From: Chloroflexota bacterium
Lineage (GTDB): Bacteria > Chloroflexota > Anaerolineae > Anaerolineales > Villigracilaceae
Direction: 5' to 3'
NCBI GenBank assembly: GCA_016191845.1
Contig: JACPVF010000007.1
Span: forward strand, 558,001-622,000
Length of the DNA: 64,000 nucleotides
The first letter of the stretch is position 1, and every line of letters starts with the position of its first letter. The position numbers and the translations under genes are program-made. Under the pieces are notes generated by a model. That model ran no database searches, was not told the DNA's origin, and saw only the letters and a list, made by a program, of their open reading frames with translations. Shown here piece after piece: positions 1 through 64,000 of the stretch.

Positions 1-416
1 CCCACCTCCACATCGAGGTCGAGCAGAATGGTCAGGTCGGGGACCAGGCCGCCGGTGGCGTAGCGGATCAGGGCGCGGACCTGTTCCAGGTCCTGTTGGT
101 GACCATAGCCCTGATAGGCAATGGTCGAGTCGGCATAGCGGTCGGACAGCACGATCTCGCCCGCCGCCAGCCGTGGGCGGATGACCTGTTCCACGATCTG
201 GGCGCGCGCCGCCTGGTAGAGCAGCGTTTCGGTGCGCGGATGCATCTCCACGTTCTTAAGATCGTGGATCACTTCGCGGATCTGCTCGCCGATGGATGTG
301 CCGCCCGGCTCGCGTGTGGGAAACACGATATACCCCTTCTCGCGCAGATACTCGACGAGATGAGGGATGTGGGAAGTCTTGCCGGAGCCTTCGGGGCCTT
401 CAAGGGTGATGAACAT
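1..416 (-). CDS. tmk: Thymidylate kinase, N-terminal part (cut by window edge)
   Basis: This is the first 138 codons of dTMP kinase, which phosphorylates dTMP to dTDP in the cytoplasm for DNA synthesis. Read leftwards from an ATG at 416, it begins MFITLEGPEGSGKTS, the family P-loop at residues 7-14. It then shows the TREPGGT loop that binds the dTMP phosphate and the DRYADSTIAYQG segment, which carries the DRX motif. The gene runs off the left end, so the LID region is not visible. It diverges from the HtrA-like protease across a 136-nt gap. A TATAAT at 447-452 on its strand is a possible -10 box with no convincing -35. The assignment is secure from the motifs. Confidence 0.95.
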   Translation of the reverse strand, partial: MFITLEGPEGSGKTSHIPHLVEYLREKGYIVFPTREPGGTSIGEQIREVIHDLKNVEMHPRTETLLYQAARAQIVEQVIRPRLAAGEIVLSDRYADSTIAYQGYGHQQDLEQVRALIRYATGGLVPDLTILLDLDVEV

Positions 417-552
417 GGGTACCGTCTTATGATTCAGAATTTCCTAATTATACGTTTATATTTTGCACACAATCGAGGGGATGCGTTTAATTTTCCTGTA
501 ATTTTCCCGTCCTACAATTTCCACTTGGAACCTTGAACTTCAAGGAGACAAC

Positions 553-1695
553 ATGACAACCAAACGAATCCTTTACCTTTTTCTCGTTGCAGTCATCGCT
601 GGCGTGTCCGCGCTTTCGGGCGCGGTGGCGGGCGGCGTGGCCGTGTATCGCCTGCTTGGGAACCAGCAGACGGTTTCTTCTTCAGCCGCGGATGTGTCCA
701 CGGGCGGCGGCCCCGTCCAGACGCTGACGCTCAACTACACCGATATCCAGACCAGCATCACCCAGTCTGCGCAGAAGGCCGGGCCCGCGGTGGTGACTGT
801 GGTCGGGACCATCCCCGGGCAGTCGACCTTCTTTGGCGTCAGCCCCGACCAGACCGTCAGCGGCAGCGGATTCTTTATCTCGGACAAGGGCTATGTGCTG
901 ACCAATAACCATGTGGTGGAAGGTACCAGCCAGGTCTATGTGGTGTTGGCCGATGGGACCCAACAGGACGCCGCCGTGGTGGGCGCCGACCCCTACTCTG
1001 ACATCGCCGTGCTGAAGACCAGCGGCGCGGTACCCGCCGTGGCGCTCATCGGAAACTCGGACCTGCTCCAGCCGGGTGAGTCGGTCATAGCCATCGGCTC
1101 GCCGCTGGGTGACTTCAAGAACACCGTGACCGTGGGCGTGGTCAGCGCCACGGGCCGTAGCATCGACACAGGCCAGGGATACCAGATCGAGGACTTGATC
1201 CAGACCGACGCAGCCATCAATCACGGCAACTCGGGTGGCCCGCTGGTGGACCTGGCGGGTGAGGTGATCGGCATCAACACCATGATCGTCCGCAATACCG
1301 GCAGCGGCGACGTGGCCGAGGGCTTGGGCTTCGCCATCCCGATCAACACGGCCCGCGCCGTGGCCGAGCAGATCATCCAGAAGGGCTATTTCGCCCGCCC
1401 GTACATCGGCATCCGCTTCCAGCCGATCAACCCTGATATCGCTTCGCGCTACAACCTGGCGGCCCAGTGGGGCGTGTACGTCACTCAGGTGGTGAGCGGC
1501 AGTCCCGCCGACAAGGCCGGCCTGAAGGAAGGCGACATCATCATCAAGCTGGATGACACAGCCCTCGACGAGACCCACTCCTACATCAACACCCTGTTCA
1601 CCTACAAGGCAGGCGACCCGGTCAACTTGAGCGTGATGCGGGACGGCAAACTCATCCAGGTACCGATCACGTTGGGCGAGCAAAGCCATAACTAA
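553..1695 (+). CDS. HtrA/DegP-family trypsin-like serine protease with PDZ domain
   Basis: This 380-residue S1C protease acts outside the cytoplasm in protein quality control, anchored by one N-terminal membrane segment (about residues 5-32). The chymotrypsin fold spans about residues 75-260. Its triad is His120 (TNNHVV), Asp150 (DPYSDIAVL) and Ser227 (GNSGGP). A single PDZ domain occupies about 275-375 and contains the usual GSPADKAGLKEGDII stretch. One PDZ and an uncleaved anchor fit the HtrA layout of Gram-positive bacteria and Chloroflexota better than two-PDZ periplasmic DegP. The ATG follows a clear AAGGAG. The gene is monocistronic and ends at a bidirectional terminator shared with the convergent AAA/R3H gene. 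Confidence 0.95.
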   Translation: MTTKRILYLFLVAVIAGVSALSGAVAGGVAVYRLLGNQQTVSSSAADVSTGGGPVQTLTLNYTDIQTSITQSAQKAGPAVVTVVGTIPGQSTFFGVSPDQTVSGSGFFISDKGYVLTNNHVVEGTSQVYVVLADGTQQDAAVVGADPYSDIAVLKTSGAVPAVALIGNSDLLQPGESVIAIGSPLGDFKNTVTVGVVSATGRSIDTGQGYQIEDLIQTDAAINHGNSGGPLVDLAGEVIGINTMIVRNTGSGDVAEGLGFAIPINTARAVAEQIIQKGYFARPYIGIRFQPINPDIASRYNLAAQWGVYVTQVVSGSPADKAGLKEGDIIIKLDDTALDETHSYINTLFTYKAGDPVNLSVMRDGKLIQVPITLGEQSHN

Positions 1696-1730
1696 CCGAA
1701 ACGTGGAATCAAAGCTTCTGCACTCTATAA

Positions 1731-1761
1731 AAAAAGGACAGGTTCTCAACCTGTCCTTTTT
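1731..1761. terminator. Bidirectional intrinsic terminator
   Basis: A 14-bp stem (1731-1744 with 1748-1761) closes a CTC loop. It has A tracts on the left and T tracts on the right, so it can stop the protease transcript coming from the left and the AAA/R3H transcript coming from the right. Confidence 0.9.
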
Positions 1762-1776
1762 CTTGTGATCCATGAT

Positions 1777-3384
1777 CTATTCGCGGAAGATGCGCACGTG
1801 TCGCCGCGGTTCCTTGCCGTACGAGTGGCTGACCAGTTCGGCGCCGCGGGCCATTTCGTGCTGCAGGCGCCGAACCAGCGAGGGACCCGGGGGCAGGTCC
1901 ACCCAACGCTCGCCGTTGAGAACGGCCGCGATGGCCTGCTGGGTTTGCTCACGTACCAGGTCCAACTCTCCGCTGGCGGGAGCGGCGTCGGTGCGCAGGC
2001 TGAACAGGTCGCCCAGGAATTGCTCCACCTGGTTGACGGTGTTGGCGCGCAGGACGTAAATCGGCATGCCGCGCGACTCGGCGTCCACGATGGGTTGCTG
2101 GCGGTCGCGGTAATAGGCGCGCAGGGTGACGAGCGCGTCGGCCTCGCCCGGCTCGCGTACAATCACGGCGGGCACCCCCAGCCGTTTGGCGGCTTGTTGC
2201 AGACGGTTACGGGCCACGCCGTACGGATACACGCGGATCGTCCGCAGGCTGGGGCCAGCGGAGGCCATCGGCGGAGCGGCGTTGAACGGGGTCGGCTCGG
2301 GACGGTGGGACGGTTCTTCAACGGGGCCAGCCGTCCGTCCGCGGCGCGGGGATTTGGTCGCCTCGGCCCGGGCGGCGGGGGCAGGCGCGGACTTCTCGAT
2401 CACGACCTTGCCCGCCTCGTCGCGGGTGCGGATTTCGGGTGGCAGCGGGAAGCCGCGCAGCAGCGCGTCCACCGAGCCCATGATGTCGGTGTGGACGGCA
2501 AAGCGCTCGCGGTGCTGGATCTCGATCAGCACGTCGAAGGTGGGCGGCGCGCGGCGTTCGAGGACCGTTTTCTGGGTTCCGCGCCGACGGGCTTCCTCGT
2601 CTGAGAGTGTGACCGCTTCGATGCCACCCACCAGGTCGCTGAGCGTGGGGTTGAGCAGCAGGTTGTCGAGGGTCTGGCCGTGGGCCGTGCCGACCAATTG
2701 CACGCCGCGTTCGGCGATGGTGCGGGCGGCCAGGGCCTCCTGCTCACGGCCGATCTCGTCGATGACGATGACCTCGGGGTTGTGGTTCTCGACCGCCTCG
2801 ATCATGACCTCGTGCTGGAGCATCGGCTCGCGGACTTGCATGCGGCGGGCCTTGCCCACGGCGGGGTGCGGCACGTCGCCGTCGCCGCCGATCTCGTTGG
2901 AGGTGTCGACGATGACGACGCGTTTGTTCTCAGCCAGGATGCGGGCCGCCTCGCGCAACAGGGTGGTCTTGCCCACGCCCGGGCGCCCGAGGATGAGCAC
3001 CGACTTGCCGGATTCGATGATGTCCTGGATGATGTCGACCGTGCCGTAGACGGCGCGGCCCACGCGCAGGGTCAGTCCCACCACCGCGCCGCGGCGGTTG
3101 CGAATGCCCGAGATGCGGTGCAGGGTGCGCTCAATGCCCGAGCGGTTGTCGGTGTCGAAGTCGCCCACGCGCTCGACCACGTGGTCGATCTCGGGACGGG
3201 TAATCTCTTTTTCTTGAAGGACCACTTCACGGTCCACGAAGCGGGCGGTGGGCACACGGCCCAGGTCGAGGATGATCTCGAGCAGCCGGTCGCTGTCATC
3301 GACCTTTTCAACGGCGTGACGGATATTGGCAGGAAGCACGTCCAGTAGTGCTTCCAGGTCGTCTGTGATTCTCATTTGACTCAT
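1777..3384 (-). CDS. AAA ATPase with C-terminal R3H domain (Ycf45/SpoIIIAA-like)
   Basis: This 535-residue cytoplasmic protein has a P-loop ATPase core related to SpoIIIAA and Ycf45. Walker A is GRPGVGKT at 133-140 and Walker B is VIVIDE at 205-210. A low-complexity Pro/Ala linker follows, then a C-terminal R3H single-stranded nucleic-acid-binding domain (about 470-535) in which the RRLQHEMA helix and GKEPRRHVRIF are visible. Such proteins occur in cyanobacteria, plastids and Chloroflexota; their cellular role is unclear, so no pathway is assigned. An upstream extension to 3438 is possible, but its extra 18 residues look unlike protein. The ATG at 3384 precedes MSQMRITDDLEALL. Another in-frame ATG lies 9 nt further in. 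Confidence 0.85.
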   Translation of the reverse strand: MSQMRITDDLEALLDVLPANIRHAVEKVDDSDRLLEIILDLGRVPTARFVDREVVLQEKEITRPEIDHVVERVGDFDTDNRSGIERTLHRISGIRNRRGAVVGLTLRVGRAVYGTVDIIQDIIESGKSVLILGRPGVGKTTLLREAARILAENKRVVIVDTSNEIGGDGDVPHPAVGKARRMQVREPMLQHEVMIEAVENHNPEVIVIDEIGREQEALAARTIAERGVQLVGTAHGQTLDNLLLNPTLSDLVGGIEAVTLSDEEARRRGTQKTVLERRAPPTFDVLIEIQHRERFAVHTDIMGSVDALLRGFPLPPEIRTRDEAGKVVIEKSAPAPAARAEATKSPRRGRTAGPVEEPSHRPEPTPFNAAPPMASAGPSLRTIRVYPYGVARNRLQQAAKRLGVPAVIVREPGEADALVTLRAYYRDRQQPIVDAESRGMPIYVLRANTVNQVEQFLGDLFSLRTDAAPASGELDLVREQTQQAIAAVLNGERWVDLPPGPSLVRRLQHEMARGAELVSHSYGKEPRRHVRIFRE

Positions 3385-3406
3385 GATGTTTTTCGCTTGG
3401 GGAAAC

Positions 3407-3427
3407 GTGTTGTTTGCCAGACAACAC
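3407..3427. promoter_or_regulatory. Dyad upstream of the AAA/R3H gene
   Basis: The heptamers GTGTTGT and ACAACAC form a perfect inverted repeat with a 7-nt spacer, 23 nt upstream of the chosen start. The size and spacing suit a dimeric repressor site. No regulator is identified. Confidence 0.35.
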
Positions 3428-3559
3428 AGGAGAGGCAACTTATACTACTTGCGCCGCCGGTGGCTGCCCGTCCGTGCGGCTTACGAGGGGTTAGTGACTG
3501 TTCACCATGTGTGCGTACCTGCCTATTCTTAAATCTACCCTAATTATACATGAAAGAAA

Positions 3560-3584
3560 AAGTCCCGTCGCAGGGACGGGACTT
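3560..3584 (-). terminator. Intrinsic terminator of the clostripain-like gene
   Basis: A 10-bp stem (3560-3569 with 3575-3584, GTCCCGTC core) is followed on the minus strand by TTTTTCTTTC. It lies 15 nt beyond the stop codon of the peptidase gene. Confidence 0.9.
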
Positions 3585-3598
3585 GTCTGGAGAATGTT

Positions 3599-5989
3599 TT
3601 ATTTGACCGTGATGCTGGTGTAAACGGGGTACTGATTCCCGTCCAGGTCTTCAACCACGAAGCCGACCACATACTGGCCCGCGGCGGCGTAGAGCGTCTG
3701 CCACTTGAGGGGCGTGGCGCCGAAGGTCAGCGTCTGACCTTGCTGGGTCGAGGCCTGCATGGCGTCGCCCGCGGACACGTTGTCGATCCACTTGTCCTGC
3801 AGGGTGAAGGTGTCACCTGTCTGCGGGGTGATCTCACGCGGCGCACCAGCCGCGTCGCTGCCCGTGTAACCCAGCACCTGGATCAGGTTCCCATTCTGGA
3901 AGTATAGGTCGGCGGGCAGGCTTTCGCCCGTGCTGGCGAATCCGTAGGTGCCGCGCACGCTGTAGATGGCCTGGTCTGCGCTGCTGCCATAGGACTGGGG
4001 TGTGAACAGCGCGTAGGCCTGCGTCTGGCCGTCGTCCACGGCGAAGATGTACGGGTCCCAATCAAAGGAAATGCTGAATCCGTCGGGTTTCCAGACCGGG
4101 TAGTAGACGCCGTTCAACTCGCGCGTATCGGGGCTTTCGAGGTAGTCCATGTCGAGCACGGCGATGGAGTCGGAGGCCTGGTCATAGTAGCCGACGAAGA
4201 GATAGACGTAGCCGATGTTCTGCCCGCTGATGTCCACGCTCAGGTTGACGGGCTGCCCCGGGGCGGCCTCGCTGCTGGAGGCGTGGATCGGTGAGACACT
4301 GACCGTCCCCTGGCCCGGCGCGCGGACGGAGAATCCCGACTGGGGCGTGAACAGTTCGGGTGCCTTCTCGCTGAAACTGCGGTCCGTGTAGTGGAAGGCC
4401 AGGAAGTCGTCCCACAACGAAGTCGAGACGAAGCGGTCCGCGATCAGGTTGTAGGATTGTGGTCCCGCCAGCGGCGAGCGGTACAGGGTCGAGTTGGGGA
4501 AGTAGATGGAGAGGCCCGTCGAGCCGCGTTTCCCGTTGCCGTGCTTCTCGGCGATGACGGCCTGTTGCAGCGCCTGTACGACTCCCGTCGCCGCCTGTTG
4601 CACGCGCCCGTCCGTGGCGTTGCGCGCCAGCAGCGCGGAGAAGTGTCCGAGGTCGATGTAGGACGGCGGCACTTCCTTCCCGAAGATGCTGGTGTACGAC
4701 TGGGCGTAGCTGCGTGCCTCGGCCACCAGGCTTTGGTCCTCATTCTGCAGTTGGAAGGCCAGCGTGTCCATGCTTTGCGTCAACGCGGGAAAAGCCTGCA
4801 GGTCGATGGCCGAGATGGTGCTGGTCTGTTCGAGTTGGTCCACCACCTGCTGGGCAGGGTCGGTGTAGCCGAAGAGGCCGCCCATCGGGGAACCGCCCTG
4901 CAGGAAGTCCGCCCGCGCGGCGGGATCCACCAGACGCTGGTCCCCGTCGATGTAGCTCTGGACGATGAGCTTGCTCAGGTCCGCACCACTCATGTCGGGG
5001 TTCTGGACCAATCCCCCGAGGAAGGCGGTGTAGGCCCAGCCCAGCGATGGCTCGGTTTCCTCCGAGGCGACGGCGTAGCGCGCGTGCGGTTGGAGTGCCG
5101 CCATGACTTCCATCTGCGCCATGAGACAGGCGTCCAGGCCGACGATCTCGAACTGGTCGATGCCCGCCGCCTGCCGCGCCTGACCCAACGCCTGGTCCAG
5201 TTCTGAGAGGTAGATATTCTCGCCCAGGCGCGAAGCCAGCGGTGAGCGGCTCTCGTCAGCACCGCCCGGGGCGGGGTCGCTCCAGCCGCCGGGCCAACCC
5301 ATGCCGTGGTCCGAGAGAATCAGCACATAATGGTCGGCGGGGAAGTTGGTCGCCGCCCACTGCACAAAGTCCACCAGCGACTGTCCGCTGGCCATGTCCA
5401 CCTCGCCCATTTCCTGCACCAGTTGCGAGTTGATCGTGTTCAGGTCGTTATCCTGCGTGACGTAGTAGCGGCGCGTGCCGGTCCAGTTGCCGTCGCCGCT
5501 AAACGCCCCGCGGAAGCGGTCGATCTGCGAGACGATGCGCACGTTGTCGCTGGAGCCGACGCGCTCAGCCTCGTTCAGGTCGAGGAAGATATCCTTCTCC
5601 AGCACCTGGTCGTCGGCATCCTGGTAGAGCATGACCGTCCAGGTCTGGCCTGCGTTGGCCGCCGGGGCGGGCGGCGTGAAGTTCGACACAGGCTGGGAAT
5701 AGGTGTCCTGCTGGCCCGAACTGATGGGAGGTTCCTGCTGCGAGGAACCCGAGTCGCTCCCTCCGCTTAAGTCGAGTTGTCCGCCCGAGAGCAGGTAGAA
5801 GGCGATCACCACCAAGAGCAGCACGACCGATCCGCACCCGCCGAGCTGAACGCCTCGCCCGGGTCCGCCGCTGAACGGACGGGGCGATTGCCCACCACCC
5901 TGGCCGAAGTCGCGGCGCGGCGCTTCCGCGCGTCCTGAGGGCGGCTGTCCCTTGCGACGCCGCTGTACTTCAATGGGATCCTGTGACAT
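3599..5989 (-). CDS. Membrane-anchored clostripain-family (C11) cysteine peptidase
   Basis: This 796-residue protein is predicted to be anchored by one membrane helix (about 52-69) after a basic, Gly/Pro-rich cytoplasmic tail, with the remainder extracellular. The C11 catalytic domain spans about 115-500. The dyad is His228 (ILSDHGMGW) and Cys288 (GLDACLMAQ), set in the usual caspase-like strand contexts. The C-terminal 280 residues look beta-rich and may bind substrate or the cell surface. C11 enzymes cleave after Arg or Lys; the real substrate here is unknown. The gene is monocistronic with its own terminator. An operator-like dyad sits in its leader. The start follows GGAGAAACCTC. Confidence 0.9.
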   Translation of the reverse strand: MSQDPIEVQRRRKGQPPSGRAEAPRRDFGQGGGQSPRPFSGGPGRGVQLGGCGSVVLLLVVIAFYLLSGGQLDLSGGSDSGSSQQEPPISSGQQDTYSQPVSNFTPPAPAANAGQTWTVMLYQDADDQVLEKDIFLDLNEAERVGSSDNVRIVSQIDRFRGAFSGDGNWTGTRRYYVTQDNDLNTINSQLVQEMGEVDMASGQSLVDFVQWAATNFPADHYVLILSDHGMGWPGGWSDPAPGGADESRSPLASRLGENIYLSELDQALGQARQAAGIDQFEIVGLDACLMAQMEVMAALQPHARYAVASEETEPSLGWAYTAFLGGLVQNPDMSGADLSKLIVQSYIDGDQRLVDPAARADFLQGGSPMGGLFGYTDPAQQVVDQLEQTSTISAIDLQAFPALTQSMDTLAFQLQNEDQSLVAEARSYAQSYTSIFGKEVPPSYIDLGHFSALLARNATDGRVQQAATGVVQALQQAVIAEKHGNGKRGSTGLSIYFPNSTLYRSPLAGPQSYNLIADRFVSTSLWDDFLAFHYTDRSFSEKAPELFTPQSGFSVRAPGQGTVSVSPIHASSSEAAPGQPVNLSVDISGQNIGYVYLFVGYYDQASDSIAVLDMDYLESPDTRELNGVYYPVWKPDGFSISFDWDPYIFAVDDGQTQAYALFTPQSYGSSADQAIYSVRGTYGFASTGESLPADLYFQNGNLIQVLGYTGSDAAGAPREITPQTGDTFTLQDKWIDNVSAGDAMQASTQQGQTLTFGATPLKWQTLYAAAGQYVVGFVVEDLDGNQYPVYTSITVK

Positions 5990-6013
5990 GAGGTTTCTCC
6001 ATGAACAGTGATT

Positions 6014-6048
6014 TCTGATAAAAATTATCAGAGGATATTCTTATTGTA
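6014..6048 (-). promoter_or_regulatory. Promoter and operator-like dyad of the clostripain-like gene
   Basis: On the minus strand a TACAAT (6043-6048) can serve as a -10 box. Just downstream lies a perfect 8-bp dyad, TCTGATAA-AAA-TTATCAGA (6014-6032). That places the dyad around the transcript start, where a repressor would block transcription. No good -35 is visible. Confidence 0.45.
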
Positions 6049-6071
6049 AGCAGTTTTGGGGAAGAAAAAAG

Positions 6072-6989
6072 TTATTTTTTGACGTCAGCGCGGCTGACGC
6101 GTGAGGGCTGCACGCTCACGCCCGTGGGCTGGGTTGCCCGCACGGTCTGCTCGTCCTTGATGAGGCGCGCCAGGTGCTTGACCATCACTGCCTGGCGCGG
6201 CCCCGCGGATGCGCCCAAATCCTCGAGCACCGGCTCCAGCCAGGCCTGGTACGAACGCACGCACAAATAGACGGGACGGTTACGCCGCCCGGGCAAGGTC
6301 CCGACCAGGTTCCTGAGCTTGACGCCTACCTCGGTTGCCTCGGGGTGAATCAGCGGCGAGAGCGCGATCCCGTTGAGGCCCGCGTTCAGGTTGATGTAGC
6401 ACTTGCCGCCTTCATTACAGATGAAGCCCGCCGCATGTCTCGGCATCGGCTCGACGGGATGCAGCAAGGGCGGGACGATCTGCTGATACAAACTTTGCAC
6501 TGCCGCGATCTGCCCCTCGCGGGTCCGTTCCCATCGACCCTTGGCCGGGTCGCCATTCAACTGGCTGACGTCCCACATCCGCTGCCAGGCGTAGACCGAG
6601 AAGCCTGCCCGCCGTAAAGCGATGAAAGCATCGCTGGTCTCGTCCACTTCGGCGATGACATGGAACGCACCCCAAGTCCCCGCCTCGGCGGAGAGATATT
6701 CGATCAGCGCGGGCAGATCGTGATGATCCAGATGCGAGGATGGAGCAATGTAAAGCAATTTGGCGAAGGAGTCGCCGTTCGTGTGCAGAATCCCCCCCAG
6801 CACACTGATACCGTCTCCATCGGCCACGGCGGCGTAGATGTGCCGCGCCGGGTTGACGTAGGCCAGCAGTCCCGCCGCTCCCAACGGATTGCCGCGAGTC
6901 AGCGTTCGCACTGCATCGAGGCCGATGGCTTCGTCGCGGAAACGGTACAGGTTGGGCAGATCACGCAGGTCGAGCGGACGGATGGTCAT
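6072..6989 (-). CDS. GNAT-like acetyltransferase, uncharacterised
   Basis: This predicted cytoplasmic protein has 305 residues. Its first half reads like a GNAT fold: MTIRPLDLRDLPNLYRF at the start, then a strand-rich core and the phrase EVDETSDAFIALRRAGFSVY, typical of the end of such domains. The second half matches nothing I recognise. Candidate starts upstream (7004, 7022) lie within a 30-bp palindrome. I prefer the ATG at 6989 because it begins a normal GNAT N-terminus, but it has no clear Shine-Dalgarno. The gene follows pdxT on the same strand and may be co-transcribed with it; substrate unknown. Confidence 0.6.
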   Translation of the reverse strand: MTIRPLDLRDLPNLYRFRDEAIGLDAVRTLTRGNPLGAAGLLAYVNPARHIYAAVADGDGISVLGGILHTNGDSFAKLLYIAPSSHLDHHDLPALIEYLSAEAGTWGAFHVIAEVDETSDAFIALRRAGFSVYAWQRMWDVSQLNGDPAKGRWERTREGQIAAVQSLYQQIVPPLLHPVEPMPRHAAGFICNEGGKCYINLNAGLNGIALSPLIHPEATEVGVKLRNLVGTLPGRRNRPVYLCVRSYQAWLEPVLEDLGASAGPRQAVMVKHLARLIKDEQTVRATQPTGVSVQPSRVSRADVKK

Positions 6990-6997
6990 ATTTTGTT

Positions 6998-7027
6998 GGG
7001 GCATGGCATCAGCTGATGCCATGCCCC
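6998..7027. repeat. Perfect 30-bp palindrome between pdxT and the GNAT-like gene
   Basis: Each arm is 15 nt with no loop (6998-7012 and 7013-7027); the centre is ATCAGCTGAT and the outer part GGGGCATGGC. No T tract follows on either strand, so it is not a standard intrinsic terminator. It ends 8 nt before the chosen start of the downstream gene, so in RNA it would fold over the initiation region. Confidence 0.8.
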
Positions 7028-7034
7028 TGCCTGA

Positions 7035-7613
7035 TCAATCAACCAGAGACAAAAAATACTCGTGGAAACGCGTGTCGTTCGTCAGTTCAGGGTGGAAGGA
7101 AGTGGCCAGGAGATGTCCCTGTTGCGCGGCCACGATCCGCCCATCGGGGACAGTGGACAACACCCGCGCCCCGCCGCTGACCGACTCGATGATCGGCGCG
7201 CGGATGAAGATGGCGTGGTAGGGCGCCTCCGTACCGGTGGCCTGCTTGAGCTCGGGGATGTCCAGGTCGGCTTCGAAGGAGTCCAGTTGGCGGCCGAATG
7301 CGTTGCGCTCCACCTTGATGTCCATCAGGCTGAGCAGGGGCTGGTCGCGGCTGACATCCTTCGACAGGAAGATCGCGCCGGCACAGGTTCCCCAGATGGC
7401 ATGACGCTGGCCGAAGGTTTGCAGCGGTTCCATCAAGTTGTAGGCCGCCGCCAGTTTTCCGATGGTGGTCGACTCGCCGCCAGGGATGATCAGACCGTCG
7501 AGACCGTTGAGATGTTCGGGCAGGCGCACCTCGACTGTTTCCACGCCGAGGCTTCGGAGCATGACGATATGTTCTGCAAAGTCGCCCTGCAGGGCGAGGA
7601 CACCGATTTTCAT
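7035..7613 (-). CDS. pdxT: Pyridoxal 5'-phosphate synthase, glutaminase subunit PdxT
   Basis: PdxT hydrolyses glutamine and passes ammonia to PdxS in the ribose-5-phosphate-dependent route to vitamin B6. The 192 residues form a class I glutamine amidotransferase. Visible are PGGESTT (44-50), the nucleophile Cys77 in WGTCAGAIFL, and His174/Glu176 in SFHPEL near the C-terminus. Length and motifs are standard. It lies 49 nt downstream of pdxS on the same strand, as expected for the 12+12 synthase complex. Confidence 0.97.
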   Translation of the reverse strand: MKIGVLALQGDFAEHIVMLRSLGVETVEVRLPEHLNGLDGLIIPGGESTTIGKLAAAYNLMEPLQTFGQRHAIWGTCAGAIFLSKDVSRDQPLLSLMDIKVERNAFGRQLDSFEADLDIPELKQATGTEAPYHAIFIRAPIIESVSGGARVLSTVPDGRIVAAQQGHLLATSFHPELTNDTRFHEYFLSLVD

Positions 7614-7662
7614 AAGGTTTCTGTAGAGGCGGAGATATCCCCGCCTCTATGACAGGTCGATG

Positions 7663-8550
<888 letters not shown>

Positions 8551-8631
8551 GATCTACTCCTTTATTGAATGCGGCTGGATTCTACCACGCCAAACTAAGG
8601 GGATTGGCGCGCCAGCCATGGAAATTGCCTC

Positions 8632-8684
8632 TTGACAACCGGTGGAATGGTTATACAATTAGTACAATGATACAATGATACAAT
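8632..8684 (+). promoter_or_regulatory. gntR promoter with four spaced TACAAT repeats
   Basis: TTGACA (8632-8637), a 16-nt spacer and TACAAT (8654-8659) form a strong housekeeping-type promoter. TACAAT recurs at 8663, 8671 and 8679, giving steps of 9, 8 and 8 nt up to the start codon at 8686. The repeats cover the transcript start and are good candidates for autoregulatory binding by the GntR protein. There is no Shine-Dalgarno before this ATG. Confidence 0.7.
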
Positions 8685-8685
8685 T

Positions 8686-9105
8686 ATGAACAAGAAACTG
8701 TCAGAGACCATTCAAATCAATCTGCGCTCCGACTTGCCCATCTACCTGCAACTGATCGAACAGATCAAACAGCAGATCGCAGACGGAACGCTCAAACCCG
8801 GCGACCAACTGCCAACCGTGCGGTCACTCGCCGAGGAACTGCGCGTCAACTTCAATACGGTGGCACGGTCCTACCGCGTGCTGGATGAGGCTGGCGTGAT
8901 CTCAACCCAACAGGGCCGCGGCACGTATATCACAGAGAAGCCACCTCCCGAAATATCAGACCGTTTGCGACGCGAGTCCCTTACGGCACTTGCCAGTCGT
9001 TATGTGCGGGAAGCCCGTCGACTGGGATTCTCGAACGAGGAGATCAGACAAAAACTGCTGGACCAGATCGAGATCCAGGCCGATATTAACAACGAAGGAG
9101 AATGA
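8686..9105 (+). CDS. GntR-family (YtrA-type) transcriptional regulator
   Basis: This 139-residue DNA-binding protein has a winged helix at about residues 15-80 (LPIYLQLIEQIKQQIADG, then QLPTVRSLAEELRVNFNTV and the wing GRGTYI). Only a short helical tail follows, which is characteristic of the YtrA subfamily. These usually act as local repressors of membrane-protein or ABC operons responding to envelope stress. It is the first gene of a five-gene plus-strand cluster and its stop codon is separated from the next ATG by one base. It probably controls the cluster from the repeats in its own promoter, which is an inference. Confidence 0.92.
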   Translation: MNKKLSETIQINLRSDLPIYLQLIEQIKQQIADGTLKPGDQLPTVRSLAEELRVNFNTVARSYRVLDEAGVISTQQGRGTYITEKPPPEISDRLRRESLTALASRYVREARRLGFSNEEIRQKLLDQIEIQADINNEGE

Positions 9106-9106
9106 C

Positions 9107-10039
9107 ATGAAACTTACTATGACGAAAGGTGCTCGTAATGCGAAGGCCGATCAGCACATCTCGCCGATCGCGGGTGCGCTGTTCGCCGTGTTTCTGGGGG
9201 CTGGTATATTGGGCGCACTGTTGATGGATGGCAAGGTCGGCGACGGTTGGATCGGTGCCTGGGTGCTCGGTACGCTGTTGGTCGGGACCTACATCCTGTT
9301 CGCTCTTAAAGTGGCTTCCCAGTGGGAAAAGGCCGTGGTGCTGCGCCTGGGTAAATTCAAGGGGTTGAGAGGCCCTGGTCTGTTCTGGATCGTTCCAGTG
9401 ATCGACACCATCCCATCCTGGATCGACCACCGCGTGATGGTAACACCGTTCTCGGCCCAGAAAACGCTCACCAAGGATACCGTTCCTGTGGATGTGGATG
9501 CCGTGCTATTCTGGGTCGTGTGGGATGCCGAGAAGGCCGCGCTCGAGGTGAAGAACTACGAGGCCGCCGTCGACTGGGCCGCCCAGACCGCCTTGCGTGA
9601 TATCACGGGCCGTATGATGCTGGCCGATATTCTCGTGGGCCGCAGCGTGATCGACCAGGAATTGCAGAAGATCATCGATGAGCGCACCACGCCCTGGGGT
9701 GTGACCGTACAGTCGGTCGAGATCCGTGACATCGTCATCCCGCAGGATCTGGAGGATGCTATGTCCCGCCAGGCCCAGGCGGAACGCGAGCGCCAGGCGC
9801 GCGTCATCCTCGGCGAATCCGAGAAGCAAATTGCCGAATCGTTTTCGGTGGCCTCGCAGGCTTATGTTGACAACCCGACCGCCCTGCATCTGCGCGCCAT
9901 GAACATGTTGTTCGAAGGCCTCAAGGAGAAAGGTGCTTTGGTAATCGTGCCCTCCTCCGCTGTAGATACAATGAACCTGGGCGGGTTGAGCGGTATCGTC
10001 TCGATGGCCCAGCAAAACATCCGCAAGGAAGACAAGTAA
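9107..10039 (+). CDS. SPFH/band-7 membrane protein (slipin-like)
   Basis: The product has 310 residues. Two N-terminal membrane helices (about 18-40 and 45-70) lead into an SPFH domain with the recognisable KAVVLRLGKFKGLRGPGLFW start. The QAQAERERQARVILGESEKQ coiled-coil segment sits at about 220-245. Slipins form membrane scaffolds and are often linked to membrane stress. Here the partner is not an NfeD protease but an SdpI-like protein. The ATG at 9107 follows GAAGGAG at the end of gntR, so the two are co-transcribed and probably translationally coupled. Longer starts inside gntR are not credible. Confidence 0.92.
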   Translation: MKLTMTKGARNAKADQHISPIAGALFAVFLGAGILGALLMDGKVGDGWIGAWVLGTLLVGTYILFALKVASQWEKAVVLRLGKFKGLRGPGLFWIVPVIDTIPSWIDHRVMVTPFSAQKTLTKDTVPVDVDAVLFWVVWDAEKAALEVKNYEAAVDWAAQTALRDITGRMMLADILVGRSVIDQELQKIIDERTTPWGVTVQSVEIRDIVIPQDLEDAMSRQAQAERERQARVILGESEKQIAESFSVASQAYVDNPTALHLRAMNMLFEGLKEKGALVIVPSSAVDTMNLGGLSGIVSMAQQNIRKEDK

Positions 10040-10044
10040 GACGT

Positions 10045-10067
10045 GGGCGGGAGCGCCCCTCCCGCCC
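10045..10067. other. GC-rich hairpin after the slipin-like gene
   Basis: A 9-bp stem GGGCGGGAG/CTCCCGCCC with a 5-nt loop lies between the slipin gene and the first parS site. There is no T run, so it may stabilise or process the transcript rather than end it. Confidence 0.5.
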
Positions 10068-10071
10068 CGCT

Positions 10072-10087
10072 CGTTTCACGTGAAACA
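10072..10087. other. parS: parS centromere-like site 1
   Basis: The 14-nt core GTTTCACGTGAAAC is the exact parS consensus bound by chromosomal ParB. In the 16-nt form only the first base differs (C for T). It is intergenic, between the slipin-like and SdpI-like genes. Confidence 0.9.
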
Positions 10088-10116
10088 CGGCAGCCGCCGC
10101 CGCTCAAGGAGAAAGA

Positions 10117-10767
10117 ATGTCAACCCGTACCACTCTCATTGTTTCGCTCGTTTTGGTCGTTGCCGCCACCCTGGTCGGTGCCCTGCTTTGGAATCAGTTG
10201 CCTGAACAGATGGCCTCACACTGGGACATCAACGACCAGGTCAACGGATACATGCCCAAGTTCTGGGGTCTATTCTTGATGCCGCTGGTCACGTTGGGGA
10301 TGCTGGTGCTCTTCCTGGTAATCCCATCGATCGATCCGCTCAAGGCCAATATTGCCCAATTTCGCGAGGCGTTCAACCTGTTCATCGTCCTGATCATCGG
10401 GTTCATGATCTATGTCCACGGACTGACCTTGGCTTGGAGCCTGGGCTACCAGAACTTCAAGATGAGCACTGCCATGTTGCCCTTCATGGGACTCCTATTC
10501 ATCGCCATCGGGTTTATGTTGCGCAAAGCCAAGCGGAATTTCTTCATCGGTATCCGTACCCCGTGGACCCTGAGCAGCGACCGTGTGTGGGATGAAACCC
10601 ATCGCCTGGGTGCGATCCTGTTCATGTCTTCAGGCGTACTGGCGGTGATTGGCGGATTCTTTGGCGGCATGGTCGCGTTTTGGATGTTGTTCGTTCCGTT
10701 GATCGGCTCGACCTTGTTCTTGCTGGTCTACTCCTACGTCCTGTATCGCCGTGAGGTGAAAGAGTGA
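10117..10767 (+). CDS. SdpI-like multi-pass membrane protein (DUF1648)
   Basis: The 216 residues include about six membrane helices. The first loop has LPEQMASHWDINDQVNGYMPKF, the hallmark of the DUF1648/SdpI family. Later NFFIGIRTPWTLSSDRVWDETHRLG matches the SdpI core. In Bacillus subtilis SdpI gives immunity to the SdpC toxin and helps control its own repressor; other family members are of unknown function. The pairing with a GntR regulator and a slipin suggests an envelope-stress role. The ATG follows AAGGAGAAAGA. parS sites flank the gene on both sides. Confidence 0.88.
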   Translation: MSTRTTLIVSLVLVVAATLVGALLWNQLPEQMASHWDINDQVNGYMPKFWGLFLMPLVTLGMLVLFLVIPSIDPLKANIAQFREAFNLFIVLIIGFMIYVHGLTLAWSLGYQNFKMSTAMLPFMGLLFIAIGFMLRKAKRNFFIGIRTPWTLSSDRVWDETHRLGAILFMSSGVLAVIGGFFGGMVAFWMLFVPLIGSTLFLLVYSYVLYRREVKE

Positions 10768-10775
10768 CGTTCCAC

Positions 10776-10791
10776 CGTTTCACGTGAAACT
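10776..10791. other. parS: parS centromere-like site 2
   Basis: A second exact 14-nt GTTTCACGTGAAAC core (10777-10790) lies 704 nt from the first, again intergenic. Two perfect 14-mers so close together are not expected by chance and indicate a ParB loading region. Confidence 0.9.
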
Positions 10792-10865
10792 CTCAAAAAA
10801 CAGGCCTCTCAGTTGGCTCAGGTTAAAAGTAACTCTCGACTTTAGCGAACAACCAAGGAGACAAA

Positions 10866-11090
10866 ATGTCAGACGAAATGCAAAAATGGGAGTATCGGGT
10901 TCAGACCATCGGTGGTGTGTTCGGGACCAAGGATGAGCAGATCAACGCCACACTCAATGAGTGGGGCGAAGATGGATGGGAAGCCTTGGCTGTATACACG
11001 CCCGAGGGAAGTGGCAAGGTGACCATCGTTGCCAAACGCCCGTTGACCGAACGCGCCCGCCGCGCGCGGACCATGCCGCAGTACAATTAG
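10866..11090 (+). CDS. Small DUF4177-like protein
   Basis: This 74-residue soluble protein has the WEYRVQTIG start and the NEWGEDGWEALAVYT motif, followed by an IVAKRP strand. That is the typical DUF4177 pattern, a small beta-alpha fold of unknown function. A good AAGGAG precedes the ATG. It follows parS site 2 and is the fourth gene of the gntR-led cluster. Confidence 0.8.
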   Translation: MSDEMQKWEYRVQTIGGVFGTKDEQINATLNEWGEDGWEALAVYTPEGSGKVTIVAKRPLTERARRARTMPQYN

Positions 11091-11135
11091 ACCGACTCGT
11101 TCCACGTTGGAGCGAAATTCATTCAAGGAATTACA

Positions 11136-11945
11136 ATGCTTACCATTGCGTACATTCTTAGTTTTTCGGGCATGATCCTTCTGCCCATTCTGCTGGCCTT
11201 CATCCTGACACGCAAGTTCAAACTTTCCTGGAAACTTGTCTTTGCTGGCGCGGTGACCTTTATTGCTTCGCAGGTGCTGCATATTCCACTGGTATACGGT
11301 CTGACCGCCGCCTTCCAAACCGGACTTCTGCCTGCCATCCCCGAGGCCTGGGCTTTGATCTTCAACGCTGTGGTGCTGGGATTGTTGGCAGGCATCTTTG
11401 AGGAAACCGCGCGCTTCATCCTTTACAAGTTCGTTCTCAAGAAAGTCTCGACCTGGAACGAAGGCGTTGTAGTCGGCGTGGGGCATGGCGGCGTGGAGGC
11501 GGTCATTACAGGCGTGCTGGTGGCCGTGACCGTAGTGTCCATGATCGTCTATAAGAATGTGGATCCTGATACCATCCCGGGCATGCAGCCCGACCAGGCA
11601 GCTTTGATGAGACAACAGGTGACAGCCTTCTGGTCCGCGCCGATCTACATGGCCTTCATGGGATTGATCGAACGTGTCTTCGCTGTGTGTTTGCATCTGT
11701 CACTGTCAGTGATGGTGCTGTACAGCATCGTGGCGAAGAAACCGTTCTGGTTCTGGGCTGCCTTGCTCTGGCATGCTGTTGTGGATGCCTCCGCCGTATT
11801 TCTCGTTCAGAAGATTAGCACGATTGGGCTGGAGGCGGTGGTCGGGGGGATGGCTCTGGTCAGCCTGGGCCTCATGTTTTACTTGCGGGCAAAATTCCCC
11901 CGACCCGAAGTGGCTTCGCCTGAACTCGAACCTGCATCTGCATAA
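11136..11945 (+). CDS. YhfC-family intramembrane metalloprotease-like protein
   Basis: The product is a 269-residue polytopic membrane protein with seven or eight helices. Helix-associated motifs GIFEETARFILYK and VGVGHGGVEAVITG resemble the EExxR and HxxxE motifs of the YhfC/CAAX-protease superfamily, suggesting zinc-dependent cleavage within the membrane. The actual substrate is unknown. It closes the gntR-led cluster and is followed by a strong terminator. Membership in the family is fairly sure; catalytic activity is inferred. Confidence 0.82.
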   Translation: MLTIAYILSFSGMILLPILLAFILTRKFKLSWKLVFAGAVTFIASQVLHIPLVYGLTAAFQTGLLPAIPEAWALIFNAVVLGLLAGIFEETARFILYKFVLKKVSTWNEGVVVGVGHGGVEAVITGVLVAVTVVSMIVYKNVDPDTIPGMQPDQAALMRQQVTAFWSAPIYMAFMGLIERVFAVCLHLSLSVMVLYSIVAKKPFWFWAALLWHAVVDASAVFLVQKISTIGLEAVVGGMALVSLGLMFYLRAKFPRPEVASPELEPASA

Positions 11946-11966
11946 CTTCGTTTTCCAAAAAGCTTC

Positions 11967-11998
11967 AAGAAGGAACGTATATACGTTCCTTCTTTTTT
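11967..11998 (+). terminator. Intrinsic terminator ending the gntR-led cluster
   Basis: A perfect 14-bp palindromic stem (11967-11980 with 11981-11994, AAGGAACGTAT core) runs into a tract of seven T's 22 nt after the YhfC-like stop codon. Confidence 0.93.
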
Positions 11999-12015
11999 TA
12001 TTGAAAATTTATACT

Positions 12016-12029
12016 AGAACATTTGTTCT
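12016..12029. promoter_or_regulatory. AGAACA-TT-TGTTCT dyad before the glycosyltransferase
   Basis: A 6+2+6 inverted repeat with GAAC-N4-GTTC at its heart lies beside a TATACT (12010-12015 region), 29 nt upstream of the start codon. GAAC-N4-GTTC is the core of the Gram-positive SOS box, but nothing about the downstream gene suggests DNA repair. Treat it as a generic operator candidate. Confidence 0.35.
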
Positions 12030-12057
12030 TATTAATTCAAGAGTAAAATTCTATTGC

Positions 12058-13488
12058 ATGAAACGTAATGAGGTACTTCCCTTCATCAGCATCCTGTTGA
12101 TCTCCGCCCTGCTCAGCCTGTCCATGTTGACACGTGGACATCTGTGGTGGGACGATTTTGCTTCGTACATTCTGCAAGCGCAAAGCCTATTGCATGGAAA
12201 CCCGCAGGGCTTTGTTGCGCACAACGCGTTTACCATTCAACAGTCTTCGTATCCGCCTGGGCCGATTGCTTACCCGTGGGGATTTCCAATCCTGTTGACG
12301 CCTGTGTTGGCGATCTTTGGCATGAAGCTGTTGGCCCTCAAGGGACTCAACACGATTTTCTTTCTATTCTTTCTTGTCGTCTTTTACCAACTGACCAGAA
12401 CTCGCCTTGCCCCAGCCTGGTCTCTGTTCCTGACGGCCATCCTGGCTTTCAATCCTGTGCTTTTGCAGGCACATGATCTGATTCTTTCGGACATCCCTTT
12501 TCTATTCTTTTCGACACTTACTCTTTTGTTGATCGAAAAGAATAGAAAGCAAACCTGGACCATCGGACTGGTCATCTTTTTCGCGTTCAGTCTGCGCACG
12601 AACGGACTGTTGCTTCTGGCTCCGTTGGCCGTAGCGCAGATTCAACAGGTCCATTTCTGGGCTGGGGCCCGGAAAGATTGGGCGAGGATCGTTGCGCCGT
12701 ATATTTCTTTTGCGGTTCTGGCAGGGTTGCTGGCTCTGCTGTTGCCGGGGGGACAGGAATCTTATTTCAGTCACTTTTCCATGTTCACAGTTGAGCGTTG
12801 GTTGGCGAACGCAGGATATTATCTGCGCCTGCCGTATGAGTTTTTCAAGGACCTTTGGCTGGGCCCCATTTTCTTCTGGCTATGGGTGCCCTTGTTTTTC
12901 ACTGGTGTGATCTTCAATTTTAAAAGAGACTTGTCCCTGCTGGCGTATCTCGTCGTCAGTCTGGGATTGTTCATCACCTGGCCTGAGACACAGGGATTAC
13001 GGTTCCTTTATCCGCTGGCACCGATTGGGGCCTTGATCGCGGCCGAGGGGTGGAACTCTGCGGCGGAACGGCTGCCAGCAGAGGGAATGTCTGTGGCGCG
13101 GTGGGCAGGCCTCGGGTCCGCGGGACTGTTGATCCTCCTCTCGTTGACGGCATCCGCTCAGACCGGGATGTCCAACCTGCGAAACGGGCGTGACATCAAC
13201 GGTCCGTTCGATATCTACAGCCAGGAGATGTTTGCATTTATTCGTGAGCAGACGCCTCCCGACGGTGTGGTGGTTTTCTTTCGCCCGCGCGCAATGCGGT
13301 TACTGGGTGAACGGGATTCGTTCCTGAGCACGGAATGTGCACGCTTGCCGATGGGCGATTACCTGGTCCTGAGCAAAAAAGCAGACGACAGCCTGCAGAT
13401 CCCTGAGAATCAGATTCAGGGCTGTGGGCTGTCGTTGACAGAGGTGTTCGAGAACCGACGGTTTATTGTGTTTCGTCTGACTCAGTAG
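12058..13488 (+). CDS. PMT/ArnT-type membrane glycosyltransferase (GT39/GT83-like)
   Basis: This polytopic protein of 476 residues has about ten membrane helices. The first outside loop contains GHLWWDDFASYILQAQSLL, an acidic motif like that of dolichyl- or polyprenyl-phosphate-sugar mannosyltransferases (GT-C fold). A small soluble C-terminal domain follows from about residue 390. It probably moves a sugar from a lipid carrier to a cell-surface acceptor. The ATG at 12058 begins MKRNEVLPF; longer forms overlap the previous gene in another frame. Base composition is lower in GC than the neighbours. Its last 26 nt overlap the convergent PEP-synthase-like gene. Confidence 0.8.
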   Translation: MKRNEVLPFISILLISALLSLSMLTRGHLWWDDFASYILQAQSLLHGNPQGFVAHNAFTIQQSSYPPGPIAYPWGFPILLTPVLAIFGMKLLALKGLNTIFFLFFLVVFYQLTRTRLAPAWSLFLTAILAFNPVLLQAHDLILSDIPFLFFSTLTLLLIEKNRKQTWTIGLVIFFAFSLRTNGLLLLAPLAVAQIQQVHFWAGARKDWARIVAPYISFAVLAGLLALLLPGGQESYFSHFSMFTVERWLANAGYYLRLPYEFFKDLWLGPIFFWLWVPLFFTGVIFNFKRDLSLLAYLVVSLGLFITWPETQGLRFLYPLAPIGALIAAEGWNSAAERLPAEGMSVARWAGLGSAGLLILLSLTASAQTGMSNLRNGRDINGPFDIYSQEMFAFIREQTPPDGVVVFFRPRAMRLLGERDSFLSTECARLPMGDYLVLSKKADDSLQIPENQIQGCGLSLTEVFENRRFIVFRLTQ

Positions 13489-15814
13489 CGGGGGGCGTGT
13501 CGCGGACAAAGTAGGCAGCGGCGCGGCCCTGGTGTCCGTCCATGACCAGATCGAGGTGGTGCCCTGTGCGGAAGTCCTCGACGGCGATCAGGCGCAGGGT
13601 TTTCAGCAGGCGTTTGTCAGCCTTGATGAATTTTGAAATGCGGTTGGGGGTCTTGTAGAAAAAGTCGCGGTTGAAGACCGCCCCCACATCGTCGAGGAAA
13701 ACTGCCAACGGGAAGATGTGCGCCTCCATCAGATCCTGGAAGAAATGTGTGCCGAAGGACGGCTCCGGCGAGGCGCCGATGTCTGCGCCCGAGAGTTCGA
13801 CCAGGGCGCGGGCGTTGAAGATGTCCCCGTAGGCCACATGGACACCGAGGTCGGGCGTGGAGGTCCCCCAGCGGCCCGGGCCGACAGCGATGAAGGTCTC
13901 ATCTTGAAGCGCTTGGTTGAGTTGGCTGATGGTGCGTTCCAGCTTGGTGCGCTCGTCCTGGGTGGATAGACTGAAGTATCCTTCGGAGGTGACAAACAGG
14001 ACGTAGCGGATGTTGCGGACCGAGCCCTGCGGCACCATGCGCTGGGTCAGGAAGACGACATCCTCGGGGGGCAGCTCGCGTGGAAGGGCGGCCTCGTCCG
14101 CATCCTGGATATGGCTTTGTGGGCGGCATTGTAGCAAGGTGATGCGCACTTCGGGATACTGCGTGTGGGTATGGAGCAACTCAACGGTGAACTCGGTATC
14201 CACGGGGGCCTGGTAATGGGTTTCGAGCAGGCGTAGTGCCTCGCGGATACGCACGGGGAAGGGGGTGCGCGCCATCAAGCCGTCGAAAGTGACGACCAGT
14301 TTTTCGGGAGCAACCTGGTTGGTAAGGATGGGCGCCAGATAGCCATCCTGTTCTATTTGCATGATGTAACGCATCGGGGCATAGTTCGAGAAGATCACAT
14401 CCTTGATGGGCAGGCTGCGGAATTGGTTGGTCTCCAGGTCGATCACGTCCACGAATTGTTGGGAGTAATGCTGGATGTAACGCGGATCGGAGGACGGGTA
14501 CAAACGCGGATGGCTGAGCGCCACCAGGCGCGGATAGTCGTCCGCCACGAGGTCGACGGCGCGGGTGCCCAGGCCCCAGACCAGGCGCAGGAAGCCATCC
14601 TCCTGTTTGATCTGTGGCGACCATCGATAGAGGTTGCGGCTGAAGGCTACGCCCGCCGCGTGTGGCAGGAAGTAGTGGCCGAAGCGTTCGCCCTCCACGA
14701 ATTGGATCAGAATGGCGATGCGCTCGTCATATTCTGCCAGCCCCTTGTGGTGACGGTATAGCAGCGCATCGGGGTGCAGCGCGCTGGAATAAACACGCGT
14801 GATGGCGTCAGTTAGCGCTTTGAGATTTTCCTCGGGCGTGCCCTGGTTGGGACAAAAGACGCTTTCGTACTTTCCAGCAAACGAGGTGCCAAAATTATCC
14901 TCCAGCAGGCTGGAGGAGCGGACGATCAGCGGGGTCTGTCCCGCCTCGGTCAACACATCCTCCAGGCGCTCGAGGATGTCGGGCGGAAAGTTTCCCCGAG
15001 CGAAATCGTCGCAGATCGAGGGGAAGTCCGCACGCATTTTCTCCTCGGTCTTGTACTTCTGGTCGTTCCAGTGCATCAGCCCGTTCATAGACATGAAATT
15101 GTAGAAAACATCAGAGCCGAGGTAGTAGGATACGGGTGTGCGGAAATGGTCGCGAACCTCTTCGGGTGCGGTCTCTTTGAGGATGCGCATGGCCAGTAGC
15201 ATGCCTGCCGCCTTGCCCCCGACCTTCCCGCCGCCGATCTTACGCCTGCGGATCTCCTTCAAATCGTCCACGTTGAACCATTTGCGGGCCATCTTGATAT
15301 ATTTCAGGTGATCGCTGATCATGGTGCGGATGAGCACCACCTCGATCTCCTGCAGGCGCGCCATGTACTTTTCCCGTTCATTTTCGGGCATGGCCTCGAT
15401 CATCTCAGCCTGCTCGAACAACACATCCTGCGGGGCCAGTTCGGGGTTGAACCAGACGAATTCCGTGTCCTCGCTGCCATGCTCGGCCAGGGTCTGGCGA
15501 ACGATGGTCTCGAAATCGGAATAAGGCAGGTTATAGGCAAAGTAAAAATCACAGAGCGAGTCGCGTACTCGGTTGAGGCGTTTTTCCCACACCTCGGGCG
15601 ACTCCTCGACAAAGGGATTGTGCAGCCCCTCGCGCATCTGTGACTCGATGGCCTTCTGGCGCGCCTCCGTCTCGAAATTCTCCTTCGTGATGATGCCGCG
15701 TGCAAACATCTCTTTGCGCATACGCGAGCGGATGCGCCCCGCCAGGATGGGATACTGGTTGAGTGCCAGGTAGATGCGCAGGACATTGTCGAAGGATGGG
15801 CTGGGGAGGGTCAT
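13463..15814 (-). CDS. Stand-alone PEP/pyruvate-binding (PPDK N-terminal type) protein
   Basis: These 783 residues contain the ATP-grasp domain of PEP synthase and pyruvate phosphate dikinase: KVGGKAAGMLLAMRIL at 197-212 and the nucleotide-binding RSSSLLEDNFGTSFAGKYES at 299-318. The first 180 residues are helical and unlike PpsA. No phospho-histidine swivelling domain or C-terminal TIM barrel follows, so ordinary PEP synthesis by this chain alone is unlikely. Phosphotransfer to a separate partner is possible. It lies downstream of dnaN on the minus strand, separated by a hairpin. Confidence 0.82.
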   Translation of the reverse strand: MTLPSPSFDNVLRIYLALNQYPILAGRIRSRMRKEMFARGIITKENFETEARQKAIESQMREGLHNPFVEESPEVWEKRLNRVRDSLCDFYFAYNLPYSDFETIVRQTLAEHGSEDTEFVWFNPELAPQDVLFEQAEMIEAMPENEREKYMARLQEIEVVLIRTMISDHLKYIKMARKWFNVDDLKEIRRRKIGGGKVGGKAAGMLLAMRILKETAPEEVRDHFRTPVSYYLGSDVFYNFMSMNGLMHWNDQKYKTEEKMRADFPSICDDFARGNFPPDILERLEDVLTEAGQTPLIVRSSSLLEDNFGTSFAGKYESVFCPNQGTPEENLKALTDAITRVYSSALHPDALLYRHHKGLAEYDERIAILIQFVEGERFGHYFLPHAAGVAFSRNLYRWSPQIKQEDGFLRLVWGLGTRAVDLVADDYPRLVALSHPRLYPSSDPRYIQHYSQQFVDVIDLETNQFRSLPIKDVIFSNYAPMRYIMQIEQDGYLAPILTNQVAPEKLVVTFDGLMARTPFPVRIREALRLLETHYQAPVDTEFTVELLHTHTQYPEVRITLLQCRPQSHIQDADEAALPRELPPEDVVFLTQRMVPQGSVRNIRYVLFVTSEGYFSLSTQDERTKLERTISQLNQALQDETFIAVGPGRWGTSTPDLGVHVAYGDIFNARALVELSGADIGASPEPSFGTHFFQDLMEAHIFPLAVFLDDVGAVFNRDFFYKTPNRISKFIKADKRLLKTLRLIAVEDFRTGHHLDLVMDGHQGRAAAYFVRDTPPATESDETQ

Positions 15815-15852
15815 GGGCTGGCTCGCAGATGGGATATCTTATTGTATAACAA

Positions 15853-15881
15853 AAGCGGCGGGTGCAAGGCACCTGCCGCTT
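15853..15881 (-). terminator. Terminator-like hairpin after dnaN
   Basis: A 12-13-bp stem (15853-15865 with 15869-15881) has one mismatch and a 3-nt loop. It is followed on the minus strand by TTTTGTT, 26 nt beyond the dnaN stop codon. Confidence 0.75.
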
Positions 15882-15906
15882 CGTGGATTGATCAGACGAT
15901 GTTCCG

Positions 15907-17040
15907 TTACCCGAGGTGCATCGGCATGATGACCTGGATGTAGTCGTCGTTGCCGACAGGGCGGATGACGCCCGGGGCGTTCGGACCCGAGGTCTCCATC
16001 GCCACGTTGGGCGTCTTTACGGCTTCGAGCGCCTCGCGCAGGAACTTGACGTTGAAGGCGATCAGCATCCCGCCGCCGTCCACGGTGGCCTCGACGATGG
16101 TCTCGTTCCTGCCGGTCTCCTCGGAGGTGGCCGAAATCTCGACCTCACTGGGTTGCATGTCGCTCTGGGCAGGCTTGATGTCGAGCCGCGCCACATTCGA
16201 GCCTTCGCGGGCGAAGATCTCCGCCTGCTTGCAGGCCTTCAACATGGCGTTGGTGGACACGAGCGTGCGCGACTTGTAATTGCGCGGGATGATCTGGTGA
16301 TAATCGGGGAAGGTGCCGTCGATCAACTGCGAGACGACCTCCACATCCTTGACGCGGAAGAGCACCTGTCCGCGCCCCTTGGGCATGACCATGTAGATCG
16401 ATTCCTCGCCGTCGCCGGCCACGCGGGCCAGTTCGTTCAGCGCGCGAGCGGGGATGATGGCCGAGATTGGCGACGGCATTGCGTTCGAGAGTGTGGCCTT
16501 GCGCACCGCCAGGCGGAAGCCATCGGCCGCGGCCATGGTGATCTGGTCTTTTTCCACGGTGACCAGCACGCCCATCAGCACGGGGCGGGCCTCATCAGTC
16601 GAGGCCGCGAAGGTCACCTGCTGGATCATCTCCTTGAAGTCGGCTACATTGACCTGCACCGCGCCGTCCATATCGGGGACCGGCAGGGGCGGAAACTCCT
16701 GCGCGTCGATGCACTTGATGTCGTTGTTCGAGGTGCCGCCCTGCACATGCAGACTTTGCGTCTGGGTGTCGAGGATCAGCTGCACCTGGTCGGCGGGCAG
16801 GGTATTGATCAGGTCGCTGAGTGTGCGGGAGGGGACGGTGGTCGAACCCTCCTGCTCGATGCGGGCGGGGATCCAGCATGTGATGCCCAGTTCGAGGTTC
16901 GTGGCCGAAAGGCGCAGACGGCCCTCGTCGGAGGCGATCAGGATGTTCGACAGAACGGGCAGTGTGCTGCGCGGCGACACCGCGCGCGACACGATGCTCA
17001 GTCCGCGAGCGAGGTTTTCTTGTAAGACGATTACTTTCAT
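15907..17040 (-). CDS. dnaN: DNA polymerase III beta subunit (sliding clamp)
   Basis: DnaN is the ring-shaped clamp that tethers DNA polymerase III to its template. The 377 residues give the usual three repeated domains. The start MKVIVLQENLARGLSIVSRAV and the C-terminal VIRPVGNDDYIQVIMPMHL are characteristic; the latter is the clamp's M-P-M ending. Neither dnaA nor recF is adjacent: the upstream neighbour is a DUF5671 membrane protein and the downstream one a PPDK-like protein. parS sites lie 5-6 kb away, which suggests the region is still near the origin. The gap upstream contains an imperfect dyad at 17089-17109. Confidence 0.97.
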   Translation of the reverse strand: MKVIVLQENLARGLSIVSRAVSPRSTLPVLSNILIASDEGRLRLSATNLELGITCWIPARIEQEGSTTVPSRTLSDLINTLPADQVQLILDTQTQSLHVQGGTSNNDIKCIDAQEFPPLPVPDMDGAVQVNVADFKEMIQQVTFAASTDEARPVLMGVLVTVEKDQITMAAADGFRLAVRKATLSNAMPSPISAIIPARALNELARVAGDGEESIYMVMPKGRGQVLFRVKDVEVVSQLIDGTFPDYHQIIPRNYKSRTLVSTNAMLKACKQAEIFAREGSNVARLDIKPAQSDMQPSEVEISATSEETGRNETIVEATVDGGGMLIAFNVKFLREALEAVKTPNVAMETSGPNAPGVIRPVGNDDYIQVIMPMHLG

Positions 17041-17088
17041 GGCCTGAACCTCGAAGTGGGGTAATTTATGCGAAGTATATCATTAAGT

Positions 17089-17109
17089 GGCAAGAGATAT
17101 TATCTTGCC
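17089..17109. promoter_or_regulatory. Inverted repeat upstream of dnaN
   Basis: GGCAAGA and TCTTGCC flank a 7-nt AT-rich centre, 49 nt upstream of the dnaN start and 7 nt past the stop of the preceding gene. It could be a weak terminator of the DUF5671 gene or an operator for dnaN. No T run supports termination. Confidence 0.4.
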
Positions 17110-17115
17110 TTGCGC

Positions 17116-19020
17116 TCATCCAAAGATCAACGATAGTCCAAGGCCGAGCAGTCCGAATGCCAGTTGGATCGCGAACAGGATCGCAAAAATGTAGATGACA
17201 ACCGTCCACGCCGACGTGCGCTTCTGGCTGCGGATGGTCTGTCCCTCGGCCAGTTGCCGCGCGAGGATCGCAGCCTGGCCCACATCCTGACTCCACGCCA
17301 CTCCCTCCACCTCATCCTGGACGATGAGCCTGCTCCCGTTGAACGAGCGCAGCCACGCCTCCAGCGGACCGTCCACCGTGACCGCCAGCGAGCCCGGCAG
17401 GACCACGGCCTGCGCCGTCAGCCCCTCGGGGATCGCCTCCCCCGCGCGCAGCACCGTCACGGGCATCTGCGCCGACTGCCTACCCAACGCCGCCCGCGCC
17501 GCCTCGCCAAAGCGGCCGTCGCCTGGGTCGAGCACCAACACGCGGAATTCGGCCTGCTTGACGGCCAGCGCGCTGGCCGCAGACGCGCCGTCGCGCTGCA
17601 GGGTCCCCAGGTGGTAGATCAACACCACCGCAAACAGGGCCAGCAATTGCAGCAGGTTGAGCGTGGACGACAGGAAGTCGCTTTCTATTTGGCCTGTCAG
17701 CGCGGCGTTGAGCAGGCGGAAGACCACCGTCACCGCGCTGACCATCCCGCCGATGACCGAGGCGAACAGCACCAGGTACAAGTAGGCTTTGCGGATTAAC
17801 GAGCGGCGGGCATGCTCGCCCGAGTCGCCGTCTGTGGCGGCCTGGCGGCTGATGGGAAGCCAGGTGGAAAGCCAGAGCGGCAGCCCCACCAGCAGGGTGG
17901 CCAGCGCCGCCGATGTGCGCTCGCGCATGAAGTCACTGGCCAGATATTGGCTGCCCACCAGCAGGTCGATGATCACGCTGATCAACATCGTCACACCGAT
18001 GAAGGCGGTCACCAGCCCGATCAGCGACAGGATGTAGGCATGCGGCCGCTTGAGCGTCTCACGCTGCACGCCCGAGCTGACTGCCTCGATGTGACGGTCT
18101 CGCCAGCGGCCGAAGTACGCCCATACCACTGCCAGCGGCACGCCGACCGAGATCGGTCCGCCGATGCGCTGGATGAAATCGGACCAGGCGGTGGTGTTTC
18201 CCAACAAACGATCGATCACGGAATACAACAGATTGCCGCCCGCCGTCAGCACGCTGATCACCCCGCCGAGGGCCAGCAGGTAGAGCACCACCAGGCGCAG
18301 GGTTGAGCCCTGTTCGGCGGAATCCGTCAGGGCATTCTGGCAAATTCTCCAGGTATAGATCCAGATGGGCGTCCCCACCAGCAGCAGTGCGAGTCCGTTC
18401 ACAAAGGTTTCGCGCCCCAGTCCTCCCAATGTGTTGGTGGGGACGTAAAATACGAATCGCAGAAGTTGTTGCGCGCCGAAGACCATCATCAACAGGCCAT
18501 ACAGCACCCATAGATAGCGGTACAGGCGGCGGACATCGGCGAAGTTCTCGCGCCCAGGCTGGGACCTCCACTCACCGCGCAGGACGTTCCAGAAATAAGC
18601 GGCCACGATCAGGTTGATGAGGATGGCGATCAGATTGTCGGACCAGGACTGGCCTCCGCCCACGATGGCGCGACTCACCGAAAGCCCCATCCCGCCCAGC
18701 AGCAGACGATTGATCAACGCCAGCAGGTTTTGGGTCACAGGCACCAGCGTGCCGATCATGGCAGCGTAGAGGAAGATGGCGCGCAGGCTGGCGTCCCTTT
18801 CCTCCTCATCGCGGGAAGCGGTGCGCTGTGCCCACAGCCAGTGGAAGAGGAAGATCGGCACGCCCACCAGGATGAGCGCCAGGGCCCGCGCCAGCGCATC
18901 GGTCCCGCCCAATTCGTAGCGGGCCACGATGCTGCGCAGCAACCCGATGCCACCCCACAGGACGACCTCCAGGCTGATGAGCGCAACTGCGTAAAAGTAA
19001 AGACGTCGAATGGTTTTCAT
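17116..19020 (-). CDS. Multi-repeat DUF5671 integral membrane protein
   Basis: The 634-residue protein is built from about six repeats of roughly 85-100 residues. Each opens with an aromatic helix such as RRLYFYAVALI, RRLYRYLWVLYG, KRPHAYILSLIGL or RKAYLYLVLFAS and ends with a second helix before a charged loop. That gives about twelve membrane spans. A soluble stretch (about 480-600) with alternating strands follows, then a last membrane helix. DUF5671 has no known function. The upstream 157-residue protein begins 10 nt from this start, so the two form an operon. Confidence 0.8.
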   Translation of the reverse strand: MKTIRRLYFYAVALISLEVVLWGGIGLLRSIVARYELGGTDALARALALILVGVPIFLFHWLWAQRTASRDEEERDASLRAIFLYAAMIGTLVPVTQNLLALINRLLLGGMGLSVSRAIVGGGQSWSDNLIAILINLIVAAYFWNVLRGEWRSQPGRENFADVRRLYRYLWVLYGLLMMVFGAQQLLRFVFYVPTNTLGGLGRETFVNGLALLLVGTPIWIYTWRICQNALTDSAEQGSTLRLVVLYLLALGGVISVLTAGGNLLYSVIDRLLGNTTAWSDFIQRIGGPISVGVPLAVVWAYFGRWRDRHIEAVSSGVQRETLKRPHAYILSLIGLVTAFIGVTMLISVIIDLLVGSQYLASDFMRERTSAALATLLVGLPLWLSTWLPISRQAATDGDSGEHARRSLIRKAYLYLVLFASVIGGMVSAVTVVFRLLNAALTGQIESDFLSSTLNLLQLLALFAVVLIYHLGTLQRDGASAASALAVKQAEFRVLVLDPGDGRFGEAARAALGRQSAQMPVTVLRAGEAIPEGLTAQAVVLPGSLAVTVDGPLEAWLRSFNGSRLIVQDEVEGVAWSQDVGQAAILARQLAEGQTIRSQKRTSAWTVVIYIFAILFAIQLAFGLLGLGLSLIFG

Positions 19021-19029
19021 GGAAATTCC

Positions 19030-19503
19030 TTAAGGTTTGACTATCGGCTGGTACCAGTTGTAGCTCCAGAACATGTACGGCATGGACGAGATTTTCCACT
19101 CGTCCCCTTGCTTGATCAGCAGGGCATATTCCAGGCTGGTGTAGCCCGTGGAGAATGGATCACTGGCTGAGTACAGCATGTTCAACTCCACGCTGGCCTC
19201 ATTGCCGTGGACGGTGGCCTCGCCGACATCCACGCCTACGCCGTTCGGCGAAACCTCTCCCTTGAAGAAGGACTGACGGAACTCATCGTAGGTGGGTTTG
19301 TGGTCGAGGTCGGCCAGATACCCGTAGGCTTTTTCGTAGTCCCGTTCGGTCACGGCCAGAACGTAGTTGAAGACGATTGCCTCCGGCGTATCCGCCGACA
19401 GGTACTCCTGATTGTTGTGGCGGGTGAAAAACAATCCCAATGCCACCAGCACCAGGACGAAGATGCCGATCAGGATGCCTAGTAAGAACCGATCTTGTTT
19501 CAT
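19030..19503 (-). CDS. Membrane-anchored small protein, NTF2-like/DUF4878-like
   Basis: The product has 157 residues. An uncleaved N-terminal helix (about 8-28) is followed by a soluble domain. The phrases ETPEAIVFNYVLAVTERDYEKAYGYLAD and EWKISSMPYMFW are typical of extracytoplasmic NTF2-like domains, which bind small ligands or protein partners. The assignment is by pattern only. It lies directly upstream of the DUF5671 gene and is probably its partner. It diverges from the M3 peptidase gene. Confidence 0.6.
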   Translation of the reverse strand: MKQDRFLLGILIGIFVLVLVALGLFFTRHNNQEYLSADTPEAIVFNYVLAVTERDYEKAYGYLADLDHKPTYDEFRQSFFKGEVSPNGVGVDVGEATVHGNEASVELNMLYSASDPFSTGYTSLEYALLIKQGDEWKISSMPYMFWSYNWYQPIVKP

Positions 19504-19636
19504 TTCAACCTCCAGGTTAACTTAATTGTAGAGGGTTTGGAGAGAGATGGCAAGCAAGCGAGATGGCGATTCAGCGCGCCGGCGAGTCAACGAATCAACG
19601 GGTATACTTGGCATACCCTACCAAAAGGAGACTTTC

Positions 19637-21439
19637 ATGACCCTTTCTGCTCCGCGCTGGGATATGACCAACGCCTATCCTTCCCTGGAATCGACCGAAT
19701 TCAAAGCCGCTTTCGAGGATTTCAAGCGTCAGATCGCCGACCTCGGAACTTTCTTTGACGAACAAATTGCCGCCACTACCCCCAAGACCTCCGCCAAGAA
19801 GTTGGCAGCCCTGCTTGGCGAAGTGGTGGACCGTCTCAACGCCGTCCAGACCCAGGCCTACACGCTCGGCCCGTACATCTCCTGCCATGTGGACACCAAC
19901 TCTCGCGATGCCGTGGCCCTGAAGGCTGAGTCCGAGTTCGAGCAGGCCTACCTGCCGCTGCGTCAGGTCTTCGTCCGCTTCAAGGGCTGGTTGAGCAAGT
20001 TGACCCCGTCGCTGGATAAGATCATTGCCCTGAATCCGACCGCTGTGGCGCATGCTTTCATCATCAAGGAGAACGCCGATCAGAGCAAGTACCTGATGAG
20101 CGAGGCCGAAGAGGCCCTGGCCGCCGAGTTGAGCCTGAGCGGTGGCAGCGCCTTTGGCAAACTGCAAGGGACCGTCACCTCCCAGTTGAGCGTTGATTTT
20201 GAGTTGGACGGCAAGGTTGAGAAGATGCCCATGCCCGCCCTGATCAACCTGCGCTCGCATCCCGACGCCGAGGTCCGCCGCCGCGGCTACGAGGCCGAGA
20301 ACAAGGCCTGGGAGAGCGTCAAGGAAGTGCTGGCCGCCTGCATGAACGGTGTCAAGGGCGAGACCATTGCCCTCAACAAACGCCGTGGACGCGAGGACGC
20401 CCTGCACTCTTCCCTCGACGCCGCCCGCATCGACCGCGCCACGCTCGAAGCGATGATGAGTGCCATGGAGGGGTCCTTCCCGATGTTCCGCAAGTACTTC
20501 AAGAGCAAGGCCAGCAAGCTCGGCAAGGAACGCCTGGCCTGGTGGGACATCTTCGCCCCGATGGGCAAGACCGACAAGGTCTATTCCTTCGAGGAAGCCC
20601 GTGATTTCATCATCGAGAACTTTGGCCAGTTCTCGCCCGACCTGGCGGCCTTTGCCAAACGCGCCTTCGACAACCGCTGGATCGACGCCGAACAACGCGA
20701 CGGAAAGCGTGGCGGCGCGTACTGCACCGAACTCCAGGCATTGAAGGAAAGCCGCATCCTGTGCAACTTCGACGGCTCGTTCGACCAGGTCAGCACCGTG
20801 GCCCACGAGCTGGGACACGCCTTCCATAACGAGTGCGCCTACCAGGCGGGAAAGACCGTCATGCAGCAGGTCACGCCCATGACCCTGGCCGAGACCGCCT
20901 CCATCATGTGCGAGACCATCGTCACCGAGGCTGTGCTCAAGCAGGTCACCGATCCACAAGAGGAACTGGCCGTGCTCGAGTCGCAGATCAGCGGCGCCGC
21001 CCAGGTCATCGTGGACATCTATTCGCGATTCCTGTTCGAGAAGGAAGTCTTTGAGCGCCGCACCCATGCCGACCTGACCGCCGACGAGCTGAACGAGATC
21101 ATGGAACGCGCCCAGAAGGCCACCTATGGTGACGGCCTGGACGAGTCTCAACTCCAGAAGTTCATGTGGACCTGGAAGCCGCATTACTACTCGCCCGCCC
21201 TGGCTTTCTACAATTACCCCTACGCCTTCGGCCTGCTCTTTGCCACCGGCTTGTACGCCATCTACCAGCAGCGCGGATCCGAGTTCGTGGCCGATTACAA
21301 GAACCTGCTGGCCTCCACCGGCGAGGCCTCAGCCGCCGACCTGGCCGACCGCTTTGGCATCGACATTCGTACCCGCAAATTCTGGGATGACAGCCTGTCC
21401 ATCATCGGCAAGCGCATCGAGCGCTACTGCGAGATCTAG
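19637..21439 (+). CDS. M3-family oligoendopeptidase (PepF-like)
   Basis: This zinc metallopeptidase of 600 residues degrades medium-length peptides in the cytoplasm. The HELGH zinc motif is at 390-394, with a downstream MTLAETASIMCET helix that supplies the third ligand and a C-terminal YYSPALAFYNYPYAFGLLFA signature shared by the PepF/M3B group. The ATG at 19637 follows AAAAGGAG; a longer start at 19547 adds an unconvincing N-terminus. It is followed after 4 nt by the rhodanese-like gene, so the two are probably co-transcribed. A second M3 peptidase lies at 35698-37416. Confidence 0.94.
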   Translation: MTLSAPRWDMTNAYPSLESTEFKAAFEDFKRQIADLGTFFDEQIAATTPKTSAKKLAALLGEVVDRLNAVQTQAYTLGPYISCHVDTNSRDAVALKAESEFEQAYLPLRQVFVRFKGWLSKLTPSLDKIIALNPTAVAHAFIIKENADQSKYLMSEAEEALAAELSLSGGSAFGKLQGTVTSQLSVDFELDGKVEKMPMPALINLRSHPDAEVRRRGYEAENKAWESVKEVLAACMNGVKGETIALNKRRGREDALHSSLDAARIDRATLEAMMSAMEGSFPMFRKYFKSKASKLGKERLAWWDIFAPMGKTDKVYSFEEARDFIIENFGQFSPDLAAFAKRAFDNRWIDAEQRDGKRGGAYCTELQALKESRILCNFDGSFDQVSTVAHELGHAFHNECAYQAGKTVMQQVTPMTLAETASIMCETIVTEAVLKQVTDPQEELAVLESQISGAAQVIVDIYSRFLFEKEVFERRTHADLTADELNEIMERAQKATYGDGLDESQLQKFMWTWKPHYYSPALAFYNYPYAFGLLFATGLYAIYQQRGSEFVADYKNLLASTGEASAADLADRFGIDIRTRKFWDDSLSIIGKRIERYCEI

Positions 21440-21443
21440 TCCC

Positions 21444-21911
21444 ATGAAACAAACCGTATTGCGCATCCTGGTGGTCGCGCTGTTGTTGTTGACGCTCACG
21501 GCCTGCGGGGGTGGCGCGTATCCCAACCCGTACCCCAACGGCGCGACCCTCCAGCCCACACGCATCCCCACCCCGTCTTCGGTGGATACCGTGCCCCGCA
21601 TCACGATCGAGGATGCCAAAGCCGCTTTCGACGCCAAGACCGCTGTCTTTATCGACGTACGTGGCACCGAGAATTACAACCAGGTCCATATTGCAGGCGC
21701 GCTCGATATCCCCACCGACCAACTCGCCCGTCTGACCGATTACGACCGCGACACGCTGATCATCACCTACTGTACCTGAACGAATGAGCATACGAGCGCC
21801 GGTGCGGCGCTCCTCCTGTACCAGCAAGGTTTCACCCGCGTGTATGCCCTGCTCGGCGGACTTAACCCGTGGATCGCGGCGGGCTATCCGACCGAATTCG
21901 TTCAGCCATGA
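21444..21911 (+). CDS. Candidate selenocysteine-containing rhodanese-like lipoprotein (in-frame TGA at 21777)
   Basis: Reading from ATG 21444, a lipoprotein signal (LTLTAC, Cys21) and a Pro-rich linker lead to a rhodanese domain: VFIDVRGTENYNQVHIAGALDIP at 68-90, then LIITYCT at 105-111. Codon 112 is TGA. The same frame continues TNEHTSAGAALLLYQ, GFTRVYALLGGLNPW and AAGYP, the normal second half of a rhodanese, to a TGA at 21909-21911 that overlaps the next ATG as ATGA. The predicted product is 155 residues with Cys110 and Sec112 in the active-site loop. A SECIS-like hairpin follows the TGA. Alternatives are a Cys-to-stop mutation or a sequence error. A standard call would end at 21779 and give a 111-residue fragment without the full active site. 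Confidence 0.82.
21794..21812 (+). promoter_or_regulatory. Candidate bacterial SECIS element
   Basis: GAGCGCC (21794-21800) pairs perfectly with GGCGCTC (21806-21812) around the loop GGTGC. The loop begins 21 nt after the in-frame TGA (21777-21779). Bacterial SECIS hairpins lie just 3' of the UGA, with about 16-37 nt to the apical loop and a G among its first two loop bases; this one meets each point. It lies inside the rhodanese coding sequence, as expected. Confidence 0.75.
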
Positions 21912-22276
21912 GCATCTACGCCATCGACCATGTCCAACTCTCCATGCCCAAGGACGAAGAGGATAAGGCGCGCGCCTTTTACGTCGGCCTGTTGGGTTTT
22001 AGTGAAACACCCAAGTCTGCCGAGTTGGCAGGGCGCGGTGGTGTCTGGTTCGAACAGGGACAAGTCAGATTGCACATGGGTGTCGAAGTGGATTTTCGTC
22101 CACTCAAGAAGGCACACCCCGCTCTGCTGGTCGATGACTTGTCTGCGCTGATCCTATATCTACAAGCCAACGGTTGGGAGGTGTCCACCTCCCAACCGCC
22201 GCTGGATGGTTACCGCCGTGCGCATGTGCTGGATCCCTTCGGCAATCGGCTTGAATTGATGGAGAAGTTGGGATGA
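21908..22276 (+). CDS. VOC/glyoxalase-superfamily protein
   Basis: This 122-residue single-domain protein has the vicinal-oxygen-chelate fold. IDHVQLSMPKDEEDKARAFYVGLLGF opens it and HVLDPFGNRLELME closes it. These hold the first His and the last Glu of the usual metal site. VOC proteins include glyoxalases, dioxygenases and antibiotic-resistance proteins; the substrate cannot be told. Both ends overlap neighbours by four bases (ATGA at 21908 and 22273), so translation is coupled to the rhodanese-like gene before it and the cupin after it. Confidence 0.88.
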   Translation: MSIYAIDHVQLSMPKDEEDKARAFYVGLLGFSETPKSAELAGRGGVWFEQGQVRLHMGVEVDFRPLKKAHPALLVDDLSALILYLQANGWEVSTSQPPLDGYRRAHVLDPFGNRLELMEKLG

Positions 22277-22584
22277 CCGAACTGCACGTCATCCCCTGGA
22301 CCCTGGACTCGGCTCCGTCCGAGGCGGCGCTTCGGCGTCTGCTGGCGGAGGAGGGACTCTCGGCCTATGCCTGGTCCAATGCCCCATACGAGGTCTATGC
22401 CCCGCACACACATGACTATAACAAGGTCATCTACGTGGTGCGCGGATCGATCACCTTTCAATTGATCGAACTCGGCGTGTGTCACACGCTCAAGGCGGGT
22501 GCCCGCCTCGATCTGCCCGCGGGCACCGTCCACGCCGCGGAGGTGGGCGCGGATGGCGTGCTCTGTCTCGAGGCGCATCGATAA
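22273..22584 (+). CDS. Small cupin-domain protein
   Basis: The product has 103 residues. The first cupin motif is seen as PHTHDYNKVIYVVRGSITFQL and the second as GARLDLPAGTVHAAEVG, giving a likely metal site of His residues in a single beta-barrel. Such cupins are dioxygenases, isomerases or binding proteins; the reaction is unknown. It is the last gene of a coupled set with the VOC and rhodanese-like genes and ends 36 nt before a strong terminator. Confidence 0.85.
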   Translation: MTELHVIPWTLDSAPSEAALRRLLAEEGLSAYAWSNAPYEVYAPHTHDYNKVIYVVRGSITFQLIELGVCHTLKAGARLDLPAGTVHAAEVGADGVLCLEAHR

Positions 22585-22620
22585 CGGGATCAGGCTCACG
22601 GTCCAGGACCGGAAATAGAA

Positions 22621-22655
22621 AACGGACGCGCCGATGAGCGCGTCCGTTCTTTTTT
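22621..22655 (+). terminator. Intrinsic terminator after the cupin gene
   Basis: An 11-bp perfect stem (22621-22631 with 22638-22648) is followed by CTTTTTTC. It also carries an A-rich left flank, so it may stop glutamate dehydrogenase transcripts from the other side. Confidence 0.92.
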
Positions 22656-22685
22656 CTGGATTGCGGACTTCAGTCCGCGCACATG

Positions 22686-23984
22686 TTACGCGTTGCCGGA
22701 GAGCCAGCCGCGCAGTTCCATGGCCTTGACCACGCGCGAGATGGCAACCATGTAGGCCGCGTCGCGCATGTACACGCCCTGCTTCTCGCTCATGTCGAGC
22801 ACAGCGTGGAAGGCAGAGGTCATCTTCTGGTCGAGCTTCTCGAGCACCTCGTTCTTGGGCCAGTAGAAGTTCATGTCGTTCTGGACCTGTTCGAAGTAGG
22901 AGGTGGTCACGCCACCGGCGTTGCAGAGGAAGTCCGGGATGTTGAAGATCTTGTTGGCCTTGAAGAAATCGTCGGCCTCAGGAGTGGTGGGGCCGTTCGC
23001 GCCTTCGGCCACGAGCTTCACGCGGCTGGACATCTTCTTGGTGGTGTCGGCGTTGACGTGGCCTTCGATGGCCGCGGGGATCAACACGTCCGCTTCGAAG
23101 GTGATCCAGGCATCGCCGTCATCGACCTTGTAACCAGCCGCTTCGGCTTTCTTCTGATCGATGGTGCCGTACTCATCCACGATGGTGAGCAGGAACTTGG
23201 GATCGACGCCGTTCTTGTGGCTGTAGGTGAAGGACTTCTTGGCATGACGGTCGTAGCAGGAGACGCAGGCGACCTTGCCACCCAGCATTTCCACGAAGCC
23301 GATGGCCGCATACTGGGCCACGTTGCCGAAGCCTTCGATGGCCGCGACGGATTTGGTCGAGTCCATCTTGAGGTGCTTCATGGCCTCGCGGACGGTGTAG
23401 ATCACGCCGTAGCCGGTGGCTTCGGTGCGGCCCAAGGAGCCGCCGCCGCCCAGGGGCTTGCCGGTGAACACGCCGGGGGTGTACTGGCCGACCAGGCGGG
23501 AGTACTCATCCATCATCCAGCCCATCATCTGGGGAGTGGTGCCCACATCCGGGGCCGGCACGTCATTGCGCGGGCCGATGTTCTTCCACATGGAGCGCAC
23601 CCAACCGCGGCACAGTTCTTCCTTCTCGTTGACGGTCAGCGTGGAGGGATCCACGATGATGCCGCCCTTGCCGCCACCCAGGGGGATGTCGGCCACGGCG
23701 CATTTCCAGGTCATCCAGGTAGCCAGGGCACGGACGGTGTCCATCGTCTCGGCCGGGTGGAAGCGGATGCCGCCCTTGTTGGGGCCGCGAGCGTCGTTGT
23801 GCTGGACGCGGAAGCCCTGGAAGACCTTGAGTGAGCCGTCGTCCATGCGAACCGGGATGCGGAATGAATATTCACGCATCGGCCAGCGCAGCACTTCGGC
23901 GATGCCAGGGTCGAGATTCAACTGCTTGGCAACCCCGTCGAACTGCTTCTGTGCCATTTCAAAGGCATTGATCTGTCCGGACAT
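22686..23984 (-). CDS. gdhA: Glutamate dehydrogenase (Glu/Leu/Phe/Val family)
   Basis: This 432-residue enzyme interconverts glutamate and 2-oxoglutarate plus ammonia. The substrate pocket is visible as GGIRFHP (71-77) and MTWKCAVADIPLGGGKGG, holding Lys94 and catalytic Lys106. The dinucleotide fold shows EGFGNVAQYAA at 216-226. The length matches the NAD-type hexameric enzymes of thermophiles and Chloroflexota. The ATG follows AGGAGAAACC. It is a single gene between two hairpins. An amino-acid-fermenting lifestyle with peptide uptake and oligoendopeptidases would use it catabolically, which is an inference. Confidence 0.95.
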   Translation of the reverse strand: MSGQINAFEMAQKQFDGVAKQLNLDPGIAEVLRWPMREYSFRIPVRMDDGSLKVFQGFRVQHNDARGPNKGGIRFHPAETMDTVRALATWMTWKCAVADIPLGGGKGGIIVDPSTLTVNEKEELCRGWVRSMWKNIGPRNDVPAPDVGTTPQMMGWMMDEYSRLVGQYTPGVFTGKPLGGGGSLGRTEATGYGVIYTVREAMKHLKMDSTKSVAAIEGFGNVAQYAAIGFVEMLGGKVACVSCYDRHAKKSFTYSHKNGVDPKFLLTIVDEYGTIDQKKAEAAGYKVDDGDAWITFEADVLIPAAIEGHVNADTTKKMSSRVKLVAEGANGPTTPEADDFFKANKIFNIPDFLCNAGGVTTSYFEQVQNDMNFYWPKNEVLEKLDQKMTSAFHAVLDMSEKQGVYMRDAAYMVAISRVVKAMELRGWLSGNA

Positions 23985-24026
23985 GGTTTCTCCTATAAGA
24001 GATAGGTTTGGATTGTGACAAAATAT

Positions 24027-24056
24027 AAGCGGGCAGCCCGGTACGGGTGCCCGCTT
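24027..24056. terminator. Terminator-like hairpin between the ECH-like gene and gdhA
   Basis: A 9-bp outer stem (AAGCGGGCA, 24027-24035, with 24048-24056) encloses a CCCG/CGGG inner stem. T-rich sequence follows on both strands. It is 135 nt beyond the stop of the enoyl-CoA hydratase-like gene. Confidence 0.75.
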
Positions 24057-24190
24057 TTATTTCAGAGTATGTACTGCCAGAGGTTCATAGCCGTATTACC
24101 TGTCAGACAACTGCTTAAGATTAACCGATATAGAGGTCAAAGTCAATATGACAAAAATCCACTAAATTAGGGGGATAGTCGTGATGAATC

Positions 24191-24973
24191 TCACGAGGAG
24201 ATGCCATACTTTGGTCTGCGCTTTTCCAGAAAGGCGGTCACGCCCTCTTTGTGCTCGGGGTTGTGACCAGCCACTTCCTGGACCTGACCCTCGTATTCGA
24301 GGACCTCTTCCAGGTTGGGAAGCATGGCCTTGTTGAAGGCGCGCTTGGTCAGACCATATGCCCCGACCGGACCCTGGGCCAGCATGCCCGCGACTTTGGT
24401 GGTTTCCGCGCTGAGGGCTTCGGCGGGGACCACCCGGTTGACCAGGCCCCAGTCCAGGGCTTTTTGCGCGGAGATGGGTGCGTTCGAAAAGGTGAACTCG
24501 GCGGCGCGGCCCAGGCCGATCAGCGCGGGCAGCAGCAGCGAGACGCCCGAGTCGGGAGCAAGGGCGATCCCGTTGAATCCGACCACGAAATTGGCCGTCT
24601 CAGAGGCGATGCGCAGGTCACAAGCCAGGGCAACTCCCAGTGAGGCGCCCGCACAGGGACCGTTGACCGCCGCGATGACAGGCTTCTCGATCTGGCGCAG
24701 CATCAGCACCAATGGATTGTAGGTGGCGCGCAGATGCTCCAGATACGAAAGCGACTCCCCGCCCGCACGCATCTCCTCGATATCCTGGCCCGCGCTGAAG
24801 ACGCGGCCAGCGCCCGTCAGCATGATGGAGCGGACCTCAGGATTCCTGGCTGCCTCGCGCAGAGCCTTGAGCAATTCGGCAATGAGGTCCATGTTGAAGG
24901 CGTTGGCCCGCTCGGGGCGGTTGAGGGTCAGGGTCAGGACGGAGGCTTGTTGGTCGGAGAGAAGGATAGGCAT
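24191..24973 (-). CDS. Enoyl-CoA hydratase/isomerase-family protein
   Basis: This 260-residue crotonase-fold enzyme acts on acyl-CoA thioesters. LTLNRPERANAFNMDLI opens the fold, FSAGQDIEEM forms the first oxyanion peptide, and GPCAGASLGVALACDLRIA holds the second. In the position after LACDLRIA the protein reads SETANFVVGFNGIALAPD, with Asp rather than a clear hydratase Glu pair, so PaaG-like isomerase activity is as likely as hydratase. The ATG at 24973 begins MPILLSDQQASVLTL; the longer frame upstream passes through a terminator. No beta-oxidation partners are adjacent. Confidence 0.88.
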   Translation of the reverse strand: MPILLSDQQASVLTLTLNRPERANAFNMDLIAELLKALREAARNPEVRSIMLTGAGRVFSAGQDIEEMRAGGESLSYLEHLRATYNPLVLMLRQIEKPVIAAVNGPCAGASLGVALACDLRIASETANFVVGFNGIALAPDSGVSLLLPALIGLGRAAEFTFSNAPISAQKALDWGLVNRVVPAEALSAETTKVAGMLAQGPVGAYGLTKRAFNKAMLPNLEEVLEYEGQVQEVAGHNPEHKEGVTAFLEKRRPKYGISS

Positions 24974-24996
24974 GGGCAGGTCCGTTAATAAAAAAT

Positions 24997-25029
24997 CTCC
25001 TCCTTCTTCCGGGGCAGAAGAAAGAGGAG
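24997..25029 (-). terminator. Terminator of the 121-residue hypothetical gene
   Basis: A 13-bp stem of C/T and G/A runs (24997-25009 with 25017-25029, one mismatch) is followed on the minus strand by ATTTTTTATT, 6 nt past the stop codon. Confidence 0.85.
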
Positions 25030-25035
25030 TGGGGA

Positions 25036-25401
25036 TTACAGCTCGGTGTCGTTCTCGTCGGAGTCGTCCTCGTCGGTGTAGAACTCGTATTCGACCTTTT
25101 CCTGGTCGAGATACACCCACAGCAACAGGACGTGTCCTTCTTCAGTTTCGACGTTGCGGGCGGCGAGGATGGGGGCGGTTTGTTCGAGGCCGAGATCGTT
25201 GCGGTAATGCAGGTGAATGGGCATCTGGCTGTGCCAGGCGCGATAACAGCGCTCCACCAGCGCGGGACCATTGAAGGTGCGGAGGCGGGTCAGCGCGGGG
25301 ACGGAAAGTTGCGGCCCTTCGTTCAGGCCGAGCGCCCAGCCGTCCTGGGAAAGTTCAAATACGGGCGGCGGGCCTTCGATGATTGTGATTCTGTCATCCA
25401 T
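25036..25401 (-). CDS. Hypothetical acidic protein
   Basis: I do not recognise this 121-residue protein. It is soluble, with an alternating strand/helix pattern, a conserved-looking HSQMPIHLHYRNDLGLEQTAP middle and a very acidic tail (DEDDSDENDTEL). The ATG has no clear Shine-Dalgarno but good codon use follows. It stands alone, with its own terminator downstream and a divergent kinase-like gene upstream. Confidence 0.6.
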   Translation of the reverse strand: MDDRITIIEGPPPVFELSQDGWALGLNEGPQLSVPALTRLRTFNGPALVERCYRAWHSQMPIHLHYRNDLGLEQTAPILAARNVETEEGHVLLLWVYLDQEKVEYEFYTDEDDSDENDTEL

Positions 25402-25542
25402 AGGGTTTACCTGTATGTCCGCAATATACCATACAATGCGGCTATGACCCTTTCAAAAGCACATCAGAAGTTCATTAGAGAATCCAGGCAGGGACCGTGA
25501 AGAAAGCCGAAAAAACGAATTTCTGTTCAAAACTGTTGGATT

Positions 25543-25548
25543 TATAAT
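25543..25548 (+). promoter_or_regulatory. TATAAT box implying a leaderless transcript
   Basis: A consensus TATAAT ends 6 nt before the ATG at 25555, so transcription would start at or next to the start codon. There is no Shine-Dalgarno. The -35 position is poor. Confidence 0.5.
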
Positions 25549-25554
25549 CGAACC

Positions 25555-26181
25555 ATGTCCAAACTCACCCCAAAAATCATCCTCGAAGGCACGCGCCTGA
25601 CGTCCAAGACCGAGATTGCATTCGAACTCAACGAGCATCCGCGCATCGTGGGGCCGCGCAAGTATCGCTACCATTCACCGCTCATCTCGGCGGAATGGTG
25701 CGCGTTCACGAATTTTCCATGGGGGCGCGGGCCGATCAACTTCGAGCCACACGAAGAGTCTTTGGCGATGGAAACCTACGCCACCTGGGTGCGCATGTTC
25801 GAATTGCAGCGCTATTATTCGTGGATCGTGGACCGCTTCCACATTTCCACGCGTGCGTATCAGTTACAGACCTATCACAAGGATTACGATTTCCGCTGGC
25901 TGGAGGAGCGCCTGGCCCCGCTCAATTTTCGGATGGTGCTGCTGACGCGTTCGCCTGAATCCTTTGCAGCGGCGCGCGAAGAACGACTCAAGGTCTCGGG
26001 CAATCCCTCACAATACGACAACCTCGACGTGTTCATCGAGCAGCAGGAGTTGATGCGCCGACTGGTGCGCGAATCCATGCTGCCCGTGCTGGAAGTGGAT
26101 ATCTCCGATAACAGCGTTCCCGCTGCGGTGGAGCGCATCGCCGATTGGATGGAGTCGACGGGCGGATTGTACATGCCGTAG
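25555..26181 (+). CDS. P-loop kinase-like protein with degenerate Walker A
   Basis: The protein has 208 residues. The start, IILEGTRLTSKTEIAFEL, sits where nucleoside and thymidylate kinases have GxxGxGKS/T; here the first Gly, Lys and Thr remain but the Gly before Lys is Ser. VDRFHISTRAYQ resembles the DRY/F substrate motif and the RMVLLTRSPESFAAAREERLK segment resembles the LID region. The fold is therefore probably deoxynucleoside-kinase-like. Whether it still binds ATP is uncertain. It diverges from the acidic hypothetical gene and converges on pyrD. Confidence 0.6.
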   Translation: MSKLTPKIILEGTRLTSKTEIAFELNEHPRIVGPRKYRYHSPLISAEWCAFTNFPWGRGPINFEPHEESLAMETYATWVRMFELQRYYSWIVDRFHISTRAYQLQTYHKDYDFRWLEERLAPLNFRMVLLTRSPESFAAAREERLKVSGNPSQYDNLDVFIEQQELMRRLVRESMLPVLEVDISDNSVPAAVERIADWMESTGGLYMP

Positions 26182-26191
26182 CAACGCGTGA

Positions 26192-27271
26192 CTACAAGGC
26201 TTTGACGATTTCCTTTACCAACCCGGGTCCACGATAGATTAATCCCGTGTAGACCTGCACCAGCGCCGCCCCCATGTCGAGGCGGCGTTTTGCATCGTCG
26301 GGATGCATGATTCCTCCGACGCTGACGACGGGCAGACGGCCGTCCAGCCGTTTGACGACCTGTGCCAACACCTCTTCACTGCGGACCCTGAGCGGGGCTC
26401 CGCTTAAGCCGCCGCTTTCGCCGCTGTGGCTGGAATGCAATCCCTCGCGGGCCAGCGTGGTGTTGGTGACGATGACGCCGTCCATGTGGGTGCGCACGAT
26501 CACGTCCAGAGCGTCGTCCAATTCTTGGGAGGTCAGATCAGGCGCGAGCTTGACCAGCAGCGGCAGGCGTTTTTCCCAGCGGGTTTGTTCGAGCAGTCGT
26601 TGTTCATGCAGATGCGTCAACAGCGACTCGAGCGCGTCGCGTCCCTGCAACTGACGCAGTCCCACTGTGTTGGGCGAACTGACGTTGATGGTCAGGTAGC
26701 CTGCCAGGCGCGCGTAGTTTTGCAGCAGTGAGACGTAGTCATAAACGGCCTCCTCGTTGGACGTATTCTTGTTCTTGCCGAGGTTTACGCCCAGCACCGC
26801 CGCTGTGGGCCGACGGTATGCCACATAAAAGCGCGGACGAAAGCCGAAGGTCCGCTCGACGAAGCCGACGTACAGGTCAGGGTCGAGTTGGGTCTGCACG
26901 AACTCGGTGCCGCGGCTGGGAAATCCCATGCGATTGATGACGGCCTCATCCTCCACCAGACGGAAGACGCGCGGCTTGGGGTTTCCGCTCTGTGGTAGCG
27001 GCGTGACCGTGCCGATCTCGATGTGGCCGAAGCCGAGCGTATCCAGCCCGTGGATGGCGACGCCGTCCTTGTCGTAGCCTGCTGCCAGCCCCACGGGATT
27101 CCTGAATCGCAGACCGAAGACCTCCACGGGTTTGTCGGGCGCCTTGAATATCTGCGACAGCAGCCAGCCGACAGGACGCACCTGTCCAGCGAGGCTGATG
27201 GCGCGCAGAGTCAGTTCGTGGGCCTGCTCGGGGTTGAGCCGAAAGAGAAGGGAGCGAATGGAGTCGTACAT
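26192..27271 (-). CDS. pyrD: Dihydroorotate dehydrogenase (quinone), class 2
   Basis: PyrD oxidises dihydroorotate to orotate, passing electrons to membrane quinone. This 359-residue chain has the class 2 N-terminal helical extension for membrane docking (first 45 residues) and an FMN barrel. Visible motifs are NPVGLAAGYDKDG, NVSSPNTVGLRQLQG with the class 2 catalytic Ser, and the phosphate-binding SVGGIMHPDDA plus VQVYTGLIYRGPGL. It is the last pyrimidine gene of the minus-strand cluster, after a GNAT gene, but a 61-nt gap separates it. Confidence 0.95.
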   Translation of the reverse strand: MYDSIRSLLFRLNPEQAHELTLRAISLAGQVRPVGWLLSQIFKAPDKPVEVFGLRFRNPVGLAAGYDKDGVAIHGLDTLGFGHIEIGTVTPLPQSGNPKPRVFRLVEDEAVINRMGFPSRGTEFVQTQLDPDLYVGFVERTFGFRPRFYVAYRRPTAAVLGVNLGKNKNTSNEEAVYDYVSLLQNYARLAGYLTINVSSPNTVGLRQLQGRDALESLLTHLHEQRLLEQTRWEKRLPLLVKLAPDLTSQELDDALDVIVRTHMDGVIVTNTTLAREGLHSSHSGESGGLSGAPLRVRSEEVLAQVVKRLDGRLPVVSVGGIMHPDDAKRRLDMGAALVQVYTGLIYRGPGLVKEIVKAL

Positions 27272-27332
27272 CAGCGGGTCTGTTTGCCTTGTTTCAAAGT
27301 TTAAGTGAGGGATAGTTTATCAAAGAAAATGA

Positions 27333-28211
27333 TTATTCCACTTTCTTTCGATAGCCACGCATGACCCGTTCCGTGATGAAGCCAACTTTCTCGTACAAGC
27401 CGCGCGCGATCTGATTATTGGCATTGACGGTTAAACTGACCTTTTGCGTGGTGGGCACGGAAAACATCCAGTCCAGGCCTGCCGTTAACAGGTCCGCGCC
27501 GATGCCGCGGCCGCGGGCTGATTCATCGGTGCCGATGAAGTCTACATAACCTGATTTCGCTGCGGGGTCGATCTTGCCAAAGTGATAGCCGAGCAGACGA
27601 TCCCCATCCACGGCCAGCAGAAGCTGGTAGGTCTCGTTGACCTTTTCCACGATCTGGCGGGCGGTGAAATACGTACCAGGAAAGACAGCGGTGTGTAACG
27701 TTTCAAAGGCCCCGAAGAATTGACCTTCGAAAGGAATGATCCTGGTTCCCTTGCTGGCATGTGGTTTGTAATCATTGCGTGTCACGGTCATGACAGCGTT
27801 CTCGGACTGCAGCGGGAATCCATGCCGAGCGGCAAATTCTGCCAGGCGGGCGTTTTGCTCATCACAGAACAGGTCATAGCTGTGAATGCCTGCGGGGATC
27901 AGTTTCAACACATGGGCGTAGAGTTCGTCTGCGAGCATATGCCAATCCTCGTGCTCCACAAGCGGACCAAACATCCAGGCGCGGTCGACTTCAAGGTCAG
28001 CGTCCATGCCGAAGACGCCGACTAGGGTGCCATCCTCGTAGGCCAGCAAAAATCCCTCATCGGTCGGAATGGAGCATTCCGCCAGCGAGGTGCGCACATC
28101 CTCTTCGCCTTCGCCGAAGAAGCCGATATGATGAGCCCCGTCGCTGTTGAGACGGGCGACGAACTGGACAAGCTCCTCGACGCGGCCCTGACTGGGAACG
28201 ATCTGGATCAT
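27333..28211 (-). CDS. GNAT-family acetyltransferase
   Basis: This 292-residue acetyl-CoA-dependent transferase carries its canonical GNAT core near the C-terminus: DESARGRGIGADLLTAGLDW binds the CoA pyrophosphate and SLTVNANNQIARGLYEKVGF closes the fold. The first half may be a second, degenerate GNAT domain (ECSIPTDEGFLLAYEDGTLVGVFG). The start overlaps the pyrE stop by four bases (ATGA), so it is translated with pyrE. A functional link to pyrimidine synthesis is not known. Confidence 0.85.
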   Translation of the reverse strand: MIQIVPSQGRVEELVQFVARLNSDGAHHIGFFGEGEEDVRTSLAECSIPTDEGFLLAYEDGTLVGVFGMDADLEVDRAWMFGPLVEHEDWHMLADELYAHVLKLIPAGIHSYDLFCDEQNARLAEFAARHGFPLQSENAVMTVTRNDYKPHASKGTRIIPFEGQFFGAFETLHTAVFPGTYFTARQIVEKVNETYQLLLAVDGDRLLGYHFGKIDPAAKSGYVDFIGTDESARGRGIGADLLTAGLDWMFSVPTTQKVSLTVNANNQIARGLYEKVGFITERVMRGYRKKVE

Positions 28212-28819
28212 CGGTTCTCAGCCAGGAAAGTTCGCGTGGCAGCGATCTTTTCCTTATCCACCTTGCCCGTTGATTCCCAATACGCCAGCATGTCGGAGAT
28301 GGTCAACACTGCGTGCAGGGAATAACCTGCCTGCTCCAACGACTCCTTCGCGCCCGACTGACGGTCCACGAGCACGACGACATCCTTCACGACCAGCCCG
28401 ACGCCTGTCAGCTTTTCGATGGCTTCGAACTTGCTGCCGCCCGTGGTGGCCAGGTCATCGATCACGACCACCGTCTCGCCCGCATGGAACTCGCCTTCAA
28501 TCTCAGCCTTGGTGCCGTAGGACTTGGCTTCCTTGCGCGGATAGATCATCGGGTAGTCGCCTGCCAGAGAGATGGCAGTGGCAATCGGAATGGCCGCATA
28601 AGGCAGGCCTGCGATGCGCGAGAATTGGAGATTGGAAAGCAGCGGCAGATACGCCTGTGCGATATCCGCCAGCAGGCTGGGATAGGTGATGATCTGTCGC
28701 AGATCGATGTAGATCGGCGACTTGAGTCCCGACTTGAGGGTGAACTCACCGAATTTGATGCAGCCCGCTTCAAGCAGGCTATCAGCGAGAGATTTTTGAG
28801 AGGCGCTAAGTTCTGTCAT
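28208..28819 (-). CDS. pyrE: Orotate phosphoribosyltransferase
   Basis: PyrE joins orotate to PRPP to make OMP. The 203 residues include the PRPP-binding VVVIDDLATTGGSKFEAIE loop at about 130-148, the flexible catalytic loop PRKEAKSYGTKAEIEG, and FTLKSGLKSPIYIDLR near the start. The ATG at 28819 follows AGAGGAAAA and lies inside the last codons of the preceding AT-rich gene (14-nt overlap). The GNAT gene follows with an ATGA overlap. Confidence 0.95.
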   Translation of the reverse strand: MTELSASQKSLADSLLEAGCIKFGEFTLKSGLKSPIYIDLRQIITYPSLLADIAQAYLPLLSNLQFSRIAGLPYAAIPIATAISLAGDYPMIYPRKEAKSYGTKAEIEGEFHAGETVVVIDDLATTGGSKFEAIEKLTGVGLVVKDVVVLVDRQSGAKESLEQAGYSLHAVLTISDMLAYWESTGKVDKEKIAATRTFLAENR

Positions 28820-29327
28820 TTTGTTTTCCTCTATCCAAAAGAGAGTAATCTTTGCTGAGCTTTCCATCACCGACCAATTCTCTTATCAATTCATCTACTG
28901 CATGGTTTACCCAAAACAACACTGCACCTACTTTATCATATCGATTTTCTGCTCTAAATTGCCAAAACAAATTGTCATGGAAGAAAAAAGGGTCAAATGT
29001 ATCTAGATTCGGAACATCCCATTCAATTGGCTCTCTGGTGCTGACGTTTGTTAATCTACACCCTCCTCCATGTACATAGTATTCCCATTCATTATTGTCG
29101 CTGTCAACCCAGATACCTTTTTGCGATATTTCACTTACGTGAGCTAGCCACTTTTCTATTTCTTCCCGTGCCTGTTTATCGTTTGGATCCCCAAAAATAT
29201 TTATGTTGAATCCTAAATCAGACAACGCTTGAGCTACTATTTTTTGTCCCTCAATGTAATAAGAGATTGCATCCAGTAGTTGTTGCTTTGCCAAATTCTT
29301 GAATTCTTCTTGAGACAAAGTAGGCAT
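28806..29327 (-). CDS. DUF6896-like protein, possible orphan immunity protein (AT-rich)
   Basis: This soluble protein of 173 residues has the pattern WEYYVHGGGCRLTNVSTREPIEWDVPN followed by FDPFFFHDNLFWQF, which I recall as the DUF6896 signature; that family is often found near polymorphic toxins, probably as immunity proteins. Unlike its neighbours the gene is clearly AT-rich. It is wedged between pyrF (stop 2 nt away) and pyrE (14-nt overlap), with no Shine-Dalgarno, so it depends on coupling to pyrF. No toxin gene is adjacent. Horizontal origin is inferred; the family name is from memory. Confidence 0.6.
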   Translation of the reverse strand: MPTLSQEEFKNLAKQQLLDAISYYIEGQKIVAQALSDLGFNINIFGDPNDKQAREEIEKWLAHVSEISQKGIWVDSDNNEWEYYVHGGGCRLTNVSTREPIEWDVPNLDTFDPFFFHDNLFWQFRAENRYDKVGAVLFWVNHAVDELIRELVGDGKLSKDYSLLDRGKQNDRT

Positions 29328-29329
29328 GG

Positions 29330-30163
29330 TTATTTTTTTAGTTCACGTTTGATGGCCAATATCTCATCCCGTATTTCTGCCGCGGCACGGGCAGGTTTTA
29401 CAGCCCGTGAAATGGCCCGCGAGATGGGCAGCAGCACGCCCTTGCCGTCCTTGCGCAGACCCGCCTTCAACGTGGACGCCAACTCCCCACCCTGAGCGCC
29501 GACGCCAGGTGCAAGGAACCACAAGCTGGGTGCTGCTTCGCGGACGCGTTGCATGGCATCCAAATGCGTGGCGCCGACGACGAGGCCAATGTTGTTTTTG
29601 GTGTTCCAGCTTTGGGCAAGATGCGCAACATGGACATACAGCGGTACAGGCGGACGGCCGTCTGCCCCTACGACTGCTATATCCTGCAAATCGCCGCTCC
29701 CCGCATTCGATGTCTTGCACAGCAAGAACACACCCTTCTCCGAATTCTGGAGAAACGGGTCGATGGAGTCTTTGCCGAGGTACGGACTGAGCGTGATGCA
29801 GTGCGCGCCCAGGCTTTCGAAGGCAGACTTGGCGTAGGCCTCCGCTGTCGAGGCGATGTCGCCGCGTTTGGCATCCAGGATGACGGGGATCAGCGAGCCG
29901 AGTCGATTCGATTCAGCCTGCACCGCTTCGATGACCTGCTTGAGGGCGATCCAGCCGTCCGCGCCGAATACCTCGAAGAAGGCGGCGTTGGGCTTGAAGG
30001 CCGCAGCGTAGGGCGCGGTCTGTTTGACGAGATCCAGGCAAAAGTCCAGGGCAGCTTCGGCGGTGGGCGCTTTCAGGTCGGAGACGTGCGGGTCGAGTCC
30101 CACGCACAGCAGCGAGGAGCAATCGTCGACGCGTTTTTCGAGGAAGGTGAAGAAGGATTCCAT
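29330..30163 (-). CDS. pyrF: Orotidine 5'-phosphate decarboxylase (type 2)
   Basis: PyrF makes UMP from OMP. The 277-residue length and LCVGLDPHVSDLKAP at the start indicate the longer type 2 enzymes. ILDAKRGDIASTAEAYA holds the catalytic Lys-Asp set, and a phosphate-binding VGATHLDAMQRVREAAP and LAPGVGAQGG follow. The ATG at 30163 is preceded by AAAGGAAAC. pyrB lies upstream across a hairpin-bearing 74-nt gap. Confidence 0.95.
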   Translation of the reverse strand: MESFFTFLEKRVDDCSSLLCVGLDPHVSDLKAPTAEAALDFCLDLVKQTAPYAAAFKPNAAFFEVFGADGWIALKQVIEAVQAESNRLGSLIPVILDAKRGDIASTAEAYAKSAFESLGAHCITLSPYLGKDSIDPFLQNSEKGVFLLCKTSNAGSGDLQDIAVVGADGRPPVPLYVHVAHLAQSWNTKNNIGLVVGATHLDAMQRVREAAPSLWFLAPGVGAQGGELASTLKAGLRKDGKGVLLPISRAISRAVKPARAAAEIRDEILAIKRELKK

Positions 30164-30184
30164 GTTTCCTTTGTTTGAAGGTTC

Positions 30185-30230
30185 AAAGGTCGGCAGGTTT
30201 AAACGTTCCAACCTGCCAACCTTTCAATTT
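30185..30230 (-). other. Hairpin in the pyrB-pyrF gap
   Basis: Arms of about 15 nt (AAAGGTCGGCAGGTT with AACCTGCCAACCTTT) pair with one mismatch around a 10-nt loop. No T tract follows on the minus strand, so it looks like a processing or stabilising structure, or a leaky attenuator, rather than a firm terminator. Confidence 0.5.
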
Positions 30231-30237
30231 GTGAGCT

Positions 30238-31218
30238 TTATGCCTTGCCCAACACCATCGCCAGCAACGCCATGCGGACGTACAGGCCGTATTCCATCTG
30301 GCGGAAGTAGGCGGCGCGGGGATCATCGTCGAAGTCGGGGCTGATCTCGCCGACGCGCGGCAGGGGATGCATCACGATCATATCCTGTTTGGCGGCTTTC
30401 ATCACGTCGGGATCGATCACGTACGCGCCCTTGACCTTTTCGTAGTCGGCGGGGTCTTCGAAGCGTTCCTTCTGCACGCGCGTGACGTACAACACATCGG
30501 TCTGCGGCAGGACCTGTTCGAGCGAGTTGAATTCGGCTTGCGGGACGCCCTTTTCTGCGACCTCGTCCATCACTTCCTTGGGCATGCGCAGGATCTCGGG
30601 TGAGACATAGTTCAGTTTGATGTTGCTGAACTGCGAGAGCAGGCGGGCCAGCGAGTGGACCGTGCGGCCATATTTCAGATCGCCGAGCATGGTGACGTTG
30701 AGGTTGTCGAGCCGTCCCAACTCTTCCATGATCGTGAAAGTGTCGAGTAGAGCCTGGGTGGGATGTTCGCCCACGCCGTCGCCCGCGTTGATGACGGGCT
30801 TGCGTGCAGCCTTGGCCGCGATGGCGGCGGAACCCGTCTCGGGGTGGCGCAGCACAATCACGTCCGCATAGCATTCGAGCGTGCGGATGGTGTCGGGCAG
30901 GCTCTCGCCCTTCGATACGGACGAGTATTTCACCTCGTTAATCGGGATGACCGAGCCGCCCAAACGTTCCATGGCTGCCGTAAACGAGGATGAAGTACGC
31001 GTGGACGGTTCGTAGAACAGGTTGGCCAGGATCTTGCCTTTGAGTAGGTCGAAGGTGCCGATGCGCTCGACCATCCCGCGCATCTCATGCGCCACGCCAA
31101 AGACGTATTCGAGATCCTCGCGTTTGAACTGTTTGACGGAAATGATGTCCTTGCCGTACCACTCAGCGTTCTTGTTCTCTCCGAACGGCAGATGCGGATT
31201 GGTGGATGAAGTGGGCAT
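30238..31218 (-). CDS. pyrB: Aspartate carbamoyltransferase catalytic subunit
   Basis: PyrB makes N-carbamoyl-aspartate, the first committed pyrimidine intermediate. In 326 residues it shows the carbamoyl-phosphate motif STRTS at 72-76, [10 protein letters not shown] at 152-161 and the aspartate loop HPLPRVGEI near the C-terminus. No pyrI regulatory chain or pyrC lies next to it. It is the first gene of the minus-strand pyr cluster and has a leader of about 200 nt with an intrinsic terminator, suggesting transcription attenuation. Confidence 0.95.
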
Positions 31219-31312
31219 TGCTTTCTCTCCTTTGGAACTTAATTTATGTTGATGGAGCGGGATGAGTTGGTCGGATCCCGTTGATCACTGGGCAGACAGG
31301 CCATATTAAGAA

Positions 31313-31341
31313 AAGACCTGACAGGTATCTGTCAGGTCTCA
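31313..31341 (-). terminator. Intrinsic terminator in the pyrB leader (candidate attenuator)
   Basis: The perfect stem AGACCTGACAG/CTGTCAGGTCT with a 4-nt loop is followed on the minus strand by TTTTCTTAA. It sits about 85 nt downstream of a TATAAT box and 95 nt upstream of pyrB. It could alternatively end the lipoprotein transcript whose stop lies at 31465. Confidence 0.85.
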
Positions 31342-31369
31342 GGGACAATGCTTCGGGGAAATTCGGAAA

Positions 31370-31438
31370 TCCAACCTCACGGTCGGTTCCTTGGGTTTGG
31401 TGAGGCGGAATGGGCTGGTCATAAACGGCCCCATTATA
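31370..31438 (-). promoter_or_regulatory. pyrB promoter -10 and structured leader
   Basis: On the minus strand TATAAT (31433-31438) is preceded by TTG. The RNA that follows can form two competing stems: CCTCAC with a later GTGAGG, or CCGACC-GTGA-GGTTGG. The second has a GUGAGG segment that recalls PyrR-binding loops, although the upstream part of that consensus does not match well. No -35 is obvious. Confidence 0.45.
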
Positions 31439-31464
31439 CAACAAATGTCTGAACAGGCTAGGGC

Positions 31465-31929
31465 TCACTCCAGGGAGATAAGAAACCCGACGCGATACTC
31501 CGATGCCTTGATCTCGGACATGGATTTGGCAGGATACGGTAATACGCTGGTGATCTTGATCTGATACCCTTCGAACATGGCACGATCCCGGATCCCCTCG
31601 AACTCCATCGTGGGGGCCAGCCCGTCATTGCTGGTGAAGGTTTGCAAAACGATCTCAGTTGCCTCACCGGATTCCTTTTGCGCGGATATGGTCATTGTGA
31701 CAGGGCCGCTGACGGCACATTCAATCTCACTCGGGCAGCGTTCGTCACTTGAGACCGCGATGAGGGTGAAGGTCAGTCCCGTATTTGCTAGAGTCGCAGA
31801 TTGGCCCGGGGCGAGGATAAACTCTTCGTCCACAGAGACAGTCAACGGCGGGGGTGGAGTGGCGGGCTGACAGGATACCAGAAACAGGGTAAACGCCAAA
31901 AACAGGAGGAGCAATCTTGATTTATGCAT
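31465..31929 (-). CDS. Hypothetical lipoprotein
   Basis: The 154 residues begin with a lipoprotein signal (LFLVSC, Cys20) and a short Pro-rich spacer, then a beta-rich domain starting VSVDEEFILAPGQSATLANTGLTFTLIAV. An ECAVSGPV segment may form a disulfide with the nearby RCPSE. I recognise no family. It stands alone on the minus strand, with the pyrB leader downstream. Confidence 0.65.
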   Translation of the reverse strand: MHKSRLLLLFLAFTLFLVSCQPATPPPPLTVSVDEEFILAPGQSATLANTGLTFTLIAVSSDERCPSEIECAVSGPVTMTISAQKESGEATEIVLQTFTSNDGLAPTMEFEGIRDRAMFEGYQIKITSVLPYPAKSMSEIKASEYRVGFLISLE

Positions 31930-32016
31930 GTTTCCTCATCATTTGTTCAGTGTGTAATGAATATTCAAATCTAAGTGCATTTGGCTGCGCATCCCCCGTT
32001 GGTCTACCATTAAATC

Positions 32017-32046
32017 AAAAGCGGGCATGTCACCATGCCCGCTTTT
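32017..32046 (-). terminator. Terminator of the aminotransferase operon
   Basis: A 13-bp perfect stem (32017-32029 with 32034-32046) ends in TTTT on the minus strand, just past the aminotransferase stop codon. Confidence 0.92.
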
Positions 32047-32049
32047 CTT

Positions 32050-33228
32050 CTATCCATGCCTGCTCATGAACCTTTCCATGCGATGCAGGGCTTCTTCAAT
32101 CTTGCTGTATTCGGTGGCGTAGCAGGCTCTCACGAAACCGTCTCCGCCGGGACCGAAGGCGTTGCCCGGCACGACCGCCACGCCCTCCTCTTTCAGCAGG
32201 GACTCGGCGAAGGTCTCGTCGTCCATGCCTGAGGCCTTGATGTTGGGGAAGGTGTAGAAAGCGCCGCGCGGCTCGAAGGTCGAGAGGCCCAGACGGTTGA
32301 GTCCCGCCACGAGCAGTTTGCGGCGGCGGTTGTATTCAGCCACCATCTCCTCCACGTAGGAGTTGCCGCTCTTCAGGGCTTCGAGCGCGGCGTCCTGCGC
32401 AGTGGTCGGCGCGGACATGATGGTGTACTGGTGAATGCGCACCAGTCCCTGGATGATGTCGGCGGGGCCGCAGGCGTAGCCGATGCGCCAGCCCGTCATG
32501 GCGTAATCCTTCGAGAAGCCGCCCAGCAGGACCGTACGCTGCTTGAGGCTTTCACCCAGCGAGGGGAAGCAGACGTGGTCGAAGTCGTAGACCAGGCGGT
32601 CGTAGATCTCGTCCGAGACCACCAGCAGGTCGCGCTCTTCGGCGATCTTGGCGATCTCAAGCATCACCTCACGGGTAGCCACGGCCCCGGTCGGGTTGGA
32701 GGGATAACCGATAAAGATACACTTGGTGCGCGGCGTGATGGCCTTGCGGATGTCGGCCGGGTCGATCATGAACTGGTTCTCCAGCCGCGCGGGGACTTCC
32801 ACCGGCACGCCGCCCGCCAGGATGACTTCCGCCTGGTACGAGACGAAACATGGGGTCGGGATGATGACCTCGTCGCCGGGATCGAGGATGGCGGTGAAGG
32901 TCAGGTAAAGCGCCTCCGAAACGCCGACCGTGGCGACCACTTCGGTGGCGGGGTCGTACTTCACGCCGTACAACTTTTGCAGGTTGTCGGCGATGGCCTG
33001 GCGCAATTCCATCTTGCCCCAGTTCGAGGTGTAGTGCGTCTCACCGTTCTGCAGCGAGCGGATGCCCGCATCCAGGATCGGTTTGGGTGTGGTGAAATCG
33101 GGTTCGCCGATGCCGAGCGAGATGACGTCCTTCATCGTCGCGGCAATGTCGAAGAACTTGCGGATGCCCGATGGCTTGAGCCCGGCCACCCGCTTCGAGA
33201 GTCGTTGCACGTTTGTCACTTCCTGCAT
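32050..33228 (-). CDS. Class I/II (aspartate-type) aminotransferase
   Basis: This PLP-dependent transaminase of 392 residues is of the AspC/AlaT-like subgroup common in Gram-positive bacteria. SLGIGEPDFTTP marks the N-terminus, PSNPTGA at 176-182 and VSDEIYD at 204-210 are standard, and the PLP lysine is Lys240 in GGFSKDYAMTGWRIGY. The amino-acid specificity cannot be told. The ATG at 33228 follows GGAGG; an upstream in-frame start at 33279 would overlap the small gene before it. It is co-transcribed with that 72-residue gene. Confidence 0.93.
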   Translation of the reverse strand: MQEVTNVQRLSKRVAGLKPSGIRKFFDIAATMKDVISLGIGEPDFTTPKPILDAGIRSLQNGETHYTSNWGKMELRQAIADNLQKLYGVKYDPATEVVATVGVSEALYLTFTAILDPGDEVIIPTPCFVSYQAEVILAGGVPVEVPARLENQFMIDPADIRKAITPRTKCIFIGYPSNPTGAVATREVMLEIAKIAEERDLLVVSDEIYDRLVYDFDHVCFPSLGESLKQRTVLLGGFSKDYAMTGWRIGYACGPADIIQGLVRIHQYTIMSAPTTAQDAALEALKSGNSYVEEMVAEYNRRRKLLVAGLNRLGLSTFEPRGAFYTFPNIKASGMDDETFAESLLKEEGVAVVPGNAFGPGGDGFVRACYATEYSKIEEALHRMERFMSRHG

Positions 33229-33238
33229 GGAACCTCCA

Positions 33239-33457
33239 TTATGATCCTTTGATGGGTTGGATTTGCCATTCGTCGGCAATCTCCCGGTAGGTCAGTTCAA
33301 ACGCCTGTCCGTCGGCGGTCTTGACGCGGAATCCCTTCTCGCTTGGGCCGCGCCAGCGCGCCAGAATCTCGGCGATCTCGTAGCGCCGCCCCTCCCAGAT
33401 CAGGGACAGCGGGCGTTCAGCATATTCACTGTCCGAGCGGCATTCCACGATGTCCAT
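33239..33457 (-). CDS. Small conserved-looking hypothetical protein
   Basis: This 72-residue protein reads IWEGRRYEIAEILARWR then GFRVKTADGQAFELTYREIADEWQI, a small all-beta pattern reminiscent of DUF6504-type proteins. That comparison is tentative. Its stop lies 10 nt before the aminotransferase start, whose Shine-Dalgarno falls in the gap. A terminator for the preceding nucleotidyltransferase gene lies just upstream. Confidence 0.55.
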   Translation of the reverse strand: MDIVECRSDSEYAERPLSLIWEGRRYEIAEILARWRGPSEKGFRVKTADGQAFELTYREIADEWQIQPIKGS

Positions 33458-33481
33458 ACTGTATCAAGTTCGAAGAAAAAA

Positions 33482-33505
33482 GGGTAGGACAAAACGTCAC
33501 TACCC
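33482..33505 (-). terminator. Terminator overlapping the nucleotidyltransferase stop codon
   Basis: GGGTAG-GAC pairs with GTC-CTACCC with one bulge and a 5-nt loop, followed on the minus strand by TTTTTTC. The stop codon TAG at 33500-33502 lies inside the stem. Confidence 0.85.
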
Positions 33506-34534
33506 TGAGATGACACTGCTATTGTCGCCGATGTTCAGCCGCGCGGCCTCGGTGGGGTTGACCTGGCCTTCCACCACGCAATTGCGGCCGATCAGCGAGT
33601 GCGTGAGGGCGGTCCGTTCGAGGCGCGTATCGGCTTCGATGATGCTGTCACTGACGACCGCCTGACGCACGACGCAGTTCGCGCCGATGGAGACGTGCGG
33701 CCCGATGACGGCTTCGCTCACCTCCGCGCTCGGATGGATGAAGACCGGCGGCACGATCTTGACCGTGGGCCGGGTCCCGATTTCGGAGTCATTGCCCGCC
33801 CCCCGCTCCAGCAGGATGCGGTTCGTCTCCAGTGTGGCGTCGATGGTGCCGGTGTCCAGCCAGGACGAGATGCGCTCCGTGCGGACTTTGGCGCCCGAGC
33901 CGATCATCAGCGTGATGGTGTCGGTCAGAAAGTACTCGCCCTTGAAGGTCAGTCCGCGCTGCATCTGGTCTTCGATGGCGGCCAGCAGGGTCTCGGATTT
34001 CTGGAAGTAATAACACCCAACCACCACGAGGTTGTTGTCCATCGACTGTGGCTTCTCGATGAAACGAGTCACCCAGCCGTCAGCACCGACATCCGCCACC
34101 CCGAACCGTCGCGGATCGGGTACGGGCATCACCCAGGCCACACCGTCGGCGGTCTCCTGGTCGAGGAAGGAGAAGTCCGTCTCCATGAGCGTGTCGGAGA
34201 AGCACACGATCATCGGTCCGTGCATGTGTTCGCGCGCCAGCCACAAGGCGTGACTCTGTCCCTTCATCTCATGCTGCACCACGAAGTGTGCCTTCATCTC
34301 GGGATAATTCTCTTTGATGAAAGCGGGCACCTGTAATTCCCCTAAGAACGGGCCAAGGATAAAAACGTATTCCACGTTCTCAGGGTTGGGCACGCTCTTG
34401 AACATGTCCAGCAGATGCTCGAGTGAGGTCTTGCCCGCCACGCTGACCAACGGCTTGGGCTTGCTCCACGTGTGCGGACGCATGCGCGTACCCCAGCCAG
34501 CCATCGGGATGAAGATCTTGAGGGTTTCGGTCAA
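33500..34534 (-). CDS. Sugar-nucleotide pyrophosphorylase with left-handed beta-helix tail
   Basis: The 344 residues start with IFIPMAGWGTRMRPHTWSKPKPLVSVAGK, the nucleotide-binding signature of NDP-sugar pyrophosphorylases (GlmU/RmlA/GalU superfamily). The Rossmann-like domain ends near 245. Hexapeptide repeats then form a short beta-helix (VFIHPSAEVSEAVIGPHVSIGANCVV). It should make an NDP-sugar from a sugar 1-phosphate, but the sugar is unknown. The intact SLIGRNCVVEGQV end suggests a full-length protein. It is terminated separately from the next gene. Confidence 0.85.
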   Translation of the reverse strand: MTETLKIFIPMAGWGTRMRPHTWSKPKPLVSVAGKTSLEHLLDMFKSVPNPENVEYVFILGPFLGELQVPAFIKENYPEMKAHFVVQHEMKGQSHALWLAREHMHGPMIVCFSDTLMETDFSFLDQETADGVAWVMPVPDPRRFGVADVGADGWVTRFIEKPQSMDNNLVVVGCYYFQKSETLLAAIEDQMQRGLTFKGEYFLTDTITLMIGSGAKVRTERISSWLDTGTIDATLETNRILLERGAGNDSEIGTRPTVKIVPPVFIHPSAEVSEAVIGPHVSIGANCVVRQAVVSDSIIEADTRLERTALTHSLIGRNCVVEGQVNPTEAARLNIGDNSSVISG

Positions 34535-34594
34535 AGGGATTCTCCGTAGACGAGGATACGTGCCAATTGTACCAACTTAAAGACGATGGGCGGC

Positions 34595-34645
34595 GGACCG
34601 TGGACTGCATGAGTGTTCACACTCCACGGACCACCGTCCACGGTC
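34595..34645. repeat. Branched inverted repeat after the aldo/keto reductase gene
   Basis: GGACCGTGGAC (34595-34605) pairs with a copy ending at 34645. Inside lie GAGTGT-TC-ACACTC (34611-34624) and a further CCACGG repeat, so a cruciform or branched RNA fold is possible. It lies just past the stop of the aldo/keto reductase on the minus strand. No T run is present. Confidence 0.6.
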
Positions 34646-34658
34646 TGCTGACGGTCTG

Positions 34659-35642
34659 TTACGAATGGCCCAGCACAGGGTGCGGCTGGTAGGGCTCTTC
34701 GAGTCGTTTGACCTCATCTGCATCCAGTTTGATGTCCAGTGCAGCGATGGCCTCATCGAGATGCTTCATCTTCGTGGCGCCGATGATCGGGGACGTGATG
34801 TGCGGCTTGTTCAGCATCCAGGCCAGCGCCACCTGCGATCCGCTCACACCGTGTACCTTGGCCACCTCCTGTACGCGGTCCAGCACGATGAAATCGCCTT
34901 CACGGAAGTACAGTTGATCGGCGTAGGAGTCGTTCTTCGAGCGGACGGTCTCGCCTTCGCCCGCGCGTTTGCGGTTGCCGGCGAAGAATCCGCGCGCCAT
35001 GGGGCTCCAGGGGATCAGACCCAGGCCCTGGTCCAGGCAGAGGGGAATCATCTCGCGTTCCTCTTCGCGGTAGGCCAGGTTGTAATGTCCTTGCATCGAG
35101 ACAAAGCGGGCATAGCCACGTGCGTCCGAGATGGACAGAGCCTTCATCAGTTGCCAGGCGAACATGGACGAAGCACCGATGTACCGTACCTTGCCCGCAC
35201 GCACCACGTCGTTGAGCGCTTCAAGCGTCTCTTCGATGGGTGTCTCGTAATCCCAGCGGTGGATCTGATACAGGTCCACGTAGTCCATTTGCAGGCGGCG
35301 CAGTGAGGCGTCGATCGAATCGAGGATGTGCTTGCGCGAGTTGCCGCAGTCGTTGGGACCGTCACCCATCGGGTTGAAGACCTTGGTGGCGACGACCACA
35401 TCCTCACGGCGGACATTCAGCTTGCGCAGCAGATTACCCAGGATGCGTTCACTTTCACCCAGCGAATAAACGTCGGCCGTATCGAAGAAGTTGATGCCTG
35501 ACTCCAGCGCGCGTTGAACAAAGGGCAGGGCTTCGCCTTCGTCCAGGATCCACTCGCGCCACTTCTTACTGCCGTAGCTCATCATGCCCAGACACAGGCG
35601 CGAGACTTTCATGCCGGTCTTTCCGAGATTGACGTATTGCAT
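34659..35642 (-). CDS. Aldo/keto reductase
   Basis: This NADPH-dependent (beta/alpha)8 oxidoreductase has 327 residues. MQYVNLGKTGMKVSRLCLGMMSYG is the standard opening, INFFDTADVYSLGESE holds the catalytic Asp and Tyr, and YIGASSMFAWQL and GLIPWSPMARGFFAG follow. It resembles the YajO/Tas-type subgroup that reduces aldehydes. The ATG follows GGAGGTACC. It is probably monocistronic, because the preceding M3 peptidase gene ends in a terminator. Confidence 0.93.
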   Translation of the reverse strand: MQYVNLGKTGMKVSRLCLGMMSYGSKKWREWILDEGEALPFVQRALESGINFFDTADVYSLGESERILGNLLRKLNVRREDVVVATKVFNPMGDGPNDCGNSRKHILDSIDASLRRLQMDYVDLYQIHRWDYETPIEETLEALNDVVRAGKVRYIGASSMFAWQLMKALSISDARGYARFVSMQGHYNLAYREEEREMIPLCLDQGLGLIPWSPMARGFFAGNRKRAGEGETVRSKNDSYADQLYFREGDFIVLDRVQEVAKVHGVSGSQVALAWMLNKPHITSPIIGATKMKHLDEAIAALDIKLDADEVKRLEEPYQPHPVLGHS

Positions 35643-35670
35643 GGTACCTCCAAATCTAGAAATAAAAATA

Positions 35671-35690
35671 GGGCATGGTCTCCCATGCCC
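35671..35690 (-). terminator. Terminator of the second M3 peptidase gene
   Basis: GGGCATGG pairs with CCATGCCC around TCTC, then TATTTTTATTT follows on the minus strand. Confidence 0.85.
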
Positions 35691-35697
35691 CGTGGTC

Positions 35698-37416
35698 TCA
35701 TTGAAGGATCTGCTCGAGCTTGTTTAACTCGCTTTCGATGACATCCATGTAGGTCTGGAGTGTCTCTGCGTCGAAGGCGAACTTCGCGCCCGCCGCCTGG
35801 AATAACTCGGGCAGCGAAACGGTCGAGCCGAGGGACAGAGCCTTGCGGTAATCTTCCACGGCCTTCTTCTGGTCTTTGAGCGCGTTGGCCCAGACCTGCA
35901 CCGCGCCGAGCTGCGCCAGTCCATATTCGATGTAATAGAAAGGCGAAGTATGGATATGACTCTGGCGATGCCAGTACGTCCGCTTGGCGTCTTCGAAGCC
36001 GTCGTAGTCAATGCCGGGCATGAAGCGGTTCCACAACTCAGCCCATTTCTCCTCGCATTGCATCGGGTCAGAACTCCGCTCGGGATTCTCGTAGATCCAA
36101 TGCTGGAAGGCATCCACCAGGGCCATATACGGCCAGAAGGTGACGATTCCCTCCAGATGGTTGAGGCGGGCGCGAGCGGCATCTTTTTCCGTATAGTAGC
36201 CGCCATGTTCCTTTGAGATATACGGCGACGCCAACAGTTCCATTGCCATCGACGCGACTTCCGCAAACTCGGCAGGGACGTAGGCTTCAGCCCGCTCGTG
36301 GAAGTATGGCACGACCGTCGCCTCGAAGGCATGGAAGGCATGCCCGCCTTCGTGCAGGATCGTGTCCACGTCGTATTGCATGCCGGTGTTGCTCATGAAG
36401 ATGAACGGCTTGCCGGTCACGCCATAGATTAGGTTGTATCCGCCGGGCGCCTTGTTCTTGCGGTCGTCGAGGTCCAGCAGGTCGCTGTCCATCATGACCT
36501 GGAAATATTCGCCGAACTGCGGGTCGACCCTGGTGAAGATATCGCGCGCTTTGGACTTGAACTCATCCAATGTTTCGTATGGGCGCAGCGGCTCGCCTCC
36601 AAACACATCCGCCATCTGGTCCCACGGGCGGAAGCGGTCCAGTCCCAGCTTTTGCCGGTGGCGCTCGTAGATGCGTGTGGCGGCTGGCACGACCACTTTT
36701 TCAATGGCGGCATGGAAGGTCTTGCAATCCTCGGGGGTGTAATCGAAGCGGAACTTCTGTGCCCAGCAATAGGCGCGATAATCGGGCAGGCCTGCGTTTT
36801 GCGCGATTTTCAGCCGCACAGAAATGAATTCTGTCCACAAGTCGTTGACGGCTTCTCGGTTCTGCAAACGCACCTCGACCACGGCCTTCCAGGCCTTCTC
36901 GCGGACGGCGCGGTCCTTGTCCTGAGTCAGCGGGAACATCTGCGCCAGGGTGCGCTCTTCGCCTTCCCACATCACGGTCTGTGAACCGATGAACTTGTTG
37001 TACTCGGCATTCAGCTTTTGCTCTTCGATCAATAGATCCAGATTAGCTTCGCTGAAGATGTCTGCCTCAGCGCGCATCTTCTTCAGGCCCATCTTGAAGT
37101 TCGGTGACTCCAGTCCACTGGCGAGCAGCTTTTCTTTCAGCTTTTGCTCTTCCACGCGGGCGGGCGGCTGGACGGTTTCGATAAAGTGGTTGAAGCGATT
37201 CTCGATCTCGATATCATCAGTGTGCTGTGTGGTGGCGACAAACAGACGTGTGTACTGCTCGTCCAGGTGATCGGCGATCGCAGACCAATCGAGCAGCCAT
37301 TCGTCCAGATTGGACGCGGTCAGTTCGCGCGCCTGCAGGTCCTTGAAGTAAGGCTCATAATCTGACCATTCCATCGCGAGGATGGCATCCACGGTCACGG
37401 GCAAATCTTTGAACAT
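35698..37416 (-). CDS. M3-family oligoendopeptidase, second copy
   Basis: This 572-residue zinc oligopeptidase carries HEGGH at 355-359, and PYISKEHGGYYTEKDAARARL follows the third-ligand helix (PAEFAEVASMAMELL). The C-terminal HIHTSPFYYIEYGLAQLGAVQVW is characteristic of the M3C/PepF-like lineage. It is not a recent duplicate of the peptidase at 19637-21439, as the sequences differ throughout. With the peptide ABC transporters it supports peptide use as a nutrient. It shares a 15-nt spacing with the chromate transporter gene downstream of its start, but the two are on the same strand in the order transporter then peptidase. Confidence 0.93.
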   Translation of the reverse strand: MFKDLPVTVDAILAMEWSDYEPYFKDLQARELTASNLDEWLLDWSAIADHLDEQYTRLFVATTQHTDDIEIENRFNHFIETVQPPARVEEQKLKEKLLASGLESPNFKMGLKKMRAEADIFSEANLDLLIEEQKLNAEYNKFIGSQTVMWEGEERTLAQMFPLTQDKDRAVREKAWKAVVEVRLQNREAVNDLWTEFISVRLKIAQNAGLPDYRAYCWAQKFRFDYTPEDCKTFHAAIEKVVVPAATRIYERHRQKLGLDRFRPWDQMADVFGGEPLRPYETLDEFKSKARDIFTRVDPQFGEYFQVMMDSDLLDLDDRKNKAPGGYNLIYGVTGKPFIFMSNTGMQYDVDTILHEGGHAFHAFEATVVPYFHERAEAYVPAEFAEVASMAMELLASPYISKEHGGYYTEKDAARARLNHLEGIVTFWPYMALVDAFQHWIYENPERSSDPMQCEEKWAELWNRFMPGIDYDGFEDAKRTYWHRQSHIHTSPFYYIEYGLAQLGAVQVWANALKDQKKAVEDYRKALSLGSTVSLPELFQAAGAKFAFDAETLQTYMDVIESELNKLEQILQ

Positions 37417-37431
37417 GGCAATCTCCTTATG

Positions 37432-37995
37432 TTATTTATATACGATAAGACCCAAAATGGCACCCGCCAGCACCAACCAGACCGGGTTGATCTCGGTCAA
37501 GGTCAACAGGGCGAAGGCGGCCAGGGCGATCAGCACCTTGTCTGCATTAGAGGCCAGTCCTTGCATCCAGCCGACTTTGCTGACGTTGAAAACCGAAAAG
37601 GCCATGATATACGCTGTCCACAAAAGCAGGCCCACTACCACGGGGCGCACCGCCTTGAGCATGGCCTGGACCTTTGGGCTGTCCTTGATCCCAAAGAAGA
37701 ACACGATCATCACCAGCATCAGCAGCGTGGTCGGCAGGACGGTGCCGGTCACAGCGGAGAGTGCGCCGGGCAGCCCCGCCATTTTATAGCCGATATACGC
37801 TGAGACCTGCGGCGCGATCGGCCCGGGCAGGGCGTTGCCGATGGCAAGCGAGTCTGCAAATTCTTCAGGCGTGACCCAACCCGCCGTCACAACCTCGCGC
37901 TGCATCAGCCCCATCGAGGCGGGACCTCCGCCCCAGGAGAATAGCGCCACACGGCTGAAGATGATGAAGAGATCCCAAAGTAGTTTCCAGTTCAT
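37432..37995 (-). CDS. Chromate transporter-family protein, single half-size domain
   Basis: The 187-residue membrane protein has the CHR N-type signature: FSWGGGPASMGLMQREVV, then GWVTPEEFADSLAIGNALPGPIAPQVSAYIGY and GTVLPTTLLM. It has about six helices. Short CHR proteins normally work as pairs of two related genes, but no partner lies on either side, so it may be a homodimer or an orphan. Substrate may be chromate, sulfate or another anion. The ATG at 37995 follows GAGGTGAC. Confidence 0.85.
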   Translation of the reverse strand: MNWKLLWDLFIIFSRVALFSWGGGPASMGLMQREVVTAGWVTPEEFADSLAIGNALPGPIAPQVSAYIGYKMAGLPGALSAVTGTVLPTTLLMLVMIVFFFGIKDSPKVQAMLKAVRPVVVGLLLWTAYIMAFSVFNVSKVGWMQGLASNADKVLIALAAFALLTLTEINPVWLVLAGAILGLIVYK

Positions 37996-38006
37996 GTCAC
38001 CTCGAT

Positions 38007-38459
38007 TTACCACCGCTCGAACGCGGGGCTTGTCACGCCTGCCGCGTATTCCTCGATGCGGCGGCGATGACCAGGCTGCAAGTCCGCGGGCAGGGATGTT
38101 AAAGGAAAGAATCGCACCTCGGCAATCTCGCTGTCGTGGGTGCGATCCGCTCGAAAATCAGTGCACAGAAAGACCACGTTGTGGTCGCTGCGATTTATCT
38201 CGAAATTGGAGTAGACGCCCAGCAAACGGACTTCCCCCAAATCCGCGCCGACCTCTTCGCGGGCTTCGCGGCGGGCAGCCTCCTCGGTCGTCTCACCGCG
38301 CTTGATCCCGCCGCCGGGCATGTACCAGCCTTCGAGATAGGTGTGACGTACCAGCAGCACCTGTCCATCCTGGATCAGCATCACTCGAACCCCGGTGCCC
38401 ACCGGGCGGACGAAAAAGGTGTAGATGCGATACAGCAAGAACAGGAAGCGGATGTACAT
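38007..38459 (-). CDS. NUDIX hydrolase
   Basis: This 150-residue protein has a complete Nudix box, GGGIKRGETTEEAARREAREEVGAD, at about 50-75, which holds the metal-binding REXXEE residues. It hydrolyses a nucleoside diphosphate linked to another moiety; the specificity is unknown. The N-terminal 25 residues contain a hydrophobic stretch (MYIRFLFLLYRIYTFFV), unusual for Nudix enzymes and suggesting membrane association. Its ATG overlaps the uvrD stop codon by one base, so the two are coupled. Confidence 0.9.
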   Translation of the reverse strand: MYIRFLFLLYRIYTFFVRPVGTGVRVMLIQDGQVLLVRHTYLEGWYMPGGGIKRGETTEEAARREAREEVGADLGEVRLLGVYSNFEINRSDHNVVFLCTDFRADRTHDSEIAEVRFFPLTSLPADLQPGHRRRIEEYAAGVTSPAFERW

Positions 38460-40630
38460 CAGAGAATCTTCAGGTTGGCGAGCGAGACGGCCAGCCGCTT
38501 GATGCCGACCGACTCGAAGACCACGTCCACGATCTCGTCGCCATCCTGAATGCGGCTATTGAGGATGATGCCCTCGTCCCAGATCGGGTGTTTGATGCGC
38601 ATCCCGGCGCGGAACTTCGTCTCAGTAACGGGAGCAGGCTTCGGAGTGGATGGTCGCTCCCATTTCGTCTCGGGCATGGACCCGCGCAAGCTGCGTCCCG
38701 TGCGCGTCTTACCGGCGATCAAGTCAGCGGGAATGTCATCCAGGAAGCGCGAAGGATAGGTTTCTTCGGCGATGCCGCGTCCGCCGCGTTGGATGGCGCG
38801 CAAAATGTAGAGGCGGTCCTTGGCGCGTGTGATGCCCACGTAGAAGAGGCGACGTTCCTCTTCCATCGCTTCGGGCTCATCGAAGGAGCGGCTATGCGGC
38901 AGGATTCCGTCATCCAGGCCGACGAGGAAGACCACGCCGAACTCAAGTCCCTTGGCGGCGTGCAGCGTGAGCAGCGTGGGCGCGTTGACATCGCTAATGG
39001 TGTCCTGGTCCGCGACGAGTGCCACGTTTTCGAGAAATTCTTCGAGCGTACGCGTGGAAAATTCCAGCGCCAGGCGGCGTAACTCGAGCACGTTCTCCCA
39101 TCGTTCCTGGCTTTCTTCGCTGCCGTCGTCTTCGATGTAGTTCTTGTAATTGATGTCGGCGGCGATGCGGTCGAACAATTCGCCCACGGTCAGCGCGGGC
39201 GCGGAGGCACACCAGTTGGCGAGCATCGAGCCGAAGTCTGCCAGCGGCAGGGCGGCGCGGCCCGTGAAAGAAGCCCAGAACGGGGAATTCGATCCGCGCG
39301 CTAGATCCATCAACACGGCGCCCGCGCTGGTGTCCGCCTGGCGGGCCACGACGTGCAGCGTGGTGAGAGTCTTCTCGCCGATGCCGCGCGGCGGGACGTT
39401 GATGACGCGGTCGAGACTGGCCTCGTCGCGCGGGTTGTGGACCAGACGCAAAAAGGCGATCATGTCCTTGACCTCGCGGCGGCCATAGAATCGCTGTGCA
39501 CCAACCAAGCGATAAGGAAGCTGCGCTTGCAGGAAGGCTTCTTCCAACAGGCGCGACATGGCGTTGGTGCGATACATCACCGCGCATTCGCCCGGCTCGA
39601 ACTGTCCACTGGCGACGAGCTGCGCGATGGAGTCCACCACGAAGGAGGCCTCGGCATAATCATCGGGCGCTTCGTAAAAGAAGACCTTCTCGCCCGCGCC
39701 GCGGTCGCTGAACAGGCGCTTCTTGCGGCGGTTCTGGGCGCGGTCGATCACACCCGTGGCGGCGTCGAGGATGTTTTGCCGTGAGCGATAATTCTGCTCG
39801 AGCATGATAACCTGCGCATCGGGGAAATCCTCTTCGAAGCGGCGCACGTTGCGGTAGTCCGCGCCGCGCCAACGATACACCGACTGGTCGGGGTCGCCCA
39901 CGCAGAAGATATTGCGATGAACCGAAGATAAGTGCTTGACCAGCGCATACTGCGCCAGGTTGGTATCCTGAAACTCATCTACGAGGACATGGATGAAGCG
40001 GCGCGCGTATTTCTCGCGCACGCTGGGGTTATCCTCCAATAACTTGGCCGTGTATACCAATAGGTCATCGAAGTCCACGGCGTTGCTGGCTACCAGTCGT
40101 TTCTGGTACTCGACGTACACGCGCTTGACCACCTCATCACGATAGGTGTTGAGCGGATAATCCTCCGGGCCGATCAGGTCATTCTTGGCCTTCGAGATCG
40201 CGGCGTGCACGGCTGCGGCGCGGTATAACTTGTCGTTAAGGTTGAATTCCTTGATGATGCCCTTGACGACACGCTCCTGGTCGTCGGCGTCGAAGATGAC
40301 GAAGTTGTTCGCCACAGGCAGCAGGTCCGCTTCACGACGCAGCAGGCGGGCACAGATCGAGTGGAAAGTGCCCAGCATCATGCCTTCGGTGGCCTGCCCG
40401 CCAAGCGTGGCTTCCACGCGTGTCTGCATTTCGCGCGCCGCCTTGTTGGTGAAGGTCACTGCCAGGATTTGCCACGGGCGGACGCCTTCGGCTGCGATTA
40501 GGTAGGCCACGCGCTGGGTCAGTACACGCGTCTTCCCAGACCCGGGGCCGGCGACCACTAAAACAGGTCCGCTCCCCGCTGTGACGGCCTGGCGTTGTTG
40601 AGGGTTGAGTTTGTCGAGGAAATCAATCAT
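38459..40630 (-). CDS. uvrD: UvrD/PcrA-type superfamily 1 DNA helicase
   Basis: This 723-residue 3'-5' helicase acts in repair and replication-fork processing. Walker A is AGPGSGKT at 27-34, and LNPQQRQAV forms the Q motif. VDEFQDTN is Walker B, VGDPDQSVYRWRGAD is motif III, and LTLHAAKGLEFGVVFLVGLDDG and RRLFYVGITRAKDRLYI are motifs V and VI. A C-terminal RVKHPIWDEG-like tail, here MRIKHPIWDEGII, matches the PcrA Tudor-like domain. The gene begins 75 nt after mscL, beyond a long terminator. Confidence 0.96.
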   Translation of the reverse strand: MIDFLDKLNPQQRQAVTAGSGPVLVVAGPGSGKTRVLTQRVAYLIAAEGVRPWQILAVTFTNKAAREMQTRVEATLGGQATEGMMLGTFHSICARLLRREADLLPVANNFVIFDADDQERVVKGIIKEFNLNDKLYRAAAVHAAISKAKNDLIGPEDYPLNTYRDEVVKRVYVEYQKRLVASNAVDFDDLLVYTAKLLEDNPSVREKYARRFIHVLVDEFQDTNLAQYALVKHLSSVHRNIFCVGDPDQSVYRWRGADYRNVRRFEEDFPDAQVIMLEQNYRSRQNILDAATGVIDRAQNRRKKRLFSDRGAGEKVFFYEAPDDYAEASFVVDSIAQLVASGQFEPGECAVMYRTNAMSRLLEEAFLQAQLPYRLVGAQRFYGRREVKDMIAFLRLVHNPRDEASLDRVINVPPRGIGEKTLTTLHVVARQADTSAGAVLMDLARGSNSPFWASFTGRAALPLADFGSMLANWCASAPALTVGELFDRIAADINYKNYIEDDGSEESQERWENVLELRRLALEFSTRTLEEFLENVALVADQDTISDVNAPTLLTLHAAKGLEFGVVFLVGLDDGILPHSRSFDEPEAMEEERRLFYVGITRAKDRLYILRAIQRGGRGIAEETYPSRFLDDIPADLIAGKTRTGRSLRGSMPETKWERPSTPKPAPVTETKFRAGMRIKHPIWDEGIILNSRIQDGDEIVDVVFESVGIKRLAVSLANLKIL

Positions 40631-40644
40631 GATGTTGGTGAAAG

Positions 40645-40689
40645 AAAGAAGAGAGTAGTCGGCCTATTGTACCGACTACTCTCTTCTTT
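40645..40689 (-). terminator. Intrinsic terminator between mscL and uvrD
   Basis: An 18-bp perfect stem (40645-40662 with 40672-40689) is followed on the minus strand by CTTTC repeats. It isolates uvrD from mscL transcription. Confidence 0.92.
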
Positions 40690-40704
40690 GTGTGTGCTTT
40701 ATGA

Positions 40705-41100
40705 TTAGAGTTCGGATGTGCAGTTCGGGCAGCGCGTGGCCTTGATGTTGATGGTAGAGTAACAGTGCGGGCATTCCTTGGTGGTCGGAGCCGCGGGAGC
40801 CGCCGCAGGAGCAGGCTTCTTCATCGAGTTGGCTGCCTTGACGATCAGGAAGATGACGAAGGCCACGATCAGGAAATCCACAATGGCCTGGATGAACAGG
40901 CCGTAGTTGACCGAGGCTCCGCCGACCGTCCAAGCCAGGGTCGAGAAGTCCACGCCCTGCAGCAGGACGCCGATCAGCGGCATGAGGATGTCGTTGACGA
41001 GAGATGCAACAATCTTTCCGAACGCCCCACCGATGATCACCGCCACGGCCAGGTCGAGCACATTGCCGCGTATGACAAAATCCTTGAATTCCTTTAGCAT
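40705..41100 (-). CDS. mscL: Large-conductance mechanosensitive channel with C-terminal zinc ribbon
   Basis: MscL opens under membrane tension to release solutes during osmotic downshock. The 131 residues start [21 protein letters not shown], with the pore-lining first helix and its GGAFGKIV segment, a periplasmic loop and a second helix at about 66-90. After an Ala/Pro linker the tail carries two CxxC pairs (Cys110, 113, 124, 127) that should bind zinc, in place of the usual helical bundle. The ATG at 41100 follows AAGGAGTG. Confidence 0.95.
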
Positions 41101-41134
41101 CGCAACACTCCTTCGAAAAATATGAACTGAATGT

Positions 41135-41163
41135 ATTCTACTGACTGTAAATGCACTTGTCAA
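41135..41163 (-). promoter_or_regulatory. mscL promoter
   Basis: On the minus strand TTGACA (41158-41163), a 17-nt spacer and TAGAAT (41135-41140) form a near-consensus promoter 34 nt upstream of the mscL start codon. Confidence 0.8.
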
Positions 41164-41318
41164 TCGAAAAGTTTCCAGCCGCGATGTCATACCTGCCCAC
41201 CCTCCGACGGTGGCGCACGTGCCAGATTCACTAGTACTCTGGTGCTACTCAAAACCCTACCCAAGAACTGTTTTTTACTCGACGTTCTCCCTACGACATG
41301 CCTACGCTTGTACTGACG

Positions 41319-41346
41319 TTGACGCTCGGGTAGAATTAGGTATAAT
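41319..41346 (+). promoter_or_regulatory. Promoter of the oligopeptide ABC operon
   Basis: TTGACG (41319-41324), a 16-nt spacer and TATAAT (41341-41346) give a strong promoter 72 nt upstream of the first ATPase gene. Confidence 0.8.
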
Positions 41347-41417
41347 TTGCCTGCTTTGTAAGGTGACGGTACGCAGGTATCGCATCTAAAAATTTATTCC
41401 AGCAAAGGAATACGCGG

Positions 41418-42406
<989 letters not shown>

Positions 42407-42410
<4 letters not shown>

Positions 42411-43393
42411 GCAACAACAACGCAGAGATCCTTCTCAAAGTAGAAGACCTCAAGATGCACTTCCCCATCTACCGCGGTGTGTTCCAGCGCCAGGTCGGCG
42501 CAGTGCGCGCGGTGGACGGGATCAGCTTCGACGTATATCGCGGTGAGACTCTCGGTCTGGTGGGCGAATCTGGCTGCGGCAAATCCACCACGGGACGCAC
42601 CATCCTTCAGTTGTACAAACCGACTGACGGACAGATTCACTTCGAAGGTGCCGACTTGGTCACCCTGCATGGCGAGGAAATGCGCCGCATGCGCCGCAAA
42701 ATGCAGATGATCTTCCAGGACCCGTATGCCAGTCTCAACCCGCGCATGACCGTGGAGCAGATCGTGGGCGAGCCGCTCATGGTCCATAACGTGGCCACCG
42801 GCAAGGAGATCGAAGAACGTGTCAAGCATTTGCTCGAGTTGGTGGGCCTAAACCCGGCTTTTTCCACCCGTTATCCGCATGAGTTTTCCGGCGGTCAGCG
42901 TCAGCGTGTGGGCGTGGCCCGCGCCCTGGCCTTGCAGCCTTCCTTTATCATCTGCGATGAACCCATCTCCGCCTTGGACGTATCGATCCAGGCCCAGGTG
43001 GTAAACCTGCTTGAAGAATTGCAGGAACAGTTCAACCTGACCTATCTGTTCATTGCGCACGACCTGTCGATGGTGCGCCATATCAGCAAGCGCGTGGCCG
43101 TGATGTATCTGGGCGTGATCGTGGAACTGACCGATCGCGATGAGCTGTATAGCTCCCCGTTGCACCCCTACACTCAGGCGCTTCTCTCGGCTGTACCCAT
43201 CCCGGACCCGTTACTGGATGCCCAGCGCAAGCGCACCATCCTTGAAGGTGATGTGCCTTCGCCGGCCAACCCGCCCTCGGGCTGTCGTTTCCGCACGCGC
43301 TGCCCGATTGCCCAGAGCCTGTGTGCCGAGTCGCGCCCCGAATTCCGTGAGGTGAAACCAGGCCATTTCGTGGCCTGTCACTTGGTCAAATAG
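42407..43393 (+). CDS. dppF: Oligopeptide/dipeptide ABC transporter ATPase (DppF-like) 1
   Basis: This is the second ATPase of the pair, 328 residues. Walker A is GESGCGKST, the signature is [15 protein letters not shown], and Walker B is [15 protein letters not shown]. The oligopeptide C-terminal domain ends in [31 protein letters not shown]. The subtype is DppF/OppF-like by its P-I-S-A-L-D variant. A 121-nt gap with a strong AAGGAGGTG stretch separates it from the binding-protein gene. Confidence 0.94.
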
Positions 43394-43514
43394 TGTTTTT
43401 TGTTGGATGAACCATCGAAAGGAGGTGGTGGCTCTCTCGGAAGGAAAAAAACATGACCGTGCTTGTACGTTCGTTGTATCCAAATCCACTTACTAGAACG
43501 TGAGGAGAAGAAAG

Positions 43515-45584
43515 ATGCGTAAACTGTTTGCTTTGATGAGCCTGTTGGTCGTCGCCAGCATGCTTCTCGCGGCCTGCGGAACCACCCCCGCCCCGGCTAC
43601 CGAGCCCGCCGCTCCCCCCGCCAACGACAACACCTCTGTGGCGACCGAGCCGGCCACCGCGCCTGCGACTTCGGAATTCACCTCGAAGGACCCCACGACC
43701 TTCGTCGTGGCTGAATCCGAGGTTGGTATTGACACCCTTGACCCGGCCCTGGCCTACGACACCGCTTCGGCTGAGATCATCCAGAACACCTACGAAACCC
43801 TGGTGTTCTACGATGGGGAAGCCACCGACAAGTTCGTCCCGATGCTGGCCGAAGAAATGCCGACCGTGTCTGATGATGGCACCGTCTATACCTTCAAGAT
43901 CCGCTCCGGCGTGAAGTTCCACGAAGGTGGCGATCTGACCCCGTCGGATGTGGCTTACTCCTTCCAGCGCGGCCTCCTGCAGGGTGGCTATTCCTCCCCG
44001 CAGTGGCTGCTGGCCGAGCCCTTCTTCGGTGTCGGCAATGACGATATCACCATGATTGTTGACGAAGGCGCTTCCGCGGATGACCGCGAAGCTCTGAAGG
44101 CCAATGATCCCGCCGCGCTCAAGGCCGCCTGCGAAAAGGTTCAGGCCGCGATCGTCGCTGACGATGCCGCCGGCACCGTCACCATGACCCTGGCTCAGCC
44201 TTGGGGTCCGTTCCTTGCCACCATTGCCCAGACCTGGGGCTCCGTGATGGACAAGGAATGGGTCATCGAGAAGGGCGGCTGGGATGGCACCTGCGATACC
44301 TGGCAGGACTTCTACGGCATGACCTCTGCTGACGATCCGTTCAGCACCATTGCCAACGGCACCGGCCCCTTCACCCTTGAGAAGTTTGCCAACGGTGAAG
44401 AGATCGACCTTGCCCGCTTCGATGGCTACTGGCGCGAACCCGCCAAGCTCGAGCGCGTGGTCCTCAAGCAGGTTCCCGAGTGGGGCACCCGCTTCTCCAT
44501 GATGCAGGCTGGCGATGCCGATCTGGCCACCGTGCCCGCGGCTAACCGCTCCCAGATGGACGAACTCGTGGGCTCTTTCCAGGTCTACGATGCGGCCACC
44601 AACACCTACGGCCCCATCCAGGAAGTCTGCAGCTATGACGCTGGCGCTCTTGGCGCCGCCAAGTTCACGCCCTGCGCCGCTGGCGAGACCGGCAACGGTG
44701 GTCCGTTCCTGGCCCGCCTCGGCCGCCCCGGCATCAGCATGGACGTGCTGCTCTACAACTGGAACATTGCCACTTCTGAGGAAAGCCCGAACCCCTACAT
44801 CGGCTCCGGCAAACTCGACGGCAATGGCATCCCCGCTGACTTCTTCAGCGATGTCCACATCCGCAAGGGCTTCTCGTACGCCTTTGATTTCGAGACCCTG
44901 CTCAACGACGTGTTCAACGGCGAAGCGGTTCAATCCTATCAGCTGACCCTGCCCGGCATGCCCGGCTTCTTCCCGGACACCCCGCACTACAGCTACGACC
45001 TCGAAAAGGCCGCTGAAGAGTTCAAGCTGGCCGACGTCGACAAGGATGGCATCCCCGCTGGTGAGGATCCCGAAGGCGATGTTTGGACCACCGGTTTCCG
45101 CGTCCAGATGTCCTTCAACCAGGGCAACAACACCCGCCAGACCATCGCCGAGATCCTGGCTGGCAGCCTGTCCGAGATCAACGAACTGTTCGTGGTCGAG
45201 ACCCTCGGCCTGCCGTGGCCCGCTTACCTGCGCGCCCAGCGTGCCAAGCAGATCCCGATCATGACCGGTGGCTGGCTCGAAGACATCCACGACCCGCACA
45301 ACTGGTATCAGCCGTACACCACTGGTACGTACGGCGGCCGCCAGAGCCTGCCCGATGATGTCAAAGCCCAGTTCAAGGACATCCTGAACCGCGGCGTGGC
45401 CGAGACCGATCCCGCCAAGCGCGCCGAGATCTACAAGGAAGCCAACCAGCTGTACTATGACCTGGCTGTTGCTCTCCCGCTGGAAGTTACCACCAGCCAC
45501 GGCTTCTCGCAGCGCTGGGTCCAGGGCGTGATCCTGAACCCGATCTTCCCCAACCTGTACTACTACACCATCTACAAAGACTAA
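43515..45584 (+). CDS. Peptide-binding lipoprotein (SBP family 5) 1
   Basis: This lipid-anchored extracellular solute receptor has 689 residues (LLAAC, Cys21, then a Thr/Pro/Ala linker). FVVAESEVGIDTLDPALAYDTASAEIIQNTYETLV is the family opening and TVSDDGTVYTFKIRSGVKFHEGGDLTPSDVAYSF the standard second block. A Ca-binding-like loop, DVDKDGIPAGED, is inserted at about 507-518. Codon use is strongly C-ending compared with its neighbours, suggesting high expression. The ATG at 43515 follows GAGGAG. A hairpin after the gene separates it from the permeases. Confidence 0.93.
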   Translation: MRKLFALMSLLVVASMLLAACGTTPAPATEPAAPPANDNTSVATEPATAPATSEFTSKDPTTFVVAESEVGIDTLDPALAYDTASAEIIQNTYETLVFYDGEATDKFVPMLAEEMPTVSDDGTVYTFKIRSGVKFHEGGDLTPSDVAYSFQRGLLQGGYSSPQWLLAEPFFGVGNDDITMIVDEGASADDREALKANDPAALKAACEKVQAAIVADDAAGTVTMTLAQPWGPFLATIAQTWGSVMDKEWVIEKGGWDGTCDTWQDFYGMTSADDPFSTIANGTGPFTLEKFANGEEIDLARFDGYWREPAKLERVVLKQVPEWGTRFSMMQAGDADLATVPAANRSQMDELVGSFQVYDAATNTYGPIQEVCSYDAGALGAAKFTPCAAGETGNGGPFLARLGRPGISMDVLLYNWNIATSEESPNPYIGSGKLDGNGIPADFFSDVHIRKGFSYAFDFETLLNDVFNGEAVQSYQLTLPGMPGFFPDTPHYSYDLEKAAEEFKLADVDKDGIPAGEDPEGDVWTTGFRVQMSFNQGNNTRQTIAEILAGSLSEINELFVVETLGLPWPAYLRAQRAKQIPIMTGGWLEDIHDPHNWYQPYTTGTYGGRQSLPDDVKAQFKDILNRGVAETDPAKRAEIYKEANQLYYDLAVALPLEVTTSHGFSQRWVQGVILNPIFPNLYYYTIYKD

Positions 45585-45603
45585 GCCGGATCGCAAGTAA
45601 ATT

Positions 45604-45634
45604 TCCGGGGGCCTGGAAACAGGCCCCCGGATTT
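45604..45634 (+). terminator. Hairpin between binding-protein and permease genes
   Basis: A perfect 12-bp GC-rich stem (45604-45615 with 45620-45631) closes a GAAA tetraloop and is followed by only TTT. It is likely a partial terminator or 3' stabiliser that keeps binding-protein RNA more abundant than permease RNA. Confidence 0.8.
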
Positions 45635-45734
45635 CCCCAGCAGCCGATGAATTCTGGCTTGCTTGGCGGGAACGGACCCAGGTCATTCCCGCCACGGAAC
45701 TCGGAATTCAACTCCTCAAGAAAAGAGGTTGTCA

Positions 45735-46796
45735 ATGATCAATTACATCATCCGCCGTCTCCTGCTGGTGCCGCTCCTGCTTTTTGGCGTCACCATCTTG
45801 ATTTTTGGTATGTTAAGTTTTCTTCAGCCTGTGGAGCGGTTAGCCCTTTATATGCGCGATTTCCCCAAGAATGAGAAGGTTGTTCCGGCGCTGATCGCAA
45901 AATATGACCTGGACAAACCTATTTACGTGCAATATTGGAACTGGCTGTGGGGCAAGGTGGATGAAACCGGTAAACGCGATGGCGGCATTCTCTTTGGTAA
46001 TTTCGGATATTCCCGTTCCGCTTCCCAGCCCGTGGTGGAGTTGATCCAGCGTCGCTTCCCGGCCACCCTCGAATTGACCATCTGGGCAGTGGCCCCGGTG
46101 GTGCTGGTGGGAATCTGGCTGGGTGTGCAGGCGGCTGTTCACCACAACGGGTGGATCGACCAGGCTGCACGTATTTTCAGCATCGTAGGCACGTCCTTCC
46201 CCACCTTTGTCTTCGGCTTGCTGATGCTGATGATCTTCTATGCCAATTTACAATGGTTCCCGCCTGGGCGCCTCTCAGATGAATTTTCCAAGATTGTCGA
46301 ATCTGCCACTTTTCATCGTTACACCACCCTGATCACCTTTGACGCCTTGTTGAATGGCCGCTTCGACATCTTCCTGGATGCCCTGCGCCACCTGATCATG
46401 CCCATCCTGACCCTGTCCTACATCAACTGGGCCACCTTCCTGCGTGTGACGCGCGGCTCGATGCTCGAAACCCTGCGCATGGAATACGTCACTACCGCCC
46501 GTGCCAAGGGCCTGCCCGAACGCGACGTGATCTACAAGCATGCCCAGCCGAACGCCATGCTCCCTGTGGTGACCCTGGCCGGCTTCAGCGTGGTTGGCCT
46601 GCTGGCAGGCGCAGTGATCACCGAGACTGTGTTCAATTACCCGGGCATCGGTTCCGCCGCAGTGCGCGCCGCCACCAGTCTCGACGTGGTGGCCATGCTC
46701 GGTTTCGCTCTCTTCGATGGGTTCATCCTCATCGTGGCCGCCCTGGTGGTGGATATCCTCTACGCTCTCGTGGACCCGCGCGTCCGCCTGTCATAA
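45735..46796 (+). CDS. dppB: Oligopeptide ABC transporter permease (DppB-like)
   Basis: This inner membrane permease has 353 residues and six helices. MINYIIRRLLLVPLLLFGVTILIFGML is the usual first helix. The EAA loop reads EYVTTARAKGLPERDVIYKHAQPNAMLPVVTL, which contacts the ATPases. A large extracellular loop carries about 70 residues after the first helix. The ATG at 45735 follows AGAGGTT. It pairs with the dppC-like gene 13 nt downstream. Confidence 0.94.
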   Translation: MINYIIRRLLLVPLLLFGVTILIFGMLSFLQPVERLALYMRDFPKNEKVVPALIAKYDLDKPIYVQYWNWLWGKVDETGKRDGGILFGNFGYSRSASQPVVELIQRRFPATLELTIWAVAPVVLVGIWLGVQAAVHHNGWIDQAARIFSIVGTSFPTFVFGLLMLMIFYANLQWFPPGRLSDEFSKIVESATFHRYTTLITFDALLNGRFDIFLDALRHLIMPILTLSYINWATFLRVTRGSMLETLRMEYVTTARAKGLPERDVIYKHAQPNAMLPVVTLAGFSVVGLLAGAVITETVFNYPGIGSAAVRAATSLDVVAMLGFALFDGFILIVAALVVDILYALVDPRVRLS

Positions 46797-46809
46797 AAAG
46801 GAGTTTCCC

Positions 46810-47844
46810 ATGGCTCAAACCGTTCCCTCTGGCGATAACACCTTATTGCGCGATGCCATTCCCGTGCGGAAGATCGGCCGCGTGGAGCGCTTCCTCGGCC
46901 CCGAGAACTACCGCATCATGCAAGGGTTGATGAAGACCCCGGCTTCCATCACCGGCTTCTCCCTGGTCCTATTATTCGTGCTGATTGCGGTCTTTGCCCC
47001 GCTCATCGTCCCGCCGGTCGGCAAGGATCCTTATTCCATTCCGCGCGACGGCTTCAAATCCGATCCCCAGCCGATGGGTACCGAGTGGAAACGCAACGTG
47101 CCGGACAAGCCCTTCTGGTTCGCCATCACCGGCCAGGAGAAGTGGACCCACATCTTTGGCACCTCCGAAGGCCAGTACGACATCTTCTACGGCATCATCT
47201 GGGGTACGCGCACGGCCTTTTATGCGGGCTTGATCGTCACCATCTCGACCCTGTTGCTTGGCATCGTGTACGGTTCCATCGCGGCCTATTACGGCGGCTG
47301 GGTGGATATGATCCTGATGCGTATCGTGGACGTGCTGTCCATTCTGCCGGGTGTACTGGCCGCCCTGATCCTGGCCGCCATCCTCACCCCGCTGATCGGC
47401 AAGAGCACCGTCCCGGTCATGGTGGCGTTGATTGCCTTTGGCTGGATGGGCTACTCCCGCTTCATCCGCGCCGACATCCTCTCGGTGCGTGAACGCGACT
47501 ACATCCTGGCCGCCCGCGTGGTGGGCGTGCAGGACAGCCGCATCCTCTTCCAGCACATCCTCCCCAACGCCATCTTCCCGACCCTGATCCTGGCCTCGAT
47601 GGCCATTGGCGACGTGGTGCTGAGCTTCGCCGGCCTGTCCTTCCTGGGCGTGGGCGTGGAGATCGGTTACGCCGACTGGGGCCAGCTGCTGTCCTTCGCC
47701 CGCAACTGGATCACCAGCCTCAACACCTACTGGTACATCATTGCCTGGCCGGGCTTCTTCCTCGTGTTGTTTGTGATGGGCTGGAACCTGATCGGCGACG
47801 CCCTGCGCGACGTGCTCGACCCGCGCATGCGCGGCAAGACCTAG
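46810..47844 (+). CDS. dppC: Oligopeptide ABC transporter permease (DppC-like)
   Basis: This is the second permease, 344 residues. A cytoplasmic N-tail leads to the first helix (SITGFSLVLLFVLIAVFAPLI). The EAA loop is RDYILAARVVGVQDSRILFQHILPNAIFPTLIL. A long outside segment (about 75-130) follows the first helix, longer than in E. coli DppC. The ATG at 46810 follows AAGGAG. Only one permease pair exists in the locus although four ATPases and three receptors are encoded. Confidence 0.94.
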   Translation: MAQTVPSGDNTLLRDAIPVRKIGRVERFLGPENYRIMQGLMKTPASITGFSLVLLFVLIAVFAPLIVPPVGKDPYSIPRDGFKSDPQPMGTEWKRNVPDKPFWFAITGQEKWTHIFGTSEGQYDIFYGIIWGTRTAFYAGLIVTISTLLLGIVYGSIAAYYGGWVDMILMRIVDVLSILPGVLAALILAAILTPLIGKSTVPVMVALIAFGWMGYSRFIRADILSVRERDYILAARVVGVQDSRILFQHILPNAIFPTLILASMAIGDVVLSFAGLSFLGVGVEIGYADWGQLLSFARNWITSLNTYWYIIAWPGFFLVLFVMGWNLIGDALRDVLDPRMRGKT

Positions 47845-47848
47845 GCCT

Positions 47849-48544
47849 GTGCAGACCCGGGTACTCTCCCGCCTTACCCTGATCCCGATTGGAATAGCCC
47901 TGCTTCTTGCAGGGCTATTCTTCGATACCGGGCGGGCCGGTCCGCAGGCGCAGGCCACCCCTACGCGTGACCGTCTGGCCGAACCGACCTTGCCTGCCTC
48001 CCCCACCCAGGCGGATCGCGGTTCGCAGGTCTATTGGCTCTCGTGCCTGCCCTGTCACGGCGACTTGGGTCAGGGTTTGACGGATGAGTTCCGCAACGCC
48101 TACCCGCCCGAAGACCGCAACTGTTGGAACTCGGGTTGTCACGGCGAGCGACCTTATGACAACGGTTTCAAACTCCCGCATAGCATCCCGTCCGTGATCG
48201 GACCGAACACCCTGCAAAAGTTCTCGAACGCCGCTGTGCTGTACGGTTACATCCGCGGGGCGATGCCGTTCTGGAAGCCGGGCAGCCTGACCGATGAGGA
48301 AGCCTGGTCGGTGACGGCCTTCATCCTGCGGCAGAACGGATTGTGGGACGGCCGCACTGAGTTGAACGAATCCAACGCGGCGCAGATTCAGGTGGCGGCG
48401 CCTGGGGTGACGTCCACGCCGCCGGTCACGGAACCCACCGGCGGTACGGGCATCCAGGTGTCGTGGATGGTCGTGCTCGGCGGAGTCCTCCTGCTGGGGT
48501 TGATCCTGTTTCTCATCCTCTTCCCCAAAAAGTCACCCCGTTGA
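47849..48544 (+). CDS. Membrane-anchored c-type cytochrome with CX2CH and CX4CH motifs
   Basis: This 231-residue protein has an N-terminal signal or anchor and a C-terminal membrane helix (about 205-226). CLPCH (66-70) is a classic heme c site in a GSQVYWLSCLPCHGDLGQG context. A second site, CWNSGCH (92-98), has four residues between the cysteines, a known but uncommon heme c spacing. GAMPF may supply an axial Met. It starts at GTG 47849, 4 nt after the permease stop, so it is co-transcribed. Its role in a peptide-transport locus is unexplained. Confidence 0.82.
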   Translation: MQTRVLSRLTLIPIGIALLLAGLFFDTGRAGPQAQATPTRDRLAEPTLPASPTQADRGSQVYWLSCLPCHGDLGQGLTDEFRNAYPPEDRNCWNSGCHGERPYDNGFKLPHSIPSVIGPNTLQKFSNAAVLYGYIRGAMPFWKPGSLTDEEAWSVTAFILRQNGLWDGRTELNESNAAQIQVAAPGVTSTPPVTEPTGGTGIQVSWMVVLGGVLLLGLILFLILFPKKSPR

Positions 48545-48611
48545 CCGCAAGCCGCCCGACCGGGCGGCTTGATTGTATAATGGGGAAACCTTGCTAAAAA
48601 GGAAAGTGCCA

Positions 48612-50552
48612 ATGAAATCCAGAATCAGTCTGTTTATCGTCCTGATCTTGACCCTGACCCTTTCGGCTTGCGGACTCTCCACCAACAACGGCGGACCGAC
48701 GCCCGCACCGTCTCTTGCACCAACCCTTTTGCCCACGGAGACCGCCACCCCCGCGCCGCGTGCGCTGACCGTCTGCCTGGGCGAGGAGCCCAACACGCTC
48801 TATCCCTTCGGCGGGCCGAACGCAGCCGCGCGCAGTGTGCTCTCTGCGGTGTACGACGGGCCGATCGACATGGTGGGTTACGACTACCAGCCCGTGATCC
48901 TGACCCAACTGCCCAGCCTGTCGAATGGCGACGCGCAGATCAACGCGGTGCCGGTCAGCGCTGGCAGCCAGATCGTGGATGCCGATGGGAACCTGACGAC
49001 CTTGTCGACCGGTACGAAGGTACATCCCGCCGGCTGCCGCGCCAGCGACTGTGTCATCACCTATGACGGCACCACCCCCCTCAGCCTCGACCAGATGGTG
49101 GTGACCTTCCGCATGCGCCCCGACCTGACCTGGTCCGACGGCACGCCCGTCACCGCTGACGATTCGGTTTACGCCTTCAGCCTGGCCTCGGACGCCTCTG
49201 CTGTCGGCTCGACCTACGTTCTCGACCGCACCCAGACTTACGAATCCGCCGACGCCAACACCGTGGTCTGGTGGGGCATTCCGGGTTTTGTCGATTCGAC
49301 CTACTTCACCAATTTCTGGGCGCCGGCTCCCAAACACATGTGGAGCCAGTTCAGCCCGTCGGCCCTGCAAACCACCGACCTGTCCTCCCGTACGCCGATG
49401 GGCTGGGGCCCGTACATCCTCCAGGAATGGCTGCCCGCCGACCACATCACGCTGACGAAGAATCCCAACTACTTCCTGGCGGGCGAGGGCTATCCCAAAT
49501 TTGACACGCTCACGTTCCGTTTCATCGCCGACCCGAACTCGGCCATCTCCGAACTGGCCGCGGGACGCTGTGACGTGCTCGATCCCACCGTGCGCCTCGA
49601 CGGACAGGCTGCCCTGCTCCAGCAGATGCAGTCCAGCGGACAAATCAAGGCCTACTTTGCTCCAGGCATGACCATTGAATGGCTGGGCCTGGGTATCGTC
49701 CCCGCCACCTATGACGACGGCTACGACACCCTCTACGCCAAGGACCGTCCCGACATCCTCTCGGACCTGCGCACGCGCCAGGCCATCGCCTACTGCACCG
49801 ACCGTCAGAAGGTGGTGGATACCGTCCTCTTCGGCCTGACCACCGTCCCCAACACCTACCTGCCCACCGACCATCCGCTCTATAATGATGCAGCCCAGGC
49901 TTACGCCTTCGACCCCGCCACCGGGCGGGCCCTTCTCGAAGAGGCGGGCTGGCGCGACAGCGATAACAATCCTGCCACGCCGCTGCAGGCCTTCACGGTC
50001 AAGGGCGTGCCGGTCAGCACGCCGCTGGTGCTCAACTACTACACCACTACGGCCACCCAGCGCCGCCAGGTGGTGGATATTCTCAGCCAGTCGCTGGCTC
50101 AGTGCGGCATCGGACTTAATGTCCAATACTTCTCGCAGAACGATCTGTATTCTGCCGGGCCGGCAGGCCTGCTTTTCGGTCGCCGTTTCGACCTGATCGA
50201 ATACGCCATGGGCGTCAACGGCATCGAGCCGCCCTGCGATTGGTTCACCACCTCACAGATCCCCAACGCCAAGAATCAGTGGATCGGCACCAACGTCACG
50301 GGCTATTCCAACCCTGCCTATGATGCGGCCTGTGCCACTGCACGCGCGTCCCTGCCCGACGATGCCTCCTACAAGGAAGCCTATCGCCAGACGCAACTGC
50401 TCTTCGCCTCGGACCTGCCCGCCATCCCGCTCTACTACCGCCTGCGTGTGGCCGCCTCCCGCCCCGACCTGTGTCACTTCGACCTCGACCCGTCGGCCAG
50501 CCCGTTGTGGAACATCGAGGCCTTTGACTACGGGGCTGCCTGCGGCAACTAA
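48612..50552 (+). CDS. Peptide-binding lipoprotein (SBP family 5) 2
   Basis: This 646-residue extracellular receptor has lipobox LTLSAC (Cys20). Family-5 blocks are visible: LCHFDLDPSASPLW at the end, TFRMRPDLTWSDGTPVTADDSVYAFSLA, and GPYILQEWLPADHITLTKNPNYFL. RTRQAIAYCTDRQKVVD is another conserved block. Several extra cysteines (for example AAGRCDVLD and HPAGCRASDC) suggest disulfides. TATAAT at 48575-48580 may add a local promoter. The ATG follows AAAAAGGAAAG. The next receptor gene starts immediately after its stop codon. Confidence 0.93.
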   Translation: MKSRISLFIVLILTLTLSACGLSTNNGGPTPAPSLAPTLLPTETATPAPRALTVCLGEEPNTLYPFGGPNAAARSVLSAVYDGPIDMVGYDYQPVILTQLPSLSNGDAQINAVPVSAGSQIVDADGNLTTLSTGTKVHPAGCRASDCVITYDGTTPLSLDQMVVTFRMRPDLTWSDGTPVTADDSVYAFSLASDASAVGSTYVLDRTQTYESADANTVVWWGIPGFVDSTYFTNFWAPAPKHMWSQFSPSALQTTDLSSRTPMGWGPYILQEWLPADHITLTKNPNYFLAGEGYPKFDTLTFRFIADPNSAISELAAGRCDVLDPTVRLDGQAALLQQMQSSGQIKAYFAPGMTIEWLGLGIVPATYDDGYDTLYAKDRPDILSDLRTRQAIAYCTDRQKVVDTVLFGLTTVPNTYLPTDHPLYNDAAQAYAFDPATGRALLEEAGWRDSDNNPATPLQAFTVKGVPVSTPLVLNYYTTTATQRRQVVDILSQSLAQCGIGLNVQYFSQNDLYSAGPAGLLFGRRFDLIEYAMGVNGIEPPCDWFTTSQIPNAKNQWIGTNVTGYSNPAYDAACATARASLPDDASYKEAYRQTQLLFASDLPAIPLYYRLRVAASRPDLCHFDLDPSASPLWNIEAFDYGAACGN

Positions 50553-52466
50553 ATGCGACGCTCCGCCCTGACCGCTTTGTTGGGGATGCTGTTGCTGGCT
50601 TCCTGTTCTGGACCTGCGCCTGTCTCCGTTTCCCCAACCGCTCCCGCCCCCCAGGCTGAGACGCCCACTGTCCCTGCCTCCACCCACGCGGATGCGATCC
50701 GCTTTGGACTGGTGGGCCAGCCAACGGATGTCAACGTCTGGGCTCGCTTCGATGAGGCAGGCGCTAGCTACGCCAACTACGCGCTCCACTCAGACGAATA
50801 TCCGCGCTTGTATCGTCTCTCGACCCCCGCACGGGAGTTCAAACCTTTCATAGCGGATGGCCTGCCCTCTGCCATCGCGCAAGATGGTGACTTGCTCTCT
50901 GCGACCGTGAAGCTGCAATCTGACCTGCGTTGGAGTGACGGCTCACCGCTCACCGCACAGGATGTGGCTTTCACGGCCAACACTGCGCTGGCCTTCCGCC
51001 TTGGCCTGGACTGGCGCTCCGCTTATGACCCCGAGCGGCTGGATCGCGTCGAAGCCGTGGACGCTCTGACGGTCAAGTTCTATTTCAAGGGTCCGATTAA
51101 CGTGGGAGATTGGCAATATGGTGTTTTGCAGGGCCCCATTCTCAGTCAGGCCTTCTGGTCGCCAGCCCTGGCAGATGCCAGTGCCCTGCTTCCCAGCTCG
51201 GACCTGCTCAAGTCGCTTGATAGTGCAAAAGCGCGCGCAGCGGAATTACAGGGTTTTATCGACGCCGACAATGCACAATTGTTGAAGAGCGTCCCCAACT
51301 CGACGGAAGCGAACGATTTGAAGGCCCGCATCCAGCGTCATCAGGATGACCTCAACGCCGCCAACTCGGAGGTCAGCAAGTTGCAAGACGAGGTCAATGC
51401 AGCGCTGAACGCTGCCCGTACCGCCTTGTATGCCCTGTCCGATTCGGATGAGCCGACCTTCGGTCCATTTCTGCGCGCGGAGAAAAGCGGGGAGGCATTC
51501 ACACGCTCGGTCAATCCGCTGCACCCGTTCGAGAAGCCGAACTATGACCGCACGGTGTACACCTTGTTCGGAGATATTGACGCGGCCTCGAAAGCCTTCC
51601 AGCGCGGTGAAGTGGATGTGGTGTTGGGCCCGCGTGGTGCGGCGCAGGAATCGTCTGCTTCCTCGTATCCCACCAGCAGCGGGCGTTTCCTCGCGTTCAA
51701 TCCCAATAAAATAGTACTGGCTGACCATGCCTTTCGTGCTGCGTTGGCCTGCATAATCGATGCCAATACGTTGCTGTCGGGACAGGAGTGGGCCTATGAG
51801 GGATTCATCCTGCCTGGGCCGTGGCTGAAAGAAGGAACGTCCCTGCCCTGTTCGGGGCTTTCTCGCGAGGAACGAATCACAAAGACGGTGGAAATGCTCA
51901 AGCAGGCGGGTTATTCCTGGGGGCAGGAGCCAACCGTGGATCAGGCCGGTTCCGACCTGCGGACGCCTGATGGCCAGTCTTTTCCGTCGGTCACGCTGTT
52001 GACAACCGCGCCCAATGTCGATCTCTCGCGAGCCAATATAGCTGCGGGGATCGAATCACAGTCTCGGTATCTGGGCATCCCATTGACCCAACAGGAAGTC
52101 AGCCCCGAGACGCTGCGTTATTCCGTCTACAGCAGCGGGGACTACGACATGGCCATCCTGGGTTGGACTCTCAGCGAGTACCCGGGATATCTGTGCGGCT
52201 GGTTCCAGACGCTGAGTCCGTTTGCTGATAACGGGGACAGGCTCAAGTCGGCGTGCGAAGCGCTGAACTCCACTGCCGATCTGGGGACGGCGTATCAGGC
52301 CTCCAATGAGATCCAAGCCATCCTGTCTGAGGATTTGCCCTTCATCCCGTTATATCTGCGTCTGGGATATGAAAACTACCAACATGTAACGTATCCGTTC
52401 GAGGCGACGCTCAATGGCTTATCAGGTTTGTACGGCGCGCCGTCACTGGCTATCCCTTCGCCATAA
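50553..52466 (+). CDS. Peptide-binding lipoprotein (SBP family 5) 3 with coiled-coil insertion
   Basis: The lipobox of this 637-residue receptor is LLASC (Cys18). LLSATVKLQSDLRWSDGSPLTAQDVAFTANTAL is the family block. At about 215-295 lies a helical insertion rich in Lys, Glu, Gln and Ala with heptad-like spacing (SLDSAKARAAELQGFI and later QRHQDDLNAANSEVSKLQDEV), predicted to be a coiled coil, which is unusual for SBP family 5. The C-terminal half returns to the family pattern. The ATG directly abuts the preceding stop codon, so expression is coupled to receptor 2. Confidence 0.88.
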   Translation: MRRSALTALLGMLLLASCSGPAPVSVSPTAPAPQAETPTVPASTHADAIRFGLVGQPTDVNVWARFDEAGASYANYALHSDEYPRLYRLSTPAREFKPFIADGLPSAIAQDGDLLSATVKLQSDLRWSDGSPLTAQDVAFTANTALAFRLGLDWRSAYDPERLDRVEAVDALTVKFYFKGPINVGDWQYGVLQGPILSQAFWSPALADASALLPSSDLLKSLDSAKARAAELQGFIDADNAQLLKSVPNSTEANDLKARIQRHQDDLNAANSEVSKLQDEVNAALNAARTALYALSDSDEPTFGPFLRAEKSGEAFTRSVNPLHPFEKPNYDRTVYTLFGDIDAASKAFQRGEVDVVLGPRGAAQESSASSYPTSSGRFLAFNPNKIVLADHAFRAALACIIDANTLLSGQEWAYEGFILPGPWLKEGTSLPCSGLSREERITKTVEMLKQAGYSWGQEPTVDQAGSDLRTPDGQSFPSVTLLTTAPNVDLSRANIAAGIESQSRYLGIPLTQQEVSPETLRYSVYSSGDYDMAILGWTLSEYPGYLCGWFQTLSPFADNGDRLKSACEALNSTADLGTAYQASNEIQAILSEDLPFIPLYLRLGYENYQHVTYPFEATLNGLSGLYGAPSLAIPSP

Positions 52467-52471
52467 AACTT

Positions 52472-52480
52472 TGCTATAAT
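52472..52480 (+). promoter_or_regulatory. Extended -10 promoter before the second ATPase pair
   Basis: TGCTATAAT is a perfect extended -10 element 28 nt upstream of the GTG start. No -35 is evident, as is usual for extended -10 promoters. Confidence 0.65.
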
Positions 52481-52507
52481 CAGTTATCCCTCCTTCAGGA
52501 GCTCCCC

Positions 52508-53539
52508 GTGCCCAAGACCGACAAAAAGCCGTTGCTGGAAGTCAAAAATCTCAAGACATTTTTCAACACCGAGGATGGTGTTGTGCGTGCTGTGGACGGG
52601 GTTAATTTCGAAGTATATCCCGGCGAGGTGCTTGGCCTGGTGGGTGAATCGGGCTGCGGGAAGAGTGTGACCTCGCTTTCGATCATGCGCCTGATCGCAC
52701 CGCCCGGCAAGATCATAGAAGGCGAGATCAACCTCGACGGCCGCAACCTGCTGGAGTTGCCCGAGAGTGAAATGATCAAGATGCGTGGAAACCGCATCTC
52801 GATGATCTTCCAACAACCGCAGACGGCCCTCAATCCGGTCTTCAAGGTCAGCGACCAGATCGCCGAGGTATTGAGCATCCATCAGGATGTTGGCAAGGAG
52901 GCCGGGCGCACCCGTGCCGTGGAATTGCTCAAGATGGTGGGGATTCCGGATGCCGAACGCCGCGCGGAATCCTATCCGCATGAACTGTCGGGCGGCATGG
53001 CTCAGCGCGTGATGATTGCCATGGCCCTGGCCTGCGTGCCCGAATTGCTGATCGCCGACGAACCGACCACCGCCCTGGATGTGACCATCCAGGCGCAGAT
53101 CCTCGACCTGATGCGTGAACTGCGCGAGAAGATGGGCACCTCCGTCATTCTCATCACGCACGACCTGGGCGTGATCGCCGAGATGGCCGAACGGGTGGCC
53201 GTGATGTACGCCGGTGAGATCGTCGAGCAGACCGATGTGGACTCGCTCTTCGAACAGCCGCTGCATCCCTATACCCAGGGCCTGATCGGTTCGATCCCCA
53301 TTTTGGGCGAAATCAAGGAGCGGCTGGAGGTCATCCCCGGCTCGGTGCCCAACCTGGTCAACCTGCCGTCCGGCTGTCGCTTTGCTCCGCGTTGTGCGGC
53401 TCGTGAGAAGTTCGGCCTGAAGGTTTGCTCGGAAGCCAAGCCTGACCTGATCGAAGCCAAGCCCGGCCACCTGGTGCGCTGCTGGCTGTTCCAAAACAAC
53501 GAAGCGCAGGGCCACAAGGCCCCGTTGAGCGTACGATAA
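52508..53539 (+). CDS. Oligopeptide ABC transporter ATPase (DppD-like) 2
   Basis: This 343-residue ATPase starts at GTG after [19 protein letters not shown] is Walker [16 protein letters not shown] the signature with Ala in place of the usual Arg, and [15 protein letters not shown] Walker B. The C-terminal domain contains [17 protein letters not shown]. It differs from the first DppD-like ATPase along its length, so it is not a recent copy. With its partner it forms an ATPase pair lacking its own permeases. Confidence 0.94.
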
Positions 53540-53540
53540 C

Positions 53541-54548
53541 ATGGCGGAGCGAGCGATGATGAACCCTGAAACAGAAACCACCGGCCAGGACCTGGTCCGC
53601 GTTGAGCATCTGACCAAATATTTCCCCGTGCGCGCCGGGCTGATGCAGCGCATCGTCAACTGGGTGAAGGCCGTGGACGATGTCTCCTTCACTGTGAAGC
53701 AAGGCGAGACCCTGGGCCTGGTGGGCGAATCAGGCTGCGGCAAGACGACCGTAGGCCGCTCGATGCTGCGGCTGATCGAACCCACCTCGGGCGCGGTCGA
53801 GTTCGACGGCAAGGATGTGCTCAAGTTGCGCGGCAACGACCTCAAGCACGTCCGCCGCGATATGCAAATCATCTTCCAAGACCCGTACGCTTCGCTCGAT
53901 CCGCGTGTGCCCATCGGCGAGTCGATCATGGAAGGGTTGCATATCCACAATATCGGTTCGCCCAAGGAGCGTTTCGACATGATGCTCGATACGCTCAAGA
54001 AGGTGGGTCTCGAGGATTATCACGCCCGCCGTTACCCGCACGAGTTCTCGGGTGGACAGCGCCAGCGCATCGGCATCGCCCGCGCTCTGGCCCTGCGCCC
54101 CAAGTTCATCGTATGCGATGAGCCGGTCTCGGCTCTGGACGTATCGATCCAGTCGCAGGTGTTGAACATCCTCAATGATTTACAGCAGGAATTCGGCCTG
54201 ACTTATTTGTTCGTGGCGCATAATTTGAGCGTGGTGGAGCACATCTCCACCCGTGTGGCGGTGATGTATCTTGGCAAGATGGTGGAACTGACCGGGCGTG
54301 AGGAGTTGTATCGCAACCCCCTGCATCCGTATACCAAGGCGCTCATGTCGGCCATCCCTGTGCCGAACCCGAAACTGAAACGTCAGCGCACGATCCTCAA
54401 AGGCGACGTGCCCAGCCCGCTCAATCCGCCCAAGGGCTGCCGTTTCCACCCGCGCTGCCCCATCGCGGACAAGATCTGTGGTGAGCAGGAACCCGAGTTC
54501 CGCGAGGCGGTGCCCGGTCATTTTGTGGCCTGTTGGATGGTCAAGTAA
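53541..54548 (+). CDS. Oligopeptide ABC transporter ATPase (DppF-like) 2
   Basis: The 335 residues include [13 protein letters not shown] (Walker A), [15 protein letters not shown] (signature) and [16 protein letters not shown] (Walker B). The [31 protein letters not shown] end is the oligopeptide domain. The start at 53541 is one nucleotide past the preceding stop codon. It is co-transcribed with the ATPase before it and the receiver protein after it. Confidence 0.94.
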
Positions 54549-54556
54549 GGTTTTCT

Positions 54557-55648
54557 ATGGCACCCTCGATTCTTCTTGTCGACGATCAGCGTGACATCCT
54601 GCGGTTGTTACGTTCCGCGCTGAACACCATCGGGCACGAACTCGACATCATCGAGGCGCCCTCCGGTGAGGAGGCCATGCTCGAAGCCTCGCGCCGCCAC
54701 ATCGACCTGCTGGTGGTGGATTACCTGTTGCCCGGCATGAACGGCATCGAATTGGTGCACAAGATTCGCGGCCGCCACCCTGAGGTCAAGGTCATTCTGG
54801 TCTCGGGCATGTCCGACCGCAAGGCGCGCGATGAGATGATCAATGCCGGTGCGGTTGCCATGTTCGATAAGCCGATCCCTTTGGCCGACTTCCTCGACTC
54901 GGTCGAGCGCAGCCTGGGGTTGGTCCGCACCATCTTTCCCCCCGAAACGTCCGAAAAGAGTGCCCGTCAGCAGAGTCGACTCTCCGATCTGCTGGCCAAC
55001 TTCCGCCAGGATATCAAGGCTCAGGCGGTCTTCCTGCTCAGCGACCGTGGCCGGGTGTTGGTCCGTGCCGGGGAGTTATACGATAGCAGCATGGAGGTCT
55101 CGCTGATTTCGGCCCTGATGGCCATCTTCAGCGCCGGCTTGAAGGTTTCGAAGTTCATTCACCAGGATCAGTTGGAGAGTTTCTACGTCTTCAACGGCGG
55201 CGACCAGGATCTGCTCTTCATCCCGGTCAACCCGATGTATGCCCTGCTCCTGGCGGGCAAGGGGCTGGCTGATCGCGGGACCGTGCTCGACACCGTCCAA
55301 TCCCTGCTGGCTGTGCGGGACGAGGTGGATAAGTCCCTGAGGAATCTCGGCGTGACGGGGCAACTCTCCGCCCCCGAAGCGCAGGTCTCGACGCCCGCAT
55401 CTGCTCCCGCTCCCACGACGCCTGCCAAACTCCCCGAACGGCCCGAGACCATTCAGTATGTCGAGCCGCCGACCATTGCTGAGATGGAAAACCTGTTCAA
55501 ACAGGCCAAAAAGAAAAAGATGAAGACCGGCGAACTGGACGCCTTTTGGGGCGAGGCTGCTGCCAAGCACAGCAACGCTCCCACCAATCCGGACGTCATC
55601 TCGTACGATCAGGCCCGTCAACTCGGCTTGATGCCCGACGACGAGTAA
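54557..55648 (+). CDS. Response-regulator receiver protein with roadblock/LC7-like domain
   Basis: This 363-residue signalling protein has a receiver domain at 1-120: acidic pair Asp9/Asp10, phosphorylation site Asp55 (VVDYLLPGMNG), Ser83 and Lys105. It lacks a DNA-binding output. Residues about 140-260 resemble roadblock/LC7 proteins, which bind small GTPases such as MglA (AVFLLSDRGRVLVRAGE and LLFIPVNPMYALLLAG). A Pro-rich linker and a helical, basic tail follow. The ATG at 54557 follows TAAGG, 8 nt after the ATPase stop, so it lies in the transport operon. Confidence 0.8.
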   Translation: MAPSILLVDDQRDILRLLRSALNTIGHELDIIEAPSGEEAMLEASRRHIDLLVVDYLLPGMNGIELVHKIRGRHPEVKVILVSGMSDRKARDEMINAGAVAMFDKPIPLADFLDSVERSLGLVRTIFPPETSEKSARQQSRLSDLLANFRQDIKAQAVFLLSDRGRVLVRAGELYDSSMEVSLISALMAIFSAGLKVSKFIHQDQLESFYVFNGGDQDLLFIPVNPMYALLLAGKGLADRGTVLDTVQSLLAVRDEVDKSLRNLGVTGQLSAPEAQVSTPASAPAPTTPAKLPERPETIQYVEPPTIAEMENLFKQAKKKKMKTGELDAFWGEAAAKHSNAPTNPDVISYDQARQLGLMPDDE

Positions 55649-55653
55649 CCGTA

Positions 55654-55682
55654 TTGCCCACCCGTCTACCCTGTGATACAAT
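55654..55682 (+). promoter_or_regulatory. Promoter of tRNA-Gln
   Basis: TTGCCC (55654-55659), a 17-nt spacer and TACAAT (55677-55682) place transcription start a few bases before the mature tRNA at 55694. Confidence 0.75.
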
Positions 55683-55693
55683 CTTGCCCGCAC

Positions 55694-55767
55694 TGGGGCA
55701 TGGTGCAACGGCAGCACACCAGCCTTTGGAGCTGTGGATCTTGGTTCGAGTCCAGGTGCCCCAGCCA
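55694..55767 (+). tRNA. tRNA-Gln (anticodon TTG)
   Basis: The acceptor stem TGGGGCA/TGCCCCA, a D arm, the loop CTTTGGA with anticodon TTG, the T arm with TTCGAGT, and an encoded 3' GCCA are all present. The 74-nt length is normal. It reads CAA and probably CAG by wobble. Confidence 0.95.
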
Positions 55768-55773
55768 CACTTT

Positions 55774-55795
55774 CCCGCGTACGCGGGGCTTTTTC
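55774..55795 (+). terminator. Terminator after tRNA-Gln
   Basis: The palindrome CCCGCG-TA-CGCGGG is followed by GCTTTTTC, 6 nt past the CCA end. Confidence 0.9.
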
Positions 55796-55800
55796 TCTAA

Positions 55801-55845
55801 ACAGGTCTTACGGCCCCAGGCGGGCGTAAGCCTGTTTTATTTTTA
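55801..55845 (+). terminator. Second hairpin terminator before glmU
   Basis: ACAGG-CTTACG-CCC pairs with GGG-CGTAAG-CCTGT with small bulges, then TTTTATTTTT. With the previous hairpin it fully insulates glmU from upstream transcription. Confidence 0.8.
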
Positions 55846-55889
55846 CCTCACCCCCCCAACCCCTTCCTGAATGGAAAGGGGAGAGGAGA
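55846..55889. repeat. CCTCACCCC-type hairpin repeat supplying the glmU Shine-Dalgarno
   Basis: A CCTCACCCCCCCAA run leads into CCCCTTCC-TGAAT-GGAAAGGGG (55860-55881) and then GAGAGGAG. The layout resembles short dispersed hairpin repeats known between genes of Chloroflexota and cyanobacteria. The purine arm provides the ribosome-binding site of glmU. Confidence 0.5.
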
Positions 55890-55894
55890 CTACT

Positions 55895-57250
55895 ATGAAG
55901 ATTACAGCCATCCTGCTCGCAGCCGGGCAGGGAACTCGCATGAAGTCCAGTTTGCCCAAGGTGTTGCATCCTGTGGCAGGCAAGCCGATGATCTGGCATG
56001 CGCTCGAAGCCATCAAGATGTCCACCACCGAGAAGCCGGTCGTGGTGGTCGGACATGGCGCGGAAGCGGTCGTGACCTATCTCGACGGCGCAGCCCAGAC
56101 CGTCTTGCAGGAGCCACAGCTGGGTACGGGCCATGCCGTTATGCAGGCGGAGTCGCTTCTGAAAGGGAAATCCGACCTGGTGGTTGTCTGTTACAGTGAC
56201 ATGCCGTTGTTGCGCGGCGAGACGTTGCAGGCGTTGGTCGAAATGCAGAAGGCCAACAAGGGCCCCATCTCCATGCTGACGGTGGTGGCCGACGATCCGC
56301 GCGGGTTTGGGCGTATTGTCCGCAAGGAGGATGGGACCGTGGCGGCCATTGTCGAGGAATATGTCGCCACCGAGGAGCAGAAGCGCATCAAGGAATTGAA
56401 CGTAGGCGGCTACTGTTTCGATGCCAACTGGCTGTGGGATGCTCTGCACCGCATCCCATTATCACCGAAGGGTGAGTATTACCTGACCGACACAGTGGAA
56501 CTGGCCGTGCGTGATGGCCTGCCCGTACAGGCCACCGTCATGGACGACCTGGAAGAGACGATCGGTGTCAACACACGCATCCACCTCTCCGAGGTTGAGG
56601 CCGCCATGCGCCGCCGCATCAATCAGACGCACATGCTCAACGGCGTGACTCTCATTGATCCCAATGCAACCTACATCGAAGCTGGTGTGACCATTGGCCG
56701 CGACACGACCATCATGCCCAATACCTATCTGCAAGGCAAGACCGTGATCGGCGAAGGAAACATCATCGGCCCGAACAGCATCATTCGCAATTCGAAGATC
56801 GGCAACCGCTGTAAGGTGCTGGCTGTCGATATGGAAGGTGCCTGGTTGGAAGATGATGTGGACATGGGTCCATTCGCACGTCTGCGCAAGGGAGCACATC
56901 TGGGGAATCATGTCCACATGGGCAACTTCGGGGAGGTCAAAGACTCATACCTGCGCGACGGCGTCAAGATGGGACACTTCTCCTACATCGGCAATGCTGA
57001 CATCGGTTCTGAGACCAACATCGGCGCGGGCACCATCACCTGCAATTACGATGGCGAAAAGAAACATCCCACTACTATCGGCGAGAATGTCTTCATCGGT
57101 TCGGACACGATGTTGGTGGCTCCGCTCAAACTGGGCGACGGCGCACGTACAGGGGCAGGCTCGGTAGTAACCAAGGACGTGGCCGACGATACGCTTGTTG
57201 TGGGCGTGCCTGCCCGTGCAATCAAGAAGTTGGAACGCAAGAAGAAATAG
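55895..57250 (+). CDS. glmU: Bifunctional GlmU (UDP-GlcNAc synthesis)
   Basis: This 451-residue enzyme acetylates glucosamine 1-phosphate and couples it to UTP, giving UDP-GlcNAc for cell-wall and surface polymers. ILLAAGQGTRMKSSLPKVLH is the uridylyltransferase start and PGGYCFD-like NVGGYCFDANWLW follows. The C-terminal left-handed beta-helix has hexapeptides (GVTIGRDTTIMPNTYL, DIGSETNIGAGTITCNYDGEKKHPT) holding the acetyltransferase site. The ATG at 55895 follows GAGAGGAG. Length and motifs are complete. Confidence 0.95.
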   Translation: MKITAILLAAGQGTRMKSSLPKVLHPVAGKPMIWHALEAIKMSTTEKPVVVVGHGAEAVVTYLDGAAQTVLQEPQLGTGHAVMQAESLLKGKSDLVVVCYSDMPLLRGETLQALVEMQKANKGPISMLTVVADDPRGFGRIVRKEDGTVAAIVEEYVATEEQKRIKELNVGGYCFDANWLWDALHRIPLSPKGEYYLTDTVELAVRDGLPVQATVMDDLEETIGVNTRIHLSEVEAAMRRRINQTHMLNGVTLIDPNATYIEAGVTIGRDTTIMPNTYLQGKTVIGEGNIIGPNSIIRNSKIGNRCKVLAVDMEGAWLEDDVDMGPFARLRKGAHLGNHVHMGNFGEVKDSYLRDGVKMGHFSYIGNADIGSETNIGAGTITCNYDGEKKHPTTIGENVFIGSDTMLVAPLKLGDGARTGAGSVVTKDVADDTLVVGVPARAIKKLERKKK

Positions 57251-57309
57251 TTTTTTTGGGGAATGCGGACCCGGATCTGCATCCCTTCACTACACTTGAA
57301 GGAAATACC

Positions 57310-57723
57310 ATGACCATCACCCTGACTGATCAGGAGCGTCAACACCTGATCCAACTGGCCAACGAAGTCCGAAAGAACGCCTATGTACCGTATTCCCACT
57401 ATCGTGTGGGTGCGGCTTTGCGTTCCAAGAGTGGACGCATCTTCACGGGCGTCAACGTGGAAAGTGCCGCCTATCCCACCACCATGTGCGCCGAGCGGAC
57501 GGCTGTCTTCAAAGCGGTCTCGGAAGGCGAGCGTGAGTTCGACGCCATTGCGGTCGTGACCGACAATGGCGGTTCGCCCTGTGGCTCCTGCCGCCAAGTG
57601 CTGGCTGAGTTCGGCCTCGACACCGTGGTGTTGATCGCCGACGGTGATGGGCGACTCCATCACGAGATGATTCTGTCCGACCTGCTGCCCGAAGCCTTCA
57701 CACCCAACCACCTGCCTGGATAA
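57310..57723 (+). CDS. cdd: Cytidine deaminase
   Basis: This 137-residue zinc enzyme converts cytidine and deoxycytidine to uridine forms in pyrimidine salvage. Zinc and proton shuttle are visible as Cys60-Ala-Glu62 (TMCAERTA) and Cys91/Cys94 (SPCGSC). Its small size fits the homotetrameric type. The ATG at 57310 follows GAAGGAAA; earlier in-frame starts are poor. recO begins 3 nt after its stop codon. Confidence 0.96.
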   Translation: MTITLTDQERQHLIQLANEVRKNAYVPYSHYRVGAALRSKSGRIFTGVNVESAAYPTTMCAERTAVFKAVSEGEREFDAIAVVTDNGGSPCGSCRQVLAEFGLDTVVLIADGDGRLHHEMILSDLLPEAFTPNHLPG

Positions 57724-57726
57724 CCC

Positions 57727-58485
57727 ATGGCCGACTTCCGTTCGCTGCGCGCCGAAGCCGTCGTCCTGCGTCATACCGACTGGGGTGAGGCCGACCGACT
57801 GCTCACGCTGTACACGCGCGAGCAGGGCAAGGTGCGCGCAGTGGCCAAAGGCGCACGCAAGATCAACTCGCGCAAGGCAGGGCATCTCGAACCGTTTACG
57901 CGCGTCAAGCTTCAACTCGCCAGGGGCCGCGACCTGTTGATCGTGACCCAGGCCGAGAGTGTGGACGCCTATCAACCCCTGCGCGAGGATCTGACGCGCA
58001 TGAGCGCTGCCGCCTATGTTGTCGAACTGCTCGACCGCTTCGTACCCGACGAGGAGGTCTCCGTCCCGTCGCTGTATCGCCTCCTGACGGAGACCCTCGC
58101 TCGTTTGGCTGCCGAGTCCGACCCCTGGCTGCCCGTCCGCTATTATGAGATGCGCCTGCTCGATTTCCTGGGGTTTCGCCCGCAACTGTTCGAGTGTGCC
58201 AACTGCGGGCGTGAGATCCTGCCCGAGGACCAATTCTTCTCCTACAGCGCGGGTGGCGCCATTTGTCCGCGTTGCGGTGAAGGGTTGCGGGGATTGCACA
58301 AGATCTCCATCGAGGCGCTCAAATACCTGCGCCACTTCCAGCGCAGCACGTACCGAGAAGCCCAACGCGCTCATCCCGAAGCCGACACGCGACACGAGAT
58401 GGAAACACTCATGCAGGGTTACTTTACCCATCTACTCGAACGTGAATTGAAAACGCCGGGTTTTATCAAGTCGATTCAAAAGTGA
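57727..58485 (+). CDS. recO: DNA repair protein RecO
   Basis: RecO loads RecA on SSB-coated DNA with RecR. The 252 residues have an OB-fold start (RSLRAEAVVLRHTDWGEADRLLTLYTREQGKVRAVAKGARK) and a helical C-terminus with a zinc finger (CANCGREI at about 158-165, CPRCGEG at about 180-186). The ATG at 57727 sits 3 nt after cdd, a tight operon arrangement. The 104-residue gene follows after 6 nt. Confidence 0.94.
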   Translation: MADFRSLRAEAVVLRHTDWGEADRLLTLYTREQGKVRAVAKGARKINSRKAGHLEPFTRVKLQLARGRDLLIVTQAESVDAYQPLREDLTRMSAAAYVVELLDRFVPDEEVSVPSLYRLLTETLARLAAESDPWLPVRYYEMRLLDFLGFRPQLFECANCGREILPEDQFFSYSAGGAICPRCGEGLRGLHKISIEALKYLRHFQRSTYREAQRAHPEADTRHEMETLMQGYFTHLLERELKTPGFIKSIQK

Positions 58486-58491
58486 AAGAAG

Positions 58492-58806
58492 ATGTGGAAG
58501 GTTGACTTTTTGGTGAATGGCCCTCTCTCGTTGACCGCTTTCCTTGGCGTGGACGGTTCGTTGGTCTTCGAAGAAGTGAATGACGTTTTGGCAGTGAGTC
58601 CGTCTCATAAACCGGACTTATATCATCTCCTGCTTTTGGCCTTTGAAAACGTTGAACATGCCGCGGACGATACTCCCGATAAGCGCCTGTTCCATGTTTT
58701 GCAGACCCTGTCTGATCTTGGCCATTGGCAGTCTCTGGATGAGGTGGAAGTCTGGTTGCTGGAACGCAATATCCCCTTCTTGAAAATGCATCAGGCCTGT
58801 AAATGA
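58492..58806 (+). CDS. Hypothetical protein
   Basis: I do not recognise this 104-residue soluble protein. It has a strand-rich first half (WKVDFLVNGPLSLTAFLGVDGSLVF) and a helical middle (PDLYHLLLLAFENVEHAADDTP). It starts 6 nt after recO and ends in the stem of a terminator, so it is the last gene of cdd-recO. Confidence 0.6.
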   Translation: MWKVDFLVNGPLSLTAFLGVDGSLVFEEVNDVLAVSPSHKPDLYHLLLLAFENVEHAADDTPDKRLFHVLQTLSDLGHWQSLDEVEVWLLERNIPFLKMHQACK

Positions 58807-58841
58807 GTAGCGCGAGGAATATCCTCGCGCTACTTTTTTTT
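58806..58841 (+). terminator. Intrinsic terminator of the cdd-recO operon
   Basis: A 13-bp perfect stem (58806-58818 with 58822-58834) closes on ATA and is followed by seven or more T's. The stop codon's last base is the first base of the stem. Confidence 0.93.
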
Positions 58842-59591
58842 CAACCTTTTCATGATGAACGATTGGGTCATCCGCTGGGTGTTGATCGGCTGACCGACCG
58901 CTTTGGCGTCGGTGGCGAACCCGAATCTCCGCAAGATCATATAACGGAACCAGCTTGTGAACATCTTCGGCGAGAACTTCTCTTCATCAAGGATGGGCAC
59001 TGTGGCGTTTCGATTCAACGCCTCGCGCAAATCCTGTGCTGTCTTGCCAGGGAATTCGGTTCGCGCTCCGCCGATGGTCCAATATACATGCGAGTCGCTG
59101 CTGCCGATGCGCGCCAGGGGCAGGTAGATTGAGAGTTTTTGCACCGTGCCGTTGAAGGAACGTGTGCCCATGTTGTGCGTCTCGATGCCTTTCAATACGC
59201 CCTTGGCAATGGGATGAGCCAACACTCCCAGCACCGCCTCCATGCTTAAGCTGCCTGGCAGGGGATTGAACGGGTGTGGCGCAATGGCGATGCCGCCTTG
59301 TTTACCGATGAAGAGCAGGGTCTCGATCAGCGGTCTGTCCGCTGGCGGCAGGGTCTCGATGAACAGCGCCAGGATGTGCCCGTCCGCAGTTGTAACCTCC
59401 ACCCCGGGAATGGATTCCAAACCGAATTGCGGTGCCAGGCTGCGGGCTTCCAAAGAGCCGCGAATCTCGTCATGGTCCGTCACGGCAATGACGGACAACT
59501 TCATGTCGGCGGCCTGTTTGAGGAGGGCCCGCACCGTGGTGGCCGAGTCGGGTGAGTAGATGCTGTGGATGTGAAGATCGGCAAATCCCAT
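58830..59591 (-). CDS. PHP-domain phosphoesterase
   Basis: The product has 253 residues. GFADLHIHSIYSPD holds the first metal-binding HxH of PHP enzymes, VTDHDEIRGS the second site and IAPHPFNPLPGS the third; SSDSHVYWTIGG is the fourth. This set predicts a trinuclear metal phosphoesterase of the YciV/TrpH class, which acts on nucleotide 3',5'-bisphosphates or short RNA. The ATG at 59591 is preferred over a TTG 12 nt earlier. Its end overlaps the terminator of the convergent operon. Confidence 0.85.
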   Translation of the reverse strand: MGFADLHIHSIYSPDSATTVRALLKQAADMKLSVIAVTDHDEIRGSLEARSLAPQFGLESIPGVEVTTADGHILALFIETLPPADRPLIETLLFIGKQGGIAIAPHPFNPLPGSLSMEAVLGVLAHPIAKGVLKGIETHNMGTRSFNGTVQKLSIYLPLARIGSSDSHVYWTIGGARTEFPGKTAQDLREALNRNATVPILDEEKFSPKMFTSWFRYMILRRFGFATDAKAVGQPINTQRMTQSFIMKRLKKK

Positions 59592-59655
59592 GTTGTTTCC
59601 CAACCTAAAAATTATAGCGGAGAGTTTTTCTGCGCACGGATTTTGTAAACAATCT

Positions 59656-60825
59656 CTAAAGTCTGCGGCTCCAGTTTAACACAAAAAGCCATGCCACCAA
59701 TACTACGATGGGCTTCAATCCACGCCATAACAGGATCTGGAACCACTTCCACTTTAACGGATAGATGATCTGCGCGATGACCCATCGCGCGACCAAAGTT
59801 TGTCCCAGACCGCTCATCAGGACCCTCTGACGGTATCCGCCAAAAGAGAAATCCCCACGCCGAAAGGCTTCACCGATTTCCTTTGCAGCCACGCGGCCAT
59901 AGCCCAATGCCATGCTGATGCCTTCCCCGAAAATCGGGTCTGCGCCTGCGGCGTCCCCAACCAGCAGCACCCTCGGTGCTGAGAGCGGATGCGTCGGCTC
60001 GAACCAGCGGATGGGATGCCCTTTCAGTTCATACTTATCCAGGTCGAACCCTTGGCGGGACATCTCCTCGGCTAGCGGCTGCTTGAGCGCGGGGCGTTTT
60101 TCATTCGCGAGCAGGTTTGTGTCGTACACGCCCCAACAGCGCATTGGCTGACCTTTAATCTGCGTGGGAAAGTCCCATACGTAGCCCGCGATACCGTCGG
60201 GCACGGGGAAAAAATCAAAGTAGGCCTGCTCCCACTGTCCCTCACGGGTCACCTCCCCAAAATCCGAAGAATTTGGGGGAGGCAGGGTGGGGGTTATCAC
60301 CTCCAGCACCCGCGCCGTGGACACGGGTGCATTCGGCCACACACAGCGGCGTGTGACGCCGTTCGAGCCATCCGCACCGACCACAACCTGCGCGCGGAAA
60401 TCGCCCTGATCCGTTTCCACAGTGACGCCGCCCGCATCGGGGCGGACGTTCTTTACCTGTACACCCTCACGAATCTCGATACCCCGTTCCCGCGCCTTCT
60501 TTGCCAGCCAGTGGTCGAACTCGTCACGGCGGATGATGCGCAAAGTGTGACGCCTCGGCGCGCGGATCGTCAGCCCCTTGCCCGCAAAGTCGAAGTGTGC
60601 GGCGGAGGCATCCACGTGCGGGATTTCGCTCACATCCAGGCCAAGCCCCGCAAGGATGACCTCCGCGTCAACGACCAGGCCGCCCGCACATAACTTGGGG
60701 CGCGGATACCGCTCCTTTTCCAGGACCAGGATGCGGGGCGCGAGATGTGGATAATCCCGTGCCAGGTGCAGAGCGGCGGAGAGTCCGCTGGGGCCGCCGC
60801 CAAGGATCAAGATGTCAGTTTGCAT
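59656..60825 (-). CDS. Geranylgeranyl-reductase-family flavoprotein
   Basis: This FAD-dependent oxidoreductase has 389 residues. ILILGGGPSGLSAALHLAR at 5-23 binds the FAD ADP moiety; VVGADGSNGVTRR and LLVGDAAGADPIFGEGISMALGYG are the other conserved sites. The RPKLCAGGLV stretch is typical of the GGR group, which reduces isoprenoid chains. A C-terminal hydrophobic segment (about 355-385) suggests membrane contact. It may act on quinone or lipid side chains; a single gene gives no pathway. Confidence 0.85.
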   Translation of the reverse strand: MQTDILILGGGPSGLSAALHLARDYPHLAPRILVLEKERYPRPKLCAGGLVVDAEVILAGLGLDVSEIPHVDASAAHFDFAGKGLTIRAPRRHTLRIIRRDEFDHWLAKKARERGIEIREGVQVKNVRPDAGGVTVETDQGDFRAQVVVGADGSNGVTRRCVWPNAPVSTARVLEVITPTLPPPNSSDFGEVTREGQWEQAYFDFFPVPDGIAGYVWDFPTQIKGQPMRCWGVYDTNLLANEKRPALKQPLAEEMSRQGFDLDKYELKGHPIRWFEPTHPLSAPRVLLVGDAAGADPIFGEGISMALGYGRVAAKEIGEAFRRGDFSFGGYRQRVLMSGLGQTLVARWVIAQIIYPLKWKWFQILLWRGLKPIVVLVAWLFVLNWSRRL

Positions 60826-60857
60826 GGCGATATTTTAACTATCTCTGTCCGAATAGG

Positions 60858-60940
60858 GTAACCAGGACTTTCTTAAAAAGTCAGGCGGTCGTGCAGTGCT
60901 AAAGGCTTCGACCCAGCGTGCCAACAGTCCTGGGGTTACT
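60858..60940. other. Structured intergenic sequence
   Basis: GTAACC-AGGACT near 60860 is complementary to AGTCCT-GGGGTTAC near 60930. A smaller GACTTT-CTTA-AAAGTC lies inside. This is an imperfect long-range stem of about 12 bp with a 2-nt bulge. I cannot match it to a known RNA. Confidence 0.3.
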
Positions 60941-61004
60941 TGTAAAATAAGATAAAAAATGTCAAAATGGTTTATCGTCTCCATCCCCAGCTTAGGAGGA
61001 ATCC

Positions 61005-62675
61005 ATGAAGACAAGAGTCGTGTATCTGATGGTTGTGCTGCTCTTTCTTTCGCTTGCATGTCAGGCCGTTGCCGGGCCTTCGATCTCTGGCAATGCGGTT
61101 TCAACAGCGACTGTGGAGACCCCGATTGTGCTTCCGACGCCAACATCTCCCCTGGAGCCTGTGTCAGAGAAGACCCTGGCTGGATTAATCGTTAGCAGCC
61201 CAGCATTTGGCGCGGAAGGGTATTGGCGCGGCCTGGGGATCGTCAATGAAGCAGGGGAACTCATCCACGTAGCAGACGAGGCCTGGTATCTGGGCTATTC
61301 CTCCTCCGGGCTGCTTGTCTATCAACACGGATATGGATACGGCCTTGACCGGTACGCCTCCAATTTGAAGGCCTACCATGCAGATACGGGCGGGACGGTC
61401 GAGATCGTTGACGGTCTGGAAGGGGTCAAGGAGTTCCTGGCTTGGGTGGATTCGAATAGATTTGTTTATGCCAATCGCTATGAACAATTGCTTTTTGAGG
61501 CATATGGTTATTTCGAAGGATCAGAGGTGCTGATCGCTGATGGTGAAGGCGGCAAAGCGTCCCTGCTGTTCGAGCACGCGTTCCAGTTTCAGGCCAGCCC
61601 GGACCGCTCCCAGATTGCCTATACTACGGGGACAAAAATGGAGATGGACGGTGAAAAGATGCAACGGGGAGCTGGGTGTTTTGATGGTCATCTCTATGAT
61701 CTGGCTTCCTCCACCAGCACCCGCTTCGAACCGAATGGCCTGACGGAAAGTCCGCTGTGCATGGGATATCCCGAATGGTCCCCGGACGGGAAGAGAATGG
61801 CATGGATCGGTTATTTCCCAGATGGGACGTTCCACCCGATCGTTTTCGATTTGGAAGAGGGAACAGGGGTGACCTACCCTGAGATCAGAGTCTCTGGCAG
61901 CAACCAATTCCCCAGCGGCTGGAGCATGGGGTATCCCCCCGCCTGGATCGATGAACATACTCTTTGGACAGAAGCCTACGAGGTGGATGTGCAAAGCGGC
62001 CAGCAGACCGCTCCACGTGAGAACACCTGGGCCTATGGCGGTTCGGCCAGGGTCACCAGCCCGGACGGTCGATTGGTCGCTGGGTTGAATAAGGGCGTGG
62101 TCGAGATACAGGATGCAAATGGCAATTCCCTGGCTGCGTATCCGTTGGATGGTCTGTATCATGGCGCGCGGAACAGGATCGGCTTCGATGCTGGCGAGGA
62201 ATTTCAGACCTTCATCGAGGATTGGGGTGCGTTTGCGCCTCCAGCGAGCGTCGAGAGCGATCTCCAAGCGGGGACCGCTCCCTCAGCGACAGAGGCGCCT
62301 GGGGCTGCGGGAGACTGTTCCAGTGGAGTTGTCATCACCGCGCGGGACACCTCCAAAGGGGATTATCTCCAGATTTGCTCTTACGGGGAACAATATGAGA
62401 TCGGCCCTGTGGCGAAGGGCGTCTTTGCTGTTTCGCCGACCGAGAAGTTCTTTGTGTATTGCTCCAATACTGGCATCGTGTATGCGGCGCGCATTGGGGA
62501 AGTGACCCTGCAGGTGGTGGGTAGTGTCAAGAATTTTTCCGCCATCCAGCGCGGAGATGTTCCGCGTTTTGAGATCGATTTCAGCCAGGAAGATCCTTCC
62601 AAAGTGACCATTCGGGAACTTTCCTATCATCAGAGTCAGGTCATTTCGATCCCGAAGGGGATCTCGGCCCCCTGA
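61005..62675 (+). CDS. Extracellular beta-propeller lipoprotein (TolB-like)
   Basis: This 556-residue lipoprotein has lipobox LSLAC (Cys19) and a Thr/Pro linker. It contains propeller-type repeats with YPEWSPDGKRMAWIGYFPDG, SPDGRLVAGLNKGVVEI and SPDRSQIAYTTG, the PD40 pattern of TolB-like folds. Its role may be binding proteins or cell-wall parts outside the cell. The start follows TAGGAGGAA. A partial gene of the same kind begins at 63643. Confidence 0.72.
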   Translation: MKTRVVYLMVVLLFLSLACQAVAGPSISGNAVSTATVETPIVLPTPTSPLEPVSEKTLAGLIVSSPAFGAEGYWRGLGIVNEAGELIHVADEAWYLGYSSSGLLVYQHGYGYGLDRYASNLKAYHADTGGTVEIVDGLEGVKEFLAWVDSNRFVYANRYEQLLFEAYGYFEGSEVLIADGEGGKASLLFEHAFQFQASPDRSQIAYTTGTKMEMDGEKMQRGAGCFDGHLYDLASSTSTRFEPNGLTESPLCMGYPEWSPDGKRMAWIGYFPDGTFHPIVFDLEEGTGVTYPEIRVSGSNQFPSGWSMGYPPAWIDEHTLWTEAYEVDVQSGQQTAPRENTWAYGGSARVTSPDGRLVAGLNKGVVEIQDANGNSLAAYPLDGLYHGARNRIGFDAGEEFQTFIEDWGAFAPPASVESDLQAGTAPSATEAPGAAGDCSSGVVITARDTSKGDYLQICSYGEQYEIGPVAKGVFAVSPTEKFFVYCSNTGIVYAARIGEVTLQVVGSVKNFSAIQRGDVPRFEIDFSQEDPSKVTIRELSYHQSQVISIPKGISAP

Positions 62676-62695
62676 GAAAAAGCACTGTCTTTCAT

Positions 62696-62730
62696 TCGCC
62701 CAGTCTGCTGACACCTGGCAGGCTGGGCGA
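62696..62730 (+). terminator. Terminator-like hairpin after the propeller lipoprotein
   Basis: TCGCCCAG and CTGC (62696-62708) pair with GCAG and CTGGGCGA (62718-62730) with one mismatch, then TTTGATTGTTT follows. Confidence 0.75.
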
Positions 62731-62748
62731 TTTGATTGTTTCCAGTTG

Positions 62749-62754
62749 TATAAT
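62749..62754 (+). promoter_or_regulatory. Promoter -10 of pcm
   Basis: TATAAT lies in CAGTTGTATAATTT, which recurs before the 63643 gene. The -35 position is weak. Confidence 0.55.
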
Positions 62755-62775
62755 TTTTATGAAGCGCGAGTCACA

Positions 62776-63435
62776 ATGGCCCAGGATTTTCTCCAGGAGC
62801 GCATGGACATGGTCGCCCGCCAACTGCATCGGCGCGGCATCCTCGACGCGCGCGTGCTGACAGCCTTCGGGGCGGTGCCGCGCCACTGGTTCGTGCCGGA
62901 GGAGTTCCGTGACCAGGCCTACGAGGATTGCCCCCTGCCCATCGGCCACGGACAGACCATCTCGCAGCCGTTCATCGTGGCGTACATGCTCCAGATGCTC
63001 GACCTGAACGGGACGGAGCGCGTCCTGGAGGTGGGGACGGGTTCGGGCTACGCTGCGGCGCTGCTGGCGCACCTGGCCCGTGAGGTGCATACGGTGGAGT
63101 TGGAGGCCGTTTTGGCGGAGCGCGCCAGGGGTGTGCTCTCGGCGCTCCATGCGGGGAATGTTTTCGTCCACATGGGGGATGGGTCGCTGGGCTGGATGGA
63201 GTCCGCGCCGTACGAGGCCATCCTGGTCTCCGCCGCCGCGACGGACGTGCCACAGTCCCTGCTTGAGCAGTTGACCGACCCTGGGCGGATGATCCTGCCC
63301 GTGGGCGGACGTGGGGGCCAGCACCTCGAACTCTGGCGTCGGAGCGCGGACGCCTTCGCGTGTGAGAGCCTGTTGCCCGTGGCTTTCGTCCCCCTGCGCG
63401 GGGGGAGCGATAGAGGATCGATAGAGGTTCGATAG
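62776..63435 (+). CDS. pcm: Protein-L-isoaspartate O-methyltransferase
   Basis: This repair methyltransferase acts on damaged aspartyl residues of aged proteins using S-adenosylmethionine. The 219 residues show EVGTGSGYAAALLAHLA, the SAM-binding motif I at about 90-106, and PRHWFVPEEFRDQAYEDCPLPIGHGQTISQPF. Start at 62776 begins MAQDFLQERMD. The last ten codons lie within an 11-nt tandem repeat (63405-63492), so the natural C-terminus has probably changed recently. Confidence 0.94.
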   Translation: MAQDFLQERMDMVARQLHRRGILDARVLTAFGAVPRHWFVPEEFRDQAYEDCPLPIGHGQTISQPFIVAYMLQMLDLNGTERVLEVGTGSGYAAALLAHLAREVHTVELEAVLAERARGVLSALHAGNVFVHMGDGSLGWMESAPYEAILVSAAATDVPQSLLEQLTDPGRMILPVGGRGGQHLELWRRSADAFACESLLPVAFVPLRGGSDRGSIEVR

Positions 63436-63492
63436 AGGATGGACGAAGGATGAGCGAAGGATGAACGAAGGATGGATAGAGGATGGATATGA
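63405..63492. repeat. Tandem array of eight 11-nt repeats
   Basis: Units such as GATCGATAGAG, GATGGACGAAG, GATGAGCGAAG and GATGGATAGAG repeat eight times with no gaps. The first three differ from the next three in a coordinated way, so two subfamilies exist. The array covers the end of pcm and 57 nt beyond it. Confidence 0.85.
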
Positions 63493-63544
63493 AATGGGCA
63501 AAGAGGCCTTTGCCCCAAAGCATTGAATTCAAAATATTCAGTTG

Positions 63545-63550
63545 TATAAT
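63545..63550 (+). promoter_or_regulatory. TATAAT -10 box before the last lipoprotein gene
   Basis: It lies in CAGTTGTATAATTT, identical over 14 nt to the pcm promoter. The ATG at 63643 would have a leader of about 85 nt. Confidence 0.6.
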
Positions 63551-63642
63551 TTAAATAGGTTTTAGTGGGTTCTCTCTATGGTGGAAATAGGTTCTTGCAT
63601 CGTACTTTCAAATGAACATCTGTACATTCAAGAGGAGGAACC

Positions 63643-64000
63643 ATGAAAAAAATAATAGCTTTTGTGTCTCTTTCATTTGTCCTGGTTATGACGTTGGCAT
63701 GCCAGCAGATCACCAACCTGGGACAAGACGATTCGAACCCTACGCCTAGAATCGTAAACACGGTCATCCCGCCCACTGCAACAATGCGGATTGCCACACC
63801 TACACCTACCGAATCCTTACCACCAGCCGAGGGTTGGATCGCATTTATCAACCAAAACAATGTCTGGCTTATTCACCCTGATGGGAGCGGTCTGACGCAG
63901 ATTACTAAAAACCCATTCCCTATTGAAAATGACTATACAAGCAATGATATAGAAATCGAATGGTCACCTGACGGACGCAAACTTGCGATACTACTACAAT
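63643..64000 (+). CDS. TolB/PD40-like lipoprotein, N-terminal part (cut by window edge)
   Basis: The first 119 codons are present. A lipoprotein signal ends at LVMTLAC (Cys20). A Thr/Pro-rich linker (TPTPTESLPP) follows, and then a beta-propeller start: GWIAFINQNNVWLIHPDGSGLTQIT and IEWSPDGRKLAILLQ. These are the PD40 hallmarks also seen in the 61005 gene. The ATG follows AGAGGAGGAA. No stop codon occurs before the edge. Confidence 0.8.
   Translation, partial: MKKIIAFVSLSFVLVMTLACQQITNLGQDDSNPTPRIVNTVIPPTATMRIATPTPTESLPPAEGWIAFINQNNVWLIHPDGSGLTQITKNPFPIENDYTSNDIEIEWSPDGRKLAILLQ

Follow-up and report, generated by a model that had tools for sequence, protein, structure and literature searches.

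The tables of PMC1088965 and PMC2398784 include rhodanese-type selenoproteins. The form that carries a Cys-x-Sec motif (CxU) is tabulated as 'Rhodanese-like domain-containing protein form 3' in PMC13188914 (2026), which assigns it to NF041203 and credits it to Zhang and Gladyshev 2005; it is also listed in PMC9312934. Proteins of NF041203 (rhodanese_LYCAU, 'rhodanese-related (seleno)protein') have a single rhodanese domain with CxU in the active-site loop. TsoB (NF045694, rhodanese/DsbD fusion-like) is likewise a rhodanese with Sec, but its model is 572 positions long and its two Sec residues are spaced otherwise (UxxxxU in PMC13188914). The thiosulfate sulfurtransferase GlpE (PDB 1gmx) has a shorter loop without CxU, and the VTT-domain/rhodanese proteins of Burkholderiales (e.g. 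UST56291.1, in which the VTT domain is annotated) have the rhodanese part after a membrane domain and Cys in place of Sec.

The gene described here lies in a window of 64,000 nucleotides from a Chloroflexota bacterium, on contig C8 of an 18-contig assembly (4.63 Mb, 99.17% complete). Its product is very probably a CxU rhodanese selenoprotein. It adds a divergent member to a recognized bacterial selenoprotein family and is not the first of its kind; an initial annotation had called it a probable new selenoprotein, which holds for the member but not for the kind, because CxU rhodaneses are already listed as NF041203 and in two reviews (PMC13188914, PMC9312934). A literature search by title and start of abstract, with subscription papers mostly outside it, found no report of a rhodanese selenoprotein from Chloroflexota.

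The reading frame occupies positions 21444-21911 of the forward strand (155 codons, terminal TGA at 21909-21911). It begins with MKQTVLRILVVALLLLTLTACGG, in which a signal peptide ending in a lipobox-like LTAC (Cys21) was recognized by inspection (21444-21506), and passes through a proline/threonine-rich linker into half a rhodanese domain, which reaches ITYCT and then a TGA at codon 112 (21777-21779). Cys110, at the position of the rhodanese catalytic cysteine, is encoded at 21771-21773, and the motif at the site is Cys110-Thr-TGA, with no other TGA inside the 155-residue frame. The same frame then runs on as TNEHTSAGAALLLYQQGF...GGLNPWIAAGYPTEFVQP to the terminal TGA, which shares bases with the start codon (ATG at 21908) of the following gene. 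The initial annotation had read the locus in just this way, as a lipoprotein signal and half a rhodanese interrupted by TGA two residues past Cys110, then the other half of the same fold and an ATGA overlap with the following gene; our translation agrees on each of these points. A gene caller that takes TGA only as a stop would truncate the protein at codon 112. All neighbors are on the forward strand: an M3-family oligoendopeptidase upstream (19547-21439; TIGR02290, 605.6 bits), the overlapping gene of the glyoxalase/VOC family (21908-22276), and a cupin-like small protein (22273-22584) whose Pfam scores are slightly under the cut-off.

Both the Pfam gathering score and the predicted fold place the read-through protein among the rhodaneses. 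PF00581 matched residues 55-145, on both sides of the TGA, with 54.1 bits (cut-off 22.2). An AlphaFold2 model in which Cys was substituted for Sec, built from an alignment of 39 sequences (that of the window and 38 from the loci described below), had a mean pLDDT of 89.2, and its top Foldseek matches in the PDB were rhodanese-domain entries. In the model, residue 112 lies in the loop that joins strand 105-109 to helix 113-127. Termination at this codon would cost the last 44 residues, and with them two helices (113-127 and 140-145) and strand 133-136. The active-site loop reads C110-T-U112-T-N-E-H-T-S, with U for the predicted Sec, so that a Cys-x-Sec pair stands where canonical rhodaneses have CRSGNRS.

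The read-through protein was matched in 233 of 396 genomes of the class at E<=1e-8, and the best 61 matches listed in that search each contained at least one in-frame TGA. We read 110 loci, of which 30 were returned by the search (the window's own included) and 80 were picked from its listed places; all but one (L106, which gave no usable match) could be aligned over the site. TGA aligned with codon 112 in 72 of these 109 loci, counting the window, although 72/109 is not an unbiased frequency because loci were taken best match first. Judged from these alignments, the in-frame TGA is more than a chance occurrence. These 72 loci are spread over 64 genomes, again including the window's, so that a base error is very improbable. 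At position 110 they have Cys in 66 cases and a second TGA in six (UxU, considered below). Three loci that are outside the 72 (L086, L100 and L101) have the TGA shifted by at least one residue, after CxxC- or RC-like motifs. In these three the TGA directly follows a Cys (e.g. YCSDC-TGA) and the core of the hairpin described below is mostly kept. L098 and L127 have no residue aligned to position 112. The other 32 loci include two with CxC (L104 and L105) and are otherwise, for the most part, canonical rhodaneses of the CRSGNRS type, which do not count as direct counterparts. Cys counterparts were also found on plasmids. When a related CxU protein (L184) served as the tblastn query, 51 plasmid records were matched, and the three that were read, from Caballeronia, Comamonadaceae and Cupriavidus, have YCSCPNE, YCDCPAE and YCVCPNE at the site, i.e. 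CxC in all three. Replacement of the predicted Sec by Cys in other lineages is a classical sign of a Sec/Cys pair, and TGA in the homologues together with Cys in others is the pattern by which bacterial selenoproteins are recognized.

A SECIS-like hairpin follows the TGA inside the coding sequence (21794-21812, forward strand). Its arms, 21794-21800 and 21806-21812, enclose the five-base loop GGUGC (21801-21805); in the window's hairpin only, the first and last loop bases can also pair, leaving GUG. The hairpin begins 14 nt past the UGA, and 21 nt separate the UGA from the five-base loop. The bacterial SECIS model quoted in PMC13188914 has a loop of 3-9 nt, a stem of 4-16 bp and a G in the first two loop positions, with a spacing of 16-37 nt (figure legend), and the seven pairs, GGUGC loop and 21-nt spacing found here all lie within it. 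On its own, the window stretch folded no better than shuffled sequences (z -0.29, 66 of 200 shuffles as good). Since single-sequence folding was not significant, the hairpin was judged by alignment-based tests. The 54 nt from the TGA onward align free of gaps, and the stem corresponds to columns 18-24 paired with 30-36. For codon and covariation counts, 68 of the 72 rows were used; L077 and L080 (short frames) and L051 and L052 (copies of L047) were left out. Codons 118-122 (21795-21809), which encode Ser118-Ala-Arg/Gly-Ala-Ala122, are nearly frozen as AGC, GCC, CGT, GCG and GCG, with a synonymous constraint of 1.04-2.33 bits, measured relative to codon usage in those 68 rows. Among the remaining conserved columns listed for residues 55-151, none exceeded 0.51 bits. 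Five of the seven stem pairs had changes on both sides, and there were 20 doubly changed cells compared to a mean of 7.0 in shuffled alignments (none of 500 shuffles as high) and 0-8 when the register of the hairpin was slid. RNAalifold independently proposed the inner five pairs. Pairing is lost at the two outer positions in 31 and 35 of the 68 rows, so only the five-pair core is general.

The genome that contains the window has the complete selenocysteine machinery expected of a bacterium that makes selenoproteins. The scores for selA (532.3 bits, curated cut-off 267.9), selB (326 bits, 242.25), selD (348.1 bits, 125) and tRNA-Sec (70.4 bits, 47) were all above their cut-offs, and ARAGORN called the last of these tRNA-SeC (tca). 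When the same four models were applied to 14 control genomes, selA was over the cut-off in one, selB in two, selD in two and tRNA-Sec in five, which makes the tRNA-Sec model the least specific of the four and not fully specific. Across the class, SelA was found at E<=1e-40 in 60 of the 64 genomes with the same-column TGA versus 320 of the 396 genomes of the class (Fisher p 0.003), a rough comparison in which the remaining class genomes were not all read for TGA, and a weak discriminator because SelA is common in the class. Three of the four TGA-bearing genomes without SelA have SelB over the cut-off. One of the four, 87% complete (G169), has SelB only, with neither SelA nor tRNA-Sec over the cut-off, and another, 70% complete (G292), has no SelA, SelB or tRNA-Sec over the cut-off. 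The host selD gene (L018; G000 C11:231350-232282) holds one in-frame TGA, in the context ACAG-TGA-ASK. SelD proteins carry Sec or Cys at this point; selD is a second probable selenoprotein gene of this genome.

We propose that the host SelA, SelB, SelD and tRNA-Sec would decode UGA codon 112 as selenocysteine, directed by the short coding hairpin, and on comparative grounds Sec insertion at this codon is almost certain. TGA is nevertheless a normal stop in this DNA, where it terminates 14 of the window's 48 long non-overlapping ORFs, and codon 112 could on that ground be a true stop, or a sequencing or assembly error, leaving a pseudogene or a 111-residue fragment. This is highly improbable given the same-column TGA in the 72 loci, the conserved protein half beyond it with its synonymous constraint and covariation, and the 44 residues that the fold would lose. 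An open frame alone would equally suit a TGA read as some other amino acid (e.g. Trp in an altered code) or passed by non-specific read-through, but the use of TGA as a terminator by those 14 ORFs, the presence of Cys and not Trp at the site in the nearest TGA-less homologues, and the complete Sec system of the genome leave this with hardly any probability. Pseudogene, base error and Trp recoding were rejected on conservation and the Cys counterparts. Selenocysteine in a 155-residue product, as the initial annotation had proposed, is therefore strongly backed by comparison, through the machinery, the same-column TGA, the hairpin and the Cys homologues. That annotation had named two checks, a search for the Sec machinery and an alignment of homologues; SelA, SelB, SelD and tRNA-Sec are all present in this nearly complete genome, and homologues carry predicted Sec or Cys at position 112. 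The Cys-x-Cys relatives it had mentioned do exist, in L104, L105 and the three plasmid proteins.

What such a selenoprotein does is less certain than that it is made. The product would be a membrane-anchored, probably extracytoplasmic, single-domain protein of the rhodanese family. Cys110 might attack sulfane sulfur or a disulfide, Sec112 would resolve the intermediate to a selenenylsulfide with release of sulfide or thiol, and a thioredoxin-like partner could then re-reduce the Cys110/Sec112 pair. The activity would be that of a thiol/selenol oxidoreductase or a persulfide (sulfane-sulfur) reductase and not of a plain thiosulfate:cyanide sulfurtransferase. Several relatives bear on this proposal. 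In L095 a CxU rhodanese is followed in one frame by a thioredoxin-fold domain (PF13462, 57.1 bits), which we take to be DsbA-like, and in L165 a UxU rhodanese is followed in one frame by multihaem cytochrome c domains. The rhodanese comes after a Na+/H+ exchanger segment in L147 and after a zinc ribbon in L074; the membrane part that precedes it in some relatives is presumably VTT-like. By eye, 13 of 19 rows of the same family have a lipoprotein-type N-terminus (a hydrophobic stretch ending in A/G-Cys), and the other six (L029, L041, L050, L053, L062 and L065) have a hydrophobic N-terminal segment without A/G-Cys. The fusions and these N-termini suggest a redox role at the membrane, on the outer side in the case of the window protein. 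The selenoprotein could instead be a conventional sulfurtransferase, or a perselenide-carrying protein that delivers selenium. The rhodanese fold, PDB matches with names such as thiosulfate sulfurtransferase, and a score of 55 bits with the GlpE model point in that direction, and a reference title in PMC5877670 names a selenium-substituted rhodanese as a possible selenium delivery system. Although GlpE and the window protein share the fold and the position of the catalytic Cys, the GlpE cut-off of 102 was missed and the window loop, in the phmmer alignment, is two residues longer, with CxU and no canonical CRSGNRS-type sequence. The fusions to thioredoxin-fold and multihaem cytochrome domains, one case each, also count against a sulfurtransferase or delivery protein, and an exported position would be odd for supplying a cytoplasmic SelD. 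We consider such a role possible but unlikely. The redox mechanism, with Cys110 as the nucleophile and Sec112 as the resolving partner, is given only about an even chance because the redox fusions are single cases and the neighbors are uninformative.

An oligoendopeptidase-type frame lies upstream of the CxU rhodanese in all 13 same-family loci inspected by eye. The order oligoendopeptidase - CxU rhodanese seen in the window (19547-22584) is thus kept, and VOC- or cupin-like frames are found downstream in several loci. No functional link of these neighbors (oligoendopeptidase, VOC, cupin) to the rhodanese is evident, and they give no hint of redox or sulfur chemistry.

The best NCBIfam match of the window protein was NF041203, at 86.8 bits, below the cut-off of 115. 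It shares with that family the single rhodanese domain and the CxU motif in the active-site loop (C110-T-U112) and differs in its lipoprotein-type N-terminus and in TYCTU instead of LYCAU. NF041203 matched all 39 members of the alignment used for the model at E<=1e-5. When ten other CxU or UxU proteins were scanned, five passed the cut-off (L178, L202, L143, L188 and L145) and five missed it (L139, L166, L197, L191 and L064). The TsoB model gave 27.3 bits, nowhere near its cut-off of 805. For a tree, 80 of the 119 loci from named genomes (described below) were submitted; 172 rhodanese domains remained once duplicates and incomplete domains had been removed. The tree, made from 111 columns with a midpoint root only and a bootstrap that had not fully settled, divides 139 rows (127 CxU, nine UxU and three without TGA) from 33 canonical rows with a support of 100/98. 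The window protein and all other CxU and UxU rows lie on the same side of this branch as the rows that pass the NF041203 cut-off, apart from the canonical rhodaneses, which places it in the CxU clade in the wide sense. The TGA-less rows on that side are the CxC proteins L104 and L105 and the long-branched L082.

A protein-pattern scan of named genomes, in which Cys codons were written in the Sec column, found no relative. As that scan was fruitless, the collection of named genomes was scanned with a DNA pattern that combines codons 110-112 with the hairpin core. The pattern had at least 119 matches, and the 119 obtained comprise 112 CxU and seven UxU; since it requires codon 110 to be TGT, TGC or TGA and codon 112 to be TGA, these motifs are built in, and the results of the scan are only the surrounding rhodanese frame and the share of UxU. 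For all 119 matches, a loose regular expression recognized a rhodanese signature before or after the match in its frame, and the 80 frames that were read are also rhodanese-like by eye. Among the 80 matches listed were Chloroflexi, Acidobacteria, Deltaproteobacteria, Nitrospirae, Rokuibacteriota, Gemmatimonadetes and others. One of them (L204; JABARH010000001.1, Anaerolineales bacterium) encodes the same protein as L023, which is from a genome of the window's own family. When codon 110 was left unconstrained, the window's genome (4.63 Mb) had a single occurrence of the TGA-hairpin pattern and none of its backward control. TGA plus a coding hairpin is thus a simple DNA signature for CxU rhodaneses, and because it finds at least 119 matches and the 119 obtained are all in rhodanese-like frames, NF041203 could be widened at once.

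The least expected result belongs to the relatives and not to the window gene. The catalytic Cys codon is also TGA in six of the 72 class loci (L061, L064, L066, L073, L097 and L099) and in seven of the 119 loci from named genomes (L140, L165, L166, L197, L218, L241 and L242). These UxU loci have TGA at the catalytic Cys codon and at the +2 codon, with one downstream hairpin. L140 and L197 are from Chloroflexota and L166 is from Thermodesulfovibrionia. The words 'UxU' and 'diselenide' are absent from the main text of PMC13188914. Literature searches limited to titles and the start of abstracts found no UxU rhodanese, and the match for UxU with selenoprotein concerned neurodegenerative disease. 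It is somewhat doubtful, though only a little short of an even chance, that CxU rhodaneses make up a large, widespread superfamily of membrane thiol/persulfide oxidoreductases of which NF041203 is only a part, and in which UxU has repeatedly arisen as a diselenide pair served by one SECIS hairpin. A repeated change from Cys to Sec would serve as a natural experiment for the contribution that Sec makes to the rhodanese loop. On the tree, the nine UxU rows require seven changes of label, at least four of them on supported branches, so UxU was apparently gained or lost on more than one occasion.
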